In this document: in pieces, positions 1 to 64,000 of the stretch | How the letters are laid out: every line of letters begins with the position of its first letter | Position numbering within the stretch: position 1 is the first letter of the stretch | DNA from: Sphaerolaimus hirsutus | Taxonomy: Eukaryota; Nematoda; Chromadorea; Monhysterida; Sphaerolaimidae | Reading direction: 5' to 3' | Length of the DNA stretch: 64,000 nt | Assembly (NCBI GenBank): GCA_964036195.1 | Contig: OZ038457.1 | Location: 25,368,787-25,432,786 of the forward strand | Program-made: the position numbers and the translations under genes | The notes under the pieces: model-generated | Seen by the model: the letters and a program-made list of their open reading frames with translations, nothing else | The model's database searches: none | What the model was told of the DNA's origin: nothing

Positions 1-944
1 ACTTAGCCGAAACAGTTGGCTTATACTTTGCGTGCATACATTCAAACAATTATGGTAAAGAAATACCAGGTACAATCTGGGCTAATAGAAAAACTATTAA
101 TCTTGTGAGGTGCGAAGTTGGCAAACTTGGCCGATTTACTAATCTGTTTCAATTTGTCAGAGACATTGACACACTTTGGAAACTAATATATTAGAGTTGG
201 GAATTGTAAATAGCAATGTGAATGTTCCTAATGACGTAAATAGAACAGGGTATATTCAACATAAATAATAATCACTTTCTGAAAACGTATATGTCATAAT
301 TGGCAAATTGGGACTTATTCGAGGTAAATTGGCATATTATCAAGTAGGGTTAATATCATATATTTAATATAACTTGAGCAGGGTATTTACTATGAAGTGT
401 CAAAGTAATATTATTATAAAGCATTGAAAAGCTAATATAAATATGCCTACGCAAAGGGCTTGGTAAATACGTACTGTAAATGCTAGTCACACACAGGGCA
501 CCATTTCACTATTAGGACGCTGGCCTAAGTAAGTACATAGAACATAAATAATTACAAGATTTGAATTTCCCAAATTACAAGCAAACCATGTAAATGTATA
601 TATAATAATATTCAGAAAATTATGGCGAGTCGGATAAGCCTACTTTTCTATTCATAAACCTAATAATAACTTATTCGACCTTTTAACCTAAATATTCCAC
701 ATAAATCTGTCAATAACTCATAAGACACTTTCCTAATTGAATATTCTCCATGGATAAATAATATAGCGCAGGAAATATATTTGGCATGGTAAATGAATAT
801 AGTGCATGAATTAGAAATAATTGTGTGGTTGAAATATACAGTGTGCAAAACATATAATTGTGCAAATAGACAAATGGGTAAAATAAACCTAATTATCAAA
901 TCTCTGTATTTCTTTATCCATCCATTTTTGCCACGGTCAACACA
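1..944 (-). repeat. Dispersed repeat, inverted copy of 56771-57690
   Basis: This stretch is the reverse complement of the sequence from about 56771 onwards. Shared landmarks are the end at TTGCCACGGTCAACACA and the motif CCAACTGTTTCG at the window start. The interior iterates phrases such as TAAATACCCTATTCT. It runs off the left edge of the window. No gene is seen; the short open frames are AT-rich shadows. Confidence 0.75.
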
Positions 945-949
945 CCACT

Positions 950-1225
950 AACTGCTCTGAGCTGAAATTTGGCATGCGTACTCAGTAAATGAAGGAGTAA
1001 ACACATGCCAAAATTTGTGACAAATCAATAAAAATTGCTACACACCCTCCCAAAGAATATGCATCAGTGCATGTAACCATTGTGCAGAAATTTTGCACAT
1101 GCAAATTTTGTGATAATAAACAAAATTAATATGCAAACAAGCCATACACACAAATTATTGACTTTTGAAAAAAAATTATTTTTCACCGGGGACCAGTCTT
1201 TTATAGGGGCTGCTGTAAATAGCCC
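950..1225. repeat. Family B partial element (GGGGACCGG foldback)
   Basis: Carries the family B marks: TTTGGCATGCGTACTCA, the palindromic GTACTC/ATGCC block, the phrase CATACACACAAATTATT, and a degraded ACCGGGGACC block near 1185. The same modules occur at 5660-5970 and as a full inverted pair at 20838-21780. Here only one arm remains, next to the family L element that starts at 1247. Confidence 0.6.
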
Positions 1226-1246
1226 CAAAATACAGACAAAAGAATA

Positions 1247-2519
1247 TAAACTGGTGGACAATTTAAATGGAAAATTGACTACATAAATTTTCGAAATATT
1301 CTCATGTGCAAATGATCAGCCCAATCTAGCTAAAATTTTGTGTGAATGTGGGGCCAACATTTCTTTACATTGTCCCCAAATGGCACCCCCCAGCACCCCC
1401 CTGGTTAGCCGTGACAGCCTTCTATATATTTTTTCCAATTTTTTATCTGGCCAATATAATTGGAAAATTTTGGAATCCCACACAGAATATTGCTGCGGGA
1501 AAGCGCGCTGCCATTTTTGGCATGCTGCCAACACAAGCATTGGATACGCTTGTGCTGGCAGTTTTTTGATGGAAAAAAAATCACTAATGGCTTGCTCAGA
1601 GCTGCACATAGGTTGCAGGGTGATTTTTATCCGATGCTGTCCCCACACTGCTGCTGCCTCACAAAAATCCATCCTAAATTGCAGATATCAGCCACTTCAT
1701 GACATTCAAACATATTAAGAACTTTAAAAGTGCAAACATTTTGATTGTGATTGCAAAAACCACAAATTTACACTTTCTGGGAATGACCTCTTCATCTGTC
1801 CGGCCCATTTACACAAAATACAGGACACATTTCCAGTTGTCCCCTGGTATATGTTTAACAGATAATTGTTGCCTGAATTCAATGGGCACTAGCATTTAAT
1901 GATTTGCATGCAGATGCTGCAGAGGCCGGTCACGCTTTTACGGAAATGCTGTCTTTGAACAGTGGTATTTCCACTGATCGCCATAAATGCAATCTTTGTG
2001 CAACAATGTGGTGCAGGACCAGCCACATGTTGCTCATGACACTTAGGAAGCCAGTCCTGGCCACCATGTGCTGCATCATAAGCCTGGGGCTGTGTAAGAC
2101 ACATTAGTTCCAATATATGTTTTGTTCAAAAAAATATTTCAGGTTTGATCTTCAGCAAAATTTTGGTGTAGGGACTGCGTCGGTTGTGAGGGGGTGGAAT
2201 AGTTGCAGGAAGTTACCATCTCATATGTCCCAAAAAATCAGTGGCCTTAACCATCCCCAACCCATTTTATAAATAAATCAAATTCTGGCCTGAACAAAAA
2301 TTTCTATGGATTTTCCATTTATATTGACCAGAAAAAAAGTGGGAAAAAAATATTTTCAGCAACAAGGGTGGCCTGAGGGGGTGCCACTTTGGTTATATAT
2401 AGTATATACTTTGGGGCACCCTCACACTAAGTGACAGCCTGATGGCTTGCTTGTGTGATTTTTAAAATGTTATTTTGTGAATTTTCCATTTATATTGTCC
2501 ACCAGTTTATGACCAAAAA
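1247..2519. mobile_element. Family L TIR element, copy 1
   Basis: Bounded by inverted ends TAAACTGGTGGACAAT and ATTGTCCACCAGTTTA. Two further copies of almost the same length are at 11003-12268 and 51949-53213. Shared interior marks are the GGGGTGCCA block and the TGTGCCC/ATTCAATGGGCAC segment. No transposase frame is visible, so it is presumably non-autonomous. This copy is the most diverged of the three. The superfamily is not determined because I could not fix the target duplication. Confidence 0.8.
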
Positions 2520-2867
2520 GAAAACAAACAAAACATATTTTTTCCCATGAATGTTTTCACAGACATCAATCAAAGAAGAGTTTTACTAGGGAGTGGGGTT
2601 TTTTAGAGGGAGCAAGTATTTTTTATTTTTTCTACAGTCAACTAACATGGGGGAGTTAGAGAGGGATAAATTGGAGTAAATACAGTAGCTCTATCAATTT
2701 TGGCAAAGAGAGATGTAAGTTACAACTTCTTTGCACTGTCTGCAAGTACCACGCAGGAATTGTGCACAAAATTAACCAACCAAGGACTAATAAATCTCAA
2801 TCACATCTTACTCAAGCAAGGAATTACTCAATGAGAAGGGATTTATTCAAGGGGTGTTATTCAAGGC
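2520..2867. other. AT-rich spacer, nothing recognised
   Basis: AT-rich sequence between the family L element and the family E element. I see no exon-like frame, RNA gene or terminal repeat. Confidence 0.5.
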
Positions 2868-3034
2868 TAGTGATGTAAAAGCGCCATGGCGCTGGTGCCT
2901 GGTGCTAGCGCCAAAGCAACAAGCGCCACAGCGCTTTTGTTGCTTCGCGCCTTTTTGCTGTGGTGCCATTGGCACTTGGCGCTGTGTTCAGAAGTGTATT
3001 CAGGAAGAACAAGCCCTCTACTGCTTATTTTGTA

Positions 3035-3458
3035 TACCGTAAATGCTCCAATAAGGCAACTGTCGGTTTATTGTTTTCAGCACATTTTTGGGGGTCGTAT
3101 TATTGGAGCGGTCGCTTTATTAGAGAGGGTCGCATTGTATTTTTCGACACCTCAACGACTCTATGGTTCATTTAACTCGTATGAGCATGGCATCGTAAAG
3201 CAATATTGTAAAGCAATATTCACCACAAAGCCACAAAATTTGCTAAATTTGCAGCAAAATTTGCCGAATTAGCAGCGTTTCGACATTTTCTTACGTCCGT
3301 TTTTTGTTTTTTTATTTTTCTTTGGGGGTAGCATTATTGGAGGGGGTCGCATTATTGGAGAGGGTCGCTTTATACTTACACAACGTTCCAAAGGGGGTCG
3401 TACTATTGGAGAGGTCGCTTTATTGGAGGGGGGTCGTCCTAATAGAGCATTTACGGTA
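3035..3458. mobile_element. Family G TIR element, copy 1 (nested)
   Basis: Inverted ends TACCGTAAATGCTCCAATAA and TAATAGAGCATTTACGGTA. The interior iterates GGTCGTATTATTGGAG and GGTCGCTTTATTAGAG. A second copy is at 14061-14600. It lies inside the family E element. Confidence 0.8.
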
Positions 3459-3596
3459 CATGTTCATGGAATTACAATGATATTCAACACTTCTCCCAAA
3501 TAATGGGCCAATGAGAGATGTTCAAATGCATGGTGGTGTTACATTGTGTTGAAAATCAAGTTGTATTGTTGATATTATATGTTAATGTGCAATGTA

Positions 3597-4095
3597 CCTG
3601 GTGCCACTCCCAGACCCTGTAACAAACCCTGTAGAGTGTAAAAGACCCTGTAAAATGTCAGGTGCAGGGTTGGCAAAATCTCAGAGAAAAAAAATAAAAA
3701 AATAAAATGGAAAATTGAAGAATAAAATAAAATAAAATAAAATGAAACAAGAATAAAATAAAAATAAAATACAATTTTTATACAATTTGTATACAAATAA
3801 ATTTTATACAACTGACCATGGTCAGGTGTCATGTAAAAACCATGTGAAGTGTAAAATGTCATGTAAAAGACATTGTAAAGTGTCATGTGTATGCAAATCT
3901 TATTTTATCATATCTAAATCTCATTTTGTCATATCCAAACTCTCTGTTCTTGTATCCAAATCTTATGTAAAAGGGTAAGATTTGGATACAAAAACATGAG
4001 TTTTGGATACTATAAAATAGGATTTAGATACACATGACACTTTAAAGGGTCTTTTACATGACATTTGACACTAAACAGTCTTTTACATGACACAT
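3597..4095. mobile_element. Family C foldback element, copy 1 (nested)
   Basis: Starts GGTGCCACTCCCAGACCCTG and runs through repeated CATGTAAAA/AAAGTGTCA phrases to a central block of TGTATCCAAATCTTATG and its inverse. It is interrupted by a 156-bp family D element. The same plan recurs at 4986-5335, 24640-25050, 38945-39145 and around the lectin exons. Confidence 0.7.
3665..3820. mobile_element. Short family D hAT-type element
   Basis: A 156-bp element starting CAGGGTTGGCAAAATC, flanked by perfect 8-bp duplications GTCAGGTG (3657-3664 and 3821-3828). The interior is an AAATAAAAT-iterated tract. The right terminus is degraded (CAACTGACCATG). It sits inside the family C element and is the youngest layer of this nest. 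Confidence 0.85.
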
Positions 4096-4452
4096 GACAT
4101 TATCTTTATAAATCTAAGCACTTTTTTCCGCGATGGCTTGCCATTGTCAACTGGAACTCTCAGCTGTAAAATAACATCAACAAAAAAAAGAAAACTTGTC
4201 TCAATTAGGTGTAATCTTGCATCTTACACAAGTAAATAGCACTGAATTAGCTTGCTGCACTTGAGGAGCAGCAAAATTTTTTGGCGCTGGTGCTATTGGT
4301 GCTTGGTGCCAACATCCATTGGCACCATTGGTGCTTGGCGCCTTGTTCTTGAAAAGCGCCATAGCGCTTTTGGCGCTTGGCACTGTTTTGCTGTGGCGCC
4401 ATTGGTGCTTTTGGCGCTTGGCTCCAAAAGTCTGGCGTTTTTTACATCACTA

Positions 4453-4985
4453 TTCAAGGCCAACTTTATCTTTATTTTTTTTGACTCGATTAGGCATAAT
4501 CTTGCTTTTGGCGCTGGCACTATTGGCGCTTGGTGCTTGCATGCCAAAAGCGCCATGGGGGTATTCAAAGTGGAATTTATTGAGGGCTCAATTGAGTAGC
4601 TGTTTCAATTTTGACAATGAAACATGTTGGTTACAAGTTTTCTGCACTTTGTAAAAGTACCATGCAGAAACCATGTGCCTATCATGTTGGAGCAGAGTAA
4701 AACACATGCTCCACTTGATTAATCAAACATTGACTACTCAATCACATCAATGTGAACTTTTTCAATTTACAAATGTGTTCCATTGCAAAATACAGTTTAT
4801 GCCACAATAAATACCCTATTGTAAAAAACAATTCTAACAATAATCTGTCACTGACATAGCCATTCAAAATAATTATTGCTGTGCACCACAGATCATCATA
4901 AATCACGATCATTTGGAGATCAAAAGATGTTGCTGCAGGCCATATGCAAAATGATGTGTAAACTAGAACGGGCAAAAACCACATG
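4453..4985. other. Family E-like GCGC tract and AT-rich spacer
   Basis: Includes another GGCGCT-rich tract near 4500-4560 that resembles family E without recognisable ends. AT-rich sequence without exon-like frames follows. Confidence 0.45.
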
Positions 4986-5335
4986 ATTGCTGGGGGCACT
5001 CCCAGACCCTATAAAAGACCCTGTAAAGTGTCAAAGACCCTGTAAAATTTCATGTGTCATGTAAAAGACCCTGTCAATTGTCAAATGTCATGTAAAATAC
5101 CATGTAAAGTGTCACGTGTTTCCAAATCTTATGTTTTTGTATCCAAATCTTACGTTTTTTGTATCCAAATCTTATGTAAAACATAAGATTTGGATACAAA
5201 AACATAAGATTTGGATATTATAAAATAAGATTTGGATACACACAACACTTTACAGGGTATTTTACATTACACATGACATTTTACAGGGTCTTTGACACTT
5301 TTCAAGGGTTTTTACAGGGTCTAGGAGTAGCAGCT
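4986..5335. mobile_element. Family C foldback element, copy 2
   Basis: Left end GGCACTCCCAGACCCT and right end CAGGGTCTAGGAGTAGC are inverted versions of each other. The interior is a long foldback of CATGTAAAA, AAAGTGTCA and TATCCAAATCTTATG motifs, with the inverse of the last directly after it. No coding frame. Confidence 0.75.
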
Positions 5336-5655
5336 GATAATCGGAACATAAATATGGAAGCTCCAGGTGATTCTGATCATTTTAAGTGTTTGTTGGTGAA
5401 AATCGGTTGAGAAATAGCTGAGATATTGAGTTCTGAAATTGCATGCATTTTCATTCAACTGGATCAAATCAGCATATGAAATTTACACATCACTAATCTG
5501 ACCACAAAAATTGAATCTGCACGCTGTCCTGATCATTTTAATTGTTGACCGCTCATAAACAGCCCATAAATGACCAACTTATTAAGCTTCAAAAGCAATG
5601 TCCAGATAAGGCATACAAAATGAACAGCTTTGTATAGACGCCCTAATCTCAGGAG
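5336..5655. repeat. Family H fragment
   Basis: Shows the family H phrases TGATCATTTTAAGTG, AAATCGG and TTTGACC/CATCACT found around 10250-10980, 12270-12690, 13510-14060 and 53420-53990. The ends cannot be fixed. Confidence 0.55.
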
Positions 5656-5970
5656 TGGGGGATTATTTGAGCAAACAAAAATATTTGGTCACAACACAAA
5701 TGAAATTTAATGTACATAATTATTTACTGCAGATTTCAAAACAATTTGCCAAATTTGAGAAAAATCAAAAAAAATTAAAGACCCCCCAAACAAAATTTGC
5801 ATCGCCGTGTTTGACGGTCATGCAGAAATTTTGTGCATGCAAATTTGGTGTTAATTAAGCTAATTAACACACAAAGAACCCATGCACACCAATTATTGTT
5901 TTTTGAAAATTTTTATTTTTTGCCGGGGACCGGTCCCCGGCCGGGGCCTGTGTAAATAGCCTAATCAATA
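5656..5970. repeat. Family B partial element
   Basis: One arm of the family B foldback: GCATGCAAATTTGGTG, AACACACAAAGAACCCATG and a GCCGGGGACCGGTCCCCGG palindrome at 5931-5943 and onward. Compare the complete inverted pair at 20838-21780. Confidence 0.6.
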
Positions 5971-6099
5971 TCGATGCATGAAAAAAAAGAACGAACAAAT
6001 TTCTAATCTAACAGAATGTGAAATAATGTCACTCAACAGTATGTCAAACACCCTTTGTCACCAAGCAGTTTGCCAATGGCATGTCACCTGGATCCAGAG

Positions 6100-6540
6100 A
6101 GATTTATGACCCGGTACTTCGTCTAATAGAATGGCATACCTCCAATATAATGGCACCCCCAATAGAACTTCAGGTTTTGGCACTTTTGCACTCATGAAAT
6201 TGATAGAATGGCAGCCTGCAATAGAATGGCACCTCCAATAGAACGGCAGGTAGAATTTATGTTGGAAGAGTGCCAGAACACACAAATACCTAAAAGAAAA
6301 ATGGGTGGTGAGAACATCCAAGCAGAACTATGATCTAGGGTTATTTTCACATTTGGTTTTGTTTGAATTGATGCTATGATAGTAAGATGTTGTTCATTTT
6401 TGGATTAAAACAATGTGTTCAAATGAAAAATGTCTGAAAAATATTGGTGAAAAAATAGAAAACCAGCCTCCAGTAGAATGGCACCTCTAACAGAATGGCA
6501 GGTAAAAAGTTGATGAAAAAATAGAATGGACCTTTATTAT
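6100..6540. mobile_element. Family F iterated element, copy 1
   Basis: Filled with AATAGAATGGCACCTCC and its variants, starting near TCTAATAGAATGGCATACC. Related copies are at 45075-45430 and 60879-62178, where the TACCGTATTTCTTCT termini are visible. No gene. Confidence 0.65.
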
Positions 6541-7068
6541 TAGGAGAAATATGTGTCTTCATTTAATGCATATGTAGTCCAAAAATTGATCAAATAGTAT
6601 CATTTTAGATATAATATAGCTATTTTTAATCAGTGGCAGAATATAGGGGTAGTCAGAAAAAAAGCATGAAAACTGCAACATTTTGCTTGATTTTGCAGGC
6701 ATAACCACATGTCAACTGTACACACATTTGTCACTGTAATGTTACAAAATTGGGTCCGTTAACACATTTATATATTTAATGTGTCTACTGAAACAGTAGA
6801 CACAAGTGAAAAACTTACCACGCTTTTTTAAGTTGACACACTTTCAAATTTTTCACTGTGTCAACTAGTGTGCGGGGCCCCATTATGGCGCTGGGATGGC
6901 GCTGGTGTGTTCACCCGATATTACCATGATGTCTACAAAAATGATAAAATTCTTCAAAACCTCACGGGACATTTTACAAATTTGTGTGACATTTTACATA
7001 ACATTTGTCATTTAACATTCAACTTTACAATGTGTGGGACTGCTATAAAAAAATACACGGAGTCAACT
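6541..7068. other. AT-rich spacer with a short tract shared with 50520
   Basis: No exon-like frame. The phrase AACTAGTGTGCGGGGCC near 6862 resembles 50518-50535, so at least part of it is another dispersed repeat. Confidence 0.4.
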
Positions 7069-7205
7069 GACCGAGTGGATCTATGAACATGCCAAAAAGA
7101 CCCTGTTGGGAAACGCACAGCAATAGCAAAGAAAGGACAATGTTTGTGACCATTGTCCCCACTTGCTGATTCCGTCTTTGCTAAACTGGAGTTTAGCAAA
7201 AAATT
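7068..7205 (+). pseudogene. Coding-like repeat shared with 60517-60640 (interrupted)
   Basis: About 130 bases match 60517-60640. Translated on the plus strand both give CQKDP followed by KGQCL and PLSPLADSVFAKLEF, with most differences at single positions. In this copy CGA is TGA, which stops the frame. I do not recognise the protein. It could be a fragment of a transposon gene or a retrocopied exon; a purely non-coding repeat is also possible. Confidence 0.4.
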
Positions 7206-7626
7206 TAATGAGAACGAAATGATCAATTTTTCAATCATTTGACGATCCAATGTTAAATCCTCATTGATAACTGCTGGTGTTCAAAATGTTTAACCTGAAG
7301 GTGAATTTAGGGAAAGTCAGCATAACGACAATTATGAAACAACAAATAAAACATAACCAAAAATCATTATGTTCGTGTCTTCAATTGTTATGCAAAAATA
7401 CATGTTCAATACTCAATTTGTTGCAAAAATTTAAATATCATGTGCGAGATATTAAATTGAGTGAAAAAGGTTTGAATGAAAAATGGTTGGCGGACCAATC
7501 GAGCAATTTCCACTTTTCATCCCGTACGGTTTACACGCTCACGGTTTACATGTGATTCTGTGTCACTTTTACTAGCTAAGTGTGACACTTTACCTGCTGC
7601 TCTACTGTGCCAGTTTTCATCCAAAG
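7206..7626. other. Spacer, nothing recognised
   Basis: AT-rich sequence with a 92-codon open frame at 7277-7555 that shows no domain and ordinary local composition. I do not call it a gene. Confidence 0.4.
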
Positions 7627-8050
7627 CAGGGTTGGCAAAATCTCGGAAAAAAATAAAAATAAAATAAAAATAAAATGGAAAATTTAAGGATAAAATAAAA
7701 TAAAATGGAAAATTTTAGAATAAAAATAAAAATTGTATAAAAATTTGAATTTTTGTAAAATTTTTGTAAAATTGTATAAAAATTCGTATTTTTGTAAAAT
7801 TGTATAAAAATTCATATTTTTTGTAAAATTTTATCTCATTGCTTGAGTCTCTACCTGTTTTTTCATAAATCTGGGAACAGTCCCAAAGTTTGTCAAGTGT
7901 CAAATCTCACATAAAAAGTCATGGAAAGTGTCAATTGTCATGACAAATGTAAAGTAAACTGTCAATTGGAATGACAAATATAAACTAAATTGTCAATTGT
8001 CAAGCAAATTGTATCCAAATCTTATGCTTTATTTTTAAATCTTATGTTTA
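7627..8050. mobile_element. Family D hAT-type element, 3'-truncated
   Basis: Starts CAGGGTTGGCAAAATC and passes through AAAATAAAAT and TTTTTGTAAAATTG iterations into GTCATGACAAATGT and TATCCAAATCTTATG modules. It breaks off near 8050 without a right end. Compare the complete copy at 9211-10238. Confidence 0.75.
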
Positions 8051-8225
8051 CATTACTCAAAAATACTCACTTTTATGTTTTCCGGAGGCAAAAGTACGTT
8101 TACACACGTTTACTCATGAGTTAAAGTAAAAAAAATTACTTTACGTTTTCTGTACTCAGGGGGAGAGTAAAAAATAAATACTTTACGTTTACGTATACTT
8201 TGAAAAAGTTTGGTACTTTTAACAA
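8051..8225. mobile_element. Family I fragment (ACGTTTAC-iterated)
   Basis: TTTACGTTTACGTA-like iterations ending in AACAACTCTGG, the right terminus of family I. The left terminus is missing. Confidence 0.6.
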
Positions 8226-8999
8226 CTCTGGAAAAGTGGAACACTCTCGACAAATCAACTTCTCGTTGACGCCAGAAAATCAATTTGTGGTTAGTCGTTG
8301 AATGCAAAAGGTCACCGACAAATTGATTTTCAAATTCGAAATTCACAAATAGAACATAAAAAATAAATTTGTGCGTAAAATTGAGAATTTATTGAACATG
8401 AATTTTGAATAAAAACCTTGAAAACATGAAAATAATGAATTTCCTGGTGATGTTTTATTTGTCGCTTCATCTTTTATTTGTCGTTATGCTGTAAATCCAC
8501 CTTTAATCCTCAATGAGTTTCCTTCCATTGTAAATATAGCCACCTGCGAGCTGAGTGAGGAAAGACCTATCACACTAAATAACCGACTAATATCGTGATG
8601 TGTTAGAATGACTCTGTACCAGGGGTCTCGAATGGGGGGTTGGGGGGGGGGGGTTACCCAACCCAGAACCGCCCAGCTATCTATCTATCCCGGAGGCCGG
8701 TCAGCTACTACCCCCTAACCCCCCCCCCCCCAAATCGCTCTGCTATCTACCTATCTGGAGCGATTTTTGAGAAACTTTACCACAATTTTCGCTCAAAATC
8801 GCTATTTTTCTTACTTTTTTATGTAGATTTCAGCTCCAAAAGACTAGTCTTTGTTCCTACTTACCTATTTTCAGCTAGGTATGTTCAGTACCATATTATG
8901 CTCTTGTATATCTATTTTGAGCTATTTTACGGTGTAACCTTTAGCGATTTTTCTCCCCTTTCTTCTGTCTACACCCTGAAATAGCCTGTACACTAGCGG
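8226..8999. repeat. Family R tract (CTATCTATC) and spacer
   Basis: From about 8625 to 8990 there is a poly-G/poly-C tract and CAGCTATCTATCTATCCC, a module repeated at 15051-15090 and 63262-63300. 8226-8620 shows nothing recognisable. Confidence 0.5.
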
Positions 9000-9210
9000 T
9001 CAGAATAGGAGAGATTTTTCACTATAGAGAAATGGGAGGCTGGGGGCATAGCATAAATCGAGGGTGGCATTGGGGGGGGGGGGACCAAACTTTGATGTCG
9101 TCCCATTCTGCCGTACATTGGCCGATTCTGATGCCCTTCGAGTATGTTGGGGTTTGGGGTCGGGGCAATGACAAATTTTTTGTTTTCTCAAATAATCTCC
9201 CAGTCCCGAG
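9000..9210. repeat. Family H, left part
   Basis: Starts near GAGATTTTTCACTATAGAGA and contains GGAGGCTGGGGGCATAG and a G-tract. It continues after 10239; the family D element at 9211-10238 is inserted between, with duplication GTCCCGAG. Confidence 0.65.
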
Positions 9211-10238
9211 CAGGGTTGGTTTTATAAAAATCATTTGTATACAAATTGTATAAAAATTGTATAAAAATGTATTTTATTTTAATTTTATTCTTGTTTCATT
9301 TTATTTTATTTTATTTTATTCCAAAATAATAATAAAATAATAAAATGGACCATTTTACAAAAAATTTACAAAAATTTTACAGAAATTTTACAAAAAATCA
9401 GAATCTTGCATGCAAGGTCAGAAAAATGTGACAATTAGACCTAAACATGAAAAACGTGTGACAAATTTTTCCATTACTTTGCAAAAGTTGCATGCAGTAG
9501 GTAGTGTTAGCTAGTTGCAAGTGTTAAGTTACAATTATCGATAAGAATGGTTTGCATTTTCGGTAGAAGGATTACTGGAGTGTGCTGGGCACATTTGTAA
9601 AACATCATGCAAAGTGTCAATTGTCATGACAAATGTAGTAAAGAGTCAATCGGCATCTCAAATGTCAAACAAAGTATAATTGTCATGACAAATGTCATGC
9701 AGAATGTAAATTATGTATCTGAATCTTATGTTTTGGTATCCAAACCTTGTATTTTGGTATCCAAATCTTATGTTTTTGTATCCAAATGTTCACATAAGAT
9801 TTGGTTACAGAAACAACAAGATTTGGATACAAAAGATAAGATTTGGATACCATTTGCTTTACAGTTTCAACTTAAAATTATATATGTCATGACAATTGAC
9901 ACTTTACTTAACATTTTCATGAAAATTGACACTTTACATTCCATTTCATATGACATTTTGACACTTTACATGGCTTGGGACTGCCCCAGCTCTGCAAATG
10001 AACAGGTTGAACTATAAACAACAGAAATTTTTTTTACAAAAAATATTAATTTTTATACAATTTTTACAAAAATATGAATTTGTATACCATTTTACAAAAA
10101 TTTTACAAAAATTCAAATTTTTATACAATTTTTATTTTATTTTGAAATTTTTCATTTTATTTTATTTTATTTTATTCTTCAATTTTCCATTTTATTTTTA
10201 TTTTATTTTTATTCTTTTCTCAGATTTTGCCAACCCTG
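9211..10238. mobile_element. Family D hAT-type element, complete (1028 bp)
   Basis: Left end CAGGGTTGG and right end CCAACCCTG, flanked by perfect 8-bp duplications GTCCCGAG (9203-9210 and 10239-10246). Both arms are TAAAAT/TTTTAC iterations. The centre holds family C-like GTCATGACAAATGT and ATCCAAATCTTATG modules in inverted array. No transposase. This is the best reference copy of the family. Confidence 0.9.
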
Positions 10239-10246
10239 GTCCCGAG

Positions 10247-11002
10247 ATAAGGGGGGTCTATAAAAAGGTGGTCATTTTACATGGCCAAACTTGTCAATTG
10301 AGTTTGAAGATTAATAACTCGGCCATTTCTGGACCGATTTTTACCGTTAAAGACTTAAAATGATCGGCAAGATCTGTCGATTCCATTTGGAGTCGCTTAG
10401 TGATGTCTAATTTCTTTATGCCGATTTGACCCGGTTGAAAAACTGGGTCAATAAATTTTTCTGAAGATGCCATCGTATACCTTAGACCATGAGACGTTGC
10501 ATACCAAAAGAATGAGTTCAATATCTCTTTCCAGTAAAGTAAAAAGTTTTAGCACTTCAAACTTTTCCCTTCCATCCACATAAATCACGGCATGAAGAGC
10601 GTTGCACGCAAATTCAAAAGTCCATATCTCGACCATTTCTTGACCGATTTTCATCAATGAACACTTAAAATGATCCGAATAACCTGAAGATTTCATTCGC
10701 ATTGTCAATTCATCGATATATTCAATCAGACTCCCTATACAATAAAATACAGCGAACTCTTGAGTGTAATTATCATGATGAAATAATATATGAATGAATT
10801 GACAATGAAAATGAAATCTTCAGGTTATTCTGATCATTTTAAGAGTTCATTGACGACAATCGGCCAATCAATAGTCGAGATATGGACTTTTGAATTTGCG
10901 TGCATCGCTCTTCATGAAGTGATTACGTGGATGGGAGGGAAAAGTTTGAAGTGCTAAAGCTTTTAAATAATGGAAAGAGATATTGAACTCATTCTTTTGA
11001 TA
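10247..11002. repeat. Family H, right part and inverted partner
   Basis: Contains TCTATAAAAAGGTGG, CGGCCATTTCTGG, AAAATGATCGG and, from about 10750, an inverted partner with ATCTTCAGGTTATTCTGATC. The second arm is cut at 11002 by family L copy 2 and resumes at 12269. Confidence 0.65.
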
Positions 11003-12268
11003 TAAACTGGTGGAAAATATAAATGAGAAAATCACTTTATTGTATTTTACAGATCCCACATGCAAGCTGTCAGGCTGTCATCTTGTGTGAGGGTGACCCC
11101 AAGTGTTCACTATATATACCCTAGGGGGCACCCCCCTCAGGCCACCCTTGGTGCAGAAAATAATTTTTTAATCATTTTTTTCTGGAAAATATAAATAAGA
11201 ATTCCATACAAATTTTTGTTCCCAATGAAATTTAAATTTTTTATAAATTTCTTTCTAGATGCTTTAGACAAAACAAGTTTTTTTTGACATTGGTAGGGTG
11301 TAAGTACGTGCAACTTTTCTACTCCCTCAGAAACCCCAGAAGCCCTACACGATAATGGCATTGTTGACCAAATAAAAAAATTTTTTTGGAGAAAAACATA
11401 GGTTAGAAAAAGTGGACAATCCACTATCCCAAGCTATTTATGGAGCACATGGGGGCCAGAATTGGCTCGCTCAGTGTCAGGGGCAACATATGGTTGCTCC
11501 TGGGTTCCGTTTTTGCACTTATGTATTTTTTATAGCAAATGATAAAAGCAGCCCTGTGTAAAGAGGGCACTCGCGTGACAGCGCGTCCAGCGCCTGCAGT
11601 GTCATGATGCAAATTACAAAATACTTGTGCCCATTCAATGTGTGCACTAATTATCTGATAAAAACCTATAGGGGCCAATGGGCAATGTGCCCTGTATCCA
11701 GTGTGACTGGCACAGACAAATAAAGAGGTCATGTCCAGAACATCAAAAATCACAGTTTTTTAATTACAACCACAATTTAGGTAATCACAAAGTTTAAAAT
11801 CATTGTTGACATGGCTTCGTGGCAGATGTCTGTATATTGGGGGTAATTTTTGTGTGGGAGAGTGGGCTGGGGGTCAAAATATACCTCCTACTTACCAGTG
11901 GGTGAAAAGATGGCTTTGGGCAAGCCACAAGGAATTTTTATTTTTTGAAAAAGCACCAACACAAGTGTATTCATCACTTGTGTTGTCAGCACACCAAAAA
12001 AAGGCTGCACACATTACCGCAGCCATATTTTGTGTGTTTTTTGGAAAATTCTCATTTATATTTTCCGGGAAAAAATTGGCAAATTTTTTTCATTTATCTG
12101 TAGCAGCAGAACAGGGGGGTGCCATGGGGTGCCACTTGGCATTTATGTAGGCAAATGTTGTGGGCACCACCACAACAAATGGCAGCCATATTGGGCTGCA
12201 CGTTTCCGTGTGAGATTGTTATGAAAAATGAGGTACCTGATTTCTCATTTAAATGTGCCACCAGTTTA
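11003..12268. mobile_element. Family L TIR element, copy 2
   Basis: Inverted ends TAAACTGGTGGAAAATATAA and CACCAGTTTA. It is inserted in a family H arm: CTCATTCTTTTG before it and CTCATGGTCTAAGG after it are contiguous in the uninterrupted copy at 10480-10520. Interior as in the copy at 51949-53213. Open frames within it match no family I know. Confidence 0.85.
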
Positions 12269-12699
12269 CGACTTCTCATGGTCTAAGGTATGCGATGGCA
12301 TGTTCAGGAAAAAAATTTTTTCGCGTTTATAAACCGGGTCAAATCGGCATAAAGAATTTAGACACCACTAAACCGACTTAAAAAATGGAATTTACAGATC
12401 TTGCCGATCATTTTAAGTGTTGAACGGTCAAAATCGGCCCAGAAATGGCCGAGTTATTAATCTTCAAACTAGATTGACAAGATCGGCCATGTAAAAGGAA
12501 CACTTTTTTATAGACCCCCCTTATCTCGGGACTTGGGGATTATTCGAGAAAACAAAAACATTCGGTCTTTGCCCCGACCCCAAACCCCAACATACTTGAA
12601 GGGCATCAAAATCGGCCAATGTACGACATAATGGGGCGACATCAAAGTTTGGTGACCCCCCCCCCCCCCTATAATGCCACCCTCGATTTATGCTATGGC
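12269..12699. repeat. Family H arm
   Basis: Continuation of the family H arm, ending at the C-tract and CCACCCTCGATTTATGC. It is interrupted at 12700 by a family J element and resumes at 13506. Confidence 0.65.
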
Positions 12700-13505
12700 C
12701 AACGATGGGTAAGTTCTCCAAAAAAAACACTTTCTGTGTTTTGAGTTTTTTCAAAAATGAATACCTGAGTTTTGAGTTCTTTTCTCGAAAAAAACTTGAG
12801 TAACTCTGTTTTTATTTCTGTGTTTTTTGTCAAAACTCGAGTTTTTTGAGTTTTTTTTCTAAAAAACTCGAGTTTTTGTCAAAAAAAACTTGAGTTTTCA
12901 CCCAAAAAAATTCTGATTTACAGCATTTTGATGCGGAAACAGTGATTTTCTTATAAAATATTTGTTTTGCACATGTTTTAACCCCACATAACATCAAAAA
13001 AGTCCATAAAAATGTCCTCAATGAGGACATCCACCCACATCGCAACACCAGCATCAACAAAATGCTCACAAATGACAATTTACGCACTACTCCAAAATTC
13101 TTCAATGGGTGTGCACTGTATGGAAGACTACAGAATTGATTTGAACTACAACTATATTTAAACATGTCCACCAGGAGATGTGCATGCCATCTTTAATTTA
13201 TTTTTTGTTCCATCATAAAATATGAATACATTATGTACATATTTACATGCTATACATGCATATCTTATCTTGTTTAGTTTAACTGAATTCATGTGCATTC
13301 TGAAAATGTGTTAAACCACTTCGCTGAAAAAAACTCAAAAACTCAAAAAACTTTTCTGTGTTTCCGTGTTTCTGTGTTTCTGTGTTCTCCAAAAAAAACT
13401 CATTTGAGTTTTGAGTTTTTCAAAATTTGTGAGTTTCCGTGTTTCTGTGTAAAACAAAAACTCATTGAGTTTCTGTGTTCAATTTCTGTGTTTTTGCCAT
13501 CGTTG
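12700..13505. mobile_element. Family J hAT-type element, copy 1
   Basis: Left end CAACGATGGGTAAG, right end CCATCGTTG. The flanking 8-mers GCTATGGC and GCAATGGC match at 7 of 8 positions. The left half iterates CTGAGTTTTGAGTTTTTT and AAAACTCGAG; the right half iterates TGTGTTTCTGTG. A near-identical copy in the opposite direction is at 19620-20428. Confidence 0.85.
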
Positions 13506-14060
13506 GCAATGGCTGGGAATCCACCACACTTCTGTTGCTTCCCAGGTACTTATCCTTATACTTTTACTTATACTTTTGTTATCCCTGGCCCAATTTTGAT
13601 GCTGTTTGAGTATGGGTTTTCAGGTCGGGACTATGACTAAACAAATTTGTTTGCTCGAAATAAGTCACTAGATATGTCCCCAGTCACTAGATAAGGGGGG
13701 TCTATAAAAAGGTGGTCAATAAAATTAAAAAAAATCTGGCCAATCTGGGTGATTGGTTTTGACGCTTAATAACATGGCTATTTCTGGGCCGATTTTGATC
13801 ATTCAACACTTACTATGATCGGGACAACCTGAAGATTCCATTTTTGACGTCAGATCAGTGATGTACAGTTCCGTATACCGGTTTGACCCACTTTTTCAAC
13901 ACGAAAAATAACTTTTTCCTGAACATGCTATCGTATACTCTTGATTGAGAGAAACACAATACCAAAAGAATCAGATCGATATCTCTCACCAATCAAAAGT
14001 TATAGCACTTCAAACTTCTGCTTTTCATCTGTATCAATAACGGCAGGCCCAAAACCGATA
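13506..14060. repeat. Family H arm
   Basis: Shows TTGCTTCCCAGG, the TCTATAAAAAGGTGG phrase, GATTTTGATCATT and CAATCAAAAGTTATAGCAC. No gene. Confidence 0.6.
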
Positions 14061-14600
14061 TACCGTAAATGCTCTAATAATACGACAGTCGTACTATTTT
14101 GTTCAGAACATTTTTAGGTGTCGTACTATTGGAGATGTCGCATTATTAGAGAGTGTCGCATTATTGTTTTCATCAAATCAACAACTTCATTGTCCACATA
14201 ACTCAAATATGAGCATGACATAATAAAGCAAAAAAACCCGTAAAGCAGTGAATGAAAGTGTGGCAAAATTGGCTATTAATTGGCTACTTCTCGGCCAGTG
14301 AATAGTGGCGGTTGTGACGGCGCCCTTGCGAACTGTCCGCCGACCCTTGCGAACTGCCGAGCGACTCTTGCGAACTGCCGCCAGCCGCCGCTTTGTCCAA
14401 AAGCGCCGAATCCGCGGTTTCCGCAGATTGCGACATCGTTACGTCGCTTTTTCTTTTTATTTCTCACGTGTCGCACTATTGAAGAGTGTCGCGTTATTGG
14501 AGAGTGTCGGATTATTTTCACACAACGTGCCCAAACCTGTCGCACTATTGGAGATGTCGTATTATTGGAGATCTGTTGTATTATTAGAGCATTTACGGTA
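14061..14600. mobile_element. Family G TIR element, copy 2 (540 bp)
   Basis: Inverted ends TACCGTAAATGCTCTAATAA and TTATTAGAGCATTTACGGTA. The interior iterates GTCGCACTATTGGAGA, and the centre carries a GC-rich tract that iterates CCTTGCGAACTGCCG. Two overlapping long open frames at 14276-14790 arise from this iteration and are not treated as genes. Confidence 0.85.
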
Positions 14601-15155
14601 TGCACAATTCTACATCACTGATTTGACCTCAAAAATGAACTCTCCAATCATTTGTGATAACTTTGATTCAAAGTCGATTGACAAAAATCAGTCGACAAAT
14701 GAAAGAGTTATTTCAGAGCGACACCCAATTTTTAAAAGAAAAATTTACTTTTTTTCAGACCCACCATATCTTGAGTCAGGGGAGTCGTAGAAATATGCCA
14801 TCGATTTTCACGTTAGCCCCGACATAAAATTATTTACATTATATTCAAATATCAACAATTTTCGCTCAGCGGTTGAGGAGTGACGTGCACGCGAACACAG
14901 TGGGACCTCACCTGAACAAATTTCCTCTAAATATGAGACGATGGTGGAGAGTCTCAAGTATTCTGACCGCTAGTGTATATCGAACCACCACAATTCCCCC
15001 CCCCCAACCCCCTCCCAACCCCGCACCCCCGAAAAAAATTTTTTTTTCCCCAGCTATCTATCTATCCCGAAGGCCGCTCAGCTATCTATCCAACCACTCG
15101 GAGGGTCAAAAATCAAGATACATTACAAAATCTAGATCAATTAGATCTCTTTCTC
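14601..15155. repeat. Family H tail and family R tract
   Basis: Starts with the ATCACTGATTTGACC phrase of family H. From about 14990 it has the C-tract and GCTATCTATC iterations seen at 8640 and 63260. No gene. Confidence 0.5.
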
Positions 15156-17426
15156 TGTACTTACATTAAAAATAGCCACTGAGTCAGAAAGAACAAAAGA
15201 GCGGGTGTGTCTGATTCGTAGAACTGTCTGATTGATTTCAGTCTGAAGCTGCACATGAATAGCTCTGCTCTGATGCGTGTAATTTAAGTAGATTAACTTC
15301 TTAGTTTCAGGGCCCTGGTTGTACTTAGGTATTAGATTATTTTATGTACTCCTATTATGTTTTTGTAACATGCATTTACATGTATCGCAAGCTGTTTGTG
15401 ACCAGGGTTGGCAAAATCGCAGAAAAAAATAAAAATAAAATAAAAATAAAATGGAAAATTTAAGAATAAAATAAAATAAAATGGGAAATTTCAAAATAAA
15501 AATAAAAATTGTATAAAAATTTGAATTTTTGTAAATTTTTTGTAAAATTGTATGCAAATTCATATTTTTGGAAAAATTGTATAAAAATTCACATTTTTTG
15601 TAAAATTTTTATCTTGTTGCTTGGGGTTCAACCTGTTTATTCACGGAGCTGGGGCAGTCCCAAGCTTTATAAAGTGTCAAATGTCATATGACATGCCATG
15701 CAAAGTGTCCATTGTCATGACAAATGCTGAGTAAAGTGTCAATTGTCATGAAAACGTGGAAACTGTCAAGCTAATTGTGCCCAAATCTAACATTTTGTAT
15801 CCAAATCTTGTTGTTCTTGTATCCAAATCTTATGTGAACATTTGCATACAAAAACATGAGATTCAGATACCAAAACATAATATTTGGATACACAATTTAC
15901 ATTTTGCATGACATTCATCATGACAATTGACACTTTGATTGACATTTGAGATGTCAATTGACTCTTTACTTACATTTTACAAATGCGCCCAGCACACTCC
16001 AGTAGTCCTTCTGAAAATGCAAACCATCATTATCAATAGTTGTAACACTCAATACTAACTAACAATACCTACTGCATGCAACTTTTGCAAAGTAATGGAA
16101 AAATTTGTTTCATGTTTAGGTCTTATTATAACATTTTTCTGGCCTTACATGCAAGATTTTGATTTTTTTGTAAAATTTCTGTAAAATTTTTGTAAAATTT
16201 TTGTAAAATAGTTCATTTTATTATTTTATTAACATTTTGAAATAAAATAAAATAAAATGAAACCAGAATAAAATTAAAATAAAATACATTATGTACTTAC
16301 ATTAAAAATAGCCACTGAGTCAGAAAGAACAAAAGAGCGGGTGTGTCTGATTCGTAGAACTGTCTGATTGATTTCAGTCTGAAGCTGCACATGAATAGCT
16401 CTGCTCTGATGCGTGTAATTTAAGTAGATTCACGTCTTAGTTCCAGGGCCCTGGTTGTACTTAGGTATTAGATTATTTTATGTACTCCTATTATGTTTTT
16501 GTAACATGCATTTACATGTATCGCAAGCTGTTTGTGACCAGGGTTGGCAAAATCGCAGAAAAAAATAAAAATAAAATAAAAATAAAATGGAAAATTTAAG
16601 AATAAAATAAAATAAAATGGGAAATTTCAAAATAAAAATAAAAATTGTATAAAAATTTGAATTTTTGTAAATTTTTTGTAAAATTGTATGCAAATTCATA
16701 TTTTTGGAAAAATTGTATAAAAATTCACATTTTTTGTAAAATTTTTATCTTGTTGCTTGGGGTTCAACCTGTTTATTCACGGAGCTGGGGCAGTCCCAAG
16801 CTTTATAAAGTGTCAAATGTCATATGACATGCCATGCAAAGTGTCCATTGTCATGACAAATGCTGAGTAAAGTGTCAATTGTCATGAAAACGTGGAAACT
16901 GTCAAGCTAATTGTGCCCAAATCTAACATTTTGTATCCAAATCTTGTTGTTCTTGTATCCAAATCTTATGTGAACATTTGCATACAAAAACATGAGATTC
17001 AGATACCAAAACATAATATTTGGATACACAATTTACATTTTGCATGACATTCATCATGACAATTGACACTTTGATTGACATTTGAGATGTCAATTGACTC
17101 TTTACTTACATTTTACAAATGCGCCCAGCACACTCCAGTAGTCCTTCTGAAAATGCAAACCATCATTATCAATAGTTGTAACACTCAATACTAACTAACA
17201 ATACCTACTGCATGCAACTTTTGCAAAGTAATGGAAAAATTTGTTTCATGTTTAGGTCTTATTATAACATTTTTCTGGCCTTACATGCAAGATTTTGATT
17301 TTTTGTAAAATTTCTGTAAATTTTTTGTAAAATTTTTGTAAAATAGTTCATTTTATTATTTTATTAACATTTTGAAATAAAATAAAATAAAATGAAACCA
17401 GAATAAAATTAAAATAAAATACATTA
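15156..17426. repeat. Tandem duplication, two 1.1-kb units
   Basis: Unit one is 15156-16291 and unit two 16292-17426, with only a few differences (for example around 15293 versus 16429, and one T in a T-run). Each unit starts in unique flank 250 bp left of a family D element and ends inside that element. TGTAC is present at both breakpoints. This is either a recent local duplication or an assembly error. Confidence 0.85.
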
Positions 17427-17479
17427 TGTACAATCTTTATACAATTTGTATACAAATGATTTTTATAAAACCAACCCTG
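15403..17479. mobile_element. Family D hAT-type element with internal duplication
   Basis: Left end CAGGGTTGGCAAAATC and right end CCAACCCTG, flanked by perfect 8-bp duplications TTTGTGAC (15395-15402 and 17480-17487). The interior matches the 1028-bp copy at 9211 in reverse orientation, but the 1.1-kb tandem duplication repeats most of it together with 250 bp of flank. Confidence 0.85.
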
Positions 17480-17640
17480 TTTGTGACATCTGAAATAACA
17501 ATATCATTGCTCATGTCCATAATTTTTGTACTCTTAATTACCTCGCCTTATATAGTGAGTGCTATTTTGTCTTAATTATATTTTTCTGACTAGACTTCAG
17601 TTCTGTTTCTTTTCTTTTCGTATTTTGTATATTGTACCAA
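17480..17640. other. Short spacer
   Basis: AT-rich flank of the hAT insertion, nothing recognised. Confidence 0.4.
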
Positions 17641-17664
17641 TGACTTGTAGAGCCAGCATCTGTA

Positions 17665-17850
17665 TGTGAGCAGTATACAAGAGCACATGGACTTACTAAC
17701 GGAAATAAGCGAGTACATTACCCTAGCAGACACATTCCAAACTTTTTAGTAACGTCACACTCGTACACAAATGTCCGGAATGTGTCCGCTAGGGTAGTGT
17801 ACTCGCTTATTTCCGTTAGTAAGTCCATGTGCTCTTGTATACTGCTTATG
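17665..17850. repeat. Long imperfect palindrome
   Basis: Arms of about 75 bases: GCAGTATACAAGAGCACATG on the left returns inverted near 17830-17850. The arms include GGAAATAAGCGAGTAC and its complement. The loop is about 35 bases around 17745-17770. No coding frame is supported. Confidence 0.8.
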
Positions 17851-17961
17851 TGTGTTAAAATCAAAAAATAAATAAATAAAATAGAATGCAAATTCAGCAC
17901 ATCCTGGGCATGTGTAGCAGTTGTTTTGACTTACTACAAAGTTCATTTTGAGGATATAAAT

Positions 17962-19280
17962 GAGGCCTCTACGTCTAAAAGTCGACAAGTCCACAAAATG
18001 AGTAAATCTCATTTTAAGTTTTGGACCCAATTCCAGGCCTGTGGTGCGTGTCCAATTTAGCTCTCTCATGCTTTCCATTAAGTTCCATATGTTGACAATA
18101 AAGTGTGATATTTTCAGCCCCTGCTCTCAGCCTTCATGTGAAAAATTGGGTGTCCATAAATTTCCATTCAGTCAGAGCCAGGCTGTCCATTGGTGAACCG
18201 CGCTAAGAGTGAAACGCGTAAGCGCTAGCGCGGTTCACATTTTAGTGAAACGCGTACCCCATGCCCGGGAGCGCGTTTCACATTTTTGAAACCGCGCCGC
18301 TCATCATGCAGCGCGTTTCACAAATCACGTGGACCGCGCATGAACATATCACACGCGTTTATCGATCATATTTAACTAGTGTAGTATTTGATTGAATTAC
18401 TACAATATTATTCAATCAAATACTACACTAGTGTGTCGGCCGCCATCAGCGACTATTTCATTCTCGCAATTATCGGTGATGCAGATGGAACATCTGCCAT
18501 ATCCAATACAAACTTGGACGTGGACCAAGTATATGGTCTCCGATCCAATGAAAGTTGTCGACTTTGTACGCGGTTCAAAGTAACTTGAACCACGTTATAA
18601 TAACTACAAACGTGTTTCACGCAATTCTGAAACGCGCTGATGCATGTGCAGCGCGGTTCAGAATTTTCTGAAACCGCGCGCCACATGCATCAGCGCGTTT
18701 CACAATCGGGCGTGAAACGCTGAAGCGCTCGCCAGCGCGGTTCACGACGCATGTGAACCGCGCTGGGTTTAAGACGGCGCGTTTCACATTTTCATGTGAA
18801 ACGCATAGAATGAAACGCGCTGGAACCCCAACGCGTTTCACCAACGGACACCCTGGTCAGAGCAAAACTGTTGTTGGGAGGGAATTGGACTTGTCGACGT
18901 CTTGCACTAGAGAACATTTTTGTTCCCCGGGAAGCCGAGGCTGCCTTATGGGCAATTTATGCACTTGTCGACTTTTTGAAGTAGCTGTCCATAGTAGACA
19001 TATCACATTTCTTGCTATTTTTTACCCATAAAAAGGAAGCGGAGGGATGGACTTGTCGACTTCTTGCACTAAACTATGTGGACTTGTCGACTTCTTGCCT
19101 GAAATTTTTGCATTTTTTCCCAAAAATGTCAAATTTGGCACTTTGCCATATGGGCATGTGAGGTCAAAATTTTTATGGAAAATGTAAAAAAATGTGTGGA
19201 AGTAGCCCCAGATGACGTTCCCGGGCCTAACTCGAAATTTTCATATTTTGGACTTGTCGACTTTTAGAAGTAGACGCCTC
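17962..19280. mobile_element. Family O element with iterated GGACTTGTCGACTT
   Basis: Inverted ends GAGGCCTCTACGTCTAAAAG and CTTTTAGAAGTAGACGCCTC, flanked by AAAT on both sides. The terminal motif GGACTTGTCGACTT is repeated within the interior (near 18889, 18961, 19046, 19078, 19248). A family N element is nested at 18179-18855. No transposase frame. Confidence 0.8.
18179..18855. mobile_element. Family N hAT-type element (GAAACGCGC-iterated)
   Basis: Inverted ends CAGGCTGTCCATTGGTGAA and TTCACCAACGGACACCCTG, flanked by perfect 8-bp duplications GTCAGAGC (18171-18178 and 18856-18863). The interior iterates GAAACGCGC and GCGCGGTTCAC. At 18372-18434 a separate near-perfect hairpin built on CTAGTGTAGTATTTGATTGA is embedded. 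Confidence 0.9.
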
Positions 19281-19611
19281 AAATAATTAAGGATATAAAT
19301 ATATTGTTCATTGGCTGTTGTGCATACAATCAATTGATGAATTTCACATTAAAGACATTGACATGAAAATAGCCTCAAATAGTTTCCCCAAAAGACCTGA
19401 GAAAATTATCTGTGAACATTTTGAGTGTACAGGGCAGTTTGAGGTTTCTGCTAGTTCTGAAAGTCGATAACCCCAAAAAGTTGATTTCAAGAAAATTGTA
19501 TTTTAAGTTTCATTTCCAATTCTCTGTCAGCAATGCATGTCCAGTAGTCTTGCTCGTGTATGAATCAAAGTGTCAAATTTTCCACCTCTGCTCTCCGCAT
19601 AAATATATCGA
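19281..19611. other. Spacer, nothing recognised
   Basis: AT-rich sequence between two elements. A 68-codon open frame has no recognisable features. Confidence 0.4.
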
Positions 19612-19619
19612 CATATAAA

Positions 19620-20428
19620 CAACGATGGAAAGAACACAGAAATTGAACACAGAAACTCATTGAGTTTCTGTGTTTTTGTTTTACACAGAAACACGGAAAC
19701 TCACAAATTTTGAAAAACTCAAAACTCAAATGAGTTTTTTTTTGGAGAACACAGAAACACAGAAACACGGAAACACAGAAAAGTTTTTTGAGTTTTTTGA
19801 GTTTTTTCAGCGAAGTGGTTGAATTCACATGAATTCAGCTAAACTAATTCAACAAGATAAGATATGCATGTATAGTATATGTGAATAATATGTACATAAA
19901 TGTATTCATATTTTATACTAGAACAAAGAAGAAATAAAAGATGGCATGCACAATTGCACATATCCTGGTGGAATTGACAATTTAGTTTCAACATGTTTCA
20001 GTATACCATATTACCTCTAAAATCAATTCTGTAGCCTTCCATACAGTGCACATCCATTGAAGAATTTTGGAGTACTGCGTAAATTGTCATTTCTGGGCAT
20101 TTTGTTGATGTGGATGTCCTCATTGTGGACATTTTTATGGACTTTTTCGACACTTGATTGAATACACAGATGTTATGTGGTGCTAAAACATGTGCAAAAC
20201 CAATATTTTATAAGAAAACCACTGTTTCCACATCGAAATGCCGTAAATCATAATTTTTTGGAAAAACTCGAGTTTTTTCCAGAAAAACTCGAGTTTTTAC
20301 AAAAAACACAGAAATAAAAACAGAGTTACTCAAGTTTTTTCCGAGGAAAAAACTCAAAACACAGGTATTCATTTTTGAAAAACTCAAAACACAGAAAGTG
20401 TTTTTTTTGGAGAACTTACCCATCGTTG
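19620..20428. mobile_element. Family J hAT-type element, copy 2
   Basis: Left end CAACGATGG and right end CCCATCGTTG with perfect 8-bp duplications CATATAAA (19612-19619 and 20429-20436). It matches 12700-13505 in inverse orientation. It iterates CAGAAACACAGAAACAC and AAAACTCGAGTTTTT, and ends with AAACACAGAAAGTG. Confidence 0.9.
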
Positions 20429-20436
20429 CATATAAA

Positions 20437-20661
20437 GCGCCCTGGCGCGTTTTGCTTTGGCGCTTGCGCTAGGTGCCACTGCCATGGCGTCTTTACATCA
20501 ATAAATCAGTGTCACAATGTGACACCTATAATGGGGCAAGCGACATAAACATTTTTTTAATACGTTAAAAATGGGTGGGGCGTCCCAACATACAATTTTC
20601 GACCTTTACTCGATATTCAATTTTCCAGACCAATTTGGTTTACTGAGATAGAAGTGAACGC
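20437..20661. repeat. Family E remnant and spacer
   Basis: GCGCCCTGGCGCG and TTTGGCGCTTGCGCT are a decayed family E end, finishing at CTTTACATCA near 20500. The rest is unremarkable. Confidence 0.5.
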
Positions 20662-20837
20662 CTCATGACACCAGCAAGCTCTAGTTTTCACAGTTTTGCC
20701 TTCACAAGTTTTGCAATAGTTTATTTGGACGTGTGGCTGTAACCTGGTTACCGTACTCATAATAAAATGAAACTAGAGCTGAAACTTTTTAACAACATAC
20801 AGTGCGATAAATTTTTCCGTAACAACATTGGGCATTA

Positions 20838-21780
20838 ATTATTAGACTATTTACACAGGTCCCGGTCGGGGACCGGGACTCGGAAAAAAATTTTTTTTTC
20901 AAAAGTGAATAATTGGCGTTTTTGGGTTGTTTGCATGTTAATTAAGTGAATTATCACCAAATTAGCATGCACACAATTTTTGCAAGACACAATGCATATT
21001 TTTTGGGCGGGTGTGTAAAATTATTCTGATTTGTCTCAAATTTGGCATGCGTGTACTCCTTCGTTTAGTGAGTACGCATGCCGAATTTTAGCTCCGGGCA
21101 GTTACCAGTTTTTATTTTATTTATACTTTAATTTTTTTGATCACTGTATTTTTGTATAGTGATCGAAATCCTGCCTGGGACCGGTCCCCGGCAATGTCAA
21201 AATGGCCCCGACTGGGGTCAAACGTCCCCAGTGAGAAAATTTTTTTTTCAGTAAACAAAGAATTTTGGTCCCTGACCGGGGACGTTCGTCCCCGGCAGGG
21301 GAAAAATTTAATAGTCCCCTGCCGGGGACAAACGTCCCCGGTCGGGGACAAAAATTATTGGTTTTGTGAAAAAAAAATTTCTCGCTGGGGACGTTTGACT
21401 CCTGTCGGGGCTATTTCGACATTGCCGGGGACCGGGCCCCGGCAGGATTTTGATCACTATACCAAAATACAGTGATCAAAAAAATTGAAGTATGAATAAA
21501 ATGACAACCGGTAACCGCGCTGAGCTGAAATTTGGCATGCGTACTCACTAAACGAAGGAGTACTCACATGCCAAAATTCAGACAAATCCAAAAAAATTTA
21601 TACACTCCCCCAAAGAAAAAGCGTCAGCGTGTGTAACCGTCTCAAAAAATTTTTATGCATGCTAATTTGGTGATAATTCACGATACTAACATGCAAACAA
21701 CCCATACACGCCAAATATTCATTTTTGAAAAAAAATATTTTTTTGCCGGGTCCCGGTCCCCAAATAGCCTAATTATTACG
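20838..21780. mobile_element. Family B complete foldback element
   Basis: A near-palindromic element. The outer arms carry GGTCCCGGTCGGGGACC, then TTTGGGTTGTTTGCATG, GGCATGCGTACTC and TGATCACTGTATTTT. The centre carries further GGGGACGTTCGTCCCC-type palindromes. Each arm resembles the partial copies at 950-1225 and 5656-5970. The centre would fold into many nested GC-rich hairpins. No gene. Confidence 0.8.
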
Positions 21781-21905
21781 GTAGTCAATTTTGGCCATTC
21801 GTATTTTTGTCGTCCATCGTTATTTTGCAGTCCGCCCAGCATACTTGGAAACTAATGATGGAAAGGGGCAGGACAAGAAAAAAAACAAAAAAACGTTGAC
21901 GCTTC

Positions 21906-22020
21906 CTGGGTTGGTTTTATAAAAATCATTTGTATACAAATTGTAAAAAAAAAGTATAAAAATGTATTTAATTTTAATTTTATTCTTGTTTCATTTTATT
22001 TTATTTTATTTTATTCCAAA
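21906..22020. mobile_element. Family D element cut by the gap
   Basis: Starts CTGGGTTGG after the target GACGCTTC (21898-21905) and runs into the gap. It is the same insertion, same target included, as 22622-25280, so it is probably the other haplotype of one locus. Confidence 0.8.
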
Positions 22021-22220
22021 NNNNNNNNNNNNNNNNNNNNNNNNNNNNNNNNNNNNNNNNNNNNNNNNNNNNNNNNNNNNNNNNNNNNNNNNNNNNNNNN
22101 NNNNNNNNNNNNNNNNNNNNNNNNNNNNNNNNNNNNNNNNNNNNNNNNNNNNNNNNNNNNNNNNNNNNNNNNNNNNNNNNNNNNNNNNNNNNNNNNNNNN
22201 NNNNNNNNNNNNNNNNNNNN
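22021..22220. other. Assembly gap (200 N)
   Basis: Exactly 200 unknown bases, probably a fixed-size placeholder. Open frames drawn across it are meaningless. Confidence 0.99.
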
Positions 22221-22621
22221 CCTCATGACACCAGCAAGCTCTAGTTTTCACAGTTTTGCCTTCACAAGTTTTGCAATAGTTTATTTGGACGTGTGGCTGT
22301 AACCTGGTTACCGTACTCATAATAAAATGAAACTAGAGCTGAAACTTTTTAACAACATACAGTGCGATAAATTTTTCCGTAACAACATTGGGCATTAATT
22401 ATTAGACTATTTACACAGGTCCCGGTCGGGGACCGGGACTCGGAAAAAAAATATTTTTTTGCCGGGTCCCGGTCCCCAAATAGCCTAATTATTACGGTAG
22501 TCAATTTTGGCCATTCGTATTTTTGTCGTCCATCGTTATTTTGCAGTCCGCCCAGCATACTTGGAAACTAATGATGGAAAGGGGCAGGACAAGAAAAAAA
22601 ACAAAAAAACGTTGACGCTTC
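22221..22621. repeat. Duplicated block, copy 2 (after gap)
   Basis: Repeats 20662-20887 joined directly to about 21733-21905. The family B element is reduced to its two GGTCCCGG-type outer ends. Confidence 0.8.
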
Positions 22622-25280
22622 CTGGGTTGGTTTTATAAAAATCATTTGTATACAAATTGTAAAAAAAAAGTATAAAAATGTATTTAATTTTAATTTTATT
22701 CTTGTTTCATTTTATTTTATTTTATTTTATTCCAAAATGTTAATAAAATAATAAAATTGCCCGTTTTACAAAAATTTTACAGAAATTTTACAAAAAATCA
22801 GAATCTTGCATGCAAGGCCAGAAAAATGTTATAATTAGACCTAAACATGAAAAACGTGTGACAAAGTTTTCCATTACTTTGCAGAAGTTGCATGCAGTAG
22901 GTATTGTTAGCTAGTTGCAAGTGTAAAGTTACAATTATTGATATGAATGGTTTACATTGTCAGTGGAAGTAAACACGTTCCCGGACAAGTTCACCACCCA
23001 TTTTTTTATTTCACTTTGAATGCAATATCTCCGTCCATGGGGGTGTTATAAGGCTGAAACTTTCTATATATAAAGTTGTGTACGACCCCTCTACTAACTA
23101 ACAATGGGGGGAGGTGCGGCGACTCGCTACAGGGTTGGTCGCCCTATATGCAACAATTTTTTGTGGCGTTTTTGGTGTCCAAAGCAAGTTCACCACCCAC
23201 TTGATTAGCTACACTTTGAAGGCTATATCTCCAGCTGTGAGGACGGTAGAAAGCTGAAATTTGGGGGATGTCTTGCCAACAACCCCCTCACAATACACCA
23301 GTGGGGCGGCTGCCGACGACCCACTACAGCATGGGTCACTGCATATAAAGTTGATATTTTTTAAGAACAGCCCAAGTTTCTCAAACAAGTTTGCAACCCA
23401 ACTGCATTATAAAAAAATGTTGTGACAACATACCTGATATAAAATTGAATCAGATTTTAACCCTAGTTCTGCTCATTAATATTTTTTCAGTGGGACACCC
23501 ACACTGTCCCATAAACAGCAGACTGAAAATTTCACTTTAAACCAATTTTTTGTATCACACTTAAAAAGTTGGTTTACAAAGTGCACTAGGGGAGGGTCTA
23601 AGGTTCAAAGTTATGTAAACAACATAACCTCTATAATGCTTCCATAAGGAAATTTATTTGGGGTGAATGAAAAAGTGAAAATTTTGTCAAATTTTGTTCC
23701 TGAAATGACATCATCTTGACATCATAGAATTCACCCCAAGTAAATTTCCTTATGGAGGTATTTTAGAAGTTATGTTGTTTACATAACTTTGAACCTTAGA
23801 CCCTCCCCTGGTGCACTTTGTAAACCAACTTTTTAAGTGTGATACAAAAAATTGGTTTAAAGTGAAATTTTCAGTCTGCTGTTTATGGGACAGTGTGGGT
23901 GCCCCACTGAAAAAATATTAATGAGCAGAACTAGGGTTAAAATCTGATTCAATTTTATATCAGGTATGTTGTCACAACATTTTTTTATTCATGTAAACCA
24001 ACTTTGTAAGTGTGAAACAAAAAAATGGTTCAAAGTGAAATTTTCATTCTACCATTTATGGGACAGGGTGGGTGCCCTACTGAAAAACAAATTTTGTGGC
24101 TGAAATAGTGTTCCAATCCGATTCAGTTTTATATTAGGTATGTTGTTGCAACATTTTTTTAATGCAGTTGGGTGATGAACTTGTTTTGGGACACTTGGGC
24201 TGTTTTTAGAAAATGGTCAACTTTCTACACCTGTCAAGACTGTCAGCTGAGAAAATATGCAGTGACCCATGCTTTAGTGGGTCATTGGCAGCCGCCCCAA
24301 TGGTGTATCATGAGGGGGGTTGTTGGTAAGACATCCCCCAAATTTTAGCTTTATACCGCCATCACAGCTGGATATATGGCTCTCGTAGTGTAGCCAATCA
24401 AGTGGGTGGTGAACTTGTTTGGGACACCAAAAACGCCAAAAAAATTGTTGCAGATAGGGCACCCTGTAGTGAGTCGCTGCACCTCCCCCATTATTAGGGA
24501 GTAGAGGGGTCTTACAACTTTATATATACAAAGTTTCAGCTTTATAACACCATCATGGACGGAGATATTGCATTCGAAGTGAAATAAAAAAATTGGTGGT
24601 GAACTTGTCCGGGAAGGTGTTTACTACTAGTGTGCTGGGCTGGCACATTTGTAAAACTAACATGCAAGGTGTTAATTGTCATGACAAATGTAAAGTAGAG
24701 TCAATTGACATCTCAAATGTCAAGCAAAGTGTCAATTGTCATGACAAATGTCATGCAAAGTATAAATTGTGTATCCATATCTTATGTTTTGGTATCCAAA
24801 TATTACATTTTTGGTATCCAAATCTTATGTTTTTGTATCCAAACGTTCACATAAGATTTGATACAAAAACAACATCAAGATTTGGATACAAAACATAAGA
24901 TTTGTATACAATTTGCTTGACAGTTGCCACTTTAATTTATATTTGTCATGACAATTGCCACCTTACTTTACATTTGTCATGACAATTGACACTTTGCATG
25001 ACATTTCATATGACATTTGACACTTTATAGGGCTTGGGAATGCCCCAGTTCCGCAAATAAACAGGTTGAACCCCAAGCAACACAAAAAAAAATTTTACAA
25101 AAAAAGATGACTTTTTATACAATTTTTACAAAAATATGAATTTGTATACAATTTTACAAAAATTTGAATTTTTATACAATTTTTTATTTTCATTTTGAAA
25201 TTTTCGATTTTATTTTATTTTATTCTTACATTTTCCATTTTGTTTTATTTTTATTTTTTTCTGAGATTTTGCCAACCCTG
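22622..25280. mobile_element. Family D hAT-type element with nested foldback
   Basis: Left end CTGGGTTGG, right end CCAACCCTG, with perfect 8-bp duplications GACGCTTC (22614-22621 and 25281-25288). It matches the copy at 9211-10238 except for a 1654-bp insertion at 22970-24623. Confidence 0.9.
22970..24623. mobile_element. Family P large palindromic element
   Basis: Starts TAAACACGTTCCCGGACAAG and ends with its inverse, CTTGTCCGGGAAGGTGTTTA. The two halves are inverted copies along most of their length, centred near 23690, for example ATTTTCAGTCTGCTGTTTAT and its complement. The terminus is shared with the small palindrome at 39592-39909. No open frame of note. Confidence 0.85.
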
Positions 25281-25288
25281 GACGCTTC

Positions 25289-26456
25289 ATATACGTCATG
25301 TAGCAAGCAAGCGCAAGATAAAAGAATTAACAAGTGTTGCAACAGTTACACTAACAGCATTGCATTTAGCATTCAAAAAAATCACCAATTGTTTGGAAAA
25401 TATATATAAATATATCACCCCAAACTTGGAAAAAATATAAATATATATAAATCACTCAAGGTCTTTAGAAAATATAATTAAATCACTGAAAAAATAACTC
25501 TAAGCTCAAAAAAATCACAAAAAATCACTTGTGGTTTATTTCAATTACAAGCAAAATTGTGGGCTATTGCGGGCTCAATTTACCATTTGCAAGCACAAAA
25601 ATGTACTCTAACATCCCACAATCTATTTATTATTGTTTCACATGCTGTATTCATTTCATACAATATTGACAAGTGAAAATATCACACAAATATCACAACA
25701 GAAAAATTCAACCTACAACCTCAATGACAACTTCAAAAACATTTTGCACTGCAAACATGTTGCACTGAACCTATAGCGCCTGGTTGTTGCAGTGATGTTT
25801 GACTAAATCAGTGCTTAGTACTTGCAACAGGGCCAGGTATGCCGAGGAAGTTTAGTGCAAATTCACTTACCATATTTCCTCGAAATACCCCCAGGGGGTT
25901 TATTTTTTTTTTCAGAGTGAGAATTTTGAGGGGGTTAAACCAGGGGGGTTATAAATTCATAGTGTCCATTTTGAGGGGGGGTATTTAGAGGAAATGCAGT
26001 AGCTCATGCAATCATCTAGTGTTTTAAAGAGCTACTTTTTCAACAGTGGTGAGCTGTGAAAACTCAGGGCACACAGCTACATGTTTGGCAAAATTTTGGT
26101 GACATTTTGGTGACACCATGGTGACAGTTTTCCACAGTTGTCCCCCATATTTGATAACTGGCAACATTGGTGGATGTTACCAAGTGTTGCCAGCTTTCAA
26201 AAGTGGTGAAGTGAGTTTTCAATTACTGTAGATCATTTTTGATGACATAAAGCAGGTATTTTTGATTCAATGTTATGTTTTATTTCAGTAAAGTATGTTA
26301 TAAGATAGAGAGATGCTTTATACACTAAAACATGACAATACAATTCATAGCAGGATGACATAAGAAGTTACTAAAACAGTTTACATCATTGTCACACACA
26401 TAATGAAGACTAAGTGATGGTGATATCACCATTTGTCATCATTTGAGTTTTCACAT
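25289..26456. repeat. Family T left arm and spacer
   Basis: GCATTTAGCATTCAAAAAAA followed by AAATATATATAAATCAC iterations (25370-25520) is the inverse of 33880-34025. This suggests one element split by the retroelement insertion. A short family A element lies at 25869-26000 (TTACCATATTTCCTCG to GAGGAAATGCAGTA). A TTGGTGACA-iterated tract is at 26070-26200. Confidence 0.55.
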
Positions 26457-26876
26457 TACCATATTTCCTCGAAATACCCCCTGGGGGTGATTGTTTCATA
26501 GTGGTCCCGAGAGGGGGGGGGGGGGTATTTCGAGGGGGGGGGGGTTATTATTTCACAAGAAAAAATTCCAGATCCCAGTACAAAATTGTCGTCTGAAACG
26601 TATGCAGACGTCAAAAAATACAACAAAAACCGCCATTTTTAAGGTTATGTAGACTAATATTAGTATGTAGATGGTATAAACACTGTTCTAACGTGATTAC
26701 AACATTGTTTTAACCTGCGTTCTGCACTACGCAGAACACAAACTGTAGTATTTGTCATGTACGTTCTCTTTAAACTCAATCTGCGGGGGTATTTCAAGGG
26801 GGGGGTGATTGTTTCATAGTGGTCCCGAGAGGGGGGGGTCAAACAAGGGGGGGGGGGTATTTCGAGGAAATACAGT
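26457..26876. mobile_element. Family A TIR element, interrupted at its right end
   Basis: Left end TTACCATATTTCCTCGAAA, right end TATTTCGAGGAAATACAGT. Both termini iterate CCCCCTCGAAATA and its inverse. The centre holds the conserved family core with CACTGTTCTAACGTGATT and TGCACTACGCAGAACAC. The retroelement sits at its right terminus. Confidence 0.85.
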
Positions 26877-27046
26877 AGATATAGAGACTTACTATGGAAA
26901 TTCAACATGAAACTTGATATAACTACACTACAATTAATACGTAAACTGATCGTTGGTAGGTAAATGTATCCTATTCTTACTTTATGTACCCTGAACAGCA
27001 AGTTAACCCACAAATCGGGCGGGTTTTTCAATTTTTGAATGTTGGA

Positions 27047-27077
27047 CGCATAAAAATGCATGCGACCTCATTGCACC
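27047..27077 (+). promoter_or_regulatory. Possible core promoter in the pLTR
   Basis: A TATA-like CATAAAAATGC lies about 25-30 bases before ORF1's first ATG, with a TCATT initiator-like string between. The pLTR is where the promoter of Penelope-like elements is expected. The placement is inference only. Confidence 0.3.
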
Positions 27078-29167
27078 ATGCATTCGATTGGCTCTAAACG
27101 TAAAACGATCAGCGATTCTTCGAGTAAAATGTCCGGCAACGAGTCCACACCTGTCGGCCCCGCCGCTCCAGTAAGTTTAGGTTCTAGTAGGGTAGTACTT
27201 AAGTAGAAGGTGGTCAGTACTGATGAGACCCAACCACCACCCCGGTAAACAACCCCTGTCTACTGTAAAGGGTCGAAACAGGGTACTAGGCTTGGAGGTG
27301 CTGAGGGAGTGCACCATGTGATATTTCCAAGCCTTTTTTGCATACACTTTAATTTACATTTACGCACTTCAAAAATACCATTTCAATTACACAGTAGTGT
27401 ATAGGCGTTCCGGACTGGAGATGACCGTCCGGTACACCTATGCATTGTCTGCTCATCAAGCTAATTTTATTATGTCCCTTTGCTTCACAATTTTGTCGTT
27501 ATTTTTGTCGTCTTTCCGTTCGCAATTCAATTCGGTTAAGGCACCGTAAGGTCCCACGTTAACTCCCTGGTGCCATTTTTCGGATAGGTTGCTATAGGCT
27601 GGACAGTTGCTTGCAACTGAGCCAGTCACCCCCGCTATAGGTCGGGTACCCCCTTGGGGGTGAACCGACTACCACGCAATTTCGTTGGTTTACCAACGAC
27701 TTTCGAATTTTAGATTAAATTATCTATAAAATTTTAATTAACAAAATTTTATTAATCAAACCATTAAATTTCTATTATCTCAAACTACCTAAAATTATCA
27801 ATTTCAACATTAATTATTACCCTTTACGTTACATTATAGTTCCATCACCCAATAAATCTTATCACCTTACACACACAGAAGCGACCGCGCGCGAGTGGCA
27901 CTCGTGTTACGCAAGAACAGCTTGATGCCGTGCGCGCCGCTCAAGAAGCTGATCGGCAAGCCCAGCAAGCCAGACTTGATGCCGTTGAACGAGAACTGGA
28001 AAAGGCGCGCGCCACGCTTCGTGGAGTGCACAGGGATGTTGTTTTTAATGACCTGCGCATCACAAATATTCCGAAAAGTACGTCCTTTGTGCATCTGTAA
28101 TATTTTTGGTGTACATTTACCCCACCATATGCACAACATGGTAAAAAACCTTCCACCTATTTCCATTGACTGATGCTGTATGAATTTCATAAACAGTGGG
28201 TTCTTTGCGCATTTGTAACAGCTCAAAAATACGATCACCCCACCACATGCGCAATACGTTGCCTAAAAACTTTCAACTGGATTTAGCTCAAAGTCAAATA
28301 CATTACCTATGTCATTGTCTTTATTGATTTGAATTTATAGATATCCAGATCACGCTTGTCCCCAATCTTTACAGTTCAAACCAACGGGACTGAACGCGAT
28401 CCTAGGGCCACTTTTCGGATCATTTTGTCAGAAGGGTTAGGATTCGATCCTAACGAAGTGGACAAAATGTGCGAGCCGTCTCGCCTGGCCAGAACGTTTT
28501 GGATAGAGTCCAGAAGTGTGGCGAAGGTAAAATTCTTAAGGATTATTCTTGATCTTTTCTGACACCTGAACATCCTAATATCTACCAGTTTCCAACTTTT
28601 AATATTGGACTATCCTATAGATATTTTTGATATTACAGCCTAATTTCTGGAAAAGGTAAAAATTCCTGAAATATTATATATCCCACTTCCGTGTGCCCTA
28701 AATATTAATTCACCACTGTAATTTACCCACCTTGAAAATATTTTCAATAAATACCTATGTACTTTGATATTTCAGGGTGGCGGTAACAATGGCGGCCTAA
28801 ACCACGTTCTCGTGGTTCGCCTGACTGCTGACGTGGACGTGAAGAATATTTTTGCTAAGAAGGGTCAACCGGGGTTCAAAAATTTCAAACTGGGGAGTGA
28901 CAAGCCGGTGTCGATAAACCGGAATTTCACGGCAGAAGATAGGTGGGATCAAGTTAGTACAAGGGTAATATTGGTATTTACATGGGAATTGGATAGTTTC
29001 TATTCTAAATGTCCTGTTTACACATTTATAATTTATTACCAAAAATGTAAACTTATACTCTTTCACGTAAAATGGTCAACGTATGATCTATTTCGACACT
29101 CGATAAAAATACCTTTCGGTAGGACGTTTTTATCTCAAAAAATTTTTTAACTAGCCTGGGGTCAGGT

Positions 29168-29203
<36 letters not shown>

Positions 29204-29502
29204 ATTGTTTTACAAAATTTACATTACATTGCTTCTTCCTTCATTTTTAGATTCGGTGTCGAGAGGTGGCGCTCGCCCTGTGCCGCAAACGCAACTGGGA
29301 CATGCGCAAGGCCATAAAATTGATGGGCAATAAATTTAAGGCCAATGGCCAAGTGAAATCGTATGTCGATTGGATCAAGGATGAGCAGTTAATCATCGAC
29401 CCGACCAAGATGGGTACTGGGTGGGTCCCCCCGCCCGGCACCATCTTGGCCGTGGCCGGTGGCAATCTGGCCACCCCTGGTCCATCGACAAGTGCTACTT
29501 GA
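27078..29502 (+). CDS. ORF1 of the Penelope-like element, five exons, L1-ORF1-like
   Basis: Proposed join: 27078-27170, 27879-28077, 28341-28526, 28776-28964, 29251-29502 (stop TGA), about 305 residues. All introns are GT-AG and, apart from exon 2/3, phase 0. Exon 1 (MHSIGSKRKT...) is basic and Ser-rich. Exon 2 is a coiled coil (QEQLDAVRAAQEADRQAQQA and onward) ending DLRITNIP. Exon 3 has FRIILSEGLGFDPNEVDKM. Exon 4 has HVLVVRLTADVDVKNIFAKK. Exon 5 is basic and ends in a Pro/Gly tail. This order (coiled coil, a NxxINGIP-like strand, a helix, an R/VxF-like strand) resembles the nucleic-acid-binding ORF1 proteins of L1 elements and FP25-type proteins; that is pattern recognition, not a search result. 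Exon 1 lies in the pLTR and the rest in the body, so the gene belongs to the element. The exon 2/3 junction needs one base removed from the AAAA before the donor. Confidence 0.75.
27171..27878 (+). other. ORF1 intron 1 with ribozyme motif and hairpins
   Basis: Donor GTAAGT at 27171, acceptor CACACACAG ending at 27878. The first 216 bases are within the pLTR and carry the hammerhead motif. 27540-27690 is rich in short hairpins: CAGTTGC-TT-GCAACTG at about 27611-27626, and ACCCCC-TTGG-GGGT near 27650. No coding frame. Confidence 0.7.
27215..27283 (+). ncRNA. Hammerhead ribozyme motif, rearranged strand order (5' pLTR)
   Basis: All core parts match the consensus: CTGATGA (27220-27226), GAAA (27275-27278) and a GTC cleavage triplet (27258-27260). 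Three perfect helices can form. Stem I: CAGTA 27215-27219 with TACTG 27261-27265. Stem II: GACCC 27227-27231 with GGGTC 27270-27274. Stem III: CCCTGT 27254-27259 with ACAGGG 27278-27283. Cleavage would fall after C27260. The cleavage strand lies between the two core strands, inside what would be loop II, so the order is core strand, cleavage strand, GAAA strand. That is not a circular permutation of the usual ribozyme and creates a pseudoknot, with a 22-nt linker and a 4-nt TAAA linker joining the outer ends of stems I and II. Hammerheads in pLTRs are established for Penelope-like elements; this order is unusual. Confidence 0.8.
28078..28340 (+). other. ORF1 intron 2
   Basis: Donor GTACGT at 28078, acceptor TTTATAG at 28340. 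It contains two diverged copies of an 80-bp unit: TTTGTGCATCTGTAA...CACCATATGCACAA and TTTGCGCATTTGTAA...CACCACATGCGCAA. Confidence 0.6.
29169..29201 (+). repeat. Poly-A run of 33 in ORF1 intron 4
   Basis: Uninterrupted A run within the intron between exons 4 and 5 (28965-29250). It could be a simple repeat or the tail of a small inserted retroposon; no element body is recognised upstream. Confidence 0.8.
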
Positions 29503-30239
29503 GTATTTTTATGGAATGATTTTGGGTCGTTTTACAAAAATGGATTTTGATTTAGCGTTTTTATTTTATTTTGTTTTATCATACCGATAAAAAATTTTTT
29601 ACAATAGTTTGATTTTTCTAATTTCATTCGGTAAAAATGCAAGTACAGTGTGATACGATCCTTCCGATAGACTGTAATTTTCGAAAAAATGACTGCTACT
29701 TTCACATTTTTCAAATTGAGATGTTACACCTATTGCGCTCATTCGTTCAAATTTGCGTGGTTATAATTAACGTTTGAAAAATGTGTTTTTAGCACTTGAT
29801 TACAGATACACATACTTTACCTGTGCATTATATATTTCAATTTTCACAATTTTCAATCATTTTGACAATCTGTGTTGTTAAATCCATGGAGTTTTCGCTT
29901 AGAAAATGAATTATGTGTCTGGTGGCCGCTTAGAAAAGCAAAATCTAAATACTACTGGAACATGAACAAGCGACAACGCTCTGCGGGGCGTCAGTTGACA
30001 AGCTACATAATTACAAGCCCTACTTATAAAAACTTTTCCTTCAGCCCTATTTTCTTTTCTTGCTGATTTGCTAAAGCTAGTAAAAGGCATGAACATGCGC
30101 TGACAGAAGCTCCGGGACCGGCTTTTAAGAGGGTAGCGGGGCCAGTCGCTACCTTCGGCATGCCCGGAGTGCTTCTATCAATGGTGGGAGCCCTATTTAG
30201 GGCACCGGCCCGCCGATTAAAAGCCTGACGGCTCAATAG
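29503..30239 (+). other. Inter-ORF region of the retroelement
   Basis: 737 bases between the ORF1 stop and the open RT frame. 30100-30240 is GC-richer and hairpin-prone: CCGGGACCGGC, GTAGCGGGGCCAGTCGCTAC (perfect GTAGCG/CGCTAC arms) and AGGGCACCGGCCC. It may be structured RNA, or hold an unseen exon or internal ribosome entry site; none can be shown from sequence alone. Confidence 0.5.
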
Positions 30240-33101
30240 TACTGGCACCTCTCTTCTACTGCCCCTGGACAGGGCCAGCCAGGGTGCAGAACTTGGCCTG
30301 CTTCAAACTCTTCCAACTCAACTACTCACCATTTTGCCAATCGAGTATGCACTGTGGTAAATGATGGTTCAACCATCTGTGTTACACAAGGAATAAGTTC
30401 TGGTGCGAAAATTGCCACACGTAAATGCGGAAACTGTAAATACTGTGCCTATATAAATGTTAATGTTTTCTGTGATGAAACAAGTACGGGATATAAATAC
30501 TGTACAGAGCAAAAAGTAATTGCCAACTGTGACACTGCTAATGTTGTTTATCTCATTACTTGCTCCTGCTGTAATATACAGTATGTAGGTGAAACTGCAC
30601 GAAAATTAAAACTGCGCATGGGGGAACATGTACGTAGCTTCTCAAAAGGTACTCTACAGACAGAACTAGTGAAACATTTTAAACAAACTTCACACAATCC
30701 AACCTTTAAAATACTTGGAGTGTATGATAAAAATAGTCTACTAACAGCGGAAAAAGAATGGATACTAATTCTCAATTCAGCTTACCCATTTGGACTCAAT
30801 ACAAAGATTCAGGGTTATGGGTCAATTAAAAAGGGAAGTATACCTAAGTTTACTAATAGTCCTTACTTCTGTCGCCCAATTAAAAGGGATCATAGTGATA
30901 GAATACGTAGTAGATGCAAAAGAAAAACTAGATGGTCTATCGATGAAATATGTGATAAAATATTAGCAACAGATGTTGAGGATAATGACTTTACAAAAGT
31001 ATTACTTATGCTTAGACAGTGTAAAAAACAAGAATTAGCAGAAATGCAGAGAAGGATTGGTTATGTACACAGAAGGCTGTGTGATGGCTCAACAGATGTG
31101 GCTATGGCTGTCCTTGGTTTTATTACTAGCAAAGGTGAAATAGATAAACAAAAACCAGTGGATTTGCGAAAGCAACATTACTTTACTTGCTCATTCCCAA
31201 GCGCAACCATGGACTGCATTAGACCTGCAAAATTTTTTAATAGTAAAAAATTCTGTGATAAAATTTCTGCAGATTGGTTGAAATTGAATAAATTTGTGAT
31301 ATGTTTCACTTATGACAAACCCCTATCCTCCATTCTATGTAATCACAACAAAGTTTTTAAGACTATAAAGCCACATGAGTTGAAAAACATGCTGGACTCA
31401 AATTGTAAATGTGCAACTTCTCCTTTTGTCAATACACAGCATGGCCACATAATTACTGGTAACTTAGCTGTGCTGAATGATGTGAAACTGGAATCAGCAT
31501 TACAATTAGGGGCTAAATATCGATATACAGTTGATAAAAGTATTCAAGGATGTAAAACTAAGATTATAGAAGTTCTAGAGAAAATTAGTCAAAAGTTAAA
31601 TTTCCCTATGACAAATGACATCATCAGTGATCTCGATGTTTACATCAACAAACGTACAAAAAATTGGGATGATAACTTTCCTGACACTTTGGACATGTCG
31701 TACATTAGACAGGCATGCATGCGTCTCCATGAAACGTATATTATTGCGCCTGCCGATAAAGCCACAAGTAACTTGATAGTTATGTGTAAAAGATTTGCGG
31801 CTGAGGCAATGTGTAAAGAACTAGGGGTTACATGGCACAATGAAAATATGCAATGCAAAGGAAATGCAACTTATTCACCAGTTACAGAGTCGGAACAGGA
31901 AATAATATCTAAGCATAATAAAATACTGAACAATTTAGACATCCCTATTAAAAATGATTGGCAAAGTCTCCCCAGGCTCTACCCCATACCTAAAATGCAC
32001 AAAAATCCACCAAAGTTCAGATTCATTAGTGGTGGTAGTAAAGCACCTATTAAACCCGCCGCCATAGTACTCCACAGAATTCTAAGACACTTCAAATGGC
32101 ATATGCAAAACTATTGTCTTTCAATGTCAGAAGCTAACGCTACCTGCAACACAGCATACTGGCCATGTGAAGGTTCACTCGAAGTACAGGAGTTTGTTGA
32201 AAATATTTCAAAAGAAAATAAAAAAGTCAGTTGTTACTCTGGTGACTTCTCAACGCTGTATCCAAACATGTGCCACAAAGAAATATTGCGTTGCATCTGT
32301 AAACTGGCAGATCGCTGTTTTTTCAATTCTAAAAAACAGTTCATTGTTATTGGGTGGCAAAATGTCTGGTATAGTGACAAAAAACATGGTAAATTTCTGT
32401 CATTGGACAAAGAAGGGGTAATAAACCTATTGAAAATAGTACTTTCAGAATCCTATCTAGTATTTGCTAACCAACTATTTAGACAGATTTCCGGGCTACC
32501 TATGGGATGTGCATCAGCACCTAGTTTGGCCTGTAGCAGTTTGATGTGGCGTGAAATGGAATGGGTTATGAATAATAGAGATAAACAAAGAAATTTATTT
32601 AAGTGTTTTAGATACATTGATGATCTTCTGATTTGTTATAAAACTGATAGTAATATAGATATAGCTACAATTGTAAAGGAAATTTACCCATCTAATTTAC
32701 CACTAAATAGAACTGACTGTAATGGTGTTTCTACTGACTTCTTGGATATGTCAATTGATTTTTCCAACATGAAATGGAAATTATATGACAAACGGTTAGA
32801 TTTCAACTTTAAATGCATTTCAGCTACAAATTTTAGAAGCGCACAAGCAATGTGTGTGAAAAAGAGCACCTTTTTTGGCCATTGGCTAAGAGCCTTAAGA
32901 TTATGCTCAAACTGGGATGGCTTTGCTAGCAGTATGGCGCCAATTATAAAAGGTCACCTACAAAATGAATATCCTATAAGTACTCTATTTGAAATAGCTG
33001 TAAAATGTAGCAGTAGATATAGAGACTTACTATGGAAATTCAACATGAAACTTGATATAACTACACTACAATTAATACGTAAACTGATCGTTGGTAGGTA
33101 A
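30240..33101 (+). CDS. GIY-YIG endonuclease - reverse transcriptase ORF of the Penelope-like element
   Basis: The frame is open from 30240 to the TAA at 33099-33101, about 953 codons. It has no ATG before the nuclease domain; counting residues from GTG 30354 gives 915. A Cys cluster C25-C28-C31 precedes a GIY-YIG domain: VYL 65-67, QYVGET 76-81, R88, H92, a candidate catalytic Glu at E133 or E135, and GLN 147-149. A linker with HGHIITGNL follows, then RT motifs LYPIPKMHKNPPKFRFISGG, motif A (D631, DFSTLYP), motif B (GLPMGCASAP from 714) and motif C (YIDD 754-757). All catalytic Asp residues are present. The product would nick target DNA and copy element RNA by target-primed reverse transcription. 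Nuclease-before-RT order is the permuted arrangement of Naiad-type elements. A pyrimidine-rich stretch ending CCCCTGGACAG at 30272 could be a phase-0 splice acceptor and would explain the missing start codon. Confidence 0.92.
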   Translation, partial: YWHLSSTAPGQGQPGCRTWPASNSSNSTTHHFANRVCTVVNDGSTICVTQGISSGAKIATRKCGNCKYCAYINVNVFCDETSTGYKYCTEQKVIANCDTANVVYLITCSCCNIQYVGETARKLKLRMGEHVRSFSKGTLQTELVKHFKQTSHNPTFKILGVYDKNSLLTAEKEWILILNSAYPFGLNTKIQGYGSIKKGSIPKFTNSPYFCRPIKRDHSDRIRSRCKRKTRWSIDEICDKILATDVEDNDFTKVLLMLRQCKKQELAEMQRRIGYVHRRLCDGSTDVAMAVLGFITSKGEIDKQKPVDLRKQHYFTCSFPSATMDCIRPAKFFNSKKFCDKISADWLKLNKFVICFTYDKPLSSILCNHNKVFKTIKPHELKNMLDSNCKCATSPFVNTQHGHIITGNLAVLNDVKLESALQLGAKYRYTVDKSIQGCKTKIIEVLEKISQKLNFPMTNDIISDLDVYINKRTKNWDDNFPDTLDMSYIRQACMRLHETYIIAPADKATSNLIVMCKRFAAEAMCKELGVTWHNENMQCKGNATYSPVTESEQEIISKHNKILNNLDIPIKNDWQSLPRLYPIPKMHKNPPKFRFISGGSKAPIKPAAIVLHRILRHFKWHMQNYCLSMSEANATCNTAYWPCEGSLEVQEFVENISKENKKVSCYSGDFSTLYPNMCHKEILRCICKLADRCFFNSKKQFIVIGWQNVWYSDKKHGKFLSLDKEGVINLLKIVLSESYLVFANQLFRQISGLPMGCASAPSLACSSLMWREMEWVMNNRDKQRNLFKCFRYIDDLLICYKTDSNIDIATIVKEIYPSNLPLNRTDCNGVSTDFLDMSIDFSNMKWKLYDKRLDFNFKCISATNFRSAQAMCVKKSTFFGHWLRALRLCSNWDGFASSMAPIIKGHLQNEYPISTLFEIAVKCSSRYRDLLWKFNMKLDITTLQLIRKLIVGR

Positions 33102-33524
33102 ATGTATCCTATTCTTACTTTATGTACCCTGAACAGCAAGTTAACCCACAAATCGGGCGGGTTTTTCAATTTTTGAATGTTGGACGCATAAAAATGCATG
33201 CGACCTCATTGCACCATGCATTCGATTGGCTCTAAACGTAAAACGATCAGCGATTCTTCGAGTAAAATGTCCGGCAACGAGTCCACGCCTGTCGGCCCCG
33301 CCGCTCCAGTAAGTTTAGGTTCTAGTAGGGTAGTACTTAAGTAGAAGGTGGTCAGTACTGATGAGACCCAACCACCACCCCGGTAAACAACCCCTGTCTA
33401 CTGTAAAGGGTCGAAACAGGGTACTAGGCTTGGAGGTGCTGAGGGAGTGCACCATGTGATATTTCCAAGCCTTTTTTGCATACACTTTAATTTACATTTA
33501 CGCACTTCAAAAATACCATTTCAA
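33011..33524 (+). repeat. 3' pseudo-LTR of the Penelope-like element
   Basis: Identical to 26873-27386 except 33287 (G for A, a silent change in ORF1 exon 1). It contains the end of the RT ORF, an orphan copy of exon 1 (33216-33308) and the second hammerhead motif. After it comes AATACAGTGGCAAAC, matching the border on the left side. Confidence 0.92.
33353..33421 (+). ncRNA. Hammerhead ribozyme motif, rearranged order (3' pLTR)
   Basis: Same 69 bases as 27215-27283. The predicted cleavage site is after C33398. The two sites are 6138 bases apart, so cleavage at both would release one unit-length RNA. Confidence 0.78.
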
Positions 33525-34070
33525 ATACAGTGGCAAACTAGTGACTTGCCAAAACAACCCCACTGAAATTCACACTATTTGTGAAAACTGAACATCTACA
33601 ACATTCTATATTGTGGAAAACTGGATGGTGACATGTCACCATTTTTGGCCATTTCAGTTTTCAAAAAAGTCATGGTGAAGACTAGTGTGAGTACAATATT
33701 TACCGATTTAACTAGCACAATATTTACCTGCTTCAAACACTATTTTAACTCAATAATGCTCTACATGAGCAGATGAGAGATTTTCAGGAGAAAATTCTCT
33801 TGCACAAATTACATGTTTTAGTCATGAAGTGCAATACTTGCACCACAATGTATCTAGTATGAGTGATTTTCTCAGTGATTTTTTTTCGAATTTGAAAAAA
33901 AAATATAAATATATCACTCAGAATTTGAAAAAAAATATAAATATATATAAATCACGGGTTATTTATATTTATTGTGATTTTCAAAAATATAAATCACGGG
34001 TTATTTTTTGAATGCTAATTGCATTGCACGCAACAGAATGTAGAAAATATTTGGCTGTCTGACTGTTACC
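33525..34070. repeat. Family T right arm
   Basis: Begins with the TGGTGACA-type tract (33600-33690) and ends with AAATATAAATATATATAAAT iterations and TTTGAATGCTAATTGCATTG, the inverse of 25350-25520. No gene. Confidence 0.55.
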
Positions 34071-34603
34071 TGGTTACAGCACTCAAAATAGGTATACTCG
34101 GCTGACCGCGAAAATAAATAATAAACCCCCCCTCGAAATAACCCCCCCCCCCCCCTAAAATTGAGTGTAAAGAGAACCTACATGACAAATACGGCAGTTT
34201 GTGATCTGTACAATGCAGAACACACGTTAAAACTGATGATTGAGGATGTTAGGGAAGTATCTATGTGTAAATACAGTTATATATGCCTAAAAACACATAT
34301 ACATCTATGTAATTGCTTGATTTTTCTACGTCTGAGTATGCTGAATTTCTGAAAATTTCTGGCGAAAAAAATAGACCCCCCCCCTCGAATAACCCCCCCC
34401 CCCCCTCGAATTATCGAATTATCGAATTATAAAAATGGCACACGATGGTAGAAACAGCCATACAAAAAGTGTGGCAGGCCATGGCGCTTTCGGCGCTTGG
34501 CGCTTTTTTACTGTGGCGCCAGTGGCGCTTGCCGCCACACCTATGAAAAGCGCCAGGGCGCTTTTAGTGCCGGATATTCTCATTTCCTCCTTCATTCCTT
34601 TCC
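34071..34603. repeat. Degraded family A and family E fragments
   Basis: 34110-34425 iterates CCCCCTCGAAATAACC with a short core (TGTACAATGCAGAACACACG). 34470-34570 iterates GGCGCTTTCGGCGCTTGGCGC. Clean ends are not visible for either. Confidence 0.55.
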
Positions 34604-34910
34604 CGTATTTTCTCGAAATACCCCCCCCCCTTGAAATACCCCCCTCAAAATGGACACTATGAATATATAAAACCCCATATATGTTATGTAAGAACAGGGT
34701 TTATACCGTCTGTCTACGTACTTATAAAAGTCTATAGAGTCTCGTACATGGAGGTTTTTATGGCATTTTTCGACGTCTGTGTACGTTACAAACAACGATT
34801 TAGTACTGGGATTTCAAAAAATCGGAATACCCCCCCCATCGTTTAACCCCTTTCAAAATTTCCATTCTGAATAATAACCCCCCCGGGGGGCAATTCAAGG
34901 AAATACGGTA
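34604..34910. mobile_element. Family A TIR element
   Basis: Left end CCCGTATTTTCTCGAAATAC, right end TTCAAGGAAATACGGTA, with the core CGACGTCTGTGTACGTTA between the C-rich arms. Confidence 0.7.
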
Positions 34911-35089
34911 GCCTTAGACAGTTTTTTTTATTTACATGTTGCATGCAATGTTTTTAATTTAAATACCTTGACTTTTACTGCAACTTGATCAATATACCTA
35001 TTTATATCACCTCTGGAAATTATAAATCATCACATTGTTTCCTGGATGTATTTATGTAAGAAATTTATTTTACAGCATTCTATATAACG
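34911..35089. other. Short AT-rich spacer
   Basis: Nothing recognised. Confidence 0.4.
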
Positions 35090-35526
35090 TATTTCCTCGA
35101 ATTACCCCAGGGGGGTTCATTTTTTAAGAGTGGAAATTTTGAGGGGAAATTAAACGAGGGGGGTATTCCGAGGGGGGGGGTATTAATTCGCCAGAAATTT
35201 TTTTAAATTCCAGTACTAAATTGTCGTTTGAAACGTACGCAGACGTCGAAAATTGCAACAAATACCGCTATTTATAAGACTATAGACTTGTAGTGTGAGT
35301 GGATGTAGAGGTATAAACATTGTTCTAGCATAACACAGTCATTGTTTTTAACGTGTGTTCTGCATTGCCCGGATCACAAACCGCAGCTTTTGTCATGTAC
35401 TCTATACACTATGTTTGGGGGGGGGTATTTCGAGGGGGATTATAAATTCATAGTGGCCATTTTGAGGGGGACGGGGGTATTTCGAGACGGGGTATTTCGA
35501 GGGGGGTATTTCGAGGAAATACGGTA
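35090..35526. mobile_element. Family A TIR element
   Basis: Left end AACGTATTTCCTCGAATTAC, right end TATTTCGAGGAAATACGGTA. The core has GAAACGTACGCAGACGTCG and GTTCTGCATTGCCCGGATC. It lies 48 bases beyond the stop codon of the lectin gene and may overlap its 3' end. Confidence 0.8.
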
Positions 35527-35573
35527 GGTACTAAACCTAAGCTCCTTCGATCGAATAAAATTCTTATAAAAAT

Positions 35574-35681
35574 TCATATTTCGTCATAAAACACAAATCC
35601 GATGTCGACCACTTTATTCGAAGTCACGGGGATGTGCGCCGCGCCGCCTTCGCCGTGTTCGAAACGCTGCAGTTTGCAGAT
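35574..35681 (-). CDS. PAN/lectin gene, last exon
   Basis: Acceptor TTTTTTCAG just above 35681; the frame reads ICKLQRFEHGEGG...VVDIGFVFYDEI and stops at TGA (35574-35576). The CKL is the usual last cysteine of a PAN/apple domain whose first part is in the exon at 35746-36246. The intron between them is only 64 bases. It is in phase 0 with that exon. This is the 3' end of the coding sequence. Confidence 0.7.
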   Translation of the reverse strand: MCKLQRFEHGEGGAAHIPVTSNKVVDIGFVFYDEI

Positions 35682-35745
35682 CTGAAAAAATCAAAGTCAA
35701 ATACAGAGCCGCCCACAATCGCAAAACATTGAAATACAAATTGAC

Positions 35746-36246
35746 CTTTGCGTGGGAATTGAAGCTGACGGAGGCGCAGTGGGTGCGCTTGCGGCACAGG
35801 AAGCCGCACGCGTCCAGGGTGGCCACGTCGGGCAGCACGGCCAGCAGGTGGCGCGCCTCCAGCGAGGCATCCGCAGCCGCCGCCTCCCACTGCGGCATGT
35901 ACTTCGGGTTCTCTGAGTGGTCGTTCTCTCTTGGTCTGGGTCAATGCAAGCTCATTCTCAAGGGCGCACCATATTCGCAAAGCGCGTGATCATTCCTTGG
36001 CCCCGAAGAAGTGCGCTTATTCAGGCTGTCCTTGACATAGGAGGCGTCTGCGCTCCAGCAAGCCTTCAGGTAGGTGACTGCATCCACAATATCTGGTTTG
36101 GCTGTCTGCCAAGCGCTGGGCGGCAGGTGATACTCGGTCAGCTTCCCAGCCAGTGGGTACACCCAGTCCCCGTAGTTGTTCGATGAATTCGCCACGCCTT
36201 TTCTATGGCCTTCAACATAAGCACAGGCAGTTTCTCCTGCAAAACC
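35746..36246 (-). CDS. PAN/lectin gene, exon with C-lectin second half and PAN domain; in-frame stop
   Basis: Acceptor CTACTCAG, donor AAG/GTCAAT; 167 codons. It starts GFAGETACAYVEGHRK, continues with GDWVYPLAG and W near PPSAWQTAKPD, and ends its first part with DHALCEYG. These are the second-half landmarks of a C-type lectin domain. Then, in the same frame, SENPKYMPQWEA and LPDVATLDACGFLCRKRTHC begin a PAN/apple domain. Between the two parts a TGA (35941-35943) interrupts the frame. Either the gene ends here in this haplotype, the copy is broken, or there is a base error. GC content and codon use stand out strongly from the surrounding AT-rich DNA. Confidence 0.75.
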
Positions 36247-36325
36247 CTGAGTAGGGTTCGAGGAAAACGTCATATTAGTAAAATGTTTATATTTTGTAGT
36301 CTGACTAGCAAATCTAGCATAGGTA

Positions 36326-36810
36326 TACAGGGTGCGGCAATTTAGACGCCCCCCATAAGTTTTCGAATAACTTGTCACTGGGTGATCGGATCAACGTCAA
36401 ATTTTAGGTCAACATTAATAACTAAATAGGAAAGGATCCCTGAAAATATGGCAGCGATAGCTCCACCCGTTCAGAAGTTTTTCATGCAAACGCGTAATTG
36501 TCACTTTTTCACCACCTAGCTTTACAACCAATGACGCAAATCACGAATTGGTGGCGGGCGTGCACGCATTTAGGCAGGCCGCTGCGAAAAGAAAATCAGA
36601 AAAAAACCCTGAAAAACCCGTTTGAACGATATCACAAGGTGGTGGAAAAGTGACAATCACGCGTTTGCATGAATAACTGGTGAACGAATGGAGCTATCGT
36701 TGCCATATTTTCAGGGATCCTTTCCTATTTAGTTATTAATGTTGACCTAAAATTTGACGTTAATCCGACAACTCTGTGATAAGTTATTCGAAAACATATG
36801 GGGGCACTCG
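36326..36810. mobile_element. Family K Tc1/mariner-like MITE, copy 1
   Basis: Starts TACAGGGTGCGGCAATTTAG and folds back on itself around 36550 (AACGCGTAATTGTCAC and its inverse). The right end is decayed near GGGGGCACTCGAA. It lies in the lectin gene intron. Related copies are at 50845-51438 and 56457-58292. Confidence 0.75.
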
Positions 36811-37317
36811 AAACGATCTTCACACTTTATTAATTTCATTTTCTGACAATTGAGAATGAAATCTGTGGGTATACTAGGCGGACCGCAAAGTATGCGCCCA
36901 AAATTATTTATGTCTTGATCGATAACGCGCGAGCTGGATACTTATGTACGCACTTTCACAAACAAAAAATCTTTTAAAAAGAGAGAGGCGGAGCCAGGGG
37001 TTCAAAAGGGGGGGTTGGGAGGCCGTTGGGATATTTTTAAAAAGAAAAAGGCGGAATGTGGGAATGTTTTTTCCCGTCATGTTTTTCTTTTTTTGTTGGA
37101 ATTATTTTTATTTAATTAATGATGACGTCATGATAGAGCGTTTCCTTCAGAAAAATGCATAGCGTGCGGTCCGCCGAGTATACACATTACATAAATATTC
37201 TACGAGTTATTCTTGTTTCCTTAAAACATACCATTCAGATCACACTCAGGAAATAATGAGACTATTCAAGAGGAGCATTATTTCCCGCACCCGGCTAGCA
37301 GGGGGAACGATTCAAGG
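36811..37317. other. Lectin-gene intron, spacer
   Basis: Includes GTATACTAGGCGGACCGC near 36870, returning inverted near 37165 (GCGGTCCGCCGAGTATACAC). This suggests a further small foldback element of about 310 bp. Confidence 0.5.
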
Positions 37318-37806
37318 CAGAGTTGTGAAAAGTACCGGACTTTAGTCAAAGTATGCGTATGCATGAAGTACCATTTTGTGTTGTTACTCACCCCTCGAGT
37401 ACAGAAACCCTAAAGTGAAAAGTTTTTACTTGTACTCGTGAGTAAATGAGAGTAAAATACTTTTTTCTCAGAAAGCGTAAATGCAAAAAAAATTTCTCAG
37501 TAAAGCATAAAATAGGGTAAAATTACCTTTTCTTTCTGCAAAATGTAGAAGGTAGGTAGCATTATATTTATGAATGTTTACCCTGGATAGCAAAAAGGTG
37601 TTTTCTTCTACTGATAAGTATTCTTTATGAAAAGCAAGGGTCTTAAATGGCAAAAATTACTCTACTGTACTTGATTAGGTACTCTGAAAAAGTAAGCATA
37701 CAGGCGAGTACAGATACTTTTTCCATATTTTCTGTATTATGCATATTTACTCTGTACTCGAGTATGCGTACTTTTGAGTAAAAGTAAATGTGCATTAATA
37801 ACTGTG
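37318..37806. mobile_element. Family I hAT-type element
   Basis: Starts CAGAGTTGTGAAAAGTAC, ends TTAATAACTGTG, with perfect 8-bp duplications ATTCAAGG (37310-37317 and 37807-37814). It iterates GAGTAAA/TACTCGAGTA. No transposase. Confidence 0.88.
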
Positions 37807-37918
37807 ATTCAAGGGAGGGAACTACATAGTTGATGTTTTTACAGTACACAAATATTTTGTGCGTTTCCCAAACATATTGACAAGTTTGCATTACCTAAAC
37901 ATGTCGGTTGGAAATGAG

Positions 37919-38358
37919 TACCGTATTACCTAGAATTAACCCCCCCCCCCTTGAATTAACCCCCCCTCGAATAACCCCCCCCCCCCCTCAAAATGGGCTG
38001 GGGAAATAATAAACCCCCCCTCGAAATCCCCCCCCCCAAATACAGTGTAAACAGCGTGTACACAACAAATACCACAATGTGTGAACTGTATTATGCAGAA
38101 CACACGTTAAAACCGATGACTGAGTGACGTTAGGGAAGGGTTTATGTGTATATATACTTGTATATGCCTATAAACACTCATACGTCTCTGACAATGTTGT
38201 ATTTTTCTATGTCTGAGTATGGGAAATTTCGTAAAATTTCTGGCGAAATAATAGACCCCTCACCCCCCCGAATAACCCCCCCCCTCAAATTAACCCCCCC
38301 TCAAAATTTGCTGGCGAAAAAATAAACCCCCATGGGGGTATTTCAAGGTAATACAGTA
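37919..38358. mobile_element. Family A TIR element abutting a lectin exon
   Basis: Left end TACCGTATTACCTAGAATTA, right end TTTCAAGGTAATACAGTA. The right terminus touches the lectin exon at 38360, so the exon's splice donor (GTACTG on the minus strand) lies in the element terminus. Confidence 0.8.
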
Positions 38359-38359
38359 C

Positions 38360-38601
38360 GTTCAGGAAAGAGCGCAAAGCGAAGTGCACCTTGACGTGGA
38401 GGGCGTGCAGCATGGTGCTGGACCTGAGCAGGGCCAGCCGCCCCTCCATCCCATGCAGCCGCCCCTTCGCCGCGCACTTGGCCTTGGCTTCTTCGTAGGT
38501 GTTCGTCCACTTCATCAGCACATAGCAATTGCCACGGTAATGAGCCACGGCCACAGACTCCGCGTCCAGACCGACTTTGCTGTTGCATTCTGCTTGGAAA
38601 T
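38360..38601 (-). CDS. PAN/lectin gene, C-type lectin first-half exon (copy a)
   Basis: Acceptor CGAGCGCAG, donor AAC/GTACTG; 242 bases. Translation: FQAECNSKVGLDAESVAVAH, RGNCYVLMKWTNTYEEAKAK, CAAKGRLHGMEGRLALLRSS, then FALRSFLN. GNCYVL, the YEEAKAKC helix and GRLALL are the opening landmarks of a C-type lectin fold. It joins in phase 0 to the exon at 36246. A second copy of this exon is at 43312-43450, cut by a gap. Confidence 0.82.
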
Positions 38602-38740
38602 CTGCGCTCGGAGTTGACAATGTCTACATAATATTTAAAAAATACGGTCGACAAAATTGCTCATTGTTCACGTTTACCAGACTCAGAGTATCCGAGTTCA
38701 CAAAGCACAAATACAGACAAATCCAAACAAAACAACCTAC

Positions 38741-39586
38741 CAGAGTTGTGCAAATACTGGTATTTTTGGAAAACGTAAACGTAAACGTAAATACCTTTTC
38801 CAAATCAAAAGTATAAATACTAAAACGTAAGTTATAATACCAAGGAATGCGTAAAAAAAACATAAACGTAAAAATTTTACCCACAGTATTTGCCATTGTG
38901 CTTTTGAAAATACCATTATTTTCATTATTATCCAACTACGCTGGTGATTCTGGGGGAGTCCCACACCCTGTAAAATGCTTTGTAAAATGTCAATGGCATT
39001 CAAAGTGTCTAAAGTCATGCAAAATGCCCTGGAAGGTGGCAAATCTTTGCCATTTTGCTGGGCATTTTACATGAGTTTTGACATTTGCATGAAATTTTAC
39101 ATTTTACAGGGCATCTTTCAGAGTCTGGGATTGCACTCGCCCTGCCAATTTCAAAACGTGTGCTACTCACAGTTGTTGCAAGTGGCACCCGCGGAATTCA
39201 TCACAAAAAAATTATAAACGCAATGCTCCACAAACAAACAAGAAAGTTTCTGTCTTCAGCATTTGAACACATTTATGAAAATGTACCCAGTAGTCCATGT
39301 GTATTTAAGTGCACGCGTGCAGTCACTTTTTTCATAATGCATTTTTGAATGTATACATGTTACGTTTATGCAAAAACATAAACATTGTTGGCTGCAGGTG
39401 GTGCGGCTCATTTGACCATGTGCACGTGTGAAGTTTTTTTACGTTTTCCTTAGTACCCAGGTATTTTGGTCAGGACAACGTAACAAAACGTAATGGTATT
39501 TTTAGAAAACGTAAACGCAAACGTAAATATAAATACCCAAATAACCGGGTATTTCGGGTAAACATAAATACGTTTTTCCAACTCTG
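38741..39586. mobile_element. Family I hAT-type element in lectin intron
   Basis: Left end CAGAGTTGTGCAAATACTGG, right end CCAACTCTG; flanks CAACCTAC and CAACCTAA match at 7 of 8 positions. It iterates AAACGTAAACGTAAACG. A family C element lies inside at about 38945-39145. It is absent from the corresponding 159-bp intron of copy b (43451-43609). Confidence 0.82.
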
Positions 39587-39591
39587 CAACC

Positions 39592-39909
39592 TAAACACCT
39601 TCCCGGTCACGTCCGGCAGCCATTTTTTGATTTTACTTCTTATATTCTATCCCCAGTTCTAGGGCGCCCCCGAGGCTGAAACGTGGGGGAGATATTGGCG
39701 CAACCCCCCTCTACTTCGCATGAATTGGGGGGGTCGCGGCGACCCACCCTGAGAGGAGTCGCCGCGACCCCCCCAATTCATGCGAAGTAGAGGGGGGTTG
39801 CGCCAATATCTCCCCCAAGTTTCAGCTTCATAGGCGCCGTAGAACTGGGGATAGAATGTAAGAAGTAAAATCAAAAAATGGCTGCCGGACGTGACCGGGA
39901 AGGTGTTTA
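39592..39909. mobile_element. Family P small perfect palindrome
   Basis: TAAACACCTTCCCGGTCACG at the left returns as its complement at the right. The arms are about 150 bp and nearly identical, including GGCGCAACCCCCCTCTACTT and its inverse. The ends match the 1654-bp element at 22970-24623. Confidence 0.88.
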
Positions 39910-39932
39910 CAACACCAAAAATGCAAACGAAC

Positions 39933-40092
39933 CATCGACGAGTGGTCTGACATAGAAGTTGACGCCTTGGGCGTGCTGCAGGGGCGTGCGCTTCATGTCG
40001 GCGGCCATCTGCGGCAGGATCTCGCAGTCGCCCGACGCCGTGCCGTGCGTGAACGCCAGGCACCTGGCGCACTCCCAGACACTGGAATTGCC
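39933..40092 (-). CDS. PAN/lectin gene, PAN second-half exon (copy a)
   Basis: Donor GATG/GTTCGT, phase 1, joining the lectin exon at 38601. Translation: VWECARCLAFTHGTASGDCE, ILPQMAADMK, QHAQGVNFYVRPLVD. RCLAFTH and DCEIL are the late cysteines of a PAN/apple domain. The start is uncertain: acceptor TTTTCCAG gives 40092, or ATTCCAG gives 40081. The latter matches the phase of the exon at 46178. The sequence at the acceptor belongs to a family C element. Nearly identical to 43610-43769. Confidence 0.78.
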
Positions 40093-40660
40093 CTGGAAAA
40101 TGTCAAATGTCATGCAAAGTGTCAAAAGTCATGGAAAATATACCCTCAATTTTCGAGTAAGACGCCAACCGGGTTAATTTTTCGTCAGGTTTTTTTTTGA
40201 GGAAGGAGTTATTCAAGGCGGGAGTGATTCGAGGGGGGACTTTTTTTTCCTCAGAAAACTTAGACTTAATCATTTATTGTATTGATGCAGTCTGTCAACT
40301 CATGTAATTCGTGTATTTTACTGTAACAACAGAAAGATGTGTATACACTGCATACACATCATGTATCTGCTGTCGCTGTCGTAGGCTAATATTGTTTTGT
40401 ATTCTTGTGTTGTATCCTTTTCATCCAGAGGGTGGAGTTATTCAAGGGGGGGGGGTCGAGGAGGGGGTTATTTTTTCCTCACCTCGTTAAATAGAGGGAG
40501 TTATTCAACGGGGGGTCTTATTTGAGGATTTACGGTAGTGAAAAATGTCAAACGCCCAGTAAAAATAATAAAATTTGGATTTTTACATGACTTTTGATAC
40601 TGATACAGCGCATTCTACATGATTTTTGGCACTATGTATGACATTTGACTAGCGATTGAA
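40093..40660. repeat. Family C end and a family A-like element
   Basis: 40093-40145 is family C sequence (CATGCAAAGTGTCAAAAGTC). 40180-40540 iterates GAGTTATTCAAGGCGGGAG and ends GATTTACGGTA. It is the counterpart of 43772-44048 plus 45776-45915, with the family E element missing. Confidence 0.65.
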
Positions 40661-41160
40661 AAGCGCCATGGCGCTGGCGTGGCGTCATATTGCTTTGGGG
40701 CCATTGTGGCCACACAAGCTGGTTTTCAATGTTCCTTTTTGAAAACTCTCCTAGGCGATGCGTCGCTGTACGGAATTCAAAAGTGTGCAATTTGCACTTT
40801 TATTTTTCAAAAAGTGACAGCATATGTGAATATTGGTTTCGGCAAGTCACATTTGCCGTTCAAAGTTCACATTTGCAGAACATTTTTGAAAACTGTAGGG
40901 CGACGCGTAGGCGACGCGTCGCCAACAAAATACTCTGAAGACAATTTTGAAAACTTAAAATTGAATAATGTAGTTTTCAAAAATGTACATTCTAGTTTTC
41001 AAATTTGCAGAACATTTGTGAAAAGTGTGACGTACAGCGACGTCGCTGTATGTCGCTGTACGTGCCAGTTTTCAATATCTGTGCAACATATGTGAAAATG
41101 CGTCGCCGTACACACAAAAAGTAGCAAAATCGTCGCCAGGCGTCGCTAGTTTATGGATTT
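40661..41160. repeat. CGTCGCTGTA-iterated tract starting in a GCGC tract
   Basis: AAAGCGCCATGGCGCTGGCG at 40661 opens like family E, but the body iterates GACGCGTCGCC, CGTCGCTGTACG and TTTTTGAAAA. A 138-codon open frame here is produced by the iteration and not treated as a gene. Confidence 0.5.
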
Positions 41161-42960
41161 TTGCCAACTTACTCCAAAATCCTTTAAAAAACACTGGATG
41201 GATGGGTTAATGTAAAATTAAGAGTGTACATGCAGTATTTTATGCTGCATGTACTGATGGGGTTGTAGAAAACTTGGGATGCATATAAAATAAAATAATT
41301 TTTTTTTAAAAAAACGTCACTGTGGCGACGTTTCAGGTGACAACTGTATATGTCACCTGTTTCCATAAGTTATTACCAATCTTGAAAAGTACTTATAACA
41401 TGACAGAATTCATAAATTTATCAACAACACCGAATCTGGGACTTGGTACTACTGTTAATTAAATCAATCTTTCTGAAATTTGTGTGTACCATGCAATTGT
41501 TAGTCATGATCTTGCATTAAAATATAAATATATATATAATTTTTCATTTCATTAATTGATAAATATTTGTGAAAGTGATTTATACATGCAGTTAGGTTGG
41601 CACTCTGTACAATGGGCTAAATGAAATTTCAGATGCAAATCACAGGGATGAAATTCAAGATGCCATCACAGAGAAAATGAAAGACTGGTTTTGATGTACT
41701 CATGGCAAACTTAGATACTGCTCAATTGCCAGTCATTGGTGAATTAATCCAGTATGACCAACTGCTTGCACAATCTTTGAGTCAATACCAGCATCAACAC
41801 TCCAAGGTGACCAAACAACTAAACAGTATCTGGCTAGCTGCCAAACCTGATTTTATGCATATAACATATGTCTTATTTTGTGCACTTTCACCTTGCATCA
41901 CATTTACTAAGCTGAGTTTTCCTGAGCACTGCTTGGCTCAGCTGGACTGGAGTTTTTGGAGTTTTTGCTGCAGGCTGGAGTGTTGTAATGGCCTCCACTG
42001 GGTGCTTGGCAGTTAATTTATACCCTTTGCACTGACACTTGGAAGTTGTGCACATACAGTAAATAATTTTGAAAAAATCTCTGGAAACATAAAAAGACTA
42101 TGTGATTTTTCCAAGCCTTTTTTTGCATCTTTACATTTCTTTTTCAAGACTTTCACTCAATTCCTCAATTCCATGGATAGATCCAGATAACTTTTGAGTT
42201 TTCAAAAAGGTTCATGTTTATGTTAAATTTTGTGACAGATCGTAATATTAAATGAAAACATTTCTGAAAACAATACAATAAAATTGTTTTTATTTTTTTT
42301 GTGCTAGTGTATTGAATGTGACATTGTCTCAGTCAGTGTTCACTTGTTGTTCATTTTTTTGGCTTTCATTTACATACAAAATCAGCTGTTTCAATTGCAC
42401 TTGTGATTTTTAAAAAAATTATAAAGTGGATTGTATAAAAATATCATTACTTGTTTTGCAGAAATGTTATTGAATTCAGTTTTTTTTTGTTTGATGTGAA
42501 AAAATAAGGGCTTTTTACTGTGATAATGCAATAATTACAGATACACAGATGTAATTTTAAAAAATTATTTAATGTTTTAAGCATAACCACAATTTCTTCA
42601 TCATCTTTGAACTTCTATTGTGAAACATGGTATCACATGAAAGAGAAAAAAAAACTGGATATATATCTGAGACGGATATCATATACAATGTAAAACTGAA
42701 TTTTTAAAAATATTTATAGTTAGAAAACGAATTAATTTTTAAAAATATGTATAACAGTGCTAAAAATATACAATACAGTCCCAAAAATCAAGCATAATTT
42801 TCTGCATCACATGCCGCTTACAGCTTGTCCTACAAATTCGTACTTATTCAACAAAAAAATATTTTGTCTGCAGCATTTTACCAGAGTTTTCAAATATGTG
42901 TTCTTCCGGAGGAAAAATAGAAAAAAAACAAAGATGGCGGCCATTTGGCTCATTACACAG
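41161..42960. other. AT-rich stretch, nothing recognised
   Basis: 1.8 kb of AT-rich sequence. The longest frame (41702-42016, 104 codons, plus strand) contains two short hydrophobic stretches but no recognisable domain, and its composition matches its surroundings. No splice-bounded exon is convincing. Confidence 0.4.
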
Positions 42961-42989
42961 ACTGTTTAAATGAATTTGAAAACAAAATA

Positions 42990-43111
42990 ATGGGTTTTCA
43001 CAGAGGGAACCTTGAAAACCAGCTTGTGTGGGGCCATTGGCGCTAAGCGCTGGGGTTCAGAAAAGCGCCATGGCGCTTTTGGCGCTTGCGCTATTTTTGC
43101 GTGGCGTCTGG
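42990..43111. repeat. Family E fragment before the gap
   Basis: AAAGCGCCATGGCGCTTTTGG and GGCGCTTGCGCT iterations running into the gap. Confidence 0.55.
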
Positions 43112-43311
43112 NNNNNNNNNNNNNNNNNNNNNNNNNNNNNNNNNNNNNNNNNNNNNNNNNNNNNNNNNNNNNNNNNNNNNNNNNNNNNNNNNNNNNNNNN
43201 NNNNNNNNNNNNNNNNNNNNNNNNNNNNNNNNNNNNNNNNNNNNNNNNNNNNNNNNNNNNNNNNNNNNNNNNNNNNNNNNNNNNNNNNNNNNNNNNNNNN
43301 NNNNNNNNNNN
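43112..43311. other. Assembly gap (200 N)
   Basis: 200 unknown bases. Sequence to the right repeats the lectin exons found to the left, so the gap joins two versions of one locus. Confidence 0.99.
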
Positions 43312-43450
43312 CCCTTCGCCGCGCACTTGGCCTTGGCTTCTTCGTAGGTGTTCGTCCACTTCATCAGCACATAGCAATTGCCACGGTAATGAGCCACGGC
43401 CAGAGACTCCGCGTCCAGACCGACTTTGCTGTTGCATTCTGCTTGGAAAT
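43312..43450 (-). CDS. PAN/lectin gene, C-type lectin first-half exon (copy b, cut by gap)
   Basis: Same exon as 38360-38601; acceptor TTCTGCGCAG. It reads FQAECNSKVGLDAESLAVAH, then GNCYVLMKW and EEAKAKCAAKG before the gap. One residue differs (Leu for Val after AES) in the visible part. The remainder is lost in the gap. Confidence 0.82.
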
Positions 43451-43609
43451 CTGCGCAGAATAGAAAATGTCCAATTAGAATATCCAATCAATAATTTTTT
43501 TCATTTTTCATTCATTTCATGGAACTTCTTTACTGGGACATCACGATGCACGGTCAAATATAACCAAAAGCACACAAACCACCTGAAAACTCCAAAAATG
43601 CAAACGAAC

Positions 43610-43769
43610 CGTCGACGAGTGGTCTGACATAGAAGTTGACGCCTTGGGCGTGCTGCAGGGGCGTGCGCTTCATGTCGGCGGCCATCTGCGGCAGGATCTC
43701 GCAGTCGCCCGACGCCGTGCCGTGCGTGAACGCCAGGCACCTGGCGCACTCCCAGACACTGGAATTGCC
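43610..43769 (-). CDS. PAN/lectin gene, PAN second-half exon (copy b)
   Basis: Same as 39933-40092, with donor GACG/GTTCGT. The intron to the next exon is only 159 bases (43451-43609) and free of transposons; copy a has 1331 bases there with two insertions. Start alternatives are 43769 (TTTTCCAG) or 43758 (ATTCCAG). The second gives phase 2, matching the 46178 exon, and would read QKTD-C-VWECARC across the junction. Confidence 0.78.
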
Positions 43770-44048
43770 CTGGAAAATGTCACTTGTCATGCAAAGTGTC
43801 AAAAGTCATGGAAAATATACCCTCAATTCTCGAATAAGACGCCAACCGGGGTTTTTTTTCGTCCGGTTTTTTTTAAGGGAGGAGTTATTCAAGGCGGGAG
43901 TAATTCGAGGGGGGACTTATTATTTCCTCAGAAAACTTAAACTTAATTATTTATTGTATGATGCAGTCTGTCAACTCATGTAATTCTGGTATTTAACTGT
44001 AACAACAGAAAGATGTGTATACACTGCATACACATCATGTATCTGCTG
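43770..44048. repeat. Family C end and family A-like tract
   Basis: Counterpart of 40093-40375. It continues at 45776 after the family E insertion. Confidence 0.65.
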
Positions 44049-44416
44049 TAGTGATGTAAAAGCGCCATGGCGCTGGCGCCTGGCGCTAGCGTCAAAGCAA
44101 AAAGCGCCATGGCGCTTTTGGTGCTTGGCGCCTTTTTGCTGTGGCGCCGTTGGCGCTTGGCGCTGTGCTACGGAAAAGCGCCATGGCGCTTTTGGCGCTT
44201 GGCGCCTTTTTGCTGTGGCGCCGTTGGCGCTTGGCGCTGTGCTACGGAAAAGCGCCATGGCGCTTTTGGCGCTTGGCGCTATGATGCCGTGGCGCCATTG
44301 GCGCTTGGTGCTAGCGTTTTAAAAAGCGCCAAAAAAGCGCCAAGTGGTTCAAAAAAATATATCATTATTTTATGTGAAAAGATTTTGTGTGCATAATTTA
44401 CATGAGTAAATGTGTT

Positions 44417-44860
44417 TACCGTATTTTCTCGAAATACCCCCCCCCCTTGAAATACCCCCCCCCCCCTCGTTTGACCCCCCCCCCCCTCTCGAGACCACTA
44501 TGAAACAATCTTCCCCCCCCCCTCGAAATACCCCCCCAAATTGAGTGTAAAGGGAACGTACATGACAATAACTGTAGTTTGTGTTCAGTGTACTGCAGAA
44601 CACACGTTAAAACAATGTCGGTGTCACGTTAGAACAGTGTACATACCATCTACATAACAGAACCTTATAAATGGCAGTTTTTGTTGCATTTTTCGACGTC
44701 TGCGTACGTTTCAGACGACAATTTCGTACTTGGTTTTCAAAAATTTTCTTGTGAAACAATAACCCCCCCCTCGAAATACCCCCCCTCGTTTAACCCCCCC
44801 CCCTCTCGGGACCACTATGAAACAATCACCCCCCGGGGGGTATTTCGAGGAAATACGGTA
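44417..44860. mobile_element. Family A TIR element (nested, reference copy)
   Basis: TACCGTATTTTCTCGAAATA to TATTTCGAGGAAATACGGTA. C-rich iterated arms surround the core, including GTACTGCAGAACACACGTTA and CGACGTCTGCGTACGTTTCA. One of the cleanest copies of the family. Confidence 0.88.
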
Positions 44861-45074
44861 AGCGTATTCCAGGAAGCACAAATCTACGTACTTGCTTATC
44901 TTGCAAACCATTTCTGTGCAAGGATATCCAAAACTTTTCCGGAATAATGGGCCTAATGATTCCCATCCCAATTCAAAGCTTGCTCACGAGTCGACGAACG
45001 ACGTTCAAATGCACGTTCAACGTATCTATAAAAATCTGAGCACTTTTTTCGAGATGGCTTGCCATTGTTACGGT

Positions 45075-45430
45075 GTTTCTTCGAATAGAAAAGCGTCATT
45101 CTATTTTTTTCATCAACTTTTTTACATGGCATTCTATTGGAGGTGCCTTTTTATTGGAGGCTGCCGTTCTATTTTTTCACCAATATTTTTCACACATTCT
45201 TGATTTGAACATAGTGTTTTTATGAAACATAAACAACATTCCATATCACAGAAACCATTCAAACAAAACCAAATGTGAAAACAACCATGAATCTTCCAAT
45301 GTAATTTTTACCTGCCGTTATATTGGAGGGGTGCCATTTTATTATTTTCGTGGGCACGCAAACGTGCTAAGACCTGCCGTTCTATTGTAGGTGTAGGTAG
45401 TTCTATTGGCGGTATGCGATTCTATTAGAA
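45075..45430. mobile_element. Family F iterated element, copy 2 (nested)
   Basis: TTCTTCGAATAGAA at the left and TTCTATTAGAAGAAATA at the right, iterating CTATTGGAGGTGCC and TTCTATTGTAGGTG. Confidence 0.65.
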
Positions 45431-45775
45431 GAAATACCCAACTCTCATATGTAAAATAACATTAGATAAAGAAAAGTCAACTCGATTTGACTTATTTTTA
45501 TCTTGTTTCTCACACAAATATGTAACTGGCACTGCATTAGCATGGTTGCACTTTATGAGCAGCAAAATTTTTTGGCGCTGGCGCTATTGGCGCTTGGCGC
45601 CAACATCCTCTGGCGCCATTGGCGCTTGGCGCCATGGTCCAGAAAAGCGCCATGGCGCTTTTGGCGCTTGGCGCTATTTTGCTGTGGCGCCATTGGCGCT
45701 TGGCGCTCGCATGCCAAAAGCGCCATGGCGCTTTTGGCGCTTGGCGCCAAAAGTCTGGCGGTTTTTACATCACTA

Positions 45776-46177
45776 ATCTGCTGTCGCTGTCGTAGCCTAA
45801 TATTGTTTTGCATTTTTGTATTGTATCCTTTTCATCCAGAGGGTGGAGTTATCCAAGAGGGGGGGTTCGAGGAGGGAGTTATTTTTTCCTCACCTCGTTA
45901 AATAGGGGGAGTTAATTTTGCGTGGCGCCTGGAACAAAACGCCTGGCGCTAGCGCCAAAGCAAAAAGCGATCTGGCGCTTTTGGCGCTTGGTGCCATATT
46001 GCTCTGGCGCCATTGGCGCTTGGCGCTGCGCTTCGAAAAAGCGCCATGGCTCCAAAGTCCCGGCACTTTTACCATCACTACATTTGTCACTTTTCACAGT
46101 GCATTCTACATGACTTTTGACACTTTGTATTACATTTGACAGTTTACAGGGCACCTTCCAGGGTGTGGGAGTGGCAC
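45776..46177. repeat. Family A-like tract, family E fragment and family C end
   Basis: 45784-45914 continues the tract at 40378-40500. 45915-46082 is a family E end finishing ACCATCACTA. 46083-46177 is the right end of a family C element (GTTTACAGGGCACC, GTGTGGGAGTGGCACC), which abuts the lectin exon. Confidence 0.65.
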
Positions 46178-46316
46178 CAGTCAGTCTTCTGGCACTGGTG
46201 GGCGCATTGGCGCACGTCCAAACTCAGCCCCGAGTGCATGGCGCGGCGGTGCGTGCGGACTTCGGCGGCGGGCTTCTTGTCTTTGGCCACCAGGGTGAAC
46301 CTCATCGCCGGGGATT
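46178..46316 (-). CDS. PAN/lectin gene, PAN first-half exon
   Basis: Acceptor AATCAACAG, then SPAMRFTLVAKDKKPAAEVR, THRRAMHSGLSLDVRQCAHQ, CQKTD. DVRQCAHQC is the opening cysteine pair of a PAN/apple domain, completed by the exon at 43769 or its copy at 40092. The proposed donor CTG/GTGCCA (phase 2) is the first base pair step of a family C terminus. Reading on past it gives CHSHTLEG, which is transposon sequence. The codon-rich GC composition contrasts with the flanks. Confidence 0.7.
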
Positions 46317-46375
46317 CTGTTGATTAAATCAGTCGGACGCGCCGATTTTTTGACACTGCACACATTAGTTGTCAC

Positions 46376-47003
46376 TAGGGTGTCAAAAACATTTTTTACG
46401 GAAAACGGAAACGGAAACGGAAAAAAAATTTCAGTGGCCGGAAAACGGAAAAAAATTTGCACTTGGCAGAAAACGGAAACGGAAACGGAAAAAAAATGTC
46501 AGCAGATGGAAAACGGAAAAAGAGGCCGGAAAAACGGAAACGGAAAAATCAAATTTGCACGGAAATGGAAAAACTTGCTGAAATTTTGCCAGAAAATGGA
46601 TAAAATTGGCTGAAATTTTGCTTAAAGTGGAAAAAATTTGCAGTAATTTTTGCAGGAAACAGAATTTTTTTACATCATTGACAATCTGCATGAATTTTTA
46701 CCAGTTTGGCTGATCAGAAAACAGAAAGTTGAGCCAGAAAAAGGTAAAATGAGGCGGAAAAATGGAAAATTGAGGCGGAAAATGGTAAAAAAGGCAGAAA
46801 AACTGGAAATTGAGGTGGAAAACGGAAAAAGGCGGAAAAACTGAAAATTTAGCTGGAAAACGGAAAATGAGCCGGAAAAACGGAAATGGAAAAAAATGTT
46901 GCCAGAAAACGGAACAGAAAACGGAAAAAAAATTTCAGCAGCCGGAAAACGGAATGGAAAACGGAAAAAATTTGCCTGCGGAAAACGGTCATTTGACACC
47001 CTA
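46376..47003. mobile_element. Family M hAT-type element (GGAAAACGGAAA-iterated)
   Basis: Ends TAGGGTGTCAAA and TTTGACACCCTA with perfect 8-bp duplications GTTGTCAC (46368-46375 and 47004-47011). The 600-bp interior is almost wholly GGAAAACGGAAA, GGCGGAAAA and similar, all on one strand. No gene. Confidence 0.9.
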
Positions 47004-49020
47004 GTTGTCACTGCTGATGTGCAGTTGACTGGAACACATATACCTACTTAAATTGAGGGTTCTTCTCCATCAAATGTTGAATTTCAGTCAACTAAAACAC
47101 ATTTAAAACATCATTATTCAAGTTTTACCGTCGTCAACTGATTGTCTACTTGTATCGGGTGTCGGTTCAAAATTTTTGCGTGTATCGGGTTCAGGTTTCG
47201 GGTATTGAAGTCAGGTATCGGATCGGGTTTTCGGGTCAAAATGTTGGGTACCGGGTAATAAAATTGTCTGGTATCAGGTAATAGATTTGTTGGGTAAACT
47301 CGGCGGACATTATGGAAGTCAATGGTTTAAAGTGTTTTCGTATGACTGTGCATATCCATCCTTGGCACACGTCCAAGTTATCATTTGCTAGAATGTTATG
47401 AGAAAGAAAGACGCAGGATTTCTGTCTGCGTCGCCAATAATGGCTGCGGTATGCAATTAAGCGATGGCAAATGATCACTAATGGCGGCCCACATAAAACA
47501 CTAGTGTTGTCTTAATTGCATTGTGCGGCCATTATCGGTGACGCATACGGAAATCCTGCGTCTTTCACTGAGTAAATATTTACATGTAAACGCAAATGGT
47601 AACTTCGACGTGAGCCAAATTCATGTGTAATTTTTGGAGGAATTTGTCAAGGCTGCGACGATAAGATCCGACCTAAGACTTTACAATCCAACTTTTTATA
47701 ATGATTTGTCTATCAAACTCATATCGTTCTCGCATAAAAAGTCAGATTGAATCAAATGTATCGTGAACCGAATGGAATCCGTTCATTCAAGTTCGAATAA
47801 AAAACATTCGTCAGTGGTAACAAAAGGCCGAATCACTGACTCGTTTTATCTTTGCCGAGTTTATCAGGTATACTCGGGTTACTTTATGCCGTACATTTTT
47901 CCCGAGGAAACACTACCGCGGTGTGATACGTTATAAATTTTAGCCGCTGTCCAACTCGTACCCAGGTGAAATACAAAAAAAATAGGTATGTGTCATGGAA
48001 AATTCGGCACTGCTAAGAACTCGTTTCACCTCTCAAGGCTAATCTCGAAAGCTCGAAATCTAAAGGCCACGTACAAAACGTTTCGCCGCAGGCTGAAATA
48101 AGTTCCACTGAAGATAAATAGGAATATTTCTGGCTTAGGCTTAGGCTTAGGCTTAGGCTTGAGAATAGTAGCGACGGCCGGCATACAGGCAAATCTATTA
48201 TTTTCTTGATTCTTTTGTGAAAAATCGGTCCTTAAAGTTTTCCGTTTGACATGTATATTTGACTTTGATAAAAATGGTACATAACTCCTATCTGTTTGTA
48301 GAGTATCATGTCTGCTGAGTATAATAAAAACATCTGGTATTGGATTGAACAACAAAAATACAGCATGGTGTAGTGTATCTATCTGTCACACAATAAATTG
48401 ATACCATCACACCATGGTGGTTGATTGAGCCCCCAAAAATAGTGAAACATGCTTGAGTAATAACTGCCAAAGGCCAAACTGCATGGTGTAGCTAGCAGAA
48501 ATAAGTTTCGATGATTCTTAGAAATCATTCCCAGTCATAGCAATTGAGCTTAATAGTTCTGTTATTTTGGAGAGTGTGTTGGCTGCACCTATTGGGGCTT
48601 AGTATCTGAATTGTCTTCAATTGAATCAAATTTTTTTCAAATGGGAATGAAAACATGATGTACATTATAAAATAAGATCTGAACTCATTGAAACAAACCA
48701 AGTAGAGGTGTCTAAATTACAACTGCACCAAACAACTGCAAGTTGTATTCACAATCTGGTTGAAAGATTGAACTGGGGGAACGTTTTGTGGGTATTTTTG
48801 GGTATTGAGTATGGCTTCATGTATTGACGTCCGGTATAGGGTTTGGGTTTGAGCAGTAGAGTCGTCGGGTTTGGCTATCGGGTTTCGGTTCCAAAAAGTG
48901 CGCGGGTATCGGGCATCGGGTTTGGGTCGGGTTGGGTCGGGTCGGGTTGGGTTGGGTTGGGTTGGGTTGGGTTGGGTTGGGTTGGGTTGGGTCGGGTCTT
49001 CCCAACCTTAATATAAAGTG
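47004..49020. repeat. GGGTATCGGGT-iterated region with two microsatellite-like runs
   Basis: 47150-47300 and 48780-49000 iterate TATCGGGT, TTCGGGTA and, at 48917-48997, GGGTTGGGTC. 48132-48163 has TTAGGC units. In between (47300-48780) nothing gene-like is seen. The two outer tracts may be the ends of one element, but I could not pair the termini. Confidence 0.5.
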
Positions 49021-49059
49021 CACATTGGCACTCCTGAAAAGACTGAACTTTACAAAACA

Positions 49060-50340
49060 AATATTGGCCATAGACACACTAGTCTACAAGGACACCAAAT
49101 GTCAACTCATTCCGATCCCAATTCAAAGCTTGCTGACGAGTCAACAAATGACTTTCAAATGAGTCCAGACCATTTCGCGTCTAAGCTATTTTGCATCAGG
49201 CATTAGTGCTATGTTTTGCAAAAAATACTGCCTCAGTTCACAGCAAAACTTTGCATCACATCTGTGCTCTACTTCACAGGAAAAAGTGCCTCATTTTCGC
49301 AGAAACCACTGCCCTATTTTGCATCAAAAATTTCGCATCTCAAAGTGCGCTGATTTGCATTTTCCATATACAAAATTTTTGCAACAGGGCAAAGTGCCTC
49401 ACTTTGCATCAAGAATTCATAAAACATAACACATTTATTAGGTAGAATCTGTTCTGATGTGATGACAATGTGCATGTCACTTAGGTAAATAATCAAGTAT
49501 GCATCAATAATTGTGTACTTTTAACAACTCTGGTAAATGAAAAAATGATACAACAAAAATAATATGTCTAATACTCAAAAATGGGTAGGCAGAAAATTTG
49601 AAATACTTTACAGTTACATATACTGGTGAAAATGTTCCGTACTTTTAACAACTCTGCTAAAGGAAAAAAATGACACAACATTTAATATATTTAACTGAGG
49701 TTAACTGGGTGGGGAGTAATTCAGTGAGTTATGGTAGGATGAAAATAGGCAAATTTAAAATATAAAATACAAGTGCAGATGGTGCATTGTGATGCAGTGC
49801 ACAATTTCATTTTTCCAACTGATGTTGGAAATGCTCAAGCATTGGATATCATGAGACAAATATTCTGTTTGATATTTACCCCATGCCATTACACCTGTCT
49901 CCCACAACCACAGAGCTGTGTCTGTTCCTAAGTAAATGCCTAAATGCAGTTTGATGCAAGAAAACACTCCAAATTTGTGCCCACGTGCTGCCAAATCCCC
50001 AAAAGGTACCGCTGACCTGGGCAGATGCTCACAATATTCACATCACGTTTCACACATGAAAAAATTGAATAATTACTCATGTTGCAAAACGTGCAGCTAC
50101 GCTGTGATGCAAAGTGGGGCACCCTTTGATGCGAAGTGATGCATTTGTTGATGCGAAACTTTTGCTGCAACTTGAGGCACAATTTGATGCGAAATGATGC
50201 AGTTCTTTCTGCAAAGTGAGGCAGAAACTTTATGCGAAAAAATTATGCGAAGTGTAGCAGTTCTTTCTGCAAACTGGGGCACTTCATGCTGGATGCTAAA
50301 TGTTTGTAATGCGAAATGATGCAGACTCTAGTTCCTCGAA
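49060..50340. repeat. TTTGCATCA-iterated region
   Basis: 49190-49430 iterates TTTGCATCA and AGTGCCTCA on the plus strand. 50095-50330 iterates the inverse (TGATGCGAAA, TTCTGCAAAGTGAGGCAG). This looks like one element of about 1.1 kb with motif-filled arms. An imperfect copy of CCCAATTCAAAGCTTGCTGA lies just outside on both sides (49115 and inverted at 50470) and again at 44970. Confidence 0.6.
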
Positions 50341-50844
50341 ACCTCAAGGGGTTTTTGTTTCGCTAGCAAATATTTGAGGGACGTATTATTTCGCCAAAAA
50401 TTTTCATAAATGATCGTTAATAAATAGTAAAGGATGTTTTTTTTAAACATATGCCTAGTGTTACTCATCAGTAAGCTTTGAATTGAGATCGGAACGAGTT
50501 GACATTTCGTGTCCATGTCAACTAGTGTGTGGGGCCATTGAAACAAACTTCTTTCGCACAGGTTTTGCGCTAGTAGCCACTGCCGATCAGCTTCGCCTGG
50601 ACCCATGTGAATTGTCCCAGCGGGGACATTCTCCGGTTTTATATGCGCGGTATCTCCAAACCATTTAAATGACACCACCCCTTTGTTCCTGTCGGGTTCA
50701 AATTATTTTCTTGTTGTGGGGCAAAACAATATGTAATTTTGTTGGGGAACCAATGACTGTTGATTGCGACATTGATATTAAAAGTTTCATGCGCGCGTTG
50801 CAGCGCAAATTTTCAGTTGAAAGGGGTGTATTTTTTGTAACTTA
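50341..50844. other. Spacer with repeat fragments
   Basis: Contains GATCGGAACGAGTTGACATT, an inverse of 49100. No exon supported. Confidence 0.4.
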
Positions 50845-51438
50845 TACAGGGTGCGGCAATTTAGACGTGCGCTCTAGATTTCGAATAACTTGTCACTGGA
50901 TGGTCAGATTCATGTGAAATTATAGGTCAACATTAACAACTAAATAGGAAAGGAACCCTGAAAATATGGCTGCGATAGCTCCACTTGTTCACAAGTTATT
51001 CACGCAAACGCGTAATTGTAACTTTACCACCACCTCGTAATAGGATTCAAATGGAATAGACTTTTCAGGACCAGAATTGGGATCGGGATTGTTTTTGTTT
51101 GTTTGTATTTTCTGTTGTGTTTTTTTCGCAGCGGCGTGCTGCAAGCCCACACTTGCACCGCAAACGCCCCCAATGCGTGCCCGCCCGGCACAAATCCCCT
51201 ATGTCCATAAAAAATCGGCGGGCACTTGCGTAATTGGTCTTAAAGCGAGGTGGTGGAAAAGTGACAATTACGCATTTGCGTGCATCACTTGTGAATGATT
51301 GGATCTATCGCAGCCATACTTTCAGGGATTCTTGCCTATTTAGTTGGTTATGTTGACCTAAAATTTGACGTTCATCCGACTACCCAGTGACAAGTTATTC
51401 GAAATCTAGACTGTACGTCTAAATTGATGCACCCTGTA
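50845..51438. mobile_element. Family K Tc1/mariner-like MITE, copy 2 (594 bp)
   Basis: TACAGGGTGCGGCAATTTAG to CTAAATTGATGCACCCTGTA; arms over 150 bp, for example TATTTAGTTG/CAACTAAATA and the CGCAAACGCGTAATTG block. TA at each end fits a TA target. Confidence 0.85.
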
Positions 51439-51745
51439 TTTTCCCCAGATCATACAGACTGAGAGTCGTTACAGGGGGCTCAATTCAAAGGGGGTTCATT
51501 CCAGAATATACGGTATTAGAAACCGAGCTTAATGGATGTTACCTCGCACAAACTTCCGAGTCGTGTTCGAATCTAAATACCACACTTTCAACATTTATAA
51601 GTACACTTCCGTGCAGAATAGTTGAGACTTTTCACCCATAGAGAAACAGAGGCTGGGGGTCCACCACACTCTTGTTGCTTCCCATTTTGTTGTACCATGT
51701 CCAATTTAAATTCTGTTCGGGTATGTTGAGGTTTTATGCTGAGGC
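51439..51745. repeat. Spacer and family H left part
   Basis: 51625-51745 is the family H start (GAGACTTTTCACCCATAGAG, CACTCTTGTTGCTTCCCATT). It continues at 53417. Confidence 0.55.
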
Positions 51746-53416
51746 TACCGTATTACCTCGAAATACCCCCATAGGGGTTTATTATTTCGCCAGCAAAATT
51801 TGAGGGGGGTTAATTTGAGGGGGGGGGTTATTGGAGGGGGTTTTTTTTCGTCAGAAATTTTTGTGAAATTCATAGTAAAGAATACACTTTTTCATACACA
51901 AAAACGGTAATAAACGTGAGAAAGTAGGTCATATTTGGGCTATAGGTGTAAACTGGTGGAAAATATAAATGGGAAAATCACTTAATTGTATTTTTTCAAA
52001 TGCCACATGCAAGCTGTTAAGCTTTCATTCTGTGTGAGGGTGCCCCCAAGCATTTACTATAAATACCCTAGGGGACACCCCCCTCAGACCACCCTTGATG
52101 TAGAAAAAATGTTTTTCATGTTTTCTTCTGGCAAATATAAATGGGAATTCCATACAAATTTTTGTTCCCGATGAAACAAACAATTTTGATACAATTTTTT
52201 CTGGACATTTCAGACCATAAAGTTTTTTTGACATTGGTAGATTGTGATTATGTGCAACTTTTCTATCCACTCAGAGCCCCTGGAAGCCCCACACAATGAC
52301 GGCATTGTTGATCAAACATGAAAAAACGTTTTTGAGGAAAACATAGGTTTGAAAAAGTGGATAATCCACTATCCCAAGCTATTCATGGAGAACATGGGGG
52401 CCAGAATTGGCTTGTTTGCAGTCAGGGGCAACATATGGCTGCTCCTGTGCCCCGTTTTTGCATTCAAGTATTTTTTATAGCTAACAATAAAAATGGCCCT
52501 ACGTAAAGGGGGCACTTGCCTGACAGCGTGTCCGGCGCCTGCAGTGTCTTGATGCAAATGACAAAATACTTGTGCCCATTCAATGTGGACACTAATTAGT
52601 TGATAAAAACCTATAGGGGCCAATGGGCAATGTGCCCTGTATCTAGTGTGACTGAGCCAAACAAATAAAGAGGTCATACCCAGAAAATTGAAAGTCACAG
52701 TTTTTCAATCACAACCACAATTTTGATAATCACAAAGTTAAAAATCATTGTTGTCATGGTTTTGTAATCCATGCCTGCTTGCTGGGAGCAAGTTTTGTGG
52801 GGGTGAGTGGACCAGGTGCCAAATTATACTCCCAACTGACCAGCAGTCAAAAAATGGCTGTGGGCAAGCCATAAGTAATTTTTATTTAAATTGAAAAGGC
52901 ACCAACACAAGTGTATTCATCACTTGTGTTGGCAGCAGAAAAAAAATTGGCTGTGCACTTTACTGCAGCTGTATTTTGTGTGTTTTTTGAAAATTCCCAT
53001 TTATAGTTGCTGGGAAAAAATTGGAAAAAAACATTCATCAATCTGTAGCAGCAGAACAGGGGGGTGCCAGGGGGTGCCACTTGGCATCTATGTAGGCAAA
53101 TGTTGTGGGCACCCCCACAATAAATGGCAGCCATCTTGGGCTGCACGTTTCCTTGTGAGATTGTTAAGAAAAATAAGGTACCTGATTTCCCATTTATATT
53201 TTCCACCAGTTTACATCTGTACACAAATGAGCATAAAAGTGGCACTGCAATCCAAATTAGTAGTAATAAATACATCATGTACATTGCATACACGATGTCC
53301 ATCATTCAGGAGGGGGGGGTATTTCGAGGGGGGTTTATTATTTCCCCAGCCCATTTTGAGGGGGGTTAATTCGAGGGGGGGGTATTCAAGGGGGGGATAA
53401 TTCAAGGTAATAAGGT
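51746..53416. mobile_element. Family A element split by a family L element
   Basis: Left end TACCGTATTACCTCGAAATA at 51746, right end TTCAAGGTAATAAGGTA at 53416. Family L copy 3 lies inside. The whole is inserted in a family H copy. Confidence 0.75.
51949..53213. mobile_element. Family L TIR element, copy 3
   Basis: TAAACTGGTGGAAAATATAA to TTATATTTTCCACCAGTTTA... reversed at the right end; 1265 bp, close to copy 2. The interior has GGGGTGCCACTTGGCAT and TTGTGTTGGCAGCA. No transposase is recognisable. Confidence 0.85.
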
Positions 53417-54516
53417 ATATGCAAAATTTTTTGATTGCTTGAATAATCCTCCAGTCTTGAGATAAATGGGGTCTATAAAAAGGTTTTTGATAAAAAATAA
53501 AAAATTGGCAGATCTGAATGATTGAATCTGAAGCTTAATAACTCAGCCATTTCTGGGCTGATTTGTGTCATTGAACTCTTAAAATGATCAGGACAACCTG
53601 AAAATTCTATTTTTTGAGGTCGAATCAGTGATGTCTATATTCATTAGCTTGATTTGACCCTGTTTTTCGATACGAAAAATAACTTTTTTTGAACATTTTA
53701 TCATATACTATGGACAAATAGCATTCATCTGGATTTTCAATCTTTTCAATATCTCATTCCAATCAAGAGTTATGACAGTTCAAACTTATCAGTTGTGTCT
53801 AAATTTTTATGCATTTTGACTGGGGCTTTCAGTATGACATTTTTGTGTTTGAACATGGTATAAATACTCTAGACAAAGATGACTCATATTGCAACAAATT
53901 TTCATCAATATCTCATTCCAGTCAAAAGTAATAGAACTTCAAACTTTCACTATCTTTCCATACTAAATACTTACATTTTACATTTCAGATGGGCCAACTT
54001 TTCTTCACAATAGAGCAAAGCCAAAACCTCAAATTTACACACCAAATAGCCCTACTGACTAGTATGCCCACCCACATTTCTGAGTGGCTGGCAATGAATG
54101 CAAAACTGCAGCTGAGATAAATACATGCTACAGTCCAACATATGCTGTTCATGCTTAGAATGTTCCGTGCTGTGCAACACTGGTGGACATCCACCATATA
54201 GAAAATCTTGTTCAAAAATGAACCTAGTATTGGATAACCACTATAAAATAAGAGATTGGGCAGCTACTGCCCAAAACAAGAAAAGTCTCAACTATTCTGA
54301 AACACAAAGAAACTGAATGAATATGTTACTCCACTAAGAATATAAGCATATATATGAAGTCAAGGAGCGGTCATCCTGGGCACATGTAGCCAACCCCCCA
54401 TGGTACCCACCAATGGTATCCAAATGTTGTGCACACACAATATTTCAAAATTTTGGCAATGTTAGTCATGCAGCAAAAAAAGTCTCAAATATTCTGCACG
54501 GTAGTGTATAACTCAC
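53417..54516. repeat. Family H right part and spacer
   Basis: 53450-53990 carries TCTATAAAAAGG, AATGATCAGGACAACCTGAA and CAATCAAGAGTTATGAC. 53990-54516 shows nothing recognisable. Confidence 0.5.
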
Positions 54517-54610
54517 GCATCTTCAAACAGCTGCACTGGGAAATCAGTTTCTTCATTGATCGCATCCCGAGAAAACCTCCAGAAATGATTGCTCGATCCC
54601 GGCGGATCAT
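54517..54610 (-). CDS. Probable exon, likely of the lectin gene
   Basis: Acceptor GCTGTTTTTCAG, donor GC/GTGAGT, a strong consensus pair. Reads DPPGSSNHFWRFSRDAINEE, TDFPVQLFEDA. Entry phase 1 agrees with the exit phase of the exon at 59232-59347. The exit (phase 2) does not match the next exon found at 46316, so at least one exon between them is unseen. The domain is not recognised; the exon could belong to another minus-strand gene. Confidence 0.55.
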
Positions 54611-54743
54611 CTGAAAAACAGCAACACATAACTAGGCACCATCAGATAGTACAGCGAGATTGAAGCTATCGACCGATATTTAACCCATCGACTGTGAAGC
54701 CAAAGTATTTACCTCGCTAGATAAGCCAAACTACAGCGACATT

Positions 54744-55684
54744 TACCGTATTTCCTCGAATTAACCCCCCCCCCTCGAAATACTCCCCTCGAAATGGGCA
54801 CTATGAATTAAAAAAACTCCCCCTCGAAATACCCCCCCCCCAATTGAGTGTAAATAGAACATCAATGACAAAAGCTGCGATTTCTTTAAAACGTTAGAAC
54901 GTGGTTTATACCATCTACCGTATTTCCTCGAAATACCCCCCCCCCCCTCGAAATACCCCCCCCTCGTTTGACACCCCCCCCCTCTCGGGACCACTATGAT
55001 ACAATCACCCCCCCCCTCGAAATACCCCCCAAATTGAGTGTAAAGGGAACGTACATGACAATAACTGTAGTTTGTGTTCTGTGTACTGCAGAACACACGT
55101 TAAAACAATGTCGGTGTCACGTTAGAACAGTGTACATACCATCTACATACTAATATTAGTCTACAGAACCTTATAAATGGCAGTTTTTGTTGCATTTTTC
55201 GACGTCTGCGTACGTTTCAGACGACAATTTCGTACTTGGTTTTCAAAAATTTTCTTGTGAAATAATAACCCCCCCTCGAAATACCCCCCCCCTCGTTTAA
55301 CCCCCCCCCCCCCGCTCTCGGGACCACTATGAAACAATCACCACCCGGGGGGTATTTGGAGGAAATACGGTACCGTATTTCCTCGAAATACCCTCCGGGG
55401 GTTCATTGTTTCAGAGTGGGAATTTGAGGGGGGGGGGATTTCGAAAGGGGGGTATTTCGAGGAAATACGGTATATAGTTATATAAGGCTGTAACCTCTTA
55501 TGGTGGTTTTTGTCGCATTTTTCTATGTCTGCATAAATACATTATTAGTACTGGGAGTTCTAAAAATTTCTGGCGAAATAATAAACCCCCCTCGAATAAC
55601 CCCCCCCCCCCCCTCGAAATACCCCCCTCAAAATTCTCACTCTAAAAAAATAAACCCCCTGGGGTATTTCGAGGAAATATGGTG
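54744..55684. mobile_element. Cluster of family A elements
   Basis: Several adjacent or nested copies: TACCGTATTTCCTCG at 54744 and again at 54916; right ends with AAATACGGTA at 55372 and 55474; a last degraded end AAATATGGTG at 55684. Cores with ACTGCAGAACACACGTTAAA and CGACGTCTGCGTACGTTTC are visible. Confidence 0.75.
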
Positions 55685-55734
55685 TAAGTCTGTTTGGTCT
55701 TTAAAAAGTGTGCCATTTTTAAGCCAATATGTTG

Positions 55735-55990
55735 ACTCCAACAATGGGTACGTTTTTTAAAACACTTTCTGTTTTGAATTCTTTGAAATTGAATACATGT
55801 GTTTCATTGTTTTGGAAAGAAAACGTCAGTAACTCTGTTTTTTTAATTTATCATTTGCTGAAAACTTGAGTTCATAAAATGCAATTTTAAGTAACCATTA
55901 AAATCAAGCCATCCGGATCCGACTGTCCGAATCCGATTGTAAGACCCAATTCTCGTCCATCGCTGAAAATGAAACACAAGCTAGATTGAT
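55735..55990. repeat. Decayed family J end
   Basis: CAACAATGGGTACG, ACACTTTCTGTTTTGAA and GTCAGTAACTCTG recall the left half of family J; a right end may be CCATCGCTG near 55970. Confidence 0.5.
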
Positions 55991-56022
55991 TTGGACTGCA
56001 ACGGTTGATTTACACAATGCGA

Positions 56023-56234
56023 CCGCACACGCTAGTTTACCGGATCAGGTAACTCGCATTTGGTAAACTAATAAATCGATATTGAATGCATCTGAGTTTA
56101 CCAGAATGCGATATCTGTCAACTACAGTTGACAAAGATATAAAATAACTCATTATAGTAAACTCAAATGCATTCAATGTCGATCTATGAGTTTACCAAAT
56201 CCGAGTTTACTGAGCCGGTAAACTAGTGTGCGGG
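56023..56234. mobile_element. Family S foldback (GTTTACC-iterated)
   Basis: CGCACACGCTAGTTTACCGG returns inverted as CCGGTAAACTAGTGTGCG. The interior iterates GAGTTTACCA. A larger copy is at 60846-62348. Confidence 0.75.
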
Positions 56235-56456
56235 CAACCAATCGTAACAACAAAATAAAAATAAAACATGGAAAATTGTGCTTCAAATGGTGCGGATATC
56301 GATACTTACTACCGTATTTCCTCGAATTACCCCCGGGGGGTTTTATTTTTTCATTGTGAAAATTTTGAGGAGGGGTAAACGAGGGGGTATTTCGAGGGGA
56401 GATATTATTTCGCCAAAATTTTTTTGAAATCCCAGTAATAAATTAGTACGCAGACG

Positions 56457-58292
56457 TACAGGGTGCGGCAATTTAGACCGACACCTTAGATTTTGAATAA
56501 CTTACCGCTGGGTGGCCGGATGAACATCATTATTTAGCTGAACATTAGCAACTCAATAAGAAAGGTTTCCTCAGAATAAGGCTGTGATAGCTCCATCCGT
56601 TCACAAGTTATTCACACCAATAATCGTCGCTTTACAACCACCTCGCTTTACAAGCAATTACCCAAGTGCCCGCAGATTTACTTATTCCGATCACGATCCC
56701 GGTCACGAGACCCCAATCCCAGTCCTGAAAAATGAAAATACTAATCCCGATCCCGATTCCAGTCCCGATTGTGTTGACCGTGGCAAAATGGATGGATAAA
56801 GAAATACAGAGATTTGATAATTAGGCTCATATTTGTCCATTTACTTATTTGCACTATTTTACATTTCATGCACTATATTAATTTACCACGCAAATTATAT
56901 TTCCTGCACTATATTATTTATCCATGGAGAATATTCAATTAGGAAAGTGTATTATGATTATTTGATATGTTTATGTGAAATATTTAGGTTAAAAGGTCAA
57001 ATAAGTTATTATTAGGTTTATGAATATGAAATTAGGCTCATTCAACTCGCCGTAATTTTCTGATCATTATTATATATACATTTACATGGTTTACTTGCAA
57101 TTTGGGAAAGTCAAATCTTGTAAAATATTTATGTGCAACGTACTTACTTAGGCCAGCGTCCTAATTGAGAAATAGTGCCCTGTGTACAACTAGCATTTAC
57201 AGTATGAAGCCCTTCGCGTAAGCATAATTATAAAACCCTACTCACTGTTTGTTATTTACTTTGACATTTATAGTAAATACCCTATTCTACTTATCAGTTA
57301 TATTACAAACCCTGCTCAAATTAAATATGTTATAAACCCTGCACAATTAATATACCCATTTACCTCAAATAAGTCCCAATTTGTCAATTATAAAGTATAC
57401 GTTTCCAGGAAGTGATTACTATTATTGTGCTGAATATACCCTATTCTATTTACGTCATTAGGAACATTTGCACTACTATTTACAATTTCCAAACCCTATT
57501 ATATTAGTTCCAATGTGCATCAATGTTTTCTGACAAATTGAAACAGATTAGTAAATCGGCCGAGTTTGCCGACTTTGCGCCTCTCAAGATTAATAGTTTT
57601 TCCATTAGCCCAATTTGTACCTGGTATTTCTTTACCATAGTTATTTGAATGTATGCACACATAAAATAAGCCAACTGTTTCGACTAAATGTGTCTTTTTA
57701 TTGCATTTATGTCTTATTGGTGTATTTGAATTTAGGAAATTATTGTAGCTATGTTTTTATACATGATTTCCGTGTCTTAGCTACTTTGGAAGTTGTCTTC
57801 AAAATAAGCTAGCGATAGAAACTTCGACTAGGAAGCTCGCTAAGCTTTGCGCTTTTGTATCAAGCTGTATCTGATCGAAATAAAGTACCTGAAACAATCT
57901 TGAAACCCCCTTTCAACATGCAACCATGAAATAAACTCAACTTGGCTGTCGACAAGTGGACGTTCAGCTACAACGGGAAATCAACCACTCTAAAGGCCGT
58001 TTCTCACTACGGTCTTGGAGTTGCCGGATTCGGTGGTAGAAGACGCTGACTTCGGTGGCTTCATCACACCGATAAGTCAATCCCAGTTGAACCCAGTCAT
58101 GAGGTGATTTTAAACTGACAATTGCGCGTTTGCGTAAATAACTTGTGAACGAGTGAGGCTATCGCGGCCATATTTTGTGGAAAGATTTCCTACTTAGTTA
58201 TTAATGTTCATCTAAATTTTGACTTTCATCCGACCACTCAGCGTCAAGTTATTCAAAATCTAAAGCGTCGGTCTAAATTGCCTCACCCTGTA
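56457..58292. mobile_element. Family K MITE, copy 3, with nested repeat
   Basis: TACAGGGTGCGGCAATTTAG to CTAAATTGCCTCACCCTGTA. It is 1.8 kb because another element is nested from about 56770. Confidence 0.75.
56771..57690. repeat. Dispersed repeat, inverted copy of 1-944
   Basis: Opens GTGTTGACCGTGGCAAAATG and matches the start of the window in reverse; it continues past 57690 without a counterpart in the window. AAATACCCTATTCTA phrases are iterated. 57800-58060 shows no further feature. Confidence 0.75.
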
Positions 58293-58556
58293 GAACAATC
58301 GGATCACCCGGATCACAAACCGCACCTTTCGTCGTTAGCGTTCTCTATAAACTCAATAGAGGGGGGGGATTTCGAGGAAATACGGTACATATACTCGGAG
58401 TATCCCACCCTTGAATTGCCCCCTCGAACAATCACGCATCTGGAATAATGTACATCATGTATGCAATGTAAGTACATGATCTATTTATTGCTGTCAATTT
58501 GCATCACAGCTGTACATAGACTAGTTCGTCTAGATTTATATGTAAAATGTACTGTA

Positions 58557-58987
58557 TACCGTATTTCCTCGAAGTACCCCCCGGGGGGTGATTGTTTCAT
58601 AGTGCTCCCGAGAGGGGGGGTTAAACGAGGGGGGGGGGTATTTCGAGGGGGGGTTATTATTTCACAAGAACTTTTTTGAAATCCTAGTACAAAATCGTTG
58701 CTTGTGATGTGCGCTGGGGTAGAAAAATGCATCAATAACTGACATGTAAAGACTCCTGTAGACTAATATTAGTACGTAGATGGTATAAACACTGTTCTAA
58801 CGTGATTCCGACATTGTTTTAACGTGTGTTCTGCACTACGCAGAACACAAACTGCAGTATTTGTCATGTACGTTCTCTTTACACTCAATTTGGGGGGGGG
58901 GGTACTTCGAGGGGGGTGATTGTTTCATAGTGCTCTTGAGAGGGGGTGGGGTCAAACGAGGGGGGGGGTATTTCGAGGAAATACGGT
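58557..58987. mobile_element. Family A TIR element
   Basis: TACCGTATTTCCTCGAAGTA to TATTTCGAGGAAATACGGTA. The core contains GTTCTGCACTACGCAGAACA (a perfect hairpin) and TAGACTAATATTAGTACG. Confidence 0.85.
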
Positions 58988-59099
58988 ATGTAGGTAGGTC
59001 AAAATATACTCTGTTTAGCCACATCTATTACCAGTTTTGGGTATGTAAAAGCCTGTTATTTACTACGATCCTTCACGTTAATTTTGATGGAATAATAAA

Positions 59100-59187
59100 A
59101 AAATCTCCCCTCCGTCGAATAAAAACCCCCGTCAAAATTTGATAGCAAAATAATATACCCCCGGGGGTATTTCGAGGAAATACGGTG
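59100..59187. repeat. Family A right-end fragment
   Basis: CCCCGGGGGTATTTCGAGGA with an ATACGGTG end; the left end is missing. Confidence 0.6.
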
Positions 59188-59231
59188 ATTAGTATTGATT
59201 AGAGGCGTATGCAAAAAATCTAAAGCAAAAC

Positions 59232-59347
59232 CAGCATCGTCAATGAAAAAGGACTGGCGCAGCAAGTTCAACATTGTGGGGTAGTTGTAGGTGTGGGCGA
59301 GTCGTCCGCGAGGCAGTGCGTTGGCGCAGTGGTCCCAGGCCTCAGTC
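59232..59347 (-). CDS. C-type-lectin-like exon
   Basis: Acceptor ATTTTCAG at the upper edge, candidate donor GCTG/GTTTTG (weak). Reads TEAWDHCANALPRGRLAHTY, NYPTMLNLLRQSFFIDDA. The pattern W-x-x-C, a short loop, then GRLAHTYNY and a helix is the first half of a C-type lectin fold, comparable with the exon at 38360. If spliced to 54610 the frame stays open. GC-rich against AT-rich flanks. It may be an upstream domain of the same gene. Confidence 0.62.
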
Positions 59348-59439
59348 CTGAAAATTGGATGATAGAATGGTAGACTTTGATTGTAAAATAAAAGACATAT
59401 GATACCATAGTTTTTTTCTCGAGTAGCACACACCCTGCC

Positions 59440-60260
59440 AGCATTGAAAAATTCTCTGGGAGATTTATATTAAAAAATCTTAGAAAATCATCAGAAAATA
59501 TAAGATTTTTTGAGATTTATATTTTTTCACGATGATTTGATTTGATTATGTTTTACGTTTGAGTGTTTTTTGAGATTTTTAAAAATATCAGAAAATCCAT
59601 GTGCGTTTAGACTGTTAGCTAATTGCCAGATCTTCGGTTATTGACCATACATTTTTCATAGAAATGCGGTCTAAATGTTTGAATTAATAATTCCCCGTTG
59701 GATAGGCCCTGTCAAAAAAAGTCTGATGAGACAAATTCCCCTGAGGAACTGATCGAGGATATGCGGAAGATATAACAAATTTTGACAAAAATTGTGTAGT
59801 TAAGTACACTTTTGCAGGGTGAAATTTTTTTAATGTTGTTGAAAATATAAGAAAAACATTCATGAATAAATTCTTATAAACATAGGTAACTATATTCTTT
59901 TGCCACAATAAATAAGAAACTAACCAATTCAAGCCAAATACATCCCTTTTCAGATAGAAACAGGTGTTTTCTAGAAAGCTTGTATGAAAATTGCTCAAGC
60001 TATGGCACTCTTTCGCCACAGTTTTCCGGGCATCTGTAAAATCGTATCAAAATTTTCACAAATTATATAAAAGCAGCAGAAGACAAATAGGTAATATTAA
60101 GCTTATACCTACAATAATTTCTACAAAAAATGGAAAAATCTCAAAAACCAATTGAAGAGTGGTAATATTAAAACTGATAAGACTGGTCTGGGGCCCATAC
60201 CATACCCTGCAAATTGTCATAAAAAATGCCTAGTAAATGATATTTATACACTATAATACC
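59440..60260. repeat. AAATCTCA/GAGATTT-iterated element
   Basis: 59455-59600 iterates GAGATTTATATT and ATCAGAAAATATAAGATTTT; 60120-60160 has the inverse. It is probably a further motif-filled element of about 0.7 kb; termini not fixed. Confidence 0.5.
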
Positions 60261-60480
60261 ATGCAGAATACCTAGTTGAGACTTTTCCCCCATGGAAAAA
60301 TGGGAGGCTGGAGTCCCCACCACATTTTTGTTGCTTCCCATTGTGTTGCACCTTGCCCAAATTGGATACTGTGGAAGTATGTTATGAGATGTTATGAGTA
60401 TGTTATGGGACTGAGATCTACGGCCATAGATCTATCAGCGTGCAATAAATACTATTTTAAATGATAAAAATATTTACATT
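60261..60480. repeat. Family H fragment
   Basis: GAGACTTTTCCCCCATGGAA, GGAGGCTGGAGTCC, TTGTTGCTTCCCATTG as at 51625. Confidence 0.55.
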
Positions 60481-60516
60481 TACATTGTCTAAAATATTCC
60501 ATGGTGTAACCAACCA

Positions 60517-60655
60517 AGTGGATCGACGAACATGCCAAAAAGACCCTGTTTGGAAATGCACAGCAATAGTAAATAAAGGACAATGTTTGCGACCATTGTC
60601 CCCACTTGCCGATTCCGTCTTTGCTAAATTGGAGTTTGAAATACGATTCAATGAA
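60517..60655 (+). pseudogene. Coding-like repeat shared with 7068-7205
   Basis: Open frame reading RTCQKDPVWKCTAIV, NKGQCLRPLSPLADSVFAKL. It differs from the 7.1-kb copy mainly by substitutions and lacks that copy's stop codon. The function is not recognised. It may be a fragment of a transposon protein. Confidence 0.4.
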
Positions 60656-60975
60656 TGAAATTCAATTAGATTAAAATTTAAATAAAATTAAATAAATTCA
60701 TTCATTATTCAATTAAATTATTCAAACTTCAATATCTCATTATACTGGTTAAATTTTTTTGAATTTAAACTTTTAATCTCGCGATGCGTGCTTCTCTGGT
60801 ATTATAGTGGCAAGCAAGCGTGAGCCGTGAGGTAAAAGCTTTATGGCACACTAGTTTACTGCCGGAAAACCAACAATTTACCGTATTTCTTCTGAAAGAA
60901 GAGCGCCATTCTACTTTTTTGTCAACTTTTTACCTGCCGTTCTATTAGAGATGCCTTTCTAGTGGAGGTATGCCG

Positions 60976-62148
60976 CAGAGTTGGAAAAACGTATTTACGT
61001 TTACCCAAAATACCCGGTTATTCGGGTATTTATACTTACGTTTACGTTTACGTTTTCCAAAAATACCATTACGTTTTGTTACGTTTTCCTGGCACAATTA
61101 CCCGGGTACCAGAGAAAACGTAAAAATCCAGCTACACGAAACCACGCGTCTGTGAAATGTGCTCTATTACTGCAGGACATATGGATTTTGTGTAAATAGT
61201 TATACCACTGCACCTAAATAATGCCAATTATATTGTGTAATTGTCTTTTTGACAGTGAAAATATTGTGAATAAATGCAATCAATCAATTGTAAATGTAAT
61301 CAATGTGTCAATTTTGGGATATGAACAGTGTCTAGGAATGTGTTACCTATAAATACAAGCAGAAAAGTGGAATGTGTCTATCAGGGACGTATCCAGGATT
61401 TTTGAGCGGGGGGGGGCTGCTTGTTTACGGGGGCCGGCGAGCGGGGGGGGCTCAGCCCCCCCCTAATTTTTTCCCCCTATATAGGGACAAAAAGCGTTTT
61501 GGCGCTACAGCGAAATTCGCAAAAATGTGTTCATTTCCATGGATATTGGTTCACAGGGGCCGATCCGCTGAAAATACAATGAATGGGGAAGAAATTGCGC
61601 GCTTGCGCGCAAAATTTTTAACAAACATCGAAAAATATATAGAAAAAGTCGCATTTTCCTTGACTTTTTTGGTCTCACCCCGGGAAGGGGGGGGGGGCTG
61701 CAGCCCCCCCCCGCCCCCCCCCCCTGGATACTGTCTATGTATTTCTGTTGTGGATTTTAAAATCATTCACTGTTTTGTTTTATTCACATCCTGCCGAAGT
61801 TTTGCAGTAATGTAATTTTTGATGAAGAAGTGTGCTATTCCATGTGTTTCCTAAACTGCGAGGCCATCAGCACCAATTAAATAAGAGTTTTTTGTTTGCT
61901 ATGAAATGTAAGTGAAAAATGTGGATGGAAATTATGTATACATTGTTGAAAATGTTTCAACAATGGGTTTTTTCAGAAGCTCTGCTCATATGGGGCAAAG
62001 TTTGGAAATTTTTACGTTTACGTTTTTTTTACGTATTCCTTGGTATTTTAAAAATACCTTACGTTTTAGTATTTATACTTTAGATTTGGAAAAGGTATTT
62101 ACGTTTACGTTTACGTTTTCCAAAAATACCCGTATTTGAACAACTCTG
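60976..62148. mobile_element. Family I hAT-type element, complete
   Basis: CAGAGTTGGAAAAACG to CAACTCTG with perfect 8-bp duplications GTATGCCG (60968-60975 and 62149-62156). Both ends iterate TTTACGTTTACG. Another element, starting CAGGGACGTATCCAGG, is nested at about 61382-61732. Confidence 0.92.
61382..61732. mobile_element. hAT-like element (CAGGGACGTATCC), nested
   Basis: Left CAGGGACGTATCCAGGAT, right CCCCTGGATAC, with TGTCTAT on both sides. G- and C-tracts lie next to both ends. A 147-codon frame crosses it without recognisable domains. Confidence 0.65.
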
Positions 62149-62699
62149 GTATGCCGCTCTATTAGAAGAAATACGGTAGTAAACTCACATATCAGCTCTG
62201 AAAGACACTTGAGTTTACCAGAACGAGCTGTTCGTCAACTACAGTTGACGGTGATTAAAGATAACACATTCCTGTAAACTCAGATGCGCTCAGAAGATGA
62301 TATTTGAGTTCACTAAACTGTTAGTTTACCAGTTGTAAACTAGTGTGTTCGGTACCGACACGTTTTGCTGAAGTCACACTGACACCATCGCATTCTACCT
62401 AAAAGACAATAGTTGTTAAACAAATATTCAGTAGGCTGTCTGACCGTTACCCGGTTACGGTACCTGAAATAGTTAGGTAATTTAAACAAGTGTGTCCACA
62501 AAAGTTACTGGGCCTGTCCATCGATCACTCAAACTTTTTTCATTCATTATTTCATACAATTATACTTACATTTTATACTTAGGTATAAAGAATGTATTTA
62601 CGTTTACTCGAAAAATAGGTATAAATACTCGACTTCTAGTACTGAGTAAATATGCATTATTACGTTTCCTCCAAAAATAACTTCGTAATGGGTAATTAC

Positions 62700-63705
62700 C
62701 AGTGTTGTTAAAATACCGGTGTTTTTGGAAAGTGTAAGTGTAAGCGTAAAATCACTTTCCAAATTTTGAGTACGGATACTGTAAGCGTAAGGTATTTTTT
62801 AAATACCTAGGAAAGTGTAAAAAAGTGTAAGTGTAAAAAAATTTCTAAGTGAGTGCTCTTGCCGTTGAGCATAGGACGACACCCTTCCTTTCACTTTTAG
62901 ATGAATTTACTGATCATTTCCATTCATTTTTCACATTATTCTCATCAAACACAATCATCACACAATAACACAACAAATGCACACTGTTCAACACCGGTCC
63001 CCAGGATTAATTGGGCAGACAGATTTCTGCCCTCTCTGCCAGGCACCTGACACCTGAAATCTCAATCTGCCTGGCAGTCGGGCGGTGGCTGTCAGTTGCC
63101 TGGCATGACGGGCGGGCGGGCGATTGGCATGCCTGCCAAATCAAATCTCGAACTGCCAGACACGCCCGTCATGTCCCCCCTCCCAGGGATAATCTGCCCA
63201 ATTAAATCTGGGGCAAGGGCCAGGGGTCTAGTAGGTGGATTGGGGGTTGCCCGCCAAAATGCTCCAGCTATCTATCTATCCCCAAGGTCCCCATATGCTA
63301 TCGATCCTAAGTCTCGACTATATAATGATCCCCAACCCACCAGAAAATGTTTCAGCTAAATACGACAACATCCGGGAGACAATTTTTTTACGACACACTC
63401 ATATTTTGACACAATTTATAAATATTTATTTTGCTATTCTCAGTGAGCTATTGCACACGTGCAGTTATTTTTTTGACACACATTCTTGTTCAATTTCTTT
63501 ATTTTTGTAGTTTTAAGCATTTTCAAAAGCGTAAAACTGGCCCATGTGAAATTCTTTTTACACTTTTTTTTACCCAGGTAATTTGACTGGGAAAGTGTAA
63601 AAAAGGGTACGGGTGTATTTTATAAAAGTTTGAGTATAAGCGTAAATATAAATACCCATTTACCCGGGTATTTCGGATAAGTGAAAATACACTTTCGCAA
63701 GTCTG
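62700..63705. mobile_element. Family I hAT-type element with nested family R tract
   Basis: CAGTGTTGTTAAAATACCGG to CGCAAGTCTG with perfect 8-bp duplications GTAATTAC (62692-62699 and 63706-63713). It iterates GTGTAAGTGTAA at both ends. 62995-63365 carries GGCAGTCGGGCGG and CAGCTATCTATCTATCCCC. Confidence 0.88.
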
Positions 63706-63715
63706 GTAATTACCT

Positions 63716-64000
63716 ACCGTATTTCTTCGAAATCCCCCCCCCCCCGGGGGGTGATTGTTTCAGAGTGAGAATTTTGAAGGGGAAGGGTTAAACGAGGGGG
63801 GTATTTCGAGGGGGGGGCTAATTATTTCGCCAGAAATTTTTTTAACTTCCTGTACCAATTTGTTGTTTATAACGTACCCAGATGTCGAAAAATGCAACAA
63901 AAACCGCCATGTATAAGACTCTATAGACTTATATGCTTACCTATGTGTAGCACATTTTGAGCGATCTTTTGCGTTTTTGCATTTACCTAATACACATTTT
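63716..64000. mobile_element. Family A element, runs off the window
   Basis: TACCGTATTTCTTCGAAATC, G/C-rich arm, then the core with AACGTACCCAGATGTCGAAA. The right end is outside the window. Confidence 0.75.

What the first reader, a model, noticed from the sequence alone, without database searches (positions are those of the whole stretch)
27215..27283. Hammerhead ribozyme with a non-circular strand order (pseudoknotted) in the pLTR
The core CTGATGA, GAAA and GTC are all present, and three perfect helices of 5, 5 and 6 bp form. But the GTC strand lies between the CTGATGA strand and the GAAA strand. Types I, II and III are circular permutations of one another; this order is not, and it forces a pseudoknot. 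The 4-nt TAAA linker would connect the outer ends of stems I and II, which lie side by side in the folded ribozyme, so the geometry looks feasible. I recall that non-circular permutations of hammerheads have been reported, but I cannot verify that here; this instance sits in an intron of a retroelement gene. Seen: motif and complementarity. Inferred: activity.
Basis: partly seen in the sequence, partly recalled or inferred. Interest (0 to 1): 0.93.

Follow-up and report, generated by a model that had tools for sequence, protein, structure and literature searches.

The report
Rearranged hammerhead ribozyme in Penelope-like retroelement
A jumping gene in what looks like a eukaryotic genome carries a probable self-cutting RNA whose three conserved pieces come in a scrambled order that ties the RNA into a knot; a distantly related jumping gene has the same scrambled piece, which gives this very rare RNA design a natural home.

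Summary
All hammerhead core parts lie at 27215-27283 in the order core strand, cleavage strand, GAAA strand, with perfect helices. The motif is repeated at 33347-33421 in the other pseudo-LTR. The order is the published 'type CSG' (Eckert et al. 2023: two examples, both cleave in vitro). Chance is very unlikely: 0 of 2000 simulated windows held even a 4-4-4 bp version in any order. The strongest evidence is a second element found by its protein alone: L121, filed in a bacterial MAG but evidently eukaryotic, 28-29% identical in ORF2. It has its own type-CSG motif with four helices; 13 of 21 compared pairs differ on both sides, none is broken, and it also starts about 40 nt behind a predicted splice donor. 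The host is a Penelope-like element with GIY-YIG before the RT, a clade that I recall (not read here) as reported to lack canonical hammerheads. The ribozyme type is known; its home and intronic place are the new part. Cleavage is inferred.

The parts
27209..27283 (+). Type-CSG hammerhead motif, 5' pseudo-LTR copy; predicted cut between C27260 and T27261
27209..27214 (+). Clamp helix (stem I-II interaction), 5' strand GGTGGT
   Evidence: pairs with 27233-27238
27215..27219 (+). Stem I, 5' strand CAGTA
27220..27226 (+). Core CTGATGA (block C)
27227..27231 (+). Stem II, 5' strand GACCC
27233..27238 (+). Clamp helix, 3' strand ACCACC
27254..27260 (+). Stem III strand CCCTG and cleavage-site U-C (block S)
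27261..27265 (+). Stem I, 3' strand TACTG
27266..27269 (+). Linker TAAA joining stems I and II
27270..27283 (+). Stem II strand GGGTC, GAAA, stem III strand CAGGG (block G)
33347..33421 (+). Identical second copy of the motif, 3' pseudo-LTR; predicted cut between C33398 and T33399
26873..27386 (+). 5' pseudo-LTR copy (includes the last 29 codons of ORF2)
33011..33524 (+). 3' pseudo-LTR copy, 1 mismatch in 514 nt to the 5' copy
27078..27170 (+). Predicted ORF1 exon 1 (31 codons), followed by GTAAGT donor at 27171; the ribozyme starts 38 nt behind the donor
   Evidence: reading frame and splice signal only
30240..33101 (+). ORF2 reading frame (953 aa): GIY-YIG at aa 102-176, RT motifs behind it (aa 735-808)
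   Evidence: RVT_1 match is below Pfam's cut-off
26868..26876 (+). Candidate target-site duplication AAATACAGT, left (overlaps the repeat start by CAGT)
33523..33531 (+). Candidate target-site duplication AAATACAGT, right

Best explanation
This is a non-circularly permuted (type-CSG) hammerhead ribozyme carried in both pseudo-LTRs of a recently inserted Penelope-like retroelement whose GIY-YIG endonuclease precedes its RT. Shown: block order, intact catalytic core, four perfect helices, two copies, no canonical hammerhead found by Rfam, and conservation with covariation in one distant element. Inferred: the RNA cuts itself after C27260 and C33398, so transcripts spanning both sites are cut to a 6138-nt unit. 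Inferred: because the motif lies in predicted intron 1, just behind ORF1 exon 1, spliced mRNA escapes the cut, while the unspliced RNA (apparently the template, since the predicted introns stand in the inserted copy) can be cut to length and may be closed to a circle. Copying such a circle for slightly more than one lap would itself produce the pseudo-LTRs.
For: Four perfect helices and intact core, twice. 0 of 2000 simulated windows with 4-4-4 helices in any order. Order, core and clamp as in the in vitro validated type CSG (PMC10085705). L121, found by protein, has one hammerhead descriptor match on both strands, also CSG; 21 of 21 compared pairs are Watson-Crick in both elements and 13 of 21 differ on both sides. 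Same place: 38 and 40 nt behind a predicted donor, 246 and 297 nt behind the ORF2 stop. Core-only matches in viral contigs lack the helices: 0 of 120 with 5 bp in both stems I and II, 0 of 14 with 3 bp in both stems I and III.
Against: No cleavage data. Only one informative relative; the two window copies are identical in the motif and say nothing about selection. Pseudoknot-free folds compete: -19.8 kcal/mol for the window motif against -27.1 summed over its four bare helices without any loop cost, and -32.2 for L121 against -23.9 for three of its helices. L121's stem III needs a bulged A. The insertion keeps both cut sites and runs 126 nt past the second one, so cutting did not precede copying here, unless the template was a circle. 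In the canonical element PAc hammerhead cutting was not needed for insertion in vitro and no RNA ends at the cut site were seen (PMC11167929 passages).
Confidence: 0.85

Rival explanations
1. The fold is real and conserved but serves mainly as a recognition structure for the element's protein or as a regulator of splicing of intron 1; cleavage is weak or incidental.
For: Measured type-CSG rates are slow, 0.004 and 0.026 per min. PAc does not need hammerhead cutting for insertion in vitro. Both cut sites survive in the insertion.
Against: All catalytic positions, including the cleavage-site U-H and the GAAA, are kept in both elements while helix letters change; a mere binding structure would not need them.
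Confidence: 0.1
2. Decayed or inactive relic of a hammerhead.
For: No activity data for this sequence.
Against: No core deviation and no broken pair in either element; pseudo-LTRs differ by 1 in 514 nt, so the insertion is young.
Confidence: 0.04
3. Chance assembly of short motifs.
For: Within the window alone the two copies are too alike to show selection, and the fourth helix was noticed afterwards (chance up to 0.011).
Against: 0 of 2000 simulated windows and an independent covarying motif at the same place in L121.
Confidence: 0.01

Closest known systems
Type-CSG hammerhead ribozymes CSG-1 and CSG-2 (Eckert et al. 2023, PMC10085705; sections and passages read)
   Same: Block order C-S-G, conserved core, three stems, a helix clamping stems I and II, similar size (their constructs 77-78 nt with flanks; this motif 75 nt).
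   Different: The passages seen do not state the source of the two sequences; supplements were closed, so letters could not be compared. Here the motif lies in the pseudo-LTR and predicted first intron of a retroelement.
Hammerheads of canonical Penelope-like elements (PAc in PMC11167929, passages; Cervera and De la Pena 2014 and Lunse et al. 2017 known by title and recall only)
   Same: Sits in the pseudo-LTR near the start of the coding region; the element ends not far beyond the cut site.
   Different: Those are, from recall, canonical type I (C-G-S) and small; here the order is C-S-G, and the motif is in a predicted intron.
Penelope-like elements with N-terminal endonuclease, Naiad/Chlamys (Craig et al. 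2021, not held; content recalled)
   Same: GIY-YIG in front of the RT and a CxC motif between them (CKC / CIC); pseudo-LTRs.
   Different: I recall the abstract saying that these lack canonical hammerhead motifs; these two elements have a non-canonical one. Placement by phylogeny was not tested.

Membership tests
Type-CSG hammerhead ribozyme | Blocks in the order C, S, G | tested here: met
   L121
Type-CSG hammerhead ribozyme | CUGANGA, GAAA, U-H cleavage site and core A-U pair intact | tested here: met
Type-CSG hammerhead ribozyme | Stems I, II, III adjoining the core | tested here: met
   5, 5, 5+1 bp in the window; 5, 6, 8 (one bulged A) in L121
Type-CSG hammerhead ribozyme | Helix that brings stems I and II together | tested here: met
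   6 bp in the window, 8 bp in L121
Type-CSG hammerhead ribozyme | Covariation among homologues | tested here: met
   13 of 21 pairs differ on both sides, 0 of 21 broken, two elements only; stem II is identical over the 5 pairs compared
Type-CSG hammerhead ribozyme | Self-cleavage after H17 | not testable with these tools
   needs a bench assay
Canonical hammerhead (types I-III, Rfam) | Circularly permuted order, Rfam match | tested here: not met
   no match in the window at gathering scores, none of the hammerhead families up to E 5 in 26800-33700 or in L121
Penelope-like element | GIY-YIG endonuclease | tested here: met
   Pfam above cut-off in ORF2; in L121 Pfam finds none up to E 1 and it rests on the alignment
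Penelope-like element | Reverse transcriptase | tested here: inconclusive
   RVT_1 E 0.0012, below cut-off; profile of both elements matches a maturase RT of the PDB at E 0.0058; YIDD/YVDD motifs seen
Penelope-like element | Pseudo-LTRs / tandem arrangement | tested here: met
   514-nt repeat; L121 ends overlap by 119 nt
Naiad-like clade (N-terminal endonuclease) | GIY-YIG in front of the RT | tested here: met
   aa 102-176 against 735-808
Naiad-like clade (N-terminal endonuclease) | Place in the RT phylogeny | not tested
   no reference RT sequences at hand

The most novel reading that the evidence does not exclude
The pseudoknotted type-CSG hammerhead is the standard ribozyme of the Penelope-like elements with N-terminal endonuclease, a clade thought to lack hammerheads because searches looked for canonical orders. 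It is kept in the first intron so that splicing protects the mRNA, while unspliced RNA is cut and circularised as the template, and copying the circle for more than one lap makes the pseudo-LTRs.
Probability: 0.4. Interest if true: 0.88.

Novelty: new variant of a known kind. Interest (0 to 1): 0.77.

Why it matters
In the paper that described them, type-CSG hammerheads rest on two similar sequences, with modest covariation and no role given in the passages I saw. Here the type gets a biological home, independent covariation and a likely task. It would explain the (recalled) report that a large Penelope clade has no hammerheads, and it gives a four-helix descriptor with which any invertebrate genome can be scanned. 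The intron placement makes a clear, testable prediction about mRNA against template RNA.

Tried and rejected
Relatives by protein: viral contigs with P0001, a 49-aa and a 48-aa stretch, the alignment A1 and P0002: no relative. Phages with P0001: none. Plasmids with P0002: none. Genome contigs: none with P0001, one (L121) with the 48-aa stretch. A1 in genomes around L121's MAG: family 1 of 397 (its own); order 1 of 395 and class 1 of 395 at E 1e-8 (its own); phylum 18 of 395 at E 0.001: its own genome, G714 (RT in front of GIY-YIG, so read as a canonical Penelope contaminant), and 16 genomes with RT-core matches at E 6.5e-6 to 9.7e-4, which I take for bacterial RTs without having checked them.

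A structure model of ORF2 without an alignment failed (mean pLDDT 34.6), so no fold search was made. Trp_leader, mir-1422 and SNORD46 matches are below their gathering scores and were taken as chance. phmmer of ORF2 against the PDB gave nothing useful. ORF1 exon peptides have no match above Pfam cut-offs. MAFFT alignments of the motif do not bring the clamp and stem III into register, so pairs were compared outward from the core by script. No covariance model was built.

Full report
What is there. From 5' to 3': clamp strand GGTGGT (27209-27214), stem I strand CAGTA, core CTGATGA, stem II strand GACCC, one A, clamp strand ACCACC (27233-27238), a 15-nt spacer, stem III strand CCCTG, U-C with the predicted cut after C27260, stem I strand TACTG, linker TAAA, stem II strand GGGTC, GAAA, stem III strand CAGGG. 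All pairs are Watson-Crick. The clamp helix is my addition: flush with stem I, one base from stem II.

Surroundings. The motif lies in a 514-nt direct repeat (26873-27386 and 33011-33524) with one mismatch, outside the motif, so an identical motif stands at 33347-33421. The repeats flank a retroelement. Its long frame (30240-33101) has GIY-YIG at residues 102-176 (Pfam, above cut-off) and RT motifs behind it (RVT_1 at 735-808, below its cut-off; a profile of both elements matches a maturase RT of the PDB at E 0.0058). The endonuclease thus precedes the RT. Upstream frames look like a multi-exon ORF1 with exon 1 at 27078-27170 followed by GTAAGT; the ribozyme starts 38 nt behind that donor. Introns are read from frames and splice signals only, and the simplest exon 2 / exon 3 junction does not keep frame. 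The flanks share AAATACAGT (26868-26876 and 33523-33531), a candidate target-site duplication.

Chance. A scan for all six block orders on both strands finds only the two copies, also with three-pair helices; a looser scan finds the same two. In 2000 simulated windows three-pair helices give 20 hits (3 of this order); four- and five-pair helices give none. The clamp, noticed afterwards, has a chance of 0.0012 (flush) to 0.011 (anywhere within 12 nt). As natural controls, 0 of 120 viral-contig loci with the core letters in this order have five pairs in both stems I and II (capped scan, best 5 and 4), and 0 of 14 loci from a stricter pattern have three pairs in both stems I and III.

Independent relative. 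A 48-residue stretch of the RT found one relative, L121, a 5336-base contig filed under a Flavobacteriaceae MAG. Its Penelope-type protein and intron-like ORF1 make it, in my reading, a eukaryotic contaminant. Its ends overlap by 119 nt, the k in the contig's name (k119), as tandem copies would give. Its protein is 27.8% identical to the window's over 878 columns (29%). L121 has one descriptor match on both strands, again of CSG order, at 531-607: clamp CTCTCTAC/GTAGAGAG, stem I GTCAA/TTGAC, core CTGACGA, stem II GACCCC/GGGGTC, cut expected after A581, linker ACA, GAAA, stem III CGGCTTAC/GTAAG-A-CCG with one bulged A. Compared outward from the core, 21 of 21 pairs are Watson-Crick in both and 13 of 21 differ on both sides: clamp 6 of 6, stem I 4 of 5, stem II 0 of 5, stem III 3 of 5. 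It starts 40 nt behind a GTAAGT that follows a short ATG exon.

What is known. Eckert et al. 2023 (PMC10085705; sections 7, 13-16 and part 1 of 2 of the Discussion; passages) defined the six orders and call this one type CSG. They found two similar sequences, both of which cut at the expected site in vitro (0.004 and 0.026 per minute), and describe a helix that brings stems I and II together. So the ribozyme type is not new. The passages seen do not say where the two sequences come from. Craig et al. 2021 is not held; I recall its abstract as saying that Penelope-like elements with N-terminal endonuclease lack canonical hammerhead motifs. Searches of open-licence PMC papers (listings seen, most papers not opened) showed no paper that links a rearranged hammerhead with such elements.

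How it probably works (inference). The RNA should cut itself at C27260/T27261 and C33398/T33399, giving a 6138-nt unit. Intron placement would let spliced mRNA escape, while the template, which keeps its introns in the genomic copy, retains the ribozyme. The insertion keeps both sites and ends 126 nt past the second, so either cutting is slow and incomplete before copying, or the cut unit is closed to a circle and copied for just over one lap, which would also explain the pseudo-LTRs. In the canonical element PAc reverse transcription likewise starts at an internal site of the template, and hammerhead cutting is not needed for insertion in vitro (PMC11167929, passages).

Against. No activity data; one informative relative; pseudoknot-free folds compete, most of all in L121 (-32.2 kcal/mol; the window -19.8); Pfam finds no GIY-YIG in L121, where it rests on the alignment; the clade label was not tested by phylogeny; the host species is unknown.

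Verdict. A real, conserved, non-circularly permuted hammerhead of a known but very rare type in a new setting: pseudo-LTR and predicted first intron of Penelope-like elements with the endonuclease in front. I rate it a new variant of a known kind.

Noticed in passing
27078-29501: Multi-exon ORF1-like coding region (coiled-coil-like exon 2) in front of the RT frame; no match above Pfam cut-offs, and the simplest exon 2 / exon 3 junction breaks the frame.
   Followed up: partly
27288-27343: Strong hairpin (AGGCTTGGA...TCCAAGCCT) followed by a T-run just behind the ribozyme; a 47-nt stretch at 42097-42143 is 80% like its 3' part and the following bases. Could be a site used by the element's RT.
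   Followed up: partly
25860-26880 and 34100-40550: Families of G-run / C-run repeats in both orientations (GGGGGTATTTCGAGGAAATACAGTA and its complement); the retroelement's left end lies in one of them.
   Followed up: no
L121 1-5336: Evidently eukaryotic Penelope-like element filed in a Flavobacteriaceae MAG (JAITMD010000012.1), with 119-nt overlapping ends.
   Followed up: partly
L140 2657-2720: A short contig of an unnamed bacterial genome (G714) holds RT followed by GIY-YIG, like a canonical Penelope element, with a CTGACGA...GGTCGAAA stretch in usual hammerhead order behind it; Rfam does not match it.
   Followed up: no
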